DNA of 64,000 nt, taken from NCBI RefSeq assembly GCF_037975245.1, contig NC_092569.1:35887168-35951167 (forward strand). The letters are read 5' to 3'. The notes under the pieces are model-generated. The model was not told where the DNA came from. It saw nothing but the letters and a program-made list of their open reading frames with translations, and made no database searches. This stretch comes from Apostichopus japonicus. Its lineage: Eukaryota > Echinodermata > Holothuroidea > Aspidochirotida > Stichopodidae. The position numbers were made by a program, and so were the translations under genes. Below are positions 1 through 64,000 of the stretch, in pieces. The number at the start of each line of letters is the position of its first letter. Within the stretch, counting starts at the first letter, position 1.

Positions 1-1435
1 CTCGTAGAGAATACATGACATTAAAGACTTGCTATTCTCATTCAATCGATGAACTTTGCAACACTTAACTTAACATCTGCTTATCATTTATGTTATTTCT
101 GGACATGTTTACATGTATTTCGGTATAAGTGGAGAAGAAGAAATACTCAATTCAGAATCAATTTTCACATTATGTTAATAATTCCTTTGTATCATTCAGA
201 TGACATACCTATGTTGTTATCAGAACTTTAAATATAATCGATGTACCACATACATGTTAAATAATCGTGAATAAATGAGACGGGAAAAATATAATAATAA
301 TTAAGAATGTTATATGTGTCACATATATCATGAGAATGTGTAAACAAGTAATAACAGCTCTTTTTCTGTGTGCAACATATATATGATCATGTATTAAAGA
401 AACAGCTTTATCCTTTTGTATTCATCCCCTCGACGGGATTTTGTTGGTTAATTTTAATTTTTCAATGAGATCAAAAATAATAAGTACTTGTTTTAAGGAC
501 AAAAAAAAGGAGGAGGAACAAATGTCCCAAAAACAAAGTTAGATGGGTAGTAATATTGTTTCTATAGCTTTTCTGGTTTCCGATATTTATCTTCAAAATA
601 TGCTAATAAATCTGGTTGATGGGTTTAAGTTGATGGCGACGTCGTGCTTCTAAGTGCAGACCTATATGTTACTGCTATATTGCTTTGTCAGTTACGAATG
701 ATTTTTAATGTACTTGTTTAATATACAGAATCCACATTTTGTAAATGTCATTATAAGCTTAAATATAAACATTACAACAACAACAACAATAAAACATATT
801 TATTGGTTTTCATGCAATTAAATTATGAATTCATAACAAAGAAAAACGAAATTGGAAAAGGAAAAAGAAATATGAAGCATTGGTAATACTTATGCAGGTA
901 GTATATATGTTTGCGAAATACTCGACATTGCCACTTCGCGTTTGAAGTTTCCTGTTTTCGGTCCTTAAGGGAACTGATGGTTGACCATAAGCTACCAGTA
1001 TGAATAAGCTACTCGAGGAAAAGGGTCGTTTACAGTACTCAATATTCAATTTTGCACCTTTTCTGAGTGAAGTGAATTATGAACTTGCGGGGAAAAAATC
1101 TGCTTGTTACGCTGGCTAATTTGTCACTGAAATATATGTCATTGTATTTTACAAACTCAAACTGTATATGATTCTTTTTTATCGATGTCGAGGCCATTTT
1201 GGCGCAACGGACAAAACTATTATCGACATGGGGAGGAAATCGGCGTCTGCGGAACCTTAGACCTGTCGCACATTCTACGCCTCGCAACCGTGTACTAGCG
1301 TGCTGGCTTGCTAGCGTACTACCGTACCGTACAAGAACGGAATAGAAACGAGTAACCTCGTACAAAGAAATAACTGTATTTGTACAAGAGAGAAGAATAT
1401 GTGGCCTATCAGTGCTTTCAACCAGGCTACATTTC
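1..1435. other. intergenic DNA, no gene recognised
   Basis: The stretch is AT-rich with only short ORFs. A more GC- and CpG-rich patch lies at about 1195-1365. On the minus strand it contains an ATG in a good context (AAAATGG, first base at 1200) opening a frame that starts MASTSIKKNH. This could be a first exon or promoter region of a minus-strand gene, but no clear downstream exon was found. Confidence 0.4.
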
Positions 1436-1660
1436 CCCTAAGATTACAGTACTGTAATGCCTGTGTAATCACAGTACTGTAATCTCTATGTGATTGCAGT
1501 CTGTATGCTCTGTGTTATTACAGTACTATCAGCTCTGTGTTATTTCAGTACTGTAATCTCTGTGTGATTGCAGTACTGTCAGTTCTGTGTGATTGCAGTA
1601 CTGTAAGCTCTGTGTGATTGCAGTACTGTATTCTCTGTGTGGATCGGGTGGGAAGGTACA
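1436..1660. repeat. 25-bp tandem repeat with CAGTACTG palindrome core
   Basis: About eight imperfect copies of a unit like CTCTGTGTGATTGCAGTACTGT follow one another with a period near 25 bp. Each carries the palindrome CAGTACTG, sometimes extended to ATTACAGTACTGTAAT. The array ends in CTCTGTGTGGATCGGGTG, nearly the same as the right end of the foldback element at 6362-6672, so the array may have grown from a copy of that element. Confidence 0.8.
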
Positions 1661-2970
1661 CCATTTGGTATCGTAAGTCTTTAATATCGAAGCGATGCTC
1701 TAGGAAAGCAAAGCCTTTCAAGGGTAAAACTCATTTAGCGATACAAAAAAAAACGCTATTCTTACGTGACTCATCCTCCAACATAATTTGCAATTTAAGA
1801 AATCATAAATTTAAAACATATGAACATTTAAATAACAGAGTAAAGTAAGGAAAAAACACAATAAAATGTCATAAAGAACACTGAAATTTAAAGGTACAAC
1901 GTTTAGATGATGATGAGGATGCTAAAATATCATTCGTTAATCAAAATTAACTTTGTTGTATTTTACTTCCATTCGAGCCTTCCCCTACATATCGTTTAAA
2001 GATTTCCTAGACTATTTTTAGCCTATACCGTTGTAATGATAATAATGATGAGGAGGATGATTACGATGACGATGGAGATAGAGATGACAAAGAATGGCAA
2101 GGATACTTTTCTATCATTCAATTTATTCAATCGGTGGTTAGGCATGGAACAGCTTTGGTAATACTATTATGGATTCCCACATTCAAACGGAAGAGAGAAC
2201 AAACAAAGAGGAGGTGACCGGTTTCCATTTGAACTTATCTGCACAAAACTGTTAAAGTACAGCTATAGTGAAAGTTACACTGCTGCATGGCGAACAACAT
2301 GTTAAAAGTAAAACACATCGCTTAGACTACAGTCTAATTTTGATCTATATATAGTGCCCAACAACCACTGTTACCCTCAACCACAACTCGTAAATAATTG
2401 ACCCATGAACAGCTGACTACATAATATCTGACCTATGGGAGGGCGTGTGCCAATGTACGCACCCGCGTTGTGGAACATAACAGCAACAGGGTTAGTAATG
2501 TTCTGGAAAAATCAAACAGACATCCGGTATGTTTTTGTCGATATGTCGATGAAATTTTTAAGACGGATTTTTGAGATAAAATGTAAAACATCTAAGTATA
2601 AAAGTTCGAATATTCCGCAGAATATCGAAATATTCAGAAATAGCAAAATCCCGAAAGATTAAAACTTTGGAGATACAAGTCGAAATTTCTAATACCCTAT
2701 CCCACCCCCTTTTTTTTTGGAACCACCGCAGGGCCTACGAAACTTAAATTCGTCTGTGGAAAATACCCAACTTCATTTATCAGTTTTCTGCCCTCTCTTT
2801 CTCCCTCCACACCTGGTTCTCTTTTTGAACTGTTACGCCATAGTTCAGTGATGGTTTACATACATCTCATGTTGTGCCTTTTGGCTTTCCAGAGAGACAC
2901 CTCTGCCAGAGAGACACAGAGAGAAAGGGTGGAGATTGGGGAGGGGGTAGGGTATCCACTGACAGAATCA
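1661..2970. other. intergenic DNA downstream of the minus-strand esterase-like gene
   Basis: No gene was recognised. There are short GAT/GAC-rich simple runs near 1908-1925 and 2035-2095. Any 3' untranslated region of the minus-strand gene would lie here, but its limit was not determined. Confidence 0.4.
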
Positions 2971-11503
<8,533 letters not shown>

Positions 11504-12117
11504 CGCTGTTAGTCATGTATTGAAACCTGCGTGTACGCTATAGGCTTAGAATAGATGCAACTATAAACCAGTTCAATACACACACAGTACACAAATCTTA
11601 ATTGTAAAGACCTAGTGACACGTGACGAAGTCCCGGACGCTATAGCGTTTTGAGATAATTATTGCGCTTGGTTTTACTCCTTTTGGTTTTTCAGGGGGGA
11701 GTGTGGCCCGTCTACCCCATCCCCACCCTCTATCTGCCTTCATGCGGATGTCCATATTTTCTTGCCTATTGTTTTTCTTAGCGTACGGGTGCACCCCGTT
11801 AGTGTGGGTTTGCCAGGTCTGGAGCAACCTCCCAATAATATTGTTTTACTAAGTAGTTACCAGAATTCACTAATAAGATTCCAAAATGTGTGTGTTGCTT
11901 GTCTTGCTCATCAATATCGATATACCAAAATTCTACTGTCTGTTATCATTAAAAATATTATCTAGCTAACGTGTACGGCTCGATCAGGGGTTTTCATTCT
12001 GACCATCATCGTGCCGGGGGTCCTGCACTCCGGCCAATAACAGTGCGCGGTTGTATTTAAAAAGGAGCTATCCATTTGGATAAGGACAATGAGTGCCAGA
12101 AGACTATGTTTACACCT

Positions 12118-12222
12118 AACTCTGATACATACTGTACATGTACACACAGTACATGTATGTATGTACTGAACACACAGTACATGTATGTATGTACTGTACA
12201 CACTGTACGTGTATGTACTGGT
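12118..12222. repeat. short tandem repeat of CAGTACATGTATGTATGTACTG
   Basis: About three copies of a unit of 37-38 bp built from ACACAGTACATGTATGTA and GTACTG. It is rich in the palindromes GTAC and TACATGTA. No gene overlaps it. Confidence 0.75.
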
Positions 12223-13414
12223 TGACATTCATTTTATAGTGAGCCTTTTAATTCAATGAATTAAACCAGAAACAGACAAGTTCATTGCAAATAGTATTTG
12301 TTTATATGAAATTAAAAACTGCACAGTATTGAATTGAATGACCCTGAAGTACAATACCCGACTCAAAACATGAAACAGGCAGTTTTTCTGTAAAAATCCC
12401 AAACTTTGAGGATTTTTCATTTCAAAGTAAGGCAGAACTCCCTCCTGGAATGTTTTGACCAAACAGGGTGGTACTATATCTCTTCCAGAAAAAAATTATC
12501 GGATTTTTTCAACATGACGCGTTTTGAGTTATTGGCTGTCAAAGACGACCTCTTTTGTACATCGGAGCATCTTAACAACTTCATAAATTATTATTGAGAA
12601 AGGCTAGAACCCTTAAATTTGTTAAGGTGTAAGAACGTTATACTTATAATTAAAGTATCAAACCCTGACAGCTGTAACATGGTTACTTTGGTGAAAAATT
12701 GGCATCAAAACTCCTTCCTCATGCTGAATCGCAGCATGAAATAGCAACTTTAGAGTTGCACAACTTGCAATGTATTATAGGAAAGCATTGTAATCTTTAT
12801 TTTGTATTGTTTGTACTAGACATAATAACCTCTGAAAGAATCAGGTACCCCGAAGCAATGATTTAGGAGCAATTCATCATAGCAATTCTTTTAGTGAAAA
12901 GAACAAAAATCGAATATTTTGACACTTTTAAATTGACCTAACTCCACAAGACAACATTTTTGTAGCCTAATTTTTTATATTCCTGTTCTATGGGATAGAG
13001 TTTATATGATTCTGTAATAGACAGGTAGTGGGATGTTTAATTGCTGAGAAATGATACCTCAAAAGTCAAGAAAATGCCAAGGTGGCGACAAATTGCGGAA
13101 TTTCAAAGTGTAATAAATCGGCCACTTATTGTAAAGCAATGATTCTAAAATGTTCAGAATATGCTTATTTCATAGTGATCCAATCATACAATAAATCTGG
13201 AAATTTTTTCAATATGTCGAACTACAACATACTCCAAACTTTGGTGATTTGATATGGAATGACCCAGTTAGTAATCTGTTTCCATAGCAATTGTAGATAA
13301 TAAACCTTTTTTACCAGCATGCTAGTGTGAGCTATTGTTACAGTGCAGCGTCTATCACTCTATCACTCTATCCGTCAACAATTGGTAAAACCGCTCCCAC
13401 TCGCACAGTGTTCA

Positions 13415-13930
13415 ATGGAATTTCATGAAACTTGGACACAAGGACGATTGGGTATAGGGCCATCAGAGATGGTCCGAAATTTGGGGTCAAAGGTCACCTG
13501 TGGGCCGTAATAGGCCATTTTGTGAAAATACGCAAAATGCTTCTTCTCCTACAGATTCTATGGTACAATGTTGAGGGTTTGTCACGATAGTACTATGGAA
13601 GTTTTACCTTCAGGGTGTTCATGAATTTGAGATCAAAGATCAACTAGGGGTCTTTTGTGGCCCGGGCCGAGGCCCTACATTTTTAAATTGCTCCTGTTCG
13701 TACAGTGTATGGCCAGTTATAATGAAACTTGGTCACAATGTTCCCCGGGATGAGAGTTACGAGGGGTGTTCGGAAAATTGAGGTCAAATGTCATTTAGGG
13801 GGTCATCGGGGGTCATTCTTTGTAATATTTTCAAATATCTCAATCTCCTCAAGATTTTGATGGATCATATTCAAAGTTGAACTGATGATTGTTGGATTGT
13901 GTATGAATAAGGTGATGCCTAATAATTTTT
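13415..13930. repeat. degenerate dispersed repeat with ATGAAACTTGG and AGGTCAAAGGTCA motifs
   Basis: Phrases such as ATGAAACTTGG (13427, 13722) and GAGGTCAAA recur about every 150 or 300 bp, in the order T-rich line, AAACTTGG, gap, TTGGGGTCAAAGGTCA. The block is low in coding potential and similar in style to 34460-34970 on the other strand. It contains a DR1 motif at 13484-13496. Confidence 0.65.
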
Positions 13931-13949
13931 GGTCAAAAGTTAATTAATT

Positions 13950-16900
13950 ACAATTAATCCCCATTGTTTAAAAAAAACCGGGGCCTTCACCTTTTGCCAA
14001 AGCTCCTTTAATTTGTCTCCCAGTCTCTGCAGTGTTTGTTTACATTTGTGGTTAAGCTCTGCAGAGGCTGTTAGTGGAATTAAAGCAGGACTGGGAGTTG
14101 TTATTAACTGTTGAACTGTAAGCGTGAGAGCCCTATAGCCAATCAGCACTTGCCGATTCTTAGAAGTCTTTGAGCTTGAGGTATGTAGGCAGCCAGCCAA
14201 AATTTTGGCAAGGAGTGCTTCAGGTCTGCTCTGGTAGAGGGGAGAAAGTTTAATAGGGTAGGTCAGTGGTATTGTTTGAGAGAGTGGATAAAATAGGATT
14301 TAAAGGGGGAAAATAGGAATTATAGCCAGTGGTGTGGCCAGGGTTCTGCTAACGGAGGGGGGGGGGGTTATCCCTCGTGGGCCCAAAATTTGTGGAATCT
14401 GAAAAATGGCCTGAAATTTGGTGGGCCATAAAGTTTTGTGGGCCCTACATTTTAAAGCTCGAAAAGGTATGAGCTTCTGCACCATTGGTGCTCTAGTTGA
14501 TTGGTACGGCAGATCAGAGTGTGGCCATCTGTCATAATTACCGGGGGTACGTTTGGTAGGTCAATCTACGCTACGTAATGGAGAAAATGTAGCGTAATGG
14601 AGAAAATTTTGAAAAATGCCTTCCAGATTGCAGGAAATGGCACTTCCCGAGCATGAAAACAAGACCCCTGCCATGCCAAAGTAGTCACATTTAGCCTACT
14701 TGCCGTCATCATTATTGAAAATTGTTCTTTATTTTTTGCCTTTTTTTTTTCTTAGTCCTATTTTTTTCTCCCGTGAATATTGGTCCGGCGTTCGCCAGAC
14801 CTGCCGCACCGGCTCCGACGGCCCTGTATATAGGGGCCTACACTCATGTCTGGGATGTCCAGGTATACAGTTGACTAGTTAGGAAAAAAAATGTTTACTG
14901 CGGTTTTTTTTCACTTCAGAGACTGCTAATCTCCATGCATGCTTGTCACCACGATTGTGAGCGGCGTTCCCTGTTACGGTGGTGTTACACGGAAATATTC
15001 GGGCATCATGATGCTAAATAAAGAAAATCATTAGGCCTATATTAATATTAATGTCACAAAACTAATAACACAGAACGCTCTCCACGGAATTTTCGGGCAA
15101 AAATATGAAAAAGATTCGGGCAAGCTACTACATATTTATATATATATATATTTTTCTCCTCTTAGGCTGCCCGAATTTTCAGGACTTTTGCCCGAATTTC
15201 TTGTCCTCTGGAAATTTGGGGGGCAGTCTGCCCCCCTGCCCCCCTGCCTCGTACGCCTATGCTGTTCTATATATGTTATATTACTTAAACCATAAGACTG
15301 CGTAAAACCTGTATCAAATTACGTTAGGATATCAGATCAGCTATTGGGTAGACAAAACTGAGGGCAGTATTTTGAATTCCCGTTGTGATTCATTTATTTC
15401 ATGCTGTTCCAAGAAATTTGTCCCTTTTTTGTCTTTTTTTTTTATATATATTTTTTTCTTTATTTCTTTTATTTACTGTTTTGATATGTTTGATTCCGCT
15501 TGCAGAAATTCAAAAGGAATACATGTTATTCATATGGCATGTGCGTGCTTGGGTAGGTGTGTGTGCGTATGTATTTATCATACGAAATAAATCTATCTAT
15601 CTTCAATCTATTCGGGTCTTCTTTCTATAGTCTCCATACACCATCCTATGAGCAGACAACACAGCCCAATTAGTTTACAAACATTTTCATTTGAAACATG
15701 CTTGTGTGGAGGGGGAGGCGAGCCCATTGCATTTTTAAGTGGGTGTATAAACGTGTATGAATGTTCACTCTAAGAAGATACAATAAGAAGCAGGCTATAT
15801 GTTTGGTTATATGGTTTACTATGAGAACTCATTTTGAACCCAATTTCCCTTTTTGTTTTGCTTATTAAAAACTAGTTAACATTCGCCATGTTGTTTGAGT
15901 GTAGACTATAAGTGTACAACTGAATTATGCTCAGGCATAATATAACACACCAAAACCACCAAACCAAATGTTTCAACCATACGAGCCAATACAACACTTG
16001 TGACATATTAATTCAATTAAATATCCGACATTGATCACCTTAGAGTAAGTTTGGATATACCAGAGGTTTGACGGATGCCTTTTGCAGGGTGGTGCTGAAG
16101 TGGGTTAATAATTTCTGTATCAAACACAACATATTTTAACATTAAAAGACATGTGAACAACATTATATTATCAACGTTTACTAATTTAATAGCAACATGT
16201 ACAATTTTAATGTTCCTTTGATAATTTTATTCTACCCGTTGATTTTTTTTAAATGACAAACAGTGCAGACCCTACGGTTATAGTCATAGCAACCATTCTG
16301 AGAAATAACGGCCTGCCATCGCCCAGCCAAACAACGAAGTCCTCGGCTTTGAGTACAGCGTTTTTGTATGTTGCCGTGTTGGACGAATCTAGCCGTAATA
16401 GTAAGTACCGACTTTGCGATCCGCGTTATAGTCATTGCCGACTTTGCAATCGGCGGCCCCCTCTTACAGTTTGCAAGGTCGGCAAAAATGACTCCATAGT
16501 TTTTCCTGTCGGAAAACTAAAAACGAATAATACTACATCATGGGTTTTCTTCTATGACTCAGTGTTTTTGGTTTCTTTCTTAGAGGTCACAAGTGTTGCC
16601 AAACATTTATGTTTTCCTATAGTGGACTTTAAAGGTTATTTTTTGCTCCACTTACTTTATGACAAATTTTACGACTTGCATTTGACAGATAAATTTGAGA
16701 ATGAACTTGAACTGGAAAGGGTGTGATCAACATATATGATATAAATGAAAACCCACTAGGAATATTATTGCCCCGGTCCTAACTCGTAAGCTTAACTAGC
16801 CTATGAATATAACCACGTGATCATTGTGACATTATACGACTATTACTGCAGTATTATTGCTCTTTGCTTATTGGGGGACTGACAGTTAAAGAGAGAAAGG

Positions 16901-19664
16901 AATATAGCAAGTGTTCCTATATACTAAAGAGTCATAGGGGTATTGCAAATTAAACTTGGAATTGTCAACGCTGTACTTTCATGCCTGTTTTGTCCCTCCC
17001 AAATTATTAATAATAATAATCATCATCATAATAATAATAAATAAAAAATAGTTAGGATATACTACATAAATTCCGCAAAGGCGCTTCTATACACAAATAA
17101 CTTTGTTTATTTGAAAATTTTGCCCAAAAAAATTATGGAAAAACAAAATAAAAATGAAGCACATGTGGCTCGATGACGTCATATTTAGACTTGATCAAGT
17201 CTTCGCTGGTTTGAATCTGTGTTATCTCCCAAATGGAATAAGATTATTCTAAGCTGTTTAGGGAAAGTTGTTTTTTACATTTATCTCTTCTCATCTTAAA
17301 TCGATAATGATGTTGGGTTTGTGTCTCCTTTTCACAGTCCTCAAAATATCAACATTTTGCTTTTGTTTTTACCTACAGTAATCCAGTAATAACAATATGG
17401 TCAGGGGAGGGCTGAACTTTTCACCATACTGATTGGTGTTTTGCCAACTTGAACTTTGATCTTAATTTCGTAACGGAAACTGGTCTGTTCTCACGTCTAC
17501 GAGGTATGCATGTTATGACGTCATATATGTAGGAGTCGAACAGTCCATTCGTTTGTTTATCAGAGCACAGCAGTTCATGCCAGACACAGTAAAGACGGAA
17601 ACCCAAGGAGGAAAAACCTCGTTAATACCAAACAAGCCGAGTCGAGAAAGCACCAAGTCATTAAATTACACACAGGGTGTTATCAGTGGATGTGGTCAAG
17701 TTGAATACGTCCTTTTGTTTTGAAGCTATAGTGATTAATCAGTTGTAATACTAATTGAATCAGGGAGGGCTATTTGGATGTAAGAGTATGATTATAAGTT
17801 CACTTATTTGTTCCTTAGTGTAAAGAATTCCTGTTTGTATAAAGATATTTCTTCTGAGTCCGACGGTGTTGTACTTCCATTGTTTGCTGGGTGAATTATA
17901 TATACACTTTTTCTACAGTGAAACCATTGATCGGATTAAGCACAGGACAACAGTTGTGTTTGTAAGGTATACGGGAGATCTTCGCGGATGTATGCATCTG
18001 TATAGGCTATACTATACAACTTGCTCCTTTATCCTTCATAATGTACCGCAATATATTTACGCCATAGATAAGCAAGTTTCGGTGTGGATGAAATAATTCG
18101 TAGTGAACAAGAAATAAGCAAAAAGGTTTTTACAATAGAGCAACAAGAGAACTATGGATGGGTCTGTGAAGCAGTAGTCTGCAGAACAGTAACAGCTCGC
18201 TGTTTGAACAATTAACGCGTATTCCCAACGATCAGGATAATTCCATGCACTCCATTATGTTCATCGTGATGGATTTCTGTATCCCCTGGTAATTTAAATA
18301 TTCAAGCCTCTTCTCAGGCCAATTACTGTCTCCAAGCTGAATTAATCCTAACGTTCATGGGATTAATAGCATGTCAATTAGGAAGAAAACTTCAGGACAC
18401 TGAAACGTCTAGTATAATGACATGGTGACTTTATAGTGCGAGTTTGTGCTTCAGTTCTGACAAGGCACAAAGGGGCAAATTTGATCTTATTTTTACCGCT
18501 CAGTGAAGTAACTTTAAAGAGTAAAACCCTCTTAACCGGAATTAACCTGTAAACGATTCTTAATTTATACCCTACAGTCAACGAATAAACATACGCGTTT
18601 CTATTTCACCGACGGATGGATTGTTTACCGTTGTATCCTTTGTAGATATTATCTCTTGTCCGTTTTCACATGAAATTAGACTTTGTGTAAAGTTTGTGCG
18701 AGCCAGCCCGAGGCTTAAGCAGTTTGCTCAGTCTGTTCAACAACAGGTAATTCAGACACATTATGATAATGGCGGTGTTTGCAAGGAACTGTTGTTTTAG
18801 TGCATAGAATTTTACACCAAAAAAAAAAGACCTTCATGATAGAGTATAGGCTAGAAGGTTCTTTGCTGACAACTACATAGCATGTGAACGCTTCCCTTTA
18901 TCTCAATTAATATTGGAAGAAGACTTTTGTTGGAATAAGTTCCCATTCGAAGTGATGATTTGATTCGGTTGGAATCGAAAACGGAAGTGTTACGAGGTCT
19001 TGGTTTCTTGTTATTGCGGCCTGCAGATATAGTTAAGTTATATATCAACTTATACACTGTCATATTTTCGCCACTTCAGAGAACATTAAAGCAGAAGTCC
19101 GTGCCGGAAAAATATGGAAACAACTTTGTGATTCTGTCAATGGGATAGACCAAATCTTCTTAAAAGGAAGCGTTTATGTATAGGGACGATATTTTACCTA
19201 TCTTGTAAAACATACCGGAAGAGATTAATGTGAATATACAGGGAAATAATGTTAGGTTTTTTAACTGTGTATATTTTCCCAGGGAGTGCAACATGGTCAC
19301 AATTTCAGTACTGATTATTTCCGATAAGGAGAATCCTGTTTGTCTTGTGTCCAGTTTTTATTGATTTCAATTAAACATTGATTTATGTTTCCACTTATTG
19401 GTTAATTTCCGGATGTTGACGCGAACAAATTTAAGTTTATTGCTATACATTCAATTCTAGGAAAGATATATATATCCTGTATCGAATGTGTGGATGACAT
19501 TGCGACTGATTAGTACTGCTAACGTGTGAATATTTCGATTGCTTCTTCATGCTTGAGCTATGAGGAAGCTAGCTACCAGGCTGTTATTCGATTAACAATA
19601 AACTTGAACTTTCCAACAACAACAAAATAAGCAGTACCAAACACGAACAACGAAACATTCTTCA
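13950..19664. other. intergenic DNA with repeat fragments, no gene recognised
   Basis: Fragments with G- and C-runs and ends like CCAGTGGTGTGGCCAGGG (14328) and CGTACGCCTATG (about 15250-15262) resemble ends of the hAT-type MITE family. There is a (TA)n run near 15137 and an ATA/CAT run near 17005-17045. The longest ORF is 16253-16726 (157 codons), which has no domain I recognise and no supporting splice or start context. Confidence 0.4.
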
Positions 19665-22600
19665 ATGGAATCATATTCTCAAGTTTTGATCAGTATAATG
19701 GCTGAGACGCTGAAATACTTATCTAGTTTCAACTTTTTCTGGATAGCGCAGATATTTGTGTTGGTTAAGTATGGAGATATGACTCATATATCAGAATCAA
19801 AGTTAGCTTACAATCTCAACATATCTTGCGCAGACTTCGATATAGAACATTGTCGTACGGTTGTTTCAATGTGTTTGTACTTTCGGCCGAATTCGATGAC
19901 TACCAGGGACTCGTCTAGTGTGCTATTTTCTTACTTTGATAAAGGGTCAAGTTTTGAAGAAAGTGTCCAACTACACGTTCAACATGCACAAGAAGTATTT
20001 TGGGTTCATCGCAACGAGAAAAAGTATTTATTGTGAGTCCTATATTACAGACCCGCTAATTATTTTACATACTCAGTCGAGGGGTAGCGGGACATGTTAT
20101 ATTAAGTAAGTGACGGGGCAAGCCACAAATATATCTCAAGACATACCGACAATGTTAATCCCATCTTTGCATACCGCACCACAAAATTCCAAGAGTTTAA
20201 TGACAATTATTAATTACCAAAAATATGAGAGGACACTTTGTATTATCGGAAAGGGGCATTGTTGAGGTTCATCACAAAACCATGGAGATGTGGGGGTGTG
20301 GGAGGGGGACACATGCCCTTGCCTCCGCCGGCCCTTTAAGTAATGCGTTTATGTTATACTGCAAGTTTATGTTATACTGCAAGTTTATGTTATACTGCAA
20401 GTTTCTGTTAGCGATATATCGCGAATTCGTGTCCTTTTCTATCTTATCGTGGGCGATATATCGCGAATTGAATATCCTTTTCTATATCTTATCATTGACG
20501 ATATATCGCAAGTTGAATGTCCCTTTCTATATCATATCGTGGGCGATATATCGCGAATTGAAATGTCCCTTATACATCAGTTTGTTTTTATTCGACAGAT
20601 TTGAGATTCCAAGAGTTTTACGAAATGAGTCCTCCTGGCGCCATTTATGTTTCTTGACGTCATCAAGTGAATTTGGTTACACTATGACCCTTTCTATTGA
20701 AGACGGAAACGGGACAATAAGTCTACCACTGGAAGACAGAGCGATTGGGTTTCATGAAGCACCGACCAGGTCACAGAGACAACTGAAATATACCTTTGGA
20801 GGTTGGTTCAATATCTTCACCTTAAAATTGTGAATATGTAGATTATGTTATCAACCTTTAAATGTGTAAAAGAAGAAAAATAATATTTACACTAGAAAAT
20901 TAATTACAACGGTAGATTGAATGATGTCATTGGTGGTGTGCCTATGAAAGCTTGACAAATGTTATTGTTCTCATTTTATTATTATTTTTGAAGAAATGTT
21001 TTTTTTTTGCATTGCTAAAAGAAGCAACTATACAGAAATATTTATAGAAAAGAAAACAAAAAAATTAGGTAAAATATGGAGATTATTTCTCCATTCTTTA
21101 TTATAACTGATTATTATTTTTTTTCATGCTACGCATAATTTATTTCACCTTTATTTTCTTCAAAGGTGGAAACCTTTCTTCAGAAAATCAAAGGGCGCCA
21201 TTATATTTTGAGTGTGTTAGGGACGTAACGTTCACAGTTTATAGCAACGCAAACAACTTCTACGAGCTGGCTATTAAAGACGACACAGGTAAACTAATTA
21301 GAGTGAAAAGCTGTTAACTTTACTAAAGTCTGATATCTGAATACCTCAAAGACGGATGTGATGAAATTGTTCTTGAAGGCCGTATTAAATATAGCTGTTT
21401 ATATAGCCTACCCATTTCCACCTTCATTTTCTTCTGTTATATGTTAAAAGAGAGAGAGAAAAAAAGAAGAAATATTTCACAGCTGCGTCTAAACAATTGA
21501 TAATCTTAGAATTACATCAATCTCTATATCTAATTAATTCACATGTGTTTCGTTTTCATTTTAATCTAAAACAGATGATATTTGTCAACAAACCTGTCTT
21601 ACAAATAAACCATGTCAGTCATCGGATAAATGTTTGAACTTTCTTCCGGTTGATGCTGGAGGTATTGACAGATGTGAATGCTTGGAAGGGACAGTAATTG
21701 GAACAACTTGCCGAAAATTATCTAAGTCTAAAGGTAAGATCATTTGATGTTCTCCCTTATCTAAATGAAAAACTGAGTAAAAAAATAATCATTTGCCAAA
21801 TATCTGATGATATTCCTATAAAGCTTGAATTTAATTTATTTTTCTGTTTTGCTTTTGTTGATATTTCTTCAGATTTTTTCTCCATTGGTTGGGTTGTTTT
21901 GTTAACTGCAATGCCGTTTCTACTAGTGCTAATCTCATTGTGTATATACTGCGTAGTAGCTGGCAACAAATTACGTCGTCAGTCTGCGGAAGATATGAAA
22001 AAGAAAGGTAAAATTTCATCACTAAGCTTTACCATGAGTTGGTTCCTTCCTGATCCTTACATGTCTTCATACTCAATGCACTGGATCCCTTGGGATCGAT
22101 ATATCATGATATAGGATATCGTTAACTGTATTTTATGTTAAACGTATATTCATTCATACTTAGTAAAGATTCCTAAATCCTATTGGTCCATTCAGGTCAG
22201 CTGACCGTGGTTAATCCTGTGAGTAACGCACGGTAAAATTACGGGGCATCACTTTAATACATCTTTGGTTATATGTAACCAAAAATGTTTTGTTTTATGA
22301 TATTTCCCCCACACAAATGGTAGTGTATGAATGAACGGGGTTAATCAACGGTCTAGCGTGCGTTACCCCTTATTACAACATACGCTAAAACAAATCGAGT
22401 CGATGTTTTCAAAGCAAATGATGTGTTCAATGTTCAATGTTGTTCAAGCTATATACATTACACATAAACCTTATTGTGCATATAACATGCAATTTGATAC
22501 ACGTTTACCCAGGGCTGTATTCCATGAAGGTAGTTCCAATATGAATGGATACTGAGTTACCCAGGCTATATGTATTGCATGTAAACCTTATTGTGCATAT

Positions 22601-24586
22601 AACATGCAGTTTGATACACGTTTACCCAGAGCTGTATTCCCTGAAGGTATAGGCCTATATGTATGCATACAGAGTTAACCATGGGTTAAACTGCACATAT
22701 CATTTTTCTATAGCAATTTATTTAACAAAGCCGATATTCAGCCATATAGTATGTCGGTCAAGTGATATTTGTAAATGAAAATAAAAAAAACTACTTTTTT
22801 TTACCTAATTTTAATGGTTTCATTCCCTCTCCAGGGCAGCCATCATCCAAAGTAGACACGTTGCCGGGTAAACGAGCTACCATTAGCAGCAAATTGCCTT
22901 CATCATTGGTAAATTATTAGCTAATCCCTTTTTACAGTTCTAGAACTAACAATAGAAAGCATTGTCTCGGTTCAGTGTGCTTTTCCCATTGGCAGTTGGG
23001 AATATGCCGGTATGTCGGTTTGGCATGTTCGATACCATTGTTCAAATAACTAAGAACTTACCCTACATTCATGAACTTGTTTCTATACCCTCGACAATTC
23101 CTCCCCTTCCCTCCCCCCTCATTTGTTGCAATGGGTAATAAGAATATTAACAACTCAGGGCGTTGTTCCGCTTTGAACTCCACCTTCCTTTCAAATGTAC
23201 CCTTTCGATCCAGCCAAAAAAAAAGGAATTACTACCAAATAAAGATGTAATCTTTCACTTCACATTTTACGTTGTAAGGAACTGAACTGCGCGATTTGAT
23301 ACTATATTTTAACAGCAGGGGGTAGGCGATGGGTGATGAAGCACGGGAAATATGCAACCAGGCATCTGATTCAGAGGAGATTTAGGGAGGGACACAATGC
23401 TGACCACAAACCCTTTCAAATCTTGCTTTCATTTAATTAAGTTTTATGACTTATGACAAAAATCAAAAGCATTATCAGAAGATGGACACCGAGCCCTAAG
23501 TATGCTGTAAATTATTTATAAAAGGATTTAAAGGGTACGTGTGAAGACTCGCGCACAAAGAAACGTCTCATGCCGGTAATCTGACCTAGTTTCGAATGAG
23601 GTGTAACAGAAGTGTTAGACACCACCATCGATCCCAGAAAATACACACACAGCTTGCTACCGTCGGTAATTAGACACTAGTGTACAGTCAATACATACAA
23701 CTACGGTCAATACCCACAGCACAGTGTACATAGCAGCGTGGACATCTCAGGTCCAGCTAAAGATAACAAGGTATCACGTTTCATTACTGTCTGCATTTTG
23801 TAGCGACAAGAAGAAACCGTCATTTGCAAGCAATGGAAAGTTCACTTTTTTGGAGCGCGGCACGCGGTTTGGGGCGAGTCTTCAATGTCTTTAAGAACAA
23901 AACAAGGGAGATAATTAAAACTTTCAGGGAGTTGAGTGGGGTATCATTTCCCCTCCCTGGAAATGTACACGTAAACAGGTAAATGGAGGACCCTCATCCA
24001 CCCTCTCCAAATAGACCCAGTCATTACACATTCGCCTTCTACCATTAATATGAGCACGTGATCAATACGAAACATTGACCGCCTTTTGTAGTATTTGAGC
24101 ACTGTAAAAGTAAAAAGAAAACACACGGTAAACACGGAGTCTGAGTCCTTGTAACTTTCGTCACGGTAAAAACGTAGTATGAGTCATTGTAATGACGTCA
24201 TATGTAAACTTTCATCTTCTATTTTTTGTTATTGTGGATGAGGTCATACCATAACACGTGTGTTTTGTTATTTAAGAAGACTTCATATACATTAATCTGT
24301 GTCTTGTATTGTTTATAATTTTAGATGACGTCATGCCTTAAGCCATATCTGTTATTGTTTTATATTACAGTCAAGTTCCATTGAACTAGAATGGGATCCA
24401 CAGGCCGAAAATAAAATCAAGAATCCAGAACTGGAATGGGATCACGATGCCCATAACCCCGATATATCGGGCTATTTTACCGAATGTGAGTTAGAGACGG
24501 TGCCTTCGGATGCAGAAACTCAAGCTTTAAATGTCATTAATGATACTACAGAAGATCGTAAAAACGTAACTGTGACGTCAGTATAA
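19665..24586 (+). CDS. single-pass membrane protein: pentraxin-like ectodomain, EGF-like module, TM, acidic tail
   Basis: Seven exons: 19665-20032, 20599-20801, 21166-21288, 21575-21733, 21873-22007, 22835-22908 and 24371-24586, total 425 residues, all junctions GT-AG and in frame. A hydrophobic leader lies near residues 15-35. Residues about 60-190 look like a pentraxin/LamG-type jelly roll: VVSMCLYFRP (Cys70) pairs in position with WRHLCFLTSSS (Cys140), as the conserved disulphide of pentraxins does, and an EDGNG segment follows. Residues 232-284 hold seven cysteines in an EGF-like order (DRCECLEG). A transmembrane helix spans about 290-314, followed by basic KLRR and an acidic tail with a repeated ELEWD motif. 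Introns 2-5 are all phase 1, so the EGF-like and TM exons are symmetric modules. Several N-glycosylation sites are present. Probably a cell-surface receptor or adhesion protein; ligand unknown. The pentraxin call is from motif placement only. Confidence 0.8.
20338..20580. repeat. two tandem repeats in intron 1, one with GCGATATATCGC palindrome
   Basis: First come three copies of TGTTATACTGCAAGTTTA (18 bp). Then there are four copies, 41-48 bp apart, of a unit with GCGATATATCGCGAATTGAA and TGTCCCTTTTCTATATCTTA. The core GCGATATATCGC is a perfect palindrome (two copies begin with A in place of the first G). Because the units happen to stay open, a spurious 202-codon ORF runs through this intron into exon 2. 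Confidence 0.9.
22446..22685. repeat. 118-bp direct duplication
   Basis: Two copies, near 22448 and 22566, share AACCTTATTGTGCATATAAC, TTTGATACACGTTTACCCAG and GCTGTATTCC. The array lies in intron 5 of the pentraxin-like gene. Confidence 0.85.
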
Positions 24587-24775
24587 AGCGCGGATTTGTT
24601 GAAAATTTGGGTAGAAAGTTGAAGTGTTCAAGTTCCATCACTTACGAAAGAACTTTGATTTGATTTATTTCACACCCAAATACAAAGACTATACAAGACA
24701 CATGGTTTAGGGATATCACAAAAAAGTCTGTCCAGTAGACTTTTGTCCACTGTATGGTCCCTGTACATACAAAAC

Positions 24776-24781
24776 AATAAA
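24776..24781 (+). other. candidate polyadenylation signal AATAAA
   Basis: The first AATAAA downstream of the pentraxin-like stop codon, 190 bp into the presumed 3' untranslated region. Confidence 0.5.
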
Positions 24782-24789
24782 TGGAGAGA

Positions 24790-27030
24790 ATATTACTAAA
24801 ACAAATAATTCCAGAAGAGGCAAGACACTAAAAATTGGCTCATACGATATATAAATTCCTCAGACTCTTCGGTTATCAGTAAGTCCAACAAATGTTTTTT
24901 TTTTTTGTTACTCCCAGCTTAAATGATTCAAAGCTAGTAGTGCTTTGAAGCTCCACAGAAAGAGGATTGTACAGCTTACTGGTAGTTTAAAGAATAGTAG
25001 ACTGTCCATAACTAGATCTATACAAATGAGTTGTAATAGGAGTACTCACTTCCTCTAGGTCTATAACTTTTTAACGACATAATGATGACAATGGTGTTAA
25101 GCTTAAAGAAAGTCGGAGAATTAAATTAAGAAAACTGTATAATACAAGCTTTGTGAACTTCAAGATTGTTGGTCAAAGAGTTTAGCTCAGTTGTTGAAAT
25201 TTAAAATATTGAAAATGTTTTCAGTTTACACGTGTGCATTGCCCAAGACTCTTTGATGTCAACATGATAAAAACAGTCGATGTTTAATTGTTGGATGCTG
25301 TTCTTCAAGCAAAAATCCTTTCTTGATAATGAGCATGCGTATGCATTTGTTTCATCTTATTCAATACCTTTGACAACAGTAATTTTGTTATCATCATTCA
25401 ATCTACCATTCTTTCTAAAAATTCTACACTTTCTTTAATTCGCTGTTCGAAAATGAAAGTTTGACGTCATATGTGAATAGTATTTTGTAGTTTTTTTTAT
25501 TTGCTTTTGTCTCTAGAATATGTTTACGTTCTTTTTCATTTCATTCAGGATATGATGTCATTTATAAATAAACTCTCTCATTCATTGATTTTCTTGTAAA
25601 TTCGTTGCTTTTTGTCCATTTTTCGACCGTCTTCTATGCGTATTACTTGTCTTTGTTTTATCGGATCGCCTTCTATTGTTCATCTTTTGTAATACTATAT
25701 AAAAAAAATTGTCCATTTATACAGAGCACATCAAGCCCCTATCCCTCCATCCCCCCCCCCCCAATAGTACCGTTGCAACTTTGCCAATATACTAAACCAT
25801 GGATCAACGTATAAGTTACTGAACTGACTCTGCAATTAGGTCATCAGCATTAGCTCCAAAAGTCAGCATAATAAACATTGTTACAAGTGTTCAAAAAGTA
25901 TTTCCTTAGAGGTTCTAATACTCTGTATTATTTCCAGAAAGAGAGAAGGGTTCAATTAGATATTTAAATGTCTCTGTGAGGGAAAGATCTAAGAGTGCAT
26001 AAATATATGGTGAAATATAAACTTTAGTAACCAGTGGTTGTTTTACTAGCTGATTGTGGGCAAAACTGGTGACTTTTTGTAAAAATCGTCAGTCCTACGA
26101 ATGGAAACGAGAAAACAAGTGTTGTTCTGCATTTTAATTTGATCCGCACCATCCTATTACGTCATAGTGTGTCGTGAAAGGAAAGATCTTTTGTACTCCT
26201 GAATCACCCCCACCCTCCCCCCACCAATTGTTGCACGGATTATGAAACAAGAAATAGACCGTACTATACTAAGTTAATGGGACACCGAAGTCATAACTCA
26301 TATATGTGTTAAACTGGGCCATTTAAATATTTCCTATTTAGGAACATCAAAATGGCTTTAACCACATACATATATCATATGTAGACTTGGGTATATGCAA
26401 TTATACCTGAATATTATGATGGTGTTGTCAGCATATCGAAAAGTGACTACCTCCCGCAAAGTATAGATTTAAATTACATGGACTCAGTAAATTAGTTTAA
26501 CTAGCCTTTGAATTTATTATTGCAGGATAAAAATTGACAGCAAATATGTTGAATTCTCAGCCAAACACCCGTTTCAAATTTTGGGGGATGGTTTCTGTTG
26601 TATCGCTATATCCCACTCGTTACTGTAGTAACGTTGAAAATTTGTCGTTAATCATATCTCTTAGATTCTATTTCGTGTAAAGTACATTGAGAGAAGCGGC
26701 GTTGCTGTGGTAAACTGTGCTAAAAAGTGTGCCATAATACTTCCCGCTCCATATTTGATACCAAAACAGCATTGTTGTATCGAATCATGACACGAGTCAA
26801 GAAATTTCAAATTGTGAAAAGACTCGATTCAAGTTAGTAAATTCACTGATCATAGATCGACTCGACTTTAAGATGAAGTGAATCGTTTTAAAACTCTGTG
26901 ATCCAGTTGCAGAGTCGACTGCAAATATTGCTCCCTTCTATAGTTTGTGCATGAGATGTTACTTAGGAATACACTAATGGCCTGCCATAGAGAATCTAAA
27001 CTTTGCACACACAAAAAACTCGAACAAACC
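24790..27030. other. intergenic DNA between the pentraxin-like gene and GTF3C5
   Basis: Mostly unrecognised AT-rich sequence with a poly-C run near 25750. The segment at about 25850-26060 (TGTTCAAAAAGTATTTCC, then a stretch ending GTCTCTGTGAGG) looks like a diverged copy of the TTAA-type MITE at 47512. The GTF3C5 promoter and 5' untranslated region must lie in the last few hundred bases, but no TATA box or other element was clear. Confidence 0.4.
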
Positions 27031-30000
27031 ATGGCAGAGAACGAACTCGAACAAAAGTCAAGCTCCGAGAGACAAGAAGCTGATTCTTTCCTCATACCCG
27101 TTCCTGAAAAGAATTTAACGTGTGTGGAATACCCAGGAAAAGTCTTGAATGTTGATCGTGCCCTCCAAACTCTCGGTGGAAAAGAAAACATTTCACATGT
27201 AAGCCTTATTATCTTAGTTTAGCATGGGAACCAGTTTCACGAATTCTTGAAAATGCACTAACAACAATGTCCCAGGGATTTAATAATTATAAGGCCTAAC
27301 GTATATTTCGGATTGTGAAGTCGAACGCCGCTAGGCCTAGCCGAACGCCGCTAAAGCCTAGCCGAACGAAAGGTACTATTAAGCAATAAATCGAAATTGT
27401 AGCCAGGCTGACAATTTGGGTTTTGAAATTCACTTGACCTCATATCACAATATATCTTAATAGGCTAACTCAACTGATCGAAAATTATTTTCAAATATTT
27501 TCTCAGTATGTTTCATGAATCTGAAGAAATGCTTTGTCATCAAGGTACTAATTTAGAATCCGTACCATCCGATATCCGACAGGCTAAAAGAGGGCGCTCT
27601 TTTTGATGGGGTGAGCGTTTTTAAATGGGGCTTGGATATTTTTGGGGGACTAAAAGAGTTTGGCGGTTTTCATGAAGGTAGTAAACTCGCTTCACTTCAT
27701 TGTACCCCGTTTCACATCCCCCACACTTTCAACCGTAGTTCTCTCTATTCTTTCTGTCTTCCTCACTCGTTTTCTCGGATGAGACCTACATATCTATGAA
27801 GAGAAGAGAAGAGAAAACATGATTAATAACATGAGTAACACATAGCAGTAATCGAACCCGGGATGTTAGGATGCGAATTAATAATAGCGCATACTCCTAA
27901 CCGATCAGGCCATGTGAGCCGGATGAGGATTTGGCGTTTGGAAGAAAAATAGAAACCTTAACTTTTCCTTTATTACCATATTTGAATATTCATTACCATA
28001 TAACAAAAGCCATATAACAAAACCATATAACATTCTAGTTGACAACGACTTCCATTGAAACGTCTTCTTTTGTGATGGTCTACTGCATTAAGACTTAAGC
28101 AGGTGCTTATACCTCAATAATCCTAGCTTGTAGCAGCTCTGTTTAAAGACACACCTTAGTGTTAAATGTGTAGCCAAGTTCCTAACTAATAAAATGGGTT
28201 AAGTTCCATGCCCTCTTGGAATCCAAGTTATAGTCGTTCTATAGCAAATATAACCAAGCCAATGAGATATGACAGACTCCACAAAGGAGAAGCTGACGAC
28301 TTTAGCTTGGTAAATGTCCAAGGGAGTGTTTATGAAAGGTAATAACAGGTAATAACAATTTGTCTTCACTATCTTCTTATTATCTTATAGCCATTCATGT
28401 CAACACTCCGTATCCCCACCTCCCGTTCTTCTATCTCTTAACACTATTCCCTACTTCATACCCCTAATTCCTAGCCCTATTTCCTAACCCCTAACCCTAT
28501 TCCCTATTTCCTAACCCTATTTCCTAACCCTATTTCCTAACCCTAACCCTATTTCCTAACCCTATTTCCTAACACTCCGTATCCCCACCTCCCGTTCTTC
28601 TATCTCCTAACACTATTCCCTACTTCATACCCCTAATTCCTAGCCCTATTTCCTAACCCCTAACCCTATTCCCTATTTCCTAACCCTATTTCCTAACCCT
28701 AACCCTATTTCCTACTATACCGCTTTAACTCATTCAAGCGAATCATTCACGCGACGCACCTATTCACCGACTGTTATTCTATTGAACCAAGCCGGTGCGA
28801 GCACACACGTTCAGCCGGATTACACAGTTGTTCTTCGGCCGATTCGAAGTAAGCTTGCACATTCATATGGTACGGATTCTAAAGTCAGGCCGTCATCAAT
28901 ATAGAGGACTACTGTACTTGCTTGGTTTTTATAGTATTAGTACATTTGTGAGAAATTATACAACATATCAGACCTCCCAACTCATCAGGCTTCAAAGGAG
29001 ATCTCATGATTCTTAATACAAACTCAGGCTCTCCTGATTTCATACATGTGCTAATCTTCTGGGAAAATTTCATTTCCAAAATGTTTTTATAAGTTTATTA
29101 AACATGGGCTATGCATATATATGTTTTTACCTGCTTTGGGAACGTGGAGAAAATGAACAAGAAAATGCTTAACATTGTGTCCAAACAACAATTTGTGTTC
29201 AGTAAAGCTTTCAAAGCATTATTTTGTCTCCAAAGTTCTGGTATTTATGTTCTCTGTATTTTATGTTGGGTTCTGCTAAAACCCAAAAATGTTAAGTATG
29301 TTTTTTTTCATCTTACTGTCTTGTTTAAACTTCGTATTTTGATTCTCCCTACTTTTGCTAATCTCCCTATTTTGAGGTATGGAAAATTGTAAATCTTCTC
29401 ATTTTTTTGTGAAAGACTAGACAGGTTGGCAGGTCTGATACTTCTGATACTTTTCTTTTTCATTCTTCCTTCTGTTGGTACCATCAGACAATTCTGCAGT
29501 CAGGTCGAAGACTTGCATTGAATTTTCGACCAGGAGATTCCTTCTGTAAACCTTTGTATGGAAGCAAGTATTCAACAACAAATATGTTACTGAAGGTAAC
29601 AAGGAAGAAGAATCCTGCAGGTTCAGTTAAGACCACAGACCAGACATCAGCGACTAATAATTCCACAGACGAATATTCATGTGAAATGATTGGCACCGTT
29701 GACACCACTTTTAAATTTGAAGGTACAGTGTTTATGCTTTAAATGATTGATTTCACTATTTTGTTCTGTTCAATCAAAAATTGTCAAGTTAGCTTTCTGC
29801 ATGAAGCCAGCAATGACTTGAACCATTGACCTCCTAAATGTTAGGTTTCATGACTTTTTATTCTCAACCTTTAAACATTTGACCATAGCACTGACCAGTC
29901 TAAGTTGTCCGAGGGTCAGCCATCAAACTTTCTTCAAAGGACTTTGACATATAGAAAGATCTTTCATTTAAATATCAGACTACTTTTAAATATAATATAA

Positions 30001-33000
30001 TAATAATTTCATAAATAGATGGATTAATTGTGAATATATATTTTTTCTCTTTCATTCACAGGAATGTCTGACTTTCAATATTTACCCATGGAAACCAGAC
30101 CCGATGGATCCCACAAGCCCATTCTGGATGAGTTAGTGCCAAGTTCTGTCGAGGATACCTCTTTCTTGAAGAAGGACGCCAATCTATTTATCATGCCGGG
30201 TAATTTCTCTCGAATGGATACACCGTCTGGATACCTTTACCAGAAACAAAAGAGTGGACAAGATCCCTTATTGGAAGAGAATCTTATTGGCAAAAGAAGG
30301 AAAAGGCGTCCAGGATTGGCCTACCTTGTTCCATTTGATGTCGAAAATGTCCCAACCGACCCCCAACCGGAGGCAGCCCAAAGCGTCTATAGAATGAAGT
30401 TGAAGGATGAATTGGAATTCTTAACAAAGGTAGCTATTAAAAACTGAATTATTTACAAATCAAGTTCTTCTAAAATGATTGATCATGCATATCTGACAAA
30501 ACTCTGAAAAAAGTAACCAAATGTAATGCTTCTCCGTTAAATTCCTGAAATAACGATATTAGCTACCGTAGAAAGTATCATACAATAGGTCAAAAAATTA
30601 CACTTTTCTCTCTTTCCGTTAATACTCTCGTAAACAAAACTACTGTTTAGTGCTTCTTTAAGACTCTTCTGTCTTTATCTTAAACTTCAAACATGAAGTG
30701 TTATTTCTGTTTGACTTTTTCAACCACAGAAATTGTCTGTATTTTAATTTTGTTTTGTTCCAGCTCTTTGAAAAGCGTTCTATGTGGAGCAGAAATGCCC
30801 TGTTGGTCTGTTCGAAGCTTCCTATGAATACACTCAAGGTGGTGCTGCCAATGATAGCCTATTACTTCCTATCAGGTCCATGGAGGACTGTGTGGTGCCG
30901 ACTCGGTTATGATCCTCGCAAGGATAAAGCCTCCAGAATGTTCCAAGTGGTCGACTTCAGAATGAGAATTAGTAAGATTTCCATTCTTGTCAGATTTCCC
31001 TCTTTGCAATCAATGATAGGATACATTATTTATATTTTAGCTCTTCAAATTGCTTAGGAATACTGAATGTATTTTGATCTGTACAAGTGCTTGTAGTATC
31101 TGCAGCAAATGTTTACTTCTCACCATCATTTTGATTGGGAAAGTTCTTGTGGTATTGCTTCTAATAATCACAAGTTCTAGAGAAATATTAAAGAACTCTG
31201 TTTTAGTGAACTAGTATGAACTAGCCTTAAAACTTTACGGCTATATAACAAAAAATGTCCTTTTTTTGTTGAAAGTAAGTGAGGCTTCAGCCTTAAGTTT
31301 ATCATCAGAAATGATGAGAAAGTTGTACTGTAGGCCTAAACTTTAAGTGTTGATAATTGTTGCTGTTAATTGGTGTGATTATTCTGTGATTGTTCTTGCA
31401 TATATAGAGGTACTGACTTATAATTAGCCATTGTTGTGATGTTAATGTTTTCTTGTTTGTTTTTTTGCTGATATTCATCCTTACTCCTTACAGGCAGGTG
31501 TAAGGAACAGGATTAAAATCTTTAATGAACATTTTTGAGGCAGCGATGGTCTCGATAGGTTCTCTGCGTAGTATTTGTTTCCAAGTATAGATTAATAACA
31601 TCTCACTTTTGAAATGAAGTAGATCATAATCCATTTCCTTTTTTCAAAACTTTTTATAGTTTGGCCTGGATTTTATTTTCAGAGGTGTTATCAAAGGCCA
31701 AAGCTCTTATTCAGCCATCAACCGCTGGTCAACCAAATATCCTAGCTAATCCAAACCGACGTTTGACCAAAGGGGCTTCTGTACCATCAAGGGTTGAAGA
31801 AGAAGACCAAGATCCACTACCATGCTTCACTCCAAAACTCCTCTCGGTAAGTGGACTAAAAATGCATTATGATTAATGTTGGATCTACATCTCTCAAGGT
31901 ACCTTGTCTGTCCACTTCAAGTAACCGCAGGAAATGATCACAAAAGATAATCTGTCAAGGGAACCGCACAGATGAGTAATGTTAAGAATACCCTGTTATG
32001 TGAAGATACCCGTGGATGAGTATCATTATAGATACCCTGTTATGTGAAGATACCCGTGGATGAGCATCATTATGGATACCTTGTAAGGTTAATATACCCA
32101 TGGATGAGTATCACTTTTAATACCCTGTTAAGTGGAGGTACCCATGGATGAGTTTCATTATATATACCCTGTTAGGTTAAGATACCCATGGATGAGTATC
32201 AAAGATACCCTGTTAGGTTAAGATACCCATGGATGAGTATCATTATGGATACCCTGTAAGGTTAATATACCCATGGATGAGTATCACTTTTAATACCCTG
32301 TTAAGTGAAGGTACCCATGGATGAGTATCATTATATATACCCTGTTAGGTTAAGATACTCATCCATGAGTATCATTATGGATACCCTGTTAAGTGAAGAT
32401 ACCCATGGATGAGTATCATTATGGATACACTGCTAAGTGAAGATGCCCATGGATGAGTATCATTATGGATACCCTGTTAAGTGAAGATACCCATGGATGA
32501 GTATCACTATGGATACCCTGTTAGGTTAAGATACCCATGGATGAGTATCATTATGGATACACTGCTAAGTGATGATACCCATGGAAGAGTATCACTATGG
32601 ATACACTGCCAAATGAAGATACCCATGGATGAGTATCATTATGGATACACTACTAAGTGAAGATACCCATGGATGAGTATCATAATGGAAACCCTATAAG
32701 GTGAAGATACTCATTGATGAGTGTCATTCAAGGTATGCAACGTCCCGGTTTAAATCTCATGTTGTAAATATAAATTCATGTTGTAAATAGAAATTAATGT
32801 TGTAAATATAAATTAATGTAAACAGTCCGATAATATATCTTGTACCCATGTATTTGAATCAGGCAGCAACTGCACTATACATTGATCTTTTTCTGTATAT
32901 CTTTTCTCTTTTTTTAATTTCCTTTTGTTTTTCCTTTGCATTATTAGGATGCTAATTACCTCCTCAAGGATGATCTCCTACCAGCCCATTACCAGATGTG

Positions 33001-33628
33001 TTACCAATTTTGTGATTTACAAGCTGACGAGTTAAAGCACATCATCGACAACGCCAAGGTTAACGAAACATATGACTCCCGAAGTGGATGGTGGAGTCCG
33101 GAACTCTGCCATCAACTCAGGGATAAGATGTCGGAAATAGTCGAAAGAACTGTCCACAAGATCCTGGCAAAGGGTAATTAGATGCTTAAGTCGCTTACCA
33201 TCAAATTATCAAATGATCAAACAACTATTGGTCTCCCTTATTATCTTAAAAGGAAAATACTATTATATTTTGTGGTAGTCTGATATTTAGAATGTTAACA
33301 ACGTACTTATCCGTTTCATTGATAATGGCTCCAATATAGTTAGATATAACTGATTGCATATATATGAAAATACTTATTGAAATTGTACAGTGATACTTTA
33401 AAGCTTTGATAAATTTCATTCTTTGATAATCAGTAAATAATTACGACATTCTTTCATTTTTCCTCAGATGCTGGCGAAGCAAATCTCAGTGAGATGCAGG
33501 TTGATGAAGATGAAGATGAGGAGGAGGATGGAGATGATCTGCTAGAGAATGAAGATGACCCAGAGGATGAAGATAGTGACCCTGGAACAGAATTACTGGA
33601 CTACCTAGAGCAACCAATGGACACCTGA
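27031..33628 (+). CDS. GTF3C5: general transcription factor 3C polypeptide 5 (TFIIIC63)
   Basis: Seven exons: 27031-27198, 29488-29722, 30062-30429, 30764-30971, 31683-31846, 32948-33173 and 33468-33628, total 509 residues against 519 in human. TFIIIC recognises the A and B boxes of tRNA genes and recruits TFIIIB for RNA polymerase III; this subunit belongs to the tauA arm. Motifs shared with the human protein as I know it are CVEYPG with TLGG near the N-terminus, FRPGDSFCKP, KFEGMSDFQYL, ENLIG with RRP, WSRNAL, LPMIAYYFLSGPWRTVW, GYDPRKD, YQFCDLQADEL and the end ELLDYL. Residues about 462-495 form the expected Asp/Glu tail. The start at 27031 sits in an ideal ACCATGG context; an in-frame ATG at 26947 would add 28 residues not typical of the family. 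A poly(A) signal lies 190 bp after the stop. Introns carry the satellites and elements listed separately. Confidence 0.95.
27843..27922 (-). mobile_element. tRNA-like SINE head
   Basis: On the minus strand, TGGCCTGATCGGTTAGGAG fits a tRNA A box and CCCGGGTTCGATTACTG a B box, about 40 bp apart. An odd anticodon arm and no proper acceptor pairing suggest a tRNA-derived SINE rather than a working tRNA. It lies in GTF3C5 intron 1. Confidence 0.65.
28397..28715. repeat. telomere-like CCCTAA satellite, two ~170-bp copies
   Basis: Two direct copies begin at AACACTCCGTATCCCCACCT-type sequence (about 28400 and 28571). Each passes into runs of CCTAACCCTATTTCCTAACC. The units mix true CCCTAA with a variant CCCTATTTCCTAA. 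It lies in GTF3C5 intron 1. Confidence 0.9.
28966..29440. mobile_element. putative DNA element with TATCAGACCT inverted ends
   Basis: The left end TATCAGACCTCCCAAC is the near inverse of the right end GTTGGCAGGTCTGATA. The 475-bp interior has no long ORF, so it would be a non-autonomous element. The right end is only 47 bp from GTF3C5 exon 2. No clear target duplication was found. Confidence 0.6.
31925..32735. repeat. 44-bp minisatellite in GTF3C5 intron 5
   Basis: About 17 copies of a unit containing GATACCCATGGATGAGTATC and ATTATGGATACCCTGTTAAG, with small length changes (some units drop ATTATGG) and point differences. Confidence 0.95.
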
Positions 33629-33816
33629 AGATATTAGTCAGTTTCATCTACTACTGATGGAGAAGCTAAAAATGATGATGTTCCAAACAAAGGGCCTGGT
33701 CAGACGTACGTCAGGTCTGGGAAAGGTGTTCCCTGACGAGAAGCGGCCATGTAAACCTACGAGCAAGTTACGGGAGGCAGAATGTTACCATGAGGTTTCT
33801 AGTATTTGACAGACCT

Positions 33817-33822
33817 AATAAA
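33817..33822 (+). other. polyadenylation signal AATAAA for GTF3C5
   Basis: AATAAA lies 190 bp after the GTF3C5 stop codon, a normal distance for a short 3' untranslated region. Confidence 0.55.
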
Positions 33823-33829
33823 AAGTTCA

Positions 33830-36800
33830 GAAACCAGTAACTGCACCTCACATGCAATATATACAATGGACTTAGGATGGGTCGTCCAGTTAGGACTCAG
33901 TATAATGGGACTGAGGAGATGCTAATGTGAGATGAAAAGTCCAGTTAGGACTCAGCTTATAGGAGTGAGGAGCTGGCAGTGTGAGATGCATGGTCCACAT
34001 CGTCCAGTTAATTGATACAGCAGCATGATTAACTATACCTTATATTGATTGGATATTGCTGGTATGAGCTGACCCTGAATCGAAAGGTCAGTTAAGAGAC
34101 CGACAGGATAAAATAAGCCACACATCAGGTCACAGAAAGGACATTGCTTGTAGCAGCCATGATCAGCTGAACCAGTATCATAAGGTCAACAAGTAGGCAA
34201 TCCATGGAGTTGCTGATCTCATCTCCAAATTTGGGTATACAGGCACATATAAAACATTCATTAAAACAATGCAACCACAACAGTACTTCCCTTGTGGGTA
34301 CGATACTTTCAGTTATTGTACTGTTTGGCATTTACATAGAAGCCCAATGAACATTTTTTTTATGAAATTTAAATTTTCTAGCAATTTTGTTTAGCAGTCA
34401 ACTTTAGCTACCGGAATATCATCGATGTAACCTTTAACCTACTTGTGTGTGACATATTCTGCCATATTATTATGTTCATTTATACGTCTAACGGCCAAAA
34501 TGCTGTTTTGTTGGTTATTTGACCTCAGACCTGACATAAAAGTCACGCAGGCACTACTGCTCATGCCCTGGCAAGTACCCACCAAGTTTAAAGATCATCA
34601 ACCTTATTCTAAAGTGGTTGCCAAAATGCATTTTTGCACAAGTTTTGCCAATTTTGACCTTTGACCTCCTCTGAACACAGAGTTTTGGCGTTTTGCATTA
34701 AATTGTGTGCTGTTAACTTGCAGTCTCAGATATCCCATGTGGGTTTGTTGGGTTCGGCCATTTCGTCATATTTGTGTACTCATCATGACCAAAATGCTGT
34801 TTTGGGGGTTTATTTGACCTTTGACCACGAAGGCACACCCACTAAGTTTGAAGTCAATTGGCTCGACTGTTTAGGAGGAGTTTGTGTGTTTGTTCTCACA
34901 CACAGACAATCTGTAAGTCAGACCAACCCACCAAGTTTCAGTTCAGAACCTCAGAGTGTTTGAGGTGGGGAGCAATTTTAGTGCCAATTTTGCAAAATAT
35001 GTTTGATGGAGTATAATATCTCATCACCAGTACCTTATGTGTAAGGATGAGATAATAAAGATACTGACTTAATCAAGTAAACCACACATCAGGTCTTTGA
35101 AAGAATGTAGCCAGATGTGTGAGATGTGCCTTTATTGTAAGATCAATCAATATATTATTGACTTAATGATCTTAACCTCACATCAGATTGTGGAAAGGGT
35201 GACCTCTGATATAAACCGGGAACTTGTAACTATAGCAGGAAAAGAATATCACCTGAAAGTTACCAGGGAAACAAAATCATCTCTATGGTTTGTCTTTAAT
35301 AAAGATTATCTAGAAAACTAATTGCATGATCGTGTGTTATGTTAGAGTTACTCCTTCAGTGTGTTCAACAAGTTTACTAATCTACCTGGTATTACTCAAA
35401 CATATATAACAATTTACAAAGTTAAGTCCCTCCCTCCCCACCCCCCCCCCCCTCCCTCCCATAATTTCTTTACATCAAGTAATGACATAATTTGAATGAT
35501 TAATTAACACATTTGATTCTGTTATCAACATTGTAATGGCCAGACACTTTCCCTATAATGATCTCATGGCATATACAAAACACCAGGTTTAACTGTTCCA
35601 CTTGTTTATGTAAACTTTCAACTTCTTTTCATATCGACGAGTTGGGGCATCTCATTATAACGTCATTTTACATGTCCCTTCTACACTTCCGTAGTTTCAC
35701 TTGTTCATCGAAACAGTGACCAACTTAAATTATATGGCGCTATACAAGAACTACAGTAATTGTCTACTGTCAGCCAGTATGTCATTCTAGCTGCAAAATG
35801 TACGTGGCCCTTTTCATAAATAATAAATGCCCTTTTATCAGTGAAAAAGTACACCGTTTCAATTTCCATGGTTAAAACTGTCCGTTTGTTGAAAACAATA
35901 CATAAAATATTAAAGTTACCTGTTTTTTAAATATTGAGGGGAAAAATGTAAATGTGCCCTCTTGGTCTGAGGTAACTTTCATTTTGAGGTAACTTTGTTG
36001 TTTGCCTCTTGAAGCAAAGCCACAAACATCTCTTACCTTCTCCCTCCTCCTCCTTATCCCAGATTGTCAACCGCCTCTTACATACGCCACCCCCGATGTG
36101 TATTGCTAATGATCTGTTACAGAGACACCCACAAGTGTTATTTCACAGTACCTAACTTGCATTACGTGAAAGTTAAATCATGGATACATTCAATGTAGAG
36201 TCAACCTTGACGGTAGCATACCCCTAATAGAGTCTATATCTATCCGCCCTGATGTTCTCCCATCTCAGGAAAAATGCCAAAATGCAGTTGGAGAACATCT
36301 TTTTTGATATGTTATTAATCAGTATCTGGTGTTTTGTGGCTTGCAAATAATTTGAGGCAATTTTAGGCCTCCCAGGAGCAGCGTACAAAACTTGTTTACT
36401 ACTGAGTGAATTAGGTTTGTTTACAAGTGGCGAAAACTTCAGGCTCTGATAGCAGAAAATCTACATGGTTATGAGATGGAAAATTGATGGTGCCATGAAA
36501 GGCTAGCTTGTGATGGGTAGTGATGGGTAGCGTTCACTGAGCTACTGAGAACTGAGCTATTGAGAATTGAGAACTATCTACTACAGTAGTAGACTTAGAC
36601 ACCACATTAACTTTTGTTATTTAGTGTGTACAGTAAGTCAATGGGGCTTTTAATGGGCGTATGCTACCTGACTAAATGTTGTGGACGGATGGAGATTGTA
36701 ATTTATACCACCGTCATGAAAAGTAACCTAGCAACAAAGTAGGTAATTTCTAAAGATAAATTGGATATAAATAAATAATGCCACTTTAAGAAGCTTTAAT

Positions 36801-37320
36801 TCAATTTTAATAAGATTATTTCTGAATGATCTTCCTCTTTTAACGATATTTTCCATGAGCTAACATTAAAATTTGATAGGAATCAGGCACATTAGTACTA
36901 GAATTGTATTAGGTCTAGTTATGCGAAACATGGAGTTGTGTATACAGTAAATTGTAAGCTACAGTAGAGCAATAGAGTGTTAGCTAATCCTAAACTTTCC
37001 AACTGGTGCTAGGCCTCGCGTTTGCTTTTGAGTAACTCTGTTGTTTGCCTCCTCGAATCAAAGTCACATGTCCCTCTAATCTGGACAGTTGAGTTTGCTG
37101 GCAGGTAGAATACGTTCATTTCGCGTATTCCCTAAATCCGCGTACTGTGTTTCAATCGCTGTACTGATAGATACTGTTGTAGCTGCTGTCATTGGTCAAA
37201 TTGCAACCACTTTTTCAATACAATTTAATCTACAAAGCCCTAATGAAATGGCCAAAATTCCACAGCTAGTGAAACTAAAATCATCATTTTTGTAATTTGG
37301 ATTATTTCACACATTTAGAA
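33830..37320. other. intergenic DNA, no gene recognised
   Basis: Apart from the dispersed repeat at 34460-34970 and a C-run at about 35437-35460, nothing recognisable was found. ORFs are short and unrelated. A short tandem GATGGGTAGT and CTGAGAACTGAG stretch lies near 36510-36580. Confidence 0.4.
34460..34975. repeat. dispersed repeat with TGACCTTTGACC motifs
   Basis: The block repeats CCAAAATGCTGTTTTG (about 34496 and 34790), TTTGACCTTTGACC (two sites) and CACCAAGTTT/CACTAAGTTT. It is the same kind of degenerate unit as 13415-13930, in the other orientation. Confidence 0.65.
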
Positions 37321-37345
37321 TTACACAGTAAACTTTCAAGGCTGT

Positions 37346-37619
37346 GGCTATTCTTACGACTAGTCGTAACAATTATTTATAAACTATTCTTACAACAAAG
37401 GCAAATTCAAGTGCAGTAAAGTAAATAAAGCAACTGCGCATGTAGTAGGGGTAACCCTAACCCTAAACATAACCCTAAACCTCAATCCTAACCCTTACCC
37501 TAACCCTAACCAGAAATTATTGTTACTCCTCGTCGTAAAAATAGTACTCCTGGTCATGAAAATAGCAACTGCGCATGCGTAGTCGGAAATTATTCTTACA
37601 ACTAATCGTAAGAATAGCC
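37346..37619. mobile_element. inverted-repeat element carrying a telomere-like tract
   Basis: The left end GGCTATTCTTACGACTAGTC and right end GACTAATCGT-type ACTAATCGTAAGAATAGCC are inverse repeats of about 24 bp, and imperfect similarity extends outward to AACTTTCAAG/CTTTCAAAGT. The middle holds CCCTAA repeats (about 37449-37510) between two copies of GCAACTGCGCATG. No ORF. Confidence 0.75.
37449..37511. repeat. interstitial telomere-like (CCCTAA)n tract
   Basis: About ten units of CCCTAA with a few changes (CCCTAAACATAA, CTCAATCCTAA). This is the motif of animal telomeres, here inside an inverted-repeat element rather than at an end. Confidence 0.9.
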
Positions 37620-37819
37620 ACTTTGAACTTTCAAAGTTACGGATATTATTTCATATTGCAGTTAAATTTCCAACCTTTGCAAGAATACTTCTTGTTATTT
37701 CTGGCTGAATCTGGGCAAACCATCGATGGAATCACATCGCTAAGGATCGAATTAAACAGCAAAGCAAAATCAGCGAGATTGTAATCACCACTATCCTATA
37801 AATATAGTACTGTATGTAT

Positions 37820-38390
37820 GAGAGGCCTAGTGGGGGTGTGGTGGGGGGGACAAGCCCCCTGGAGTGTGCCATGTATTTAGATATTTCTTGTTGCAAGTTT
37901 AAAACACATATGAGAGGAATTCAGTTTCTCTGGAATGTTTTTAAAAAGTCCGCATGGAGGTCCAGGGGCAGAACCTCCAGAACCACAGCATATTTACAGT
38001 AGATACAGTATTTCTTAACCTCTTGTAGCCAGTTTAAAACTAAAAAATACATAGGAGATGTCTAGAGAAATTCAGTTTTCTGGAATGTATATATCCCCCA
38101 TATGGGGTCCATGGGACAAAGCTCCTGTAGTATACTGCAGTATACTGCACTACAGTATTTTCAGATGATTAAAGCACAAAATCACACATCAGGACTGAGA
38201 GGAATTGCAGTTCTCTGGGATGTATTCCAAGTCCTGGTTACAATCCTAGGTACCTCAGCTGCAGTGTTTGTAAATATTCTTGTTCTCTTGAAGCAATCTG
38301 AAAGTGCATATACATATTTCTGAGAGGACTTCAATTTCAGAGGACTGTACTGTATAATTACAAAGGCCCATCCAGCTTGGGCTTTAATCT
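37820..38390. repeat. degenerate 130-150 bp tandem repeat
   Basis: Four diverged units contain GAGAGGAATTCAGTTTCTCT-like and GGAATGT-like sequence at about 37913, 38063, 38197 and 38323, each after a stretch like AAACACATATGA and before a GGTCCAGGG-like part. Confidence 0.7.
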
Positions 38391-38756
38391 CTATGGACTG
38401 GATGTGTGTATTACTGCACATAATTACTATAGGCCCACAGTGTAAATCATAAACTGAGAGCATAAATACTAATAAAAAAGATGAACTTAAATACTATTGT
38501 TTAAAGTTTAAGCTAAAATTTCTGCATGAACAGTAACCTATGTGTTCCATTTCCGGGCTAATCTCTCTGTGGCCCAATTGTATGGTCATGTTAAGACTGT
38601 CACACTCATAATAATGTTTAGTAATTATTACTGAACTTTAATCTTTTCAGATTCTTCTAGTGTGTGTTCAAATGGGGACTTGGTAATAACCATTAACTGA
38701 GCTTTCATTGTAGCCTTCAGTAAAACTAATTTAATATAAGGTTGCTGTTTTCACAT

Positions 38757-39060
38757 TGGTGCTGTGGCTGAGTGGATAAAGGCGGTGGCATTTGAAGTAA
38801 TGAGGCTTAACAATCAGGAGGTTCCAGGTTCGATCCAAGGTCGGGGCAGAGTAAGGTGGATTTTTGATCCAAGAGCAATTTATGGTTTCCCATCTGAAAT
38901 GAAATGACTTTCTAAATTGGAAAGATTCCAAATTTGAGTAAAACTGTTGAATTGGAAGTCACCCAACATGAAAGTTGTGATCCATAGGCCTAAGAGCAGG
39001 CTTCTCCTGCATTCATAGCCACTTACACTTACACACATAAAAATAACTGTTTGATTGATT
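38757..39060 (+). mobile_element. tRNA-derived SINE
   Basis: The head has an A box, GTGGCTGAGTGGATAAAGG, and a B box, AGGTTCGATCCAAGG, spaced as in a class II (Leu/Ser-type) tRNA with an extra arm, but without a matching acceptor stem. A non-tRNA body follows to roughly 39060. The 3' limit is uncertain. Confidence 0.75.
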
Positions 39061-39089
39061 ATGGTTACATTGATCAAAAGCTTCTGCCT

Positions 39090-39635
39090 TTAAACTTTTT
39101 GATAAATTTCTGTGAATGCAACAGTACTTTCAATAGTAATACAGCATTTCAGTTGTATGTTCTTTTCCAGTGATGCTTATATGCTGTATAAGCGTGTCAC
39201 ATCTACTGTATGGTTCTTTGCTTTAAGTCTTTACACAAAAAATTACATGATGGAGAATGAAACACAGTATATATATACTAGCTATATGTCCAATAAATCT
39301 CTACAATATTGATGTTTGCTAAACAAACACTTGAGGTAGAGTACATGTGTTTATACTGCATAACCCGTGGGTGTTATTTGGAGCCAGAAGAACTTTGTTA
39401 AGTACTACAACATTTAACTACACTGTGAATCATTTATCAGTCTCTCTCCGTTGATGATATATATATGTCTGTATTCCACGTACATGGGTCTGTGTCATGG
39501 TCAAGTTAAAATGTTTTAACGTTTCATGTCTACTGTATTGAGTTTTGTTGAATAATTTGCAATGTTGTAATTGTTTAATTTACAGAATAAGAAACATTAC
39601 CTATTGTACATACAGTAGCTACAGAAAGAAAAACA
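39090..39635. other. region upstream of DHX36
   Basis: No repeat or gene recognised. The DHX36 promoter and 5' untranslated region are expected here. TTACAG at 39580-39585 could be the acceptor of a 5' untranslated exon. Confidence 0.35.
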
Positions 39636-42600
39636 ATGTCCAGAAGAGGAGGCCCCTACAGAGGACGTGGAAGGGGGCGTGGAAGGGGGCGTGGATTTGG
39701 AAAAGGTTGGGCTGAAGGAGCAGATGGTAGTGAAGGTGAGGACAGAGGAGGGAGTAGAGGGGCAGGATGGAGTAGAGGAGGAAGCAGAGGGCGCCATCCA
39801 GCTGGATTGAAAGGAGCGCAGATTGGACTGTGGTACAGACAGCAGTCAATGGGAAAGAAGAAGGCAAGAGAAATTAACCAGGTTCGTTAATTTATGTTAT
39901 TGTTAGAACAAATCATTGTCGAGATGCATGCATGGTAAAACTTGAAAACTGTGTATAATTTAGATTTGAATCCTTGAACAGCCAGTGTTTAAAGGACTTG
40001 GGCAGGGTTGGCTAGCAAAGGGTGGGGGGGGGGGCGAAGAGGAGGAAACACTCCAATAGTCTTGATATTAACATAGCAAACCAATTCTATTATTAGCAGC
40101 ATGTTAGTACTGTACCTTAAAGCCAGGCAGATCTGTGAAATCCTGGTATCCAAGGTAACCCACTCAACAAAATCTGTGTTTCACTAAATACAAAATTCTT
40201 CGCATTTCATGTTCTTTCTTGTTTAATACCTTGATACTTTGTAATTTACAAATATTATTCATGCATTTTATACTTGATCAGTAATCAGTCGAGACTAATG
40301 TAATAAAGTATCTATTGCTATATATACATTTCTTCTCACTGTAGAGAGCTGTAGTACAAATGAACACACAACAAGTATCTGATATTAGCCAACTATTGCA
40401 TGAAGTGAAAACAGAAGAAAAGCAACAGACCACAGCTGCTGCCTCTCAAGGGGCAACTGTGTCATCGTGGAGAGGTACAGTAAAGTAAAATGCCTTACGT
40501 TAGTAGTATTAAACTACTGTATCTTATGATGAGTATACAACACCTGCAACAGTATAGGAAAGATGTAGAAATAAATTATGACTAATAGAGTGACTTGAAT
40601 TAAATCAATTTGTCAAACTGGGCTTCTAGAAATGACCCAAATGTATCAAACCGGAAGGCACCATATCTTGAATTTAATGTTGCTGAAATTCATTGCGTAC
40701 AGTGCATTTATAAAGCTACCAACCTGAGCTCAAGCATGTGTTGCCAGGTACAGGTGTTGTTATTATAAAGATGTTGTTGGAACATGGTAATGTGCTACTG
40801 TCCTCACTACACAAGGAGAGAGACTTTTGAAATGTTTTTGGCGCTATATGCCGATTTACACACCACAGTCGTGTTGTGGGAATGTGTGTTTTGTTACAAA
40901 CCACGGGAGATTTTAAAAATTTGTGTGCTGTTTGCACAGTAATTCCACAACAGGAAATGTTGTTGGAAAGTTTGTGCTGTTTTACGCTCTAGACGTATTG
41001 TTTTTGGAATGCCTGTGTTTTACACACTGCAGGAGATGTCGTTGGACTTGGTGTGCTGTTTTACACAGTACTGGAAGATTTGGAATGATTGTGCTTTTTT
41101 ACAAACAACAATAGATGATGTTGTAGTGTGTGCTGTTTTGCACACTACCAGGGGATTTGGAATGTGTGTGCTGTTTTGCACACTGACTGAAGGATAAAGG
41201 GCCACACTGGCCTGACTACCAGACTGGTAGACATTTGTGCATGCTGCTTCACAGCAGGAAAACTTGAATTTGAAGGAACAGTTAATATCTTCAATAATAT
41301 AATTGCTCACAATCGTAAACAAAAGGGAAAATTGTTCACAAATCCATCACGCTTTACTAATCTCCTGTGAAAAGATATTACAATACTGTTTTGTGGTTAT
41401 AGTTTTACGTTTTCTGACTCTCTTTTCTATATCTGCAGCTAAAGGAAGGATAACAGAACGAGTCCGAGTCTTTTACACATGTAATCTTGAGAGAAGGAAG
41501 AGTTTGGACGACGTCCTGAAAGAAGGAATGGAAGAAAAGAGCAAAGTCAATAGCAGATTTCAAGAAATGCAGAAATTTAGGAGGAAACTCCCATCGTATA
41601 AGATGAAGGAGGTACTTCAGTAGTTAATTGAGTTAGAAGACCTCAATAGGCTTCAACCTAATTTTATCTAACCCATTGTATAAGATGAAGGAGGTACTGC
41701 AGTAGTTAACTGAGTACGAAGACCTCAATAGGCTTCAACCTAATTTTATCTAGCCCATTGTATAAGATGAAGGAGGTACTGCAGTAGTTAACTGAGTTAG
41801 AAGACCTCAATAGGCTTCAACCTAATTTTATCTAACCCATCGTATAAGATGAAGGAGGCATTGCAGTAGTTAACTGAGTTAGATGACCTCAATAGGCTTC
41901 AACCTTATTTTATTTAACCCATTGTATAAGATGAAGGAGGCATTGCAGTGGTTAATTCCATTAACGGACCTCAATAGATTTCAACCTAATCTGCTACATT
42001 TCATCGAAAATTAAGACACAAAGGCCTAGATTCGCACCACTACACTTCAAAGCAGTTTTACCTTTAGGAGGCTTGATAATAAATACATCCTAGTAAGTAG
42101 GAGGATTTTATTAGTTATAGTAGGAGAAAATTTGTAAGGAGGTGTAACATGGGTATTGATGTTATTGATGGAACCCAACTAAACCTGCTTGAGCTTTGGC
42201 TACTCATTGGTAAGGACAAAAATGTGGCAGAGCATGGGTGTGGCATGGGTGTAGCATGGGTGTGGAATGGGTGTGGCATGGGGTTGGGAGATGGCTATGG
42301 TTACCGGCAAGAAGTGAACAAAGTTTTAGTTTTCTTTCTTTATTTCCCTCAAAGAAATTAACTGAGCTCATCAGCTCCAACCAGGTGGTGGTCATTTCTG
42401 GTGAAACTGGCTGTGGTAAAACAACTCAGGTACGTTGATAACATTTTGAGTTAAATTATTTCCGAGAGATTGTGTTTAATAAATATTGTTTGTAAACGTT
42501 ATGTTGAATAAAATTTCGGGTTTAAGAGGATGAAAGCATGATAGGTTCATGATGTGATGTGAAGGATTTATAGTGTAAGCAGTATACCAACTGTAGGTAC

Positions 42601-45600
42601 CAGATATATAGGTCTATATATAGGTATAAGTTCCATTCTTGAAAAACACTTCAGGCATGAATATCTAGTCCTGTTTCAAACCAAACAATGTCTGTTTCTT
42701 GCAATTCTATTTGTTGTCTTGTAAAGATGTTATCACTAGAAGTGTGATTTGGGTCTCTGGATTGATTGTATACCCTGAATTTGTCTATCAATGTAGACAA
42801 TTAACTAATGTTATACAATGCTCAAAACATGTGAGCATGTCTGAAAGGAAGTAAAACATAACAGTTAGAGGCCCTGACGTTTCTATCCTAGTATGATCTA
42901 CTTCGGAAGTTATCCAAAGAGCCTTTGACGAACATTCTGCTACGATGGAAATGTCAAGCCTTCTATTGTAATTTATTTACCTACACATACTGTTTGCTTT
43001 AGATAAGAAGGTTTGGTGACAGTGTTTATTCTCTCCTCGATGACAGAAAATTATTAAAACTGATCCAGTGGTTCCATTGCTGTATCAGCGAAAATTGACA
43101 ATTGGACACTATTGGAAGTAGATAGAAGTTTGTTCAAGATCATGCAAAAAATCATATAACAATGATAATAAGATAAACTTGAATGAATTTAACAGCAAAT
43201 ATGAAATGAATGAATAAAGAAATTTACTGGAAAGGAGACAATAGCTGATTGGTTATGTTGCAGCAGGCTTCTCCTTTAGGAAACTCTTCTACAAGTTGAC
43301 TGTAATCTTTATACTTTTCATTTTGAATAATTCTTTTCTTTAGGTTCCACAATTTATTTTAGATGATTACATTTCCAAAGGTCAAGGGTCACTCTGTCGA
43401 GTGGTATGTACGCAACCAAGGAGAATCAGTGCTATTTCAGTAAGTAAACATGCAAATAAAAGAGAGACCAAAGGTTGCTTAATGGTTTCTGTAAGTAAAC
43501 TATGACTGATAAAAGTTTTACACCAAAGTATTTACCTGGTTTGAATTTTTGCTCTTTTCAAATTTCTATTTTCTAATTTACCTGTTAGTTTTACGTTCTG
43601 GATTGTTCATATCTGTGTTTTACAAAAAGCCAATTTCCTTTTGAAATCTTTTCCCTGCTGTTTTCTGGATTGTATCAAACTAAACTAAGATGTGATGCCC
43701 TGTTTCATGATATGTGAAGTACTGTAGGCTCTAACTGGCACTTAGGGTGCTTTTATACTAGATTCGGATCAGATCCCCTGATGTTATCAGAGGATCATAG
43801 CTCCATGGGGTAAACTTATGCATTGATCCGGACATAATTACATTCAAGTCGTTCTCTTATCCTCCCCCACTATCCCACGGATGTTGGTAAAAAATGGGAT
43901 TGGAAATGTGTGATGCGCAGCCGCGGATCACGTAGAACGTATACTCCTAAACTTTCGTTGTTGTCATGGTTGCATAGCCTTAGGGGTGACAATACTACGC
44001 TATGCACAGCCCACAGGCACTCAGTCTACATAGGAATTAGCACATGCAAAATTCCATTCGAGAATGCATGTGACGTAATGAGGTCACCGGATTTGTCTAT
44101 CTGATTTACAAGTTGAAAAAGAAAAAGGTGCTTGATATAAACCTCTCACCTTATTTATCAAATTTAGTGGTGTTGGTGTCATTTTCAAATGTTATATTCC
44201 CTCCGAAGTGTAAAGCACATACAGTATGCATGTTATGTTTCATTAAGTGTTCGTTTGCTTTACCATCTCTGATAAAAATGAGAGGATTATTTAAAACAGC
44301 TGAACATATGATGTCATCCTGATGTGCAATGGCAGACCTATTTTCTCTTCAAATACTGTATGCTGTTTTTTGTTGTTCTTTTTTGCAAAGTGTTTCTAGT
44401 TTTAATAAGATTTCAACCTCGTAAGAATTACTTCACTCTATAGAGTAGTATTTCTCAAATTAATGATTTATCTCTGCTACTATGGTTCCTGTTGTCTCCT
44501 CTGGTAGGTCGCTGAAAGAGTCGCTGATGAGAGGGGTGAACCGTGTGGGCAGGAGAGGAGTACTGGTTACCAGATCCGATTGGAACACAAGTTTCCCCGG
44601 GTCCAAGGATCCATCTTGTATTGTACGACAGGAATCTTACTAAAGTGGATGGAATCAGATAGGTATATGGAAAAGTGTTTGTGTTCAGAGAATTCATTCT
44701 GGGTAAAGTTTTGAGTCCAAAAGAGGGATGGGAGGAGTTAGGAGGTTGTTTATGGGTGGAAGAGAGTCACACTTGTGGTCAGAGGAGCGATGGACAATAG
44801 GATAACATAATAAGGTAAGAATGGTAATAATAGGAGTAAGGAGTTTCTTAAGTTCCAGATCTTCTTTAACAAGAGGGGTTTTACTTGTAACCCCAAAGTG
44901 CATATAGAGATTGCTCTTCAAAACCAAATTTTTGCTGAAATTGACCGATGACTATCAACCTAAGGAGACCAAAATGTGTCCATATTTTTAACTTTATGGA
45001 GTCCTTCCATGAGAAAGCTGTGTTGTGAACATGCGCTGTTGTGTACACTCTTGTTTTGGGTCCGCTCAGAATTTCAGTGAGAATAAAACTATGTATCAAT
45101 TTTCGAATGAAATTAAACAGAGAAAAGCACTTTGGTAATATGCTATATCCAGTGTTGGCAGTATTCTGTGTTTATTTTCGGGAGTATGATTGTCTTTCTA
45201 TATCATTGCCAAACAGCTTACTGAATTCTGTATCACATGTGGTGCTTGACGAGATCCACGAACGAGACATCTTGAGTGACTTCATCCTCATCATCTTAAA
45301 GAATATTCTCAAAACAAGGTAAGAATTATCCGGGAACTGGACAAGAATTTGGATTTTTTTTCATCCATTTCAACAGGGTTTGTTAATTTAAAACTTTGCT
45401 TAAGTTAATACTGGAGATTCAGTCCAGTTCAACCTTTTATTAACAATGCACTAATCACTCCCCCTGGTTTAACTTCATGGTGTGTTTTTATGTGTGTCTG
45501 GGCCCTTGGATTGTAAACTCAGTAAGGTAAAACACTACATAGTGATTGAAATTCATAGTTTGTTACCCAAATGATTGGTTTTCTCCTTTTCACCAGGAAA

Positions 45601-48600
45601 TCTCTCAAGTTAATTTTGATGAGTGCTACCCTGAATGCGGAGATGTTCTCAGAGTACTTTAACAATTGTCCGATGATCAACATTCCTGGCTTCACATTCC
45701 CTGTGACAGAGTTTTGGGTTGAAGACGTCTTTACCATGATAGAGTAAAGATGATTTTTCACTTCACTTCTTTACTGAATAAACCAATATGAAGACTACAT
45801 TTTAATAAGTTCTTATGGTGTAGACAATAAGCAACATCACATTATTTTAATTTATTACAGATTTCCTGAATCTATTAAAGTGCTGTGTGTGTTTATTTTT
45901 AATACATAATGGCATTTTTAGGTGTAACCCTGAATTCACACATATTTTCACTCTAGCCTGTTTTCTTTTTGGTCCTTGAAGTTTAATCTGCAGTGTTTTA
46001 CATAATGTTTTGGTCTCATTGAATGACAGTAAAAAAAGAAACTCTAAGTGGCCATGAATGTCTATAATATGATGAGAATTGCAGGATATCATCATTATCG
46101 AACGCATGTAAAGATCGAATGATTGAGTTTACAAAGAAACAATGTTAATTTGCCAACAGCTCGGGGAACAAAACAGCTGATCAAAGAATGTTTACATCAG
46201 ATGAATAGCAAACAATCAAACAACGCCGTGGATACCAATAAACATAATTAACTTGAAGAACAGGACTCTGCCATTGTCTGGAGGGGTATAAGCAGGAACA
46301 CTAAAGTACCTCTGAAGTACATTAGTTTCTCTCACTGGTTAATATGTTAATGAGATGAATACAACTATTGTTTAATCCACTGTTTTGTCTTTTGTCTCTG
46401 GCAGGTACAGGCCTCCAGTATCCCAACAGAGGAAAGAGCCGAAATGGTGGAAATATGCTCGCAAAAATAAAATCAGGGAGGATGAGATGAAGAAAGAGAA
46501 CAAATTCCATGAACGATTTGAAGAATATATAACATCTATGAGGGAATGGTGAGTGATTCTTAGTTTACTCAAATCCTTTCCACCTCTAATTAAATCTGCT
46601 ACTTGTCTTTATGTCCTGCCTGAGCAGTACATGGCCATGAAATGTATAGCTTCTGGAATTTACAGTCAGAAGAAATTAATAACTTTCAAGCGTCCGTTTT
46701 TTTCTAACTTAAACAAGTAACAGACACCTTTAGAGTACAGGTTAATGCCTTAAGTCTTTTGTATTAAGGCCCAGGCTGATTTCCAAGGTAAAATCTGATA
46801 CTGTTTTTGTCACTAAAGGATTAAATTCATTAAAAGCTCTCTGTGCCACTGACAATTTGAGGGCCTAGCATTTGTTCAAAACAATGGACTAGTTAATACA
46901 TGAGTGAAGCTGGGAAACTTAAATTTGAATAATCCTGTATACTGCAGTAAATATGCAGCATTTTCCCAATCTTGACCTTGTCGAGATGCCAGGGATTGTC
47001 TCACCAAGGTATTAGTGCCTGCATTCTATCAATATTTCATGCCTATTAGTACTAGCTGGCAATTGGACTCCTGACACTGTGTGATGTAATGCATATAATG
47101 ATCTTGATATTAGCAGACACATAAGCTTGTCCTTTCATAGATTGACTGGTTTAGTTTTTGGAAACATTTATCTAAGTTGTGGCACTTTCAAAAGGTCAAC
47201 TTTTAACCACCCCTATCACCTCTCTTGAAAGTTAAAGTTTAATTTATACTAACCTTCATCCCATCACATTTGAGAAGAAAAGTCTTCGTTCCTCCTTACA
47301 GCTATCCTCCTGATGTGGTTGACACCGTTGCTAACATGGATCATGAAATGTTTGATATTAACCTTGGTGCAGAACTTATTAAACACATCTGTTTAAAGCG
47401 ACCTGTGAGTATACATAACTGTTATAATATGATATAATCACTCCCCACATTCTGTTATTTGTTTCATATTTATTTTATCATGTTATCAGCAACTTTCTAT
47501 AATGATGTTAAAGGTAATCAGTATCGGCCCCAATTTATAGCACGATATAATTGCTAGAAGTTTTCAAAAAGTATTTTCCTGGAGGTCTTTACTCTCCAAA
47601 TTGTTTAAGGAAAACACAAGATTACTGAATGTCTAAGTGAGGACAATTTCCTTGAAGTTTGTAATAAACACAGTTCAAGAATTTTGACCAAAGGTGACCA
47701 TATTTGAACATCTACCATATTTGGGGCCAATACAGCATACCTTTAAGAAGAGTCAAAATAAAGTTATCTAATTGAATCAGCTTCCTCTGCTTTAAGCCAT
47801 TTTCATAGGCCTGCACTTCTCACCTCTATAACATCAATAATAATAATCATAATAGAAAAATTAATTTCTTTCCTAGACTAGGTCATGCCTTATATGTTTC
47901 TTCCTTCACACTCAAAAGCCCCTTATTTCTTTTAACAATTACCCTTTCACACCTTAGCAGAATCACAGAGGTTAATCATTTGATCTTTTGTTCTCTTTAC
48001 CTCACTTAGGATGGAGCAATATTAGTTTTTCTTCCAGGATGGGACCAGATCAGCAAGATAAATGACCAACTAATGAAACAGCAGATGTTCAGATCACCAA
48101 AGTTCAGAATCATTCCACTTCATTCATTAATGCCATCCGTTAACCAGAGACAGGTAAGAATATAGAATGATATAGAGACTGTCACATGGTCTTATGGTTA
48201 CAGATGGTCACTTTGAATCCATGTTTTCACATGGTTACTGACTGTCACATACATTATAGACTATCACATGATTTACAACACTCACATGGTTACAGACTAA
48301 TGTAGTTACAGACTATCATTTGATTAAATGATTTCACTAAGGTTTCGGAATGATATATGTTACAGACTATGACATAATTTAAACACTCACATGATAACAG
48401 ACTGTCACATTGTTACAGACTGTCACATACATTACAGACTGTCACATACATTACAGACTATCACATAATTAAATCACTCACATGGTTGCAGGCTGCCATA
48501 GTTACAGGCTGCTATGGTTACAGGCTGCCATGTTTTTGCAGACTTTGTCATTGCTACACACTGTGACATACATTACAGACTATTATGTAATTAAAACACT

Positions 48601-51600
48601 CACATGGTTACATGCTGCCATGGTTACAGGCTGCTATGGTTACAGGCTGCCATGTTTTTACAGACTTTTGTCATTGCTACACACTGTGACGATAGAACCT
48701 GTCATTTGATTACCTTGCTAAATGATTTCTTTTTGGTTTCATCGACCTCTGTATGTCAGAGAGTTTAAAGTTCATATCTCACTGCTTGTGCAGGCTGTAC
48801 CCGGTGTTAATGGGATGTTAAAACAATACTAGTAGATACTGCTCTCATAAACAGAATGTTTCAGGATGTCTATCTCACTAATAGGGAACCTTTACTGGTC
48901 TGGCCCCATAAATTGCAAGCTCTTTTGGACAATACTTTATACAATAAACATACATTCACTTTGACTTATTGATACACCAAATGAGCTCGAGCTCATTAAA
49001 GGATCCTTTAATTAATAGAACAATAAATAACTAAACTAAAAATAAAATTAATGCCCAAAAAAATCTGCATTTGACTTCTTTTTGAAATGTATTTCGCTCT
49101 TTGCTATTCATTTACAGAAATTAAGATTTGTGCCGATATTTCATATAATTTCATATTTATGTCTCTCGCTTGGCCTCACTATTTTCCAGGTATTTGATCG
49201 ACCTCCAGAGGGTGTACGTAAGATTATCATCTCTACTAACATCGCCGAGACGAGTATCACCATTGATGATGTGGTGTATGTCGTGGACATGGGTCGTGTT
49301 AAAGAAACAAACTTTGACGTAAAGAACAACCTGAGCACATTGAAGCCAGAGTGGGTTAGTAAAGCGTCTGCCTGTCAAAGGCGAGGAAGGGCTGGAAGGT
49401 GAGAAGATAATCCAAACTAAGATAACACAAACTACATATCTTCTGCAAAAAACCTGCATGAGTAAATGTATGAAAGTTGGAGAGACTGACTTTGCTATCC
49501 TAGCAGGATCTTCTTGAGGCTATGCATTTGCTATCTTCTGTTAGCTCTGTTGAGTTCACCTTTACGCCATTTTGCAATTTGCTTGCAATGATGTTTGTAA
49601 TGATCGTCAAGTTGGGTAGAATTGACTGTAACAATGTTTGTTGTTCTTCAGGGTACAACCAGGTGAATGCTTCCACATCTACAGTCAACTTAAAGCAGAT
49701 CTCCTGAATGAATACCAGCAACCAGAGATGCTTAGGACACCACTGGAATCTATATGTCTGAGAATCAAGGTACAAAGCTCTTTAAATAAATACAAAAACA
49801 AATATATGCCACAAGATTTTACTCAAAGGATAGTGCATTATCAAATGACCAGACATCCCTGGTTTCCAGGGGCAAACCACAGATTTCATGTACCGCCCGT
49901 GGATTAAAGATGTCCTGGGTAATTTGTCCCTGGTATTTTATGTAAGGGCTGATACTATCCCAGGAATATCCCCAAATATTTAAAACGGCCCTGATTTTGT
50001 TTTTGCTTTTACCCATTTGGTCTCCAACATAAAAAAAACTTGTTTAAATGTTGTGATTGTTTACAATTACAATTGGAGTGTTCATAGATTACTCACAGAT
50101 CAAACCAGCCCAGATCATTGAATAACTGCATATAGCCTGATTTCCAGCTACCTTTATTCATTTTGGCATGAGACTTTAAACTTTGATTAAACACTTGCTT
50201 CTGGATGAGGTGTTCTAATCTGCATTGATTGTTTGATCGTAGTCCTTAAAACTTAGCAACATGAAAACACTAATAGGCCCTCAAAATGCCACCCCTTTTA
50301 TAAATTTGAGGTTGAGAGACTTAATTCTGAAGGGTCTCTGCCCTCCATGGTTTATTTTCAGGTGACCCTTGATATCACAGTATGATGATTCCATTTAACC
50401 TGTGTTGTCATGGTAAATCTGCAGATAACTATAAAACAGATAAAAGAATAATAAATAAACAAAGATGAGAAAACTTCCGATCGGTCTACATATCTCGAAA
50501 GAATGATGTTGTTTTCTCTCTTCTACGATTTCTTTTTTTAGTCTCTTAAACTTGGTCTGGTCGAGCCTTTCATCAGTAAGGCATTGCAGCCCCCTGACGA
50601 AGGAGCTGTTAAACTTGCCATACAAACACTACAACAATTGGTAAGCTTTAAGTCTTCCTTTATTCACAATTTTATAATCCTGTAAGGAGGAACAGGGAGA
50701 TTTACATACTTTATGTCTTGAAAATTAAATACTGAAAAATTCTTTTGCAGAAAGTAATCTTAATATTGGTCATGGGAAAGTGAACAAATTATTTGGATCT
50801 TTGTTCTCAGTATATCATCAACTGATTGACAAACTTACAGCTGTATCTATTGCTGGGAATATTATCAATTCAAACTTCCAGTTTTCTGCACACAATTTTG
50901 CAATGTTAACAATATTTGTATGAAAATTATGAATAAGAACTGGTGTGGGCATGAAAATGATATTAGTACGAGCCACAGTTGTGTGCAATCCATGGTGCCA
51001 CAATACTTACAGATGTTCCAACTACCATGATATAACAGACATGGGAAATAAACATTTCTACATGCTTACATTGTCTGACATCTGTTAGGTTTAAACATCC
51101 TTCCACAAGTAGGCCCTAAATACAAACTTCTTATCTTGAAACATCCTTCCACAAGTAGGCCCTAAATACAAACTTCTTATATTGAAACGTCATTCCATAA
51201 GTAGGCCCTAAATACAAACTTCTTATATTTAAACATCATTCCACAAGTAGGCCCTAAATACAGACTTCTTCTATTGAAACATCCTTCCACAAGTGGGCCC
51301 TAAATACAAACTTCTTATCTTGAAACATCCTTCCACAAGTAGGCCATTCTTATCTTGAAACATCCTTCCACAAGTAAGCCCTAAATACAAGCATCTGTTA
51401 TGCTGAAAAATCCTTCCAAAAGAAGGCCCTAAATACAAAGTTTTAACATTTGACATTTTCCCAGTTTCAGTCATTCAGTGAATTTGTTATTTCAGCTGTT
51501 TTACAGTCGGATATGAAGCATTGCTTCAGCATTATATGTTTTCGTAGGTCACATTAACACAGTCTTGAAAAGTCTTCTAGCAGATTTAGTGAACATTGTG

Positions 51601-53738
51601 AAGCCATTCCAGATTTCTGAGTCTTAAATTTGTAGTTATTTTACTTTAGTCCATTGATCAATTAAATAATAAAGTTCAACTGTGAGCAGATAATTTAAGC
51701 AATTACATATTTAAGCAACAATGAAAACAATGATATACTTGTTCAGATATGTTTCATATACAGCTTCTCTACACCAATAGTTCTACTTTACTAAGTACTT
51801 GCTTCATATGTAACTTGCTTTATTCAATTTTCTGCATTAGTATTTTCTTAATCTATATTGAAGGTACTTTTGTATTTAATGTGCACATTTCTAATTAAGA
51901 GTGTTTCCGTCATTCTATTGTTTTATTGCCTTCTTTAACAAATCATGCATGTACCTTTATGTATTGATTTGTTTTTCTTCAGAATGCCTTAGACAATAAC
52001 GAGGACTTGACACCCCTAGGGTACCACTTGTCCCTCCTACCGGTCAACCCCAGGATTGGTAAAATTATCCTGTTTGGTGCTATATTCTGCTGCCTGGACC
52101 CAGTCCTTACCATCGCTGCCAGTTTAGATTTTAAAGATCCATTTGTCATCCCATTGGTAAGAATTATCTTTTCTTTTTGAAAAATTTAGGAAACATGTAA
52201 AATACTTTTAGTCTAAATAGGACAGCTTATTGATATGCAATTTTAAGAGACAGTATTAGAAGTTAGCCGAGACCATAATACTTTTAAGGTTTTCCATTTT
52301 GAAGCATTTTATGTGTCTTCTGATTAACTTACCTATAAATTGTCTAAATTAGACTCATTGATCTTGAAAACTTTATTTCCCTTAATCTACAACAGTATTT
52401 AATGTAGATATGTGACCTGTATCCATAGTTTACAGTTGCTGCTTATTACCAGTCGGTAGCAAACCAAACTGAGCAGGCATAAAATTATGCTTTAAGGCCC
52501 TAGCTAGGTAAAAGTTGGTATTTACATGAAGCTTGTGCCAGTAATTGCATTATATGGTAGAAGAATAATAGCTATGACTTACGCTCGGATGTGTGTACTA
52601 AGACTTCGTATGGATATTAACAGGAGACAACATTAATGAATCTTACATTAAGAGCAGGAATGTAAGGTAAATATAGGTTGCATTTGAAGAAAATCCTGCT
52701 AGGATCCAAACGTCAGGCTCTCTAACAAATTACAATTAATGAAATGGAGGCTTACAAATAAATGCAAATGCAATTTGATTGTATACATGTACGTATATTT
52801 GTGAACACTTACATTAGACCGTTGGCCTCTGCAAGGACTATTGGATACTCTAAGGCTTGTTGTGTTATGTGTGCCTTACAACCAATTTAACCCTGTTAAG
52901 GCAATGGTATTGCTTTAAACTGTTCAATCTTGTAATTGTATCTGTAGCTTGGTCATTCCTTATTTGGAAGAAACTTGGTCTTTCTTGACAATTTTCATTC
53001 AGGGTAAAGAAGAAGTAGCAGATAGAAAGAGATTGGAGTTATCGGCTGGAAGCTGCAGCGATCACATCATGTTAGTGAATGCCTTCAGGAGATGGGAGGA
53101 GGTAAGAGTCAACCATGCAATGGAAGATGAATTCTGCTGGGAGTACTTCATGTCCAAGAGCACCTTAAAGGTGAGAAGAATATTTCAAATTAGATTTATC
53201 TAAGGGTAGACACTGGAATAAATGTGTATTGCATCGTCCAGTGGGGGGGGGGGGGGTTCTTGTTTTACTACAAATGTTCAAGTTGCTTTGACAATTAAAG
53301 GCACAGAGAAAAACTTAAATTATGTTTGGATGGTTGGTAGTCTTGTAATACTGTGGTGTTAAAGATTGTGAGCTTGTTATTGCGGGTCTTGTATGGTAGT
53401 CATGTAATTCTGAGGTATTAAAGATTGTGGTCCTGTTAATATTTCGGATTTAGATTCTGGAACGAGAATATTGTCGGTCTTGATATAAAGCACAAAGTTA
53501 AATTTTTATGTTCAGTTTTGATGACAATGAAACAATAGTATAATTTAATTATTAAACTGACAAATCACAAAATATACCTGTAAAACAATCTCACAATATT
53601 TTTGTTTTGTACAGAAAAGCATGAATCACCAAATGTCAGACTACAAAATTATTGAAATATTTCTGAACTGTGTATTTGTTTTTTTTTTCTTTCATGACAT
53701 GTTAGTTTTACACAACTTTGCCCTAGCTTTTTCACTGT

Positions 53739-53829
<91 letters not shown>

Positions 53830-56780
53830 ACAACACTGAAATATCATTAAAAGAGGATTACAACCATTCTAATGAGTTCTGTTCTTCTTAACATTCGTTT
53901 TTCTTGTGTGTATTTGCTTTTTTTTCTTTCATGACGTGTTAGTTTTACAGAACTTTGCCCTAGCTATTCACTGTTTGAACTTATATAGTGAAATATCATT
54001 AAAGGGGTTTACAACTATTCCGATGAGTTCGTTTTTCTTCTGTGTAGATGATTGACAACATGAAAGGCCAGTTCTGTGAACTGCTGTACGACATTGGATT
54101 TATCCAGAGCAGAAGTTGCAAAGACGAGGCTGCTAATCAGAACTCAGGTGAAGCTTTCATATATTTCGTTGTTTTTTTACAAATTTTTACAATTGTAGCA
54201 ATCTTTAGTTGGAAAACAGCAAAGCATATATTGATGATATATTCATATAAATATATATCTTGAAAAGGCCAAAATACTCTTGAAAAACTTGCCCTAATAC
54301 TTTTGTTTGTATCAATGATTCATCCATTGAGTGTGATATCTTCATGGTTACACAGTCTGCAAGGTGCTTTGGGGAATGTCCCACTTGCAGAAAGTGTTTA
54401 ATAGACATCGCTAACATTTTAAGGCATAACAGTCTAGCTGGGTAGAACATATTACCTTTATTCTTGGGGTCCCTGATTTACCAACTTGTTTTTGCCAAAA
54501 GTATGGTTTTTCAATTCCAAAATCTTGTATTACTTTGTTCCATATAATGCATTCTTTATATGCTAAGTTATAAAGTAGTAGCCACTTTGTGTGGTATTTT
54601 GCAATTGTTTTAGTTGATTTGGGAGTTTATTTTGCACATGTTCTAACATTTCTCACAAAGACATAACCTACATAACTGGTCTTTTAAAATTTGTTTTAAT
54701 TTTGTCCTTTTCAGATAACAATGCCTTGATCAAGGCTGCCCTCTGTGCAGGACTTTATCCTAACATAGCAAAAGTACTTCCTAGCCCTGGTTTTAACAAG
54801 CACACAGGAAGACCAAAGTTAGTATTAATTGTCCATTAATCAATATCACATCTCTATATAAAACATCTGTAACAAAACTCTATGAATATATGTAAGTTTA
54901 GCCTGGTCTCATTTTACTTAGCACACAGAAAGTCCAAAAGTAGGTATTAATAGTCCATTTATTGACATCACATCTCTTTATAAACAGCTAAGAACATTCA
55001 GTTTGTAAATATTTTGTCTTTCCTTCATTATTAATATATGTTTGCCACTTATTCTTTTCTTGTAAATTAAGGAAACCAAAGATTGTTGCAGTGCCACATG
55101 GCCGTGTCGAGTTACATCTGAAATCTGTAAATGCACAAGAAACAAACTTTCCCAGCAAGTGGCTGTTATACCATACCAAGATAAAATCATCTAGTGTAAG
55201 TCAGTTTCCTTCCAATGAATCATTTTTTTTCTCTGAGAGGAAGGGCCCATACATCTCTCTTGTTTGTTGCCTCCTATGCAGCGTACTCTTGTATTATTAT
55301 TATTATTATTATATTTTCTTCCCTTTCATCTTTCATGACAACCTCAGTACTGTAGTCAAAGTTTTAGTAATTGACAAACCTCTATGTACCATGTTACATG
55401 ATGAGGTGTTTTGTTTTTCATCTTTTGCAGGTTTTCTTACATGATACATCAGCCATCGGTCCATATCCGTTGCTCTTTTTTGGAGGAGAAATCTCTTTGT
55501 TGAACGATGAAGGTCACGAAACGATTTGCATAGACAAGGACATCAGATTCCACGCTCCATTTCAGACAGCTAATCTGGTCAAGGTTTGTGGAATGCTGGC
55601 TGTGATTGGTCAGCAGCAACTTTACAAACTTTATCAGCATTATTTAAAATGAGATTTTCACTTGTTCAAATTTAAGACAGCCTTGTGGATTTTTACATCA
55701 AATGCATTTTAATAAGGAAGTACTTTAGGAAGTGAATTTTATTGTAAATATTTCATTATCTGGGGTATTACTTTATCATATTAATACTAATCATATATAA
55801 AACACAAAATGGGGATAATTTAAAAATTGTTGACATTCACTTTATTAATTTGGTTGAAACTTGACTATTCAACGTAATGAGGTAAGATGCCATGCAGAGT
55901 TATTATGGAATAGAATAAAACAAATTAATTAAAATCAACTCAAAAAGGTCTGTTTATAGACAAAAATGATGTTCGTTTGATTGAAATCATTAAAATTAAT
56001 TAAAAATCTTGAAAAAAAAATAGTTTTCATTGGATAATAGAACAATAACAGGAAGGATGAAACATATGGAATATTTATTGAATATTGACATGATTGTTGG
56101 GGGACTTAAAAATGAAATCATCTGTAACAGTCAATTCTTTTATGCAAAGATATTTTCTTATCAATTATAGAATTATTTTAATTTACTTGAAATATACATA
56201 TTGTATAAAAAGACAATGCAATAAGTTGTAGAATTCCAGTATAGAGCTTTGAAGTGTTCTCTGATACTGATCCTAATTTAAGATTGTAAAATTGCCAAAA
56301 AACTGCCGTATTTACTTTGCTGCAGATTTCAAGTCTTTAAATACTCAAACATATTTATTTATTTATTTATTCATGAATGGATGAATGTTGTCCTTATTCA
56401 GTAAACATCTACATTTCAATGCTTGTAATGAAAGCAAAAATGCTACACAGGAATGTAAATTTCTTTCATACTTGGAAACAGGATTGACGGAAAAATTTAC
56501 TATTTCGGTGTTAAATTTGATTCTGATGATTTCCTACTTTCATTTGTTCCAACAGGACCTGAGGAAAGAACTTGATAAACTCTTAGAGAGTAAAATAGAG
56601 AAACCTGGACCAACAGAGTGGTCAAGCTCCTCGACTGAAGGTAGAATAATGAAAGCCATTACAGACCTCCTCAGTACCAGAGGCGGAGAAGAAGATGACC
56701 GTGATGAGGAAACTCCTCCCGCGGAGAGGAAGAAAGATCAACATTATCGTCACGATAGATACCAAGATTGGCGAAACTAG
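39636..56780 (+). CDS. DHX36: ATP-dependent DEIH-box G-quadruplex helicase (RHAU)
   Basis: DHX36 unwinds DNA and RNA G-quadruplexes. Twenty-one exons: 39636-39881, 40345-40474, 41439-41611, 42355-42429, 43344-43439, 44508-44662, 45217-45318, 45597-45743, 46405-46548, 47302-47404, 48010-48153, 49190-49398, 49652-49769, 50542-50640, 51983-52156, 53003-53170, 54048-54147, 54715-54817, 55072-55195, 55431-55583 and 56556-56780. All are GT-AG and keep frame; total 995 residues (human 1008). The N-terminus is a Gly/Arg-rich tract, then the RHAU-specific motif [18 protein letters not shown] (53-70), which stacks on the G-tetrad face. Helicase motifs: [10 protein letters not shown] (199-207), Ia CTQPRR, II DEIH (303-306), III SAT (335-337), IV LVFLPGW, V TNIAETS (521-527), [10 protein letters not shown] (568-575). 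The winged-helix, ratchet and OB regions follow (LTPLG, PFVIPLGKE, WEYFMS, LLFFGGE). ATG context is AACAATGT. All key residues are present, so it should be active. Confidence 0.97.
40905..41200. repeat. degenerate tandem repeat in DHX36 intron 2
   Basis: Units of about 45-60 bp share GTGTGCTGTTTTGCACACT-like sequence followed by a GGA run and ATTTGGAATG. They lie between exons 2 and 3. Confidence 0.75.
41588..41960. repeat. 83-bp minisatellite that copies the exon 3 donor of DHX36
   Basis: Five tandem copies start at CCCATCGTATAAGATGAAGG-type sequence near 41590, 41672, 41754, 41836 and 41919. Copy 1 is the real end of exon 3 with its donor GGAG|GTACTT. Copies 2 and 3 keep the same exonic tail and a GGAG|GTACTG donor; copies 4 and 5 have GGAGGCATTG and have lost the GT. 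Confidence 0.95.
42228..42288. repeat. short GGGTGTGGCAT tandem run
   Basis: Five near copies of CATGGGTGTGG lie in DHX36 intron 3, about 70 bp before exon 4. Confidence 0.85.
47512..47742. mobile_element. TTAA-flanked MITE (piggyBac-like)
   Basis: The ends AGGTAATCAGTATCGGCCCC and GGGGCCAATACAGCATACCT are imperfect inverse repeats of about 22 bp. The element is bounded by TTAA on each side (47508-47511 and 47743-47746). TTAA target sites are typical of piggyBac-type transposons; the family assignment is inference. It is in DHX36 intron 10 and has no ORF. A second copy, inverted, is at 58350-58858. Confidence 0.85.
48175..48700. repeat. degenerate tandem repeat of TTACAGACTGTCACAT in DHX36 intron 11
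   Basis: Units of roughly 20-30 bp (TTACAGACTATCACAT, CACTCACATGGTTACAG) recur, and a higher-order unit near 48480-48560 is repeated at 48598-48690. Confidence 0.85.
51084..51440. repeat. 46-bp minisatellite in DHX36 intron 14
   Basis: About eight copies of a unit with CATCCTTCCACAAGTAGGCC and CTAAATACAAACTTCTTAT; one unit is shortened and the last are diverged. Confidence 0.92.
53644..54047. repeat. direct duplication with (TA)n before DHX36 exon 17
   Basis: The sequence GTTAGTTTTACACAACTTTG CCCTAGCT (copy 1, about 53700) recurs with small changes near 53938 (copy 2). Copy 1 contains a (TA) run of about 80 bp (53744-53825). Copy 2 ends in the polypyrimidine tract and acceptor of exon 17, and copy 1 has a similar ATGAGTTC/TTTTTCTT stretch without an exon. 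Confidence 0.85.
54783..55000. repeat. ~118-bp duplication across the DHX36 exon 18 end
   Basis: The end of exon 18 and the following intron (CTAGCCCTGGTTTTAACAAG, then GCACACAGGAAGACCAAAG, and CACATCTCTATATAAA) are repeated with changes at 54898-54990 (GCACACAGAAAGTCCAAAAG, CACATCTCTTTATAAA). The second copy is intronic and its donor has decayed. Confidence 0.8.
55584..56555. other. last DHX36 intron
   Basis: AT-rich intron with a short ATTT run near 56352-56370. Nothing else recognised. Confidence 0.5.
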
Positions 56781-56984
56781 GATAGAATGAGTGTGGATAA
56801 AAAACACCTTGATTGAAGAACTATGAATAGATTGGAATATGCCAGTGGAATTGAATCCATCTCTGCAATATAACAATTGTGTAATAGATATGATAGAGAT
56901 GGGTTTTATGGGATACCATCAATAGGTATTTCGATACATTCTGGCGGGAAACCCTGAACAGAAGAATTATTACATCTTAATGGG

Positions 56985-57530
56985 ATACTGGCAACAGGTA
57001 CATGATAAATGGATACTCACAACAGGTACGCCATAAAGGGATACTCAGAACAGGAACATGATAAAGGGATACTCACAACAGGTACATTGTAAAGGGATAC
57101 TCACCACAGGTACGTCGTAAAGGGATACTCACAACAGGTACATCAAAATTGGATACGCACAACAGGTACATGATAAAGGGATACTCACAACAGGTACATC
57201 GTAAAGGGATTCTCACAACAGGAATTTCGTAAAGGGATACTAACAACAGGTACATCAAAATTGGATACGCACAACAGGTACATGATAAATGGATACTCAC
57301 CACAGGTACGCCGTACATGGATACTCACAACAAGTATGCCGTAAGGGATACTCACAACAGGAACATCTGTCAAGGATATTCAACAGATATGTACAACATA
57401 TTCATATCCTAAGGATCCTAGAGTGGATTCATCTTAATAGGATTCTCACAAATATTTGACAGATACATAAAGGGATACACAAGACAGGAACACCATAGAG
57501 GGATACTCACAACAGGTACAGGATATACAC
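56985..57530. repeat. 28-bp minisatellite downstream of the DHX36 stop
   Basis: About 18 units like GGATACTCACAACAGGTACA followed by TCGTAAAG or TGATAAAT, starting about 200 bp after the stop codon. If the 3' untranslated region extends to the AATAAA at 57945, the array is part of the mature mRNA. Confidence 0.92.
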
Positions 57531-57944
57531 AACAAGTGAACCCTTAAGTTGAATATTTATACCAAATTGCTGATGTAACCTTTTTTTTATTTCTAGTGCC
57601 ATGTTGTTAATCTAAAGAGGCTTTGTATTATTTGTAAAAACATTATTTCTATACATAATTTGATATGATAAGAAATCATGAATATTTGGCTGGATAGCAA
57701 AATCTTTATGAAAAATGAATGTAACAAACTTTGGGCTATTAACTTTGTTCAAGATAAGACTGCAGTCATCTAGTTATTGCTATGTGGATTAAGAGGTGGT
57801 CTAAAATGCCATAAAACAGCAGTCAGGTCCATATTAGGGAAACTTTGGTCACCAGATCCAAACATGAAAGAACTTCAGTGTATTTGGGGTGGGGGAGGAG
57901 GGTAGGGGGGCACTGGCTTGATATTGCAGGTCAGCAAAATATCA

Positions 57945-57950
57945 AATAAA
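57945..57950 (+). other. candidate polyadenylation signal AATAAA for DHX36
   Basis: The nearest plain AATAAA I found after the stop codon, about 1.16 kb downstream. Variant signals nearer the stop are possible. Confidence 0.35.
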
Positions 57951-58349
57951 ATAGTAAGATGAAAGAGGAGAGAGTAAGAGTAAAGAAGACAAGCAAATAA
58001 TTTCAGATTGGAAGAGTTTTATAAAAAATAGACAACAGTAAAATTAGTGTCAACCAGTGAAAGAACTTCAATAGGCCGGCCTTGTAATCTTAACTTAAAA
58101 CACATTATGCTTGATGAGAGGATGCTCTTAAACAAAAGACGAGATGCTGACGTAGTTCATTTCTTTCTTCTTTTATCAACTTCATTTTCTATATGTAACA
58201 GTGGTAACCCTTATCGATGGACTTGGCAAAAGGCGATGAGCGCCATCTATTTTACTTATAAGTCAACGTTGCAAAAGGGAGTGTTCTGGCTGGGAAACAA
58301 AATTAGAAGGATTTGGACTCATTTCCACCATGATGGAATCAGACTTTAA

Positions 58350-58858
58350 AGGCATGATGTATTGGCCCCAAATATGCAAGATATTCAAATATGGTCACCT
58401 TTGGTCAAAATTATTAAACTTTTTTTTATTGCAACCTTTGAGGAAACTTTCCTCATTGGGACATTCCGTCAACAATTGCTATCTGTTCCTACTGTTCGCA
58501 CTTCCATCTATGGGAACGTTGCTTTGCTAGATCAGCTCCACAGCTCTGGAACAGTCTCCCCTTACATCTGAAAACAATCCAGCATGTGTCAACTTTCCAG
58601 GAAGAACTATTCCTGAATCCATTTGTTTAATAACTGTTGTGTCCATTTTGGGTACTTTGCTCCTGCAGCACTTCTGAGCAGTTTTTTTTAACAGGATAAA
58701 AGCACTTTATAAATTCTTATATTATCATTATTATTATCTTGTGTGTTCCTTAAATATGTGTGAGAACAATTTGGAGAGTAAAGACCTCCAGGAAAGTACT
58801 TTTTGAAAACTTCTAGGAATTATAGCATGCTATAATTTGGGGCCTATACTGACTACCT
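58350..58858. mobile_element. TTAA-flanked MITE, inverted copy, interrupted by a LINE fragment
   Basis: The ends AGGCATGATGTATTGGCCCC and GGGGCCTATACTGACTACCT lie between TTAA (58346-58349) and TTAA (58859-58862). Both flanks align with the reverse complement of the element at 47512-47742, including CAAATATGGTCACCTTTGGT and AATTTGGAGAGTAAAGACCT. The match breaks at about 58479 and resumes at about 58738, where foreign sequence is inserted. Confidence 0.88.
58479..58738 (+). pseudogene. LINE ORF2 C-terminal remnant inside a MITE
   Basis: One frame reads VPTVRTSIYGNVALL and, after a frame change, ARSAPQLWNSLPLHLKTIQH and STFQEELFLNPFV. This is the usual end of non-LTR retrotransposon proteins (YG.R.F...AP..WN.LP, then FK..LK). 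It is followed by AAAGCACTTTATAAATTCTT and a TTATTATTATC-type tail. 5' truncation, a short repeat tail and position inside the MITE fit a retrotransposed copy. Confidence 0.8.
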
Positions 58859-59567
58859 TTAAATGTGACTAGCTTTATTACATTGAATAAGATATCTAAT
58901 TCAGTTGGTTTACTATACTTGGATAAAATACACAAATGACAATAAAATCTGGAAGTTTGTTACATGCTCTTTACCATTCTCCTTCTCCCATAAGTACTTT
59001 CGTTTGGCTACTTTTTTTCCCCTCCGAATCACTCCTGCCCCTCCCCCTGCCCCCTCAACCGATGTGGTGGAATGCTGAATACAACAGTCTGGTAAACTGT
59101 GTCCAAGCAGATGTTGATGCAAACTGACTCTAAAGTTTTCAACTTGCAAGGAAGAAGTGAAAAGATTAATAGAACATGACTGGTTGTGGAAAGATAAAAA
59201 AAAAATGTTTACCAAGGAAAATAACCACTTCCTTAAAATGGTGGGTCCCTGTTGGCAAAAACGGATGTAGGAGGGTATTTCTGACAGGGGATATAGTGTT
59301 ATTTGGGGCCACCCGGGCCAAAGGGAGAGAGACCTGATGAGGTCAAGAGGGTGAAGCCTGAAGTGGAAGCTACTGCACTTCCAGGCACTTTGTGTGATTT
59401 TCAAGCAGAAAAACACATGTGAGAAAGAATTATCTTTGAAATACATCTTTTTTAGGGGGCAAATTATTTGAGGAGTAAACACCACTCACATTTCCCCATC
59501 CTAGCTTGTTCCTGCATCTGGAAGGGTCACCTTCAATTTCGTTTCGAATCTGGCACCAAAAATTTAA

Positions 59568-59910
59568 AGATATCTTTAGTGGCTCCAATTATAGCACGCT
59601 ATAGCTAGGAAAGTTTTGTGATTACGTAATCGACCTGCCACCGTCTTAAACGACCCGGCTCTTCAATTAGCCTGCATAACTGAATTCTAACACCATTAGG
59701 CTCTCTTTGTGAACACTGTGTTGAAATATGTTCATGTCTACAGTGTAGTTAATCATAAAGCGTTCACACAAGGACCCTCATACAAGAAAAATTTGTAGCA
59801 GGCGTTGCAGACTAAAAGAGGTCATTTTACGAGCAAGGCAGGTCGATTACGTAATCTCAAGAAAGTTTTCCATGATAGCGTGCTATAGTTGGGGTCTATA
59901 CAGCAGACCT
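59568..59910. mobile_element. MITE related to the TTAA family, with long inverted arms
   Basis: Arms of about 75 bp (59568-59642 and about 59838-59910) are inverse to each other, including TAGCACGCTATAG/CTATAGCGTGCTA-like parts and GATTACGTAATCGACCTGCC against its complement. GGCTCCAATTATAGCACGCT resembles the TTAA-family end. A TTAA precedes it, but the right flank is TTCA. No ORF. Confidence 0.8.
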
Positions 59911-60239
59911 TTCAGCAGTGGCACAAAACTTATATCCTGTAACATTTTTGCAGTTTTTCCACACATGAAGATTCCTCAGAGTGGGGGGGGGGTTGTCTAG
60001 ACGGGGCGGGGCACGATCACCGGTGTCCCGAACTGTCTTTATGGGCCTGACCCTCCTAATCAATTTCTATGGGAAGTACACACCCCCTCTACGCCACAAT
60101 TTCAACACAATTATCATAATTGTAGCTAAAATTTGCTATCCTTGTCTGGTTGCATAAATTATGTCATTCAGCCAAATGTAAACAACAGACCGTAGCGATC
60201 AACTGCCTTGCAACATACAGTACTCCTCGTTACTATTGA

Positions 60240-60347
60240 TGTGTTGTGACAAGTAAAAGTTCGCTCCTGGGAAGACGGTCTGACATATGGTGGGATTTGA
60301 TCATCCTTGTGGTCCGTCTTCGCTGCGAAGATGAATTGAATAAATAT
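60240..60347 (+). other. candidate 5' untranslated exon of the last gene
   Basis: A locally GC-richer segment ends in AATAT|GTAAGT, a strong donor, and the next good acceptor with a start codon downstream is at 61954. The 5' limit is unknown. This is inference without transcript support. Confidence 0.3.
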
Positions 60348-60359
60348 GTAAGTATGCCA

Positions 60360-61950
60360 GATAAATAATATTTAGCCAAATGTCACAGAATCTCATACGG
60401 CGTTACTCATTTTATACAAGATACAGTAGTAAGCCTAACCTGCCCTAAGTTATAGGCGTAACACCTGGCTAAGTTACTGTAGTCCTTGACCGAAGTCTCG
60501 GTATCATGTCATATCTTATATAGGGTAAATAATTTCACTGATTAGGCTAGTACCAGGGAATCAAAGAATGAATGATAAACAGTATATCTGAGTTATAAAT
60601 GCATGTACGCTATTACAACCATAGTACGTACGTGTCAAAACACAAAGGTTTACTGTAAACCTGTAGTGTAGGCCTAAGTGTAAGGGCAGATTCCCTCCAA
60701 GAAACATGGAAATTGGTGCCTAAACCTGAAGATTTTACAAAATGGTCCAGAGCTAAGTAAAAGTCACCATTTATTGTACAAGGTTATTAATGTTCAGCAT
60801 TGGTTACATTGGCAGCTTTTTTTTGCTTTTAAGACAGTACAGTCACTGCATGTTGTCACAGTGGTGATTAATTGGGGACTGTATTTTAAGCTATCTATGA
60901 TAACATTTAAGTTTGCACTTGCAATGTACATGTAAAGCACCCATGGAATTAGTCATGATGTTAAACTACAGTTTCCCCTGTTGCAAAACATAGAGAACAT
61001 ATGTATGTTTTGTTTTACTATTTTTACCCATTTTCTTCTTTTTAATCAGAATTGTGTGAACAGAATTTGCATTTGTAGTTTGCTATGTCGCCTATACTCT
61101 ACCTGCTGTTTGATGGAGGTTTTAAACACAGTAAATACTATAGCATCATTGTGTAACATGAGTAGTTATGGCGTTAAAGGGGTTCTGGGCTAATCTGTTA
61201 GGACTTTCCTGCGGAGTGAGGCATAGCGAGATAGACTCAGGCTAGATAAAGTAACATACACTATGTGTTGCCTGCTTTTTGTATGTATGTATTTACGAGG
61301 TATATCTCATGCCATCCAAAACTAACACAATTACGGCTGCTACTAAACTATTAACTTACATATAACATTGAAATATACATATCCCTCTAAATACTTTCAA
61401 TATGCAAATTTGCTCCACTTGACATTATAGACAATTTACATAATTGCACAGCTCTTACAATAGTGATAATAATAAATAATAATAATTTATTCTTATATAA
61501 CGCTTTACATCAAAAGAGTGATCTCAAAGCAGCTTCACAGAAACGCATGAAATAATACAATCTAAAAATATTGCATCCTAAGAATTACAGAAATAATTAA
61601 CTTAACAATAATTATTAAAAAACAATAAAATTTAGAAATTAAAGACAAAATCAATAAAATATGACAGCAAACCCCTCCTTCTCCACCTCATCAGCCAGCT
61701 GCCCTTATCCTTGCTCTGCCCTCATCAATCCTGATGGTGTAGAACTTTAATTATTCATGAATATGCAAAGTTTATTTTCCTTCTGAAAGTTATTTGGTTC
61801 ATGATTACAATAGGCCTATATATTGTTCTGTCTTTGAAGATTTGCATACGTTTGCATACATTTGCATGACAGACTTTGGTAGATTTCTTCTAAGTTCACA
61901 ACTGGTTTAATCAAAGATTCTTTTATTTTCATTTTCTTCTTTTGTACTTT
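60360..61950. other. probable first intron of the last gene, with LINE/SINE tail
   Basis: Mostly unrecognised. At 61460-61570 an AATAATAATTTATTCTTATA run with ACGCTTTACATC looks like the 3' tail of a retroelement on the minus strand. A 65-bp segment at about 61669-61733 is repeated at 62751-62814. Confidence 0.45.
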
Positions 61951-61993
61951 TCAGCTTCAGTGGTATGTAACAGACAAGAGAGGCAAATAGAAG

Positions 61994-62864
61994 ATGACAG
62001 ACATACCAGCAGGAGCGGTAAGTGATGGGGTGGAGCAAACCCCATCACTGATTACACCGAAAAATATGGTAGGTACCTTACTGTGTACTCAGCTAGTACA
62101 GTATGCTGTGTATACAGTAATGTATATGGTATGCTATGCACACACTATGCACACAGTATTGTGTATGGTATGCTATGCACACTGTGTATTGTATGCTATG
62201 CACACAGTACTGTGTATGGTATGCTATGCACACAGTACTGCGTATGGTATGCTATGCACACAGTACTGTGAATGGTATGCTATGCAAACAGTACTGTGTA
62301 TTGTATGCTATGCACACAGTACTGTGTATGGTATGCTACGCACACAGTACTGTGTATGATATGATAATAATACTAATAATAATAATTATAACACTTATAA
62401 CACAGTGCACCACAACCATGTGTCCCCCGGGGGACTTCCCATAGGGTGCAGCCACAAACTGGCGCACGCAACTATATTTACAAGTTACCTTGCAGGTAAC
62501 TACACAGTACTTCGTATGGTATGGTATACACACAGTACTGTGTACAGTAAGCTATGCACACAGTACTGTGTATAGTATGCTACGCACACAGTACTGCGTA
62601 TGGTATGCTATGCACACAGTACTGTACATGTACAAATTGAGTGTCACTCAGACTTGTATAATAAATATCCAACTTATAATCTGACTTTGTAAAGTTCTAA
62701 GAATTACTCATAATCGACAGAAGATTAACCAGGTTTAAAGTTTCTGGGACCAAACCCCTCCTTCTCCACCTCATCAGCCTGCCCTTATCCTTACTCTGCC
62801 CTCATCAATCCTCTAAAGCAATTTTCACGAATTTGCAATTTTTCAGGACGATGAACAGCTCACT
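61994..62864 (+). CDS. possible 5' end of a gene running past the window
   Basis: The acceptor TTTTCAG at 61954 opens an exon with ATG at 61994, coding MTDIPAGA and ending at GCG|GTAAGT (62017). An 18-nt exon at 62847-62864 (TTTTTCAG|GACGATGAACAGCTCACT|GTGAGT) continues in frame as DDEQLT. Both exons have good splice signals and phase 0. Only 14 residues are visible, so the protein cannot be named, and no further exon is clear before the window ends. The intron between them is filled by a minisatellite. Confidence 0.38.
62090..62636. repeat. 28-bp minisatellite with CACAGTACTGTG palindrome
   Basis: About fifteen copies of a unit made of GCTATGCACACAGTACTGTG and TATGGTAT, broken by a non-repeat insert at about 62360-62505. 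The palindrome CAGTACTG is also the core of the array at 1436-1660. Confidence 0.93.
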
Positions 62865-63054
62865 GTGAGTATTTACCTTTTTTAACCATCAAAATTCATT
62901 TGGAATGTATACTTACTTTACAGTAACTTCTCACCCATCAGACATTTACTGACTTACCTTTTATTCCAAATCAAACATTTATCCATGGAATAACTCTTGA
63001 ACTACTGTAACTGTTAACATCATTTGAGCCTTTACAGAACTCATTGTTCATAAT

Positions 63055-63628
63055 TACTGTCACCATCAAACATGTACAGTGTTCTCTAACCATGAAACAA
63101 GTACAGAATAATCCACTTAGAACTCATCATCTTACATGTACAGTGTTCTCTAACCATGAAACAAGTACAGAATAATCACCTTAGAACTCATTATCAAACA
63201 TGTACAGTGTTTTCTAACCATGAAACAAGTACATAATAATCAACTTAGAACTCATCATCTAACATGTACAGTGCTTTCTAACCATGAAACAAGTACATAA
63301 TAATCAACTTAGAACTCATTATCTAACATGTACAGTGTTCTCTAACCATGAAACAAGTACATAATAATCAACTTAGAACTCATCATCTAACATGTACAGT
63401 GTTTTCTAACCATGAAACAAGTACAGAATAATCACCTTAGAACTCATTATCAAACATGTACAGTGTTTTCTAACCATGAGACAAGTACATAATAATCAAC
63501 TTAGAACTCATTATCTAACATGTACAGTGCTTTCTAACCATGAAACAAGTACATAATAATCAACTTAGAACTCATCATCTATTAAACATGTACAGTGTTT
63601 TCTAACCATGAAACAAGTACAGAATAGA
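63055..63628. repeat. 61-bp minisatellite
   Basis: About nine copies of a unit with AACATGTACAGTGTTTTCTA, ACCATGAAACAAGTACATAA and TAATCAACTTAGAACTCAT. Two subtypes alternate (ATAATAATCAACTTAG and AGAATAATCACCTTAG), a sign of higher-order duplication. Confidence 0.94.
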
Positions 63629-63629
63629 A

Positions 63630-64000
63630 CTATCAAACATGCTGTAACAAAGAAATTGAAAGATTGTTTTAGTTCTGATTATATGCGAATCAATGCAAAT
63701 GTCCAAATCTTGGGAGAGTTTTATTCCTTTAACTGCTTCCACACCCTCATACTTTCTTCCTTGTGTAATTTGTTGCCATTGTGATACATTTTGCAGCAAT
63801 CACTCTGTTAATGATAAATTTTCAGATTTCATCCTTAAAAGAATCTTGTCTTTATACAGTTCATGCAGAGTTTTGCTTCCCTAATTTCACATGCTATGTT
63901 ATAGTACTAAACTTATCCAGCATTGTCCAATATCCTAAAGCAGTGCTGCAAATCTCAGAATTATAACTGCAGCATTCAATTGCATCTTACTACCCTTAGA
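63630..64000. other. window end, no gene recognised
   Basis: An ORF with an acceptor-like TTTTCAG before ISSLKESC lies at 63826 onward, but it has no matching donor and no recognisable domain. It could be an exon of the preceding partial gene. Confidence 0.3.

Follow-up and report, generated by a model that had tools for sequence, protein, structure and literature searches.

The predicted protein described here, encoded on the forward strand of a 64,000-nucleotide stretch of the sea cucumber genome (the window), is best read as a type I membrane receptor that would recruit kinesin-1 to its own vesicles, calsyntenin-like in action and unrelated to calsyntenin by sequence; we put the probability of this reading at about 0.55. 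We propose that the gene would be expressed as a single-pass membrane protein whose extracellular part would bind ligand through a degenerate pentraxin/LamG-like domain and the EGF-like spacer behind it, probably without a classical CRP-type calcium site. On the inner side, two tandem LEWD motifs would occupy the TPR groove of kinesin light chain, thereby relieving the autoinhibition of kinesin-1, and the receptor's own vesicles would then be carried along microtubules in the plus-end direction. At the destination, a PDZ scaffold could catch the C-terminal TSV.

The protein has 425 residues and results from the in-frame join of seven exons, with the stop included in exon 7. All six introns start with GT and end with AG, and the assigned frame is open in all seven exons (in exon 7, as far as its own terminal stop), which bears out, as a reading frame, the join put forward in the earlier note. 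The other forward frames are all closed in exons 1 to 4, 6, and 7, and one other is open in exon 5. Exon 1 (19665 to 20032) carries the start, a weak hydrophobic leader (about residues 16 to 34; 19-residue mean, 1.43), and the first part of the pentraxin-like domain with C70. The remainder of the recognizable half of that domain, including W136-R-H138-L-C140, lies in exon 2 (20599 to 20801), and its C-terminal part lies in exon 3 (21166 to 21288). Exon 4 (21575 to 21733) holds the EGF-like module, exon 5 (21873 to 22007) the transmembrane helix and a basic juxtamembrane stretch (KLRRQ..KKK), and exon 6 (22835 to 22908) a putative cytoplasmic linker rich in serine and lysine. Exon 7 (24371 to 24586) encodes the predicted acidic cytoplasmic tail, which ends in TVTSV before the stop; we take the terminal TSV to be a class I PDZ-ligand-like sequence. 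Hydropathy gave one strong transmembrane segment, at about residues 287 to 312, as had been claimed. Because the running phase at the exon ends is 2, 1, 1, 1, 1, 0, exons 3, 4, and 5 are all symmetrical (1-1), so the phase-1 introns said to flank the EGF-like and transmembrane exons are present and flank exon 3 likewise. The exon ends, the open frame, the hydrophobic transmembrane segment, and the tail motifs are confirmed from the sequence.

Codon usage gives poor support for the assigned frames. The assigned frame was the best of the three forward frames in only two of the seven exons, and the whole coding sequence, at -6.3 bits, was equalled or exceeded per codon by 34 of 2000 non-coding stretches; the training set, at 1127 codons, was small and also not clean. 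It may be that the join is partly wrong and that the LEWD-bearing exon 7 belongs to another transcript or isoform, with the transmembrane protein stopping after exon 6. The frame is poorly backed by codon usage except in exons 4 and 7, intron 6 is the longest (1462 bases, leaving exon 7 1.46 kb off), and exon 6, if left unspliced, would run for three more codons (VNY) to a stop. Weighing against a wrong join, exon 7 has the strongest codon-usage support of all the exons (11.2 bits), its acceptor ends in TTACAG, its phase-0 join introduces no stop, and it places an acidic tail behind the transmembrane segment and its basic juxtamembrane stretch; we regard a misassigned exon 7 as very improbable.

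The repeated ELEWD reported previously is present as two copies in this exon. The first LEWD lies at 24386 to 24397 (residues 360 to 363, in IELEWDPQAEN) and the second at 24431 to 24442 (residues 375 to 378, in PELEWDHDAHN), with W at 362 and 377 and a spacing of 15 residues. Both are C-terminal to the transmembrane segment and would face the cytosol. When the 114-residue tail was shuffled 200,000 times, LEWD occurred at least once in 223 shuffles and twice in none, and two matches to the looser pattern [LM][DE]W[DE] occurred in a single shuffle. Across the six-frame translation of the window (127,996 residues), the only two matches to this pattern are those in exon 7. Since 15 of 16 bases are common to the two LEWD motifs, one may be a duplicate of the other, and they do not count as two separate lines of evidence. 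A genome scan for WD...LEWD found 43 places (23 forward, 20 reverse) versus 127 (69 and 58) for the backward control, meaning no enrichment of the pattern in the genome. Of the 30 such loci read in frame, the present gene is the one that has two LEWD motifs within a single open frame. The remaining 13 were read as matched strings only; two tandem arrays, on C21 and C22, account for 8 of these. The C22 array also gives PLEWDSNQRPLEWD, with LEWD twice and no intervening stop, so a bare pair of LEWD motifs occurs outside the present gene as well.

The W-acidic (LEWD) motif that binds kinesin light chain has been described for calsyntenin, SKIP, and nesprins (PMC5450233, PMC6214655, PMC9365671), and it is defined as a W flanked by D or E, often with L or M at -2 (PMC5450233). 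Both copies in the tail fit this published motif at all four positions (L, E, W, D), a link that the earlier note did not draw, and the fit shifts the likely function from a signalling pattern receptor to a motor-coupled cargo receptor. Here LEWD is followed by P or H, in place of the D seen in the same genome's calsyntenin and in SKIP, for which the peptide of the solved structure is TNLEWDDSAI (PMC6214655). In nesprin-4, a change of LEWD to LEAA abolishes kinesin binding (PMC9365671; PMC9537699), and either calsyntenin motif, placed on an artificial transmembrane protein, recruits kinesin-1 to vesicles (as recounted in PMC6214655). A SKIP fragment with the tandem motif, by contrast, left kinesin unaffected in one single-molecule assay (PMC9365671), so W-acidic motifs need not suffice. 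Nesprin-4 and SKIP (PLEKHM2) resemble the window protein in their kinesin-1-recruiting LEWD motif, which is tandem in SKIP, but the former is a nuclear-envelope adaptor and the latter a peripheral adaptor, both without a receptor ectodomain.

The same genome has one clear kinesin light chain locus, on C8. Its exons are 61 to 100% identical, in the best aligned pieces, to human KLC1, and the pieces carrying MLNILALVYR and VAATLNNLAVLY are 98% and 100% identical to it. At the calsyntenin locus on C11, which is matched by Pfam PF19699 (calsyntenin C-terminal region), one exon carries QDMDWDDGPL (MDWDDG), and the open frame just downstream ends in GSPLEWDDSNLKF and a stop (LEWDDS).

The motif could also serve another purpose, with the protein acting as a surface pattern-recognition or adhesion receptor that signals by another route and uses ELEWD for a sorting adaptor or scaffold rather than for kinesin. 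An ectodomain made of a pentraxin/LamG-like half and an EGF-like module speaks for such a role, the basic RRQS juxtamembrane stretch and the C-terminal TSV would suit signalling or scaffolding, and the W-acidic label has also been used in a bacterial kinase, for an unrelated function (PMC9087282). We nevertheless consider this alternative unlikely: Pfam found no signalling domain in the tail, both motifs agree with the published kinesin motif at all four positions, and the motif class is also seen at the same genome's calsyntenin locus.

The pentraxin/LamG-like domain proposed in the earlier note was half right, in that the ectodomain appears to carry a degenerate pentraxin-like domain recognizable in its N-terminal half. 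The pentraxin match covers residues 67 to 146 and is best to PTX3 (BLASTP E value, 2e-5). The Smith-Waterman alignment to PTX3 extends over residues 68 to 178, across the exon 1/2 junction, and scores 75 versus 28.4 ± 4.2 for shuffles, none of 300 being as good. A hidden Markov model of seven pentraxins gave 14.2 bits, equalled by none of 2000 shuffles, and the hhalign probability was 33%. Among these seven pentraxins, matches were clear to three (PTX3, CRP, and NPTX1), borderline to NPTX2, and absent for SAP, zebrafish CRP, and Limulus SAP. The likeness to PTX3, NPTX1, and CRP lies in the N-terminal half, where FSY, H-x-C, and the two conserved cysteines are kept; C70 and C140 align with C36 and C97 (CRP numbering). 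The pentraxin signature is HxCx[ST]WxS, and its H95, C97, and W100 are invariant across the seven aligned pentraxins; the window protein has the first two (H138 and C140) but T in place of W, and it differs further in being membrane-anchored. The C-terminal half of the domain has no significant match to pentraxins, Pfam found no domain in the protein at E 10 (PF00354, cadherin, and LamG included), and a PDB search with phmmer using the full protein returned nothing at E 10. Because the C-terminal half is unmatched, the signature W is lost, and Pfam finds no match, a complete pentraxin domain is unsupported. CRP-type calcium ligands occupy positions 60, 61, 138, 139, 140, 147, and 150; the corresponding residues here are S, F, R, Q, L, L, and E, six of seven unlike CRP in an alignment that is unreliable in the C-terminal half, and PTX3 (P, Y, E, K, N, D, and L) also departs at most of them.

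The case for the EGF-like module consists of cysteine spacing and one weak match. Exon 4 supplies six cysteines with EGF-type spacing (C239-x5-C-x5-C-x13-C-x-C-x9-C277), plus C235. All six align with a stretch of the same genome at 38% identity over 47 columns, a weak match (genome-wide E value, only 1.79) to a stretch that Pfam scores as EGF (6.2e-6); the module itself was assigned to no EGF family by Pfam.

A transmembrane-anchored pentraxin is not unheard-of, since membrane-tied pentraxin domains are known in the neuronal pentraxin receptor (NPTXR) and in the adhesion GPCRs ADGRG4 and ADGRG6. The window protein might be a diverged relative of one of these that clusters extracellular partners, with an incidental tail, as the superiority of its N-terminal half over shuffles against PTX3, CRP, and NPTX1 would allow. 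NPTXR, however, is a type II protein whose transmembrane segment precedes the pentraxin domain, but here it follows the domain and an EGF-like spacer and leads into a tail with kinesin motifs; hydropathy shows one such segment, not seven; and the C-terminal half of the domain is unrecognizable as pentraxin. A search of the same genome with PF00354 at E 0.001 found one match, a separate pentraxin gene on C2, to which the window protein shows no match at E 10. Such kinship is improbable in our view.

The preferred reading, a receptor that recruits kinesin-1 through its own tail, invites comparison with calsyntenin (alcadein; CLSTN), whose ectodomain consists of cadherin repeats and then an LNS (LamG-type) domain. 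Both proteins would be type I transmembrane proteins with a LamG-type ectodomain and two cytoplasmic W-acidic motifs. In contrast to calsyntenin, the window protein has an EGF-like module and no cadherin match, and its motifs share one exon instead of lying in two separate open frames. A diverged calsyntenin paralogue was rejected, as PF19699 (CLSTN_C) has no match in the protein at E 10 and the 29 kb compared at the calsyntenin locus gave no similarity with an E value under 0.26. We tentatively suggest, at clearly less than even odds, that single-pass kinesin-1 cargo receptors have evolved a second time, independently, and that the protein represents this second class, an echinoderm surface receptor restricted to its lineage, with a pentraxin-like, putatively ligand-binding head and a tandem LEWD tail, which converges on calsyntenin and needs no cytosolic adaptor. 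The literature matches listed describe no receptor of the pentraxin or EGF kind that has a W-acidic tail, which is weak evidence of absence.

If this is true, ligand-bearing membranes would be coupled directly to kinesin-1. The model for direct kinesin-1 recruitment by a membrane protein's own tail is calsyntenin, and if a receptor unrelated to it has the same tandem motif, such wiring would have evolved more than once. It would also provide a natural test of motif spacing versus motor activation, with 15 residues here and 70 in calsyntenin-1 by W903/W973 numbering (PMC3314626), and a means to study how receptors are transported in the neurons or coelomocytes of sea cucumbers.

The genome encodes stichopin exactly, which marks it as holothurian. 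No close paralogue of the window protein is among the matches listed in the genome search. A hint within the window, at 36200 to 36165 on the minus strand (LYIECIHDLTFT), has an E value of 0.86, which is chance level. The match on C7 (L009; genome-wide E value, 0.34) is a frame without the cysteine pattern and is taken as chance, and L011 and L012, in a repetitive 5224-residue frame (E value, 7.2), are likewise at chance.

The window gene (window 19665..24586, forward strand) joins seven exons in frame, as the earlier note had claimed, with GT/AG exon ends and a predicted product of 425 residues. The running phase at the exon ends is 2,1,1,1,1,0; exons 3, 4, and 5 each begin and end in phase 1 and are therefore symmetrical, and the phase-1 introns proposed to flank the EGF-like and TM exons are indeed present. 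The assigned frame is open in all seven exons (in exon 7, until its own terminal stop), with no second open forward frame in six of the seven, and the ATG at 19665 sits in an open frame that starts at 19608, just past an in-frame stop. A single strong hydrophobic segment at about residues 287 to 312 agrees with the one TM helix described previously, and a weaker hydrophobic stretch at residues 16 to 34 would be the leader. The alignment to PTX3 (residues 68 to 178) spans the junction of exons 1 and 2 and so lends this join external support. Codon usage (training set of 1127 codons, not clean) gives the gene model little backing: only in exons 4 and 7 does the assigned frame outscore the other forward frames, the coding sequence as a whole comes to -6.3 bits, and its per-codon score is reached by 34 of 2000 non-coding stretches.

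The repeated ELEWD tail was borne out, with two copies centered on W362 and W377. When the whole window is translated in six frames (127,996 residues), the pattern [LM][DE]W[DE] has two matches, both in exon 7, and when the 114-residue tail was shuffled 200,000 times, no shuffle had two LEWD motifs. The second copy may have arisen by duplication, since the two agree at 15 of 16 bases; within ELEWD, a single synonymous change separates them. In the kinesin literature, a W-acidic motif is a tryptophan between D/E residues, in many cases with L or M at position -2 (PMC5450233); TNLEWDDSAI is a solved example (PMC6214655). Nesprin-4 loses kinesin binding upon a LEWD-to-LEAA change (PMC9365671; PMC9537699), and an artificial TM protein carrying either calsyntenin motif recruited kinesin-1 to vesicles and drove transport (as told in PMC6214655).

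Genome-wide, the looser pattern WD...LEWD showed no enrichment over the backward control, and a tandem array on another contig (C22:5130148-5130365, reverse strand), which looks like simple tandem repetition, translates partly as PLEWDSNQRPLEWD and contains LEWD twice. Therefore, the weight of the motif comes from its place in the tail of a TM protein and not from rarity alone. A repeated retrotransposon-like frame, FDLVLLQETFWDQSIHDQAKLEWDGD, with one LEWD accounts for 10 of the 30 listed WD...LEWD loci (L040 to L043 and L054 to L059), one of the 10 with a stop. In SKIP and in calsyntenin of the same genome, the motif is followed by D, whereas P and H follow the two copies in the window protein; in addition, one assay with purified components saw no effect of a SKIP tandem-motif fragment (PMC9365671). 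The motifs may therefore need context.

A single clear kinesin light chain locus is present in this genome; in the best aligned pieces it shows 61 to 100% identity to human KLC1, with 98% and 100% in the TPR2 and TPR3 segments, respectively. Calsyntenin was found by a PF19699 search: its juxtamembrane exon reads QDMDWDDGPLNITV (Pfam, 2.8e-15), and within 1 kb downstream of it lies an open frame whose end reads GSPLEWDDSNLKF-stop. Pfam recognized no family in the latter frame, which we presume to be calsyntenin from its position and resemblance. The presence of both a kinesin light chain and a motif-bearing calsyntenin indicates, at the level of sequence, that the W-acidic motif class is in use in Apostichopus japonicus. 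The window protein itself was ruled out as a calsyntenin, having no PF19699 match and nothing below E 0.26 in the 29 kb of the calsyntenin locus.

The proposed pentraxin/LamG-like domain held for its N-terminal half, whereas the C-terminal half is at chance level and Pfam finds no domain. Neither pentraxin nor LamG domains gave a Pfam match in the window protein, even at E 10, and phmmer gave no match among PDB chains. The Smith-Waterman score against PTX3 was 75 (shuffles, 28.4 +/- 4.2; 0 of 300 as high), with weaker results for CRP (4/300) and NPTX1 (6/300), a borderline one for NPTX2 (29/300), and none better than shuffles for Limulus SAP (87/300), SAP (166/300), or zebrafish CRP (183/300). 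A seven-pentraxin profile scored 14.2 bits, a value that none of 2000 shuffles reached (the highest had 10.8), BLASTP against PTX3 gave E 2e-5 as a single comparison, and hhalign gave 33% probability. For the N-terminal half, shuffles as high numbered 0 of 500 for PTX3 and NPTX1, 1 for CRP, 21 for NPTX2, 41 for Limulus SAP, 103 for zebrafish CRP, and 120 for SAP; for the C-terminal half, they numbered 121 to 429 of 500 across all seven. C70 and C140 fall on the conserved cysteines of pentraxins; W100, G154, and W162, which all seven aligned pentraxins share, are missing. The window protein differs from CRP at six of the seven CRP calcium-ligand positions; PTX3, itself a pentraxin, also departs at most of them, and therefore these differences alone are no ground for excluding a pentraxin. 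On this sequence comparison, we describe the domain as pentraxin-like but degenerate, rather than as a pentraxin. Elsewhere in the genome, a classical pentraxin domain that is split into three pieces and includes GQEQD and WHH (L001, C2:21929160-21929336) is possibly an adhesion-receptor pentraxin.

The EGF-like assignment of exon 4 is upheld by its six-cysteine spacing (5-5-13-1-9), and Pfam EGF is not matched even at E 10. Each of the six cysteines has a counterpart in another stretch of this genome that is itself Pfam EGF (6.2e-6); the alignment has 38% identity over 47 columns, at a genome-wide E of only 1.79. The search covered the window's own assembly (671.6 Mb, 35 contigs; window at C9:35887168-35951167), where the whole protein had 11 matches, 7 of them the gene's own exons and 4 at E 0.34 to 7.2. 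Among the best candidates scored, no close paralogue was found; a diverged one could escape, because the search scores only best candidates.

The window protein is most likely a type I receptor at the surface or endosomes, whose pentraxin-like/EGF-like head would bind ligand and whose tail would dock kinesin light chain, moving the receptor's own membrane along microtubules. With two motifs in tandem, the tail could hold both light chains of a single motor or bind with greater avidity. It would thus work like the tail of calsyntenin, but on an unrelated receptor. The C-terminal TVTSV is similar to a class I PDZ ligand and the RRQS to a basophilic kinase site, and they could serve to anchor the receptor or to regulate it. 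Of this mechanism, what is observed is the open frame, the TM segment, the motifs, and the partner genes, and we infer the remaining steps. W-acidic adaptors, calsyntenin, and membrane-linked pentraxin domains are already known; the combination of pentraxin-like head, EGF-like spacer, single TM segment, and tandem LEWD tail was not found in the open-licence literature among the matches listed.

Introns 1 and 5 of the window gene contain short repeats (window 20349-20560 and 22450-22640), seen by eye as tandem tgttatactgcaagttta, a palindromic gcgatatatcgc unit that recurs, and two copies of a sequence about 55 bases long. A 594-residue open frame on the reverse strand (window 2974-4755; Pfam Filamin repeat, 1e-7) resembles an NXPE-type protein. 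On the forward strand lie exons of a TFIIIC subunit (window 30037-31054; Pfam Tau95, 6e-23), probably GTF3C5, an exon with a helicase C-terminal domain (window 49055-49399; Pfam, 1e-7; DEAH-type by eye), and a low-complexity tandem repeat that translates as repeated VCYAH-type units (window 61991-62359). Stichopin is a holothurian peptide, and its presence marks the animal as a sea cucumber; its core pattern has two sites in the genome (L016 and L017, both on contig C7, about 16.6 Mb apart; backward control, 0), the first of which translates DRQGWPACYDSKGNYKC-stop.
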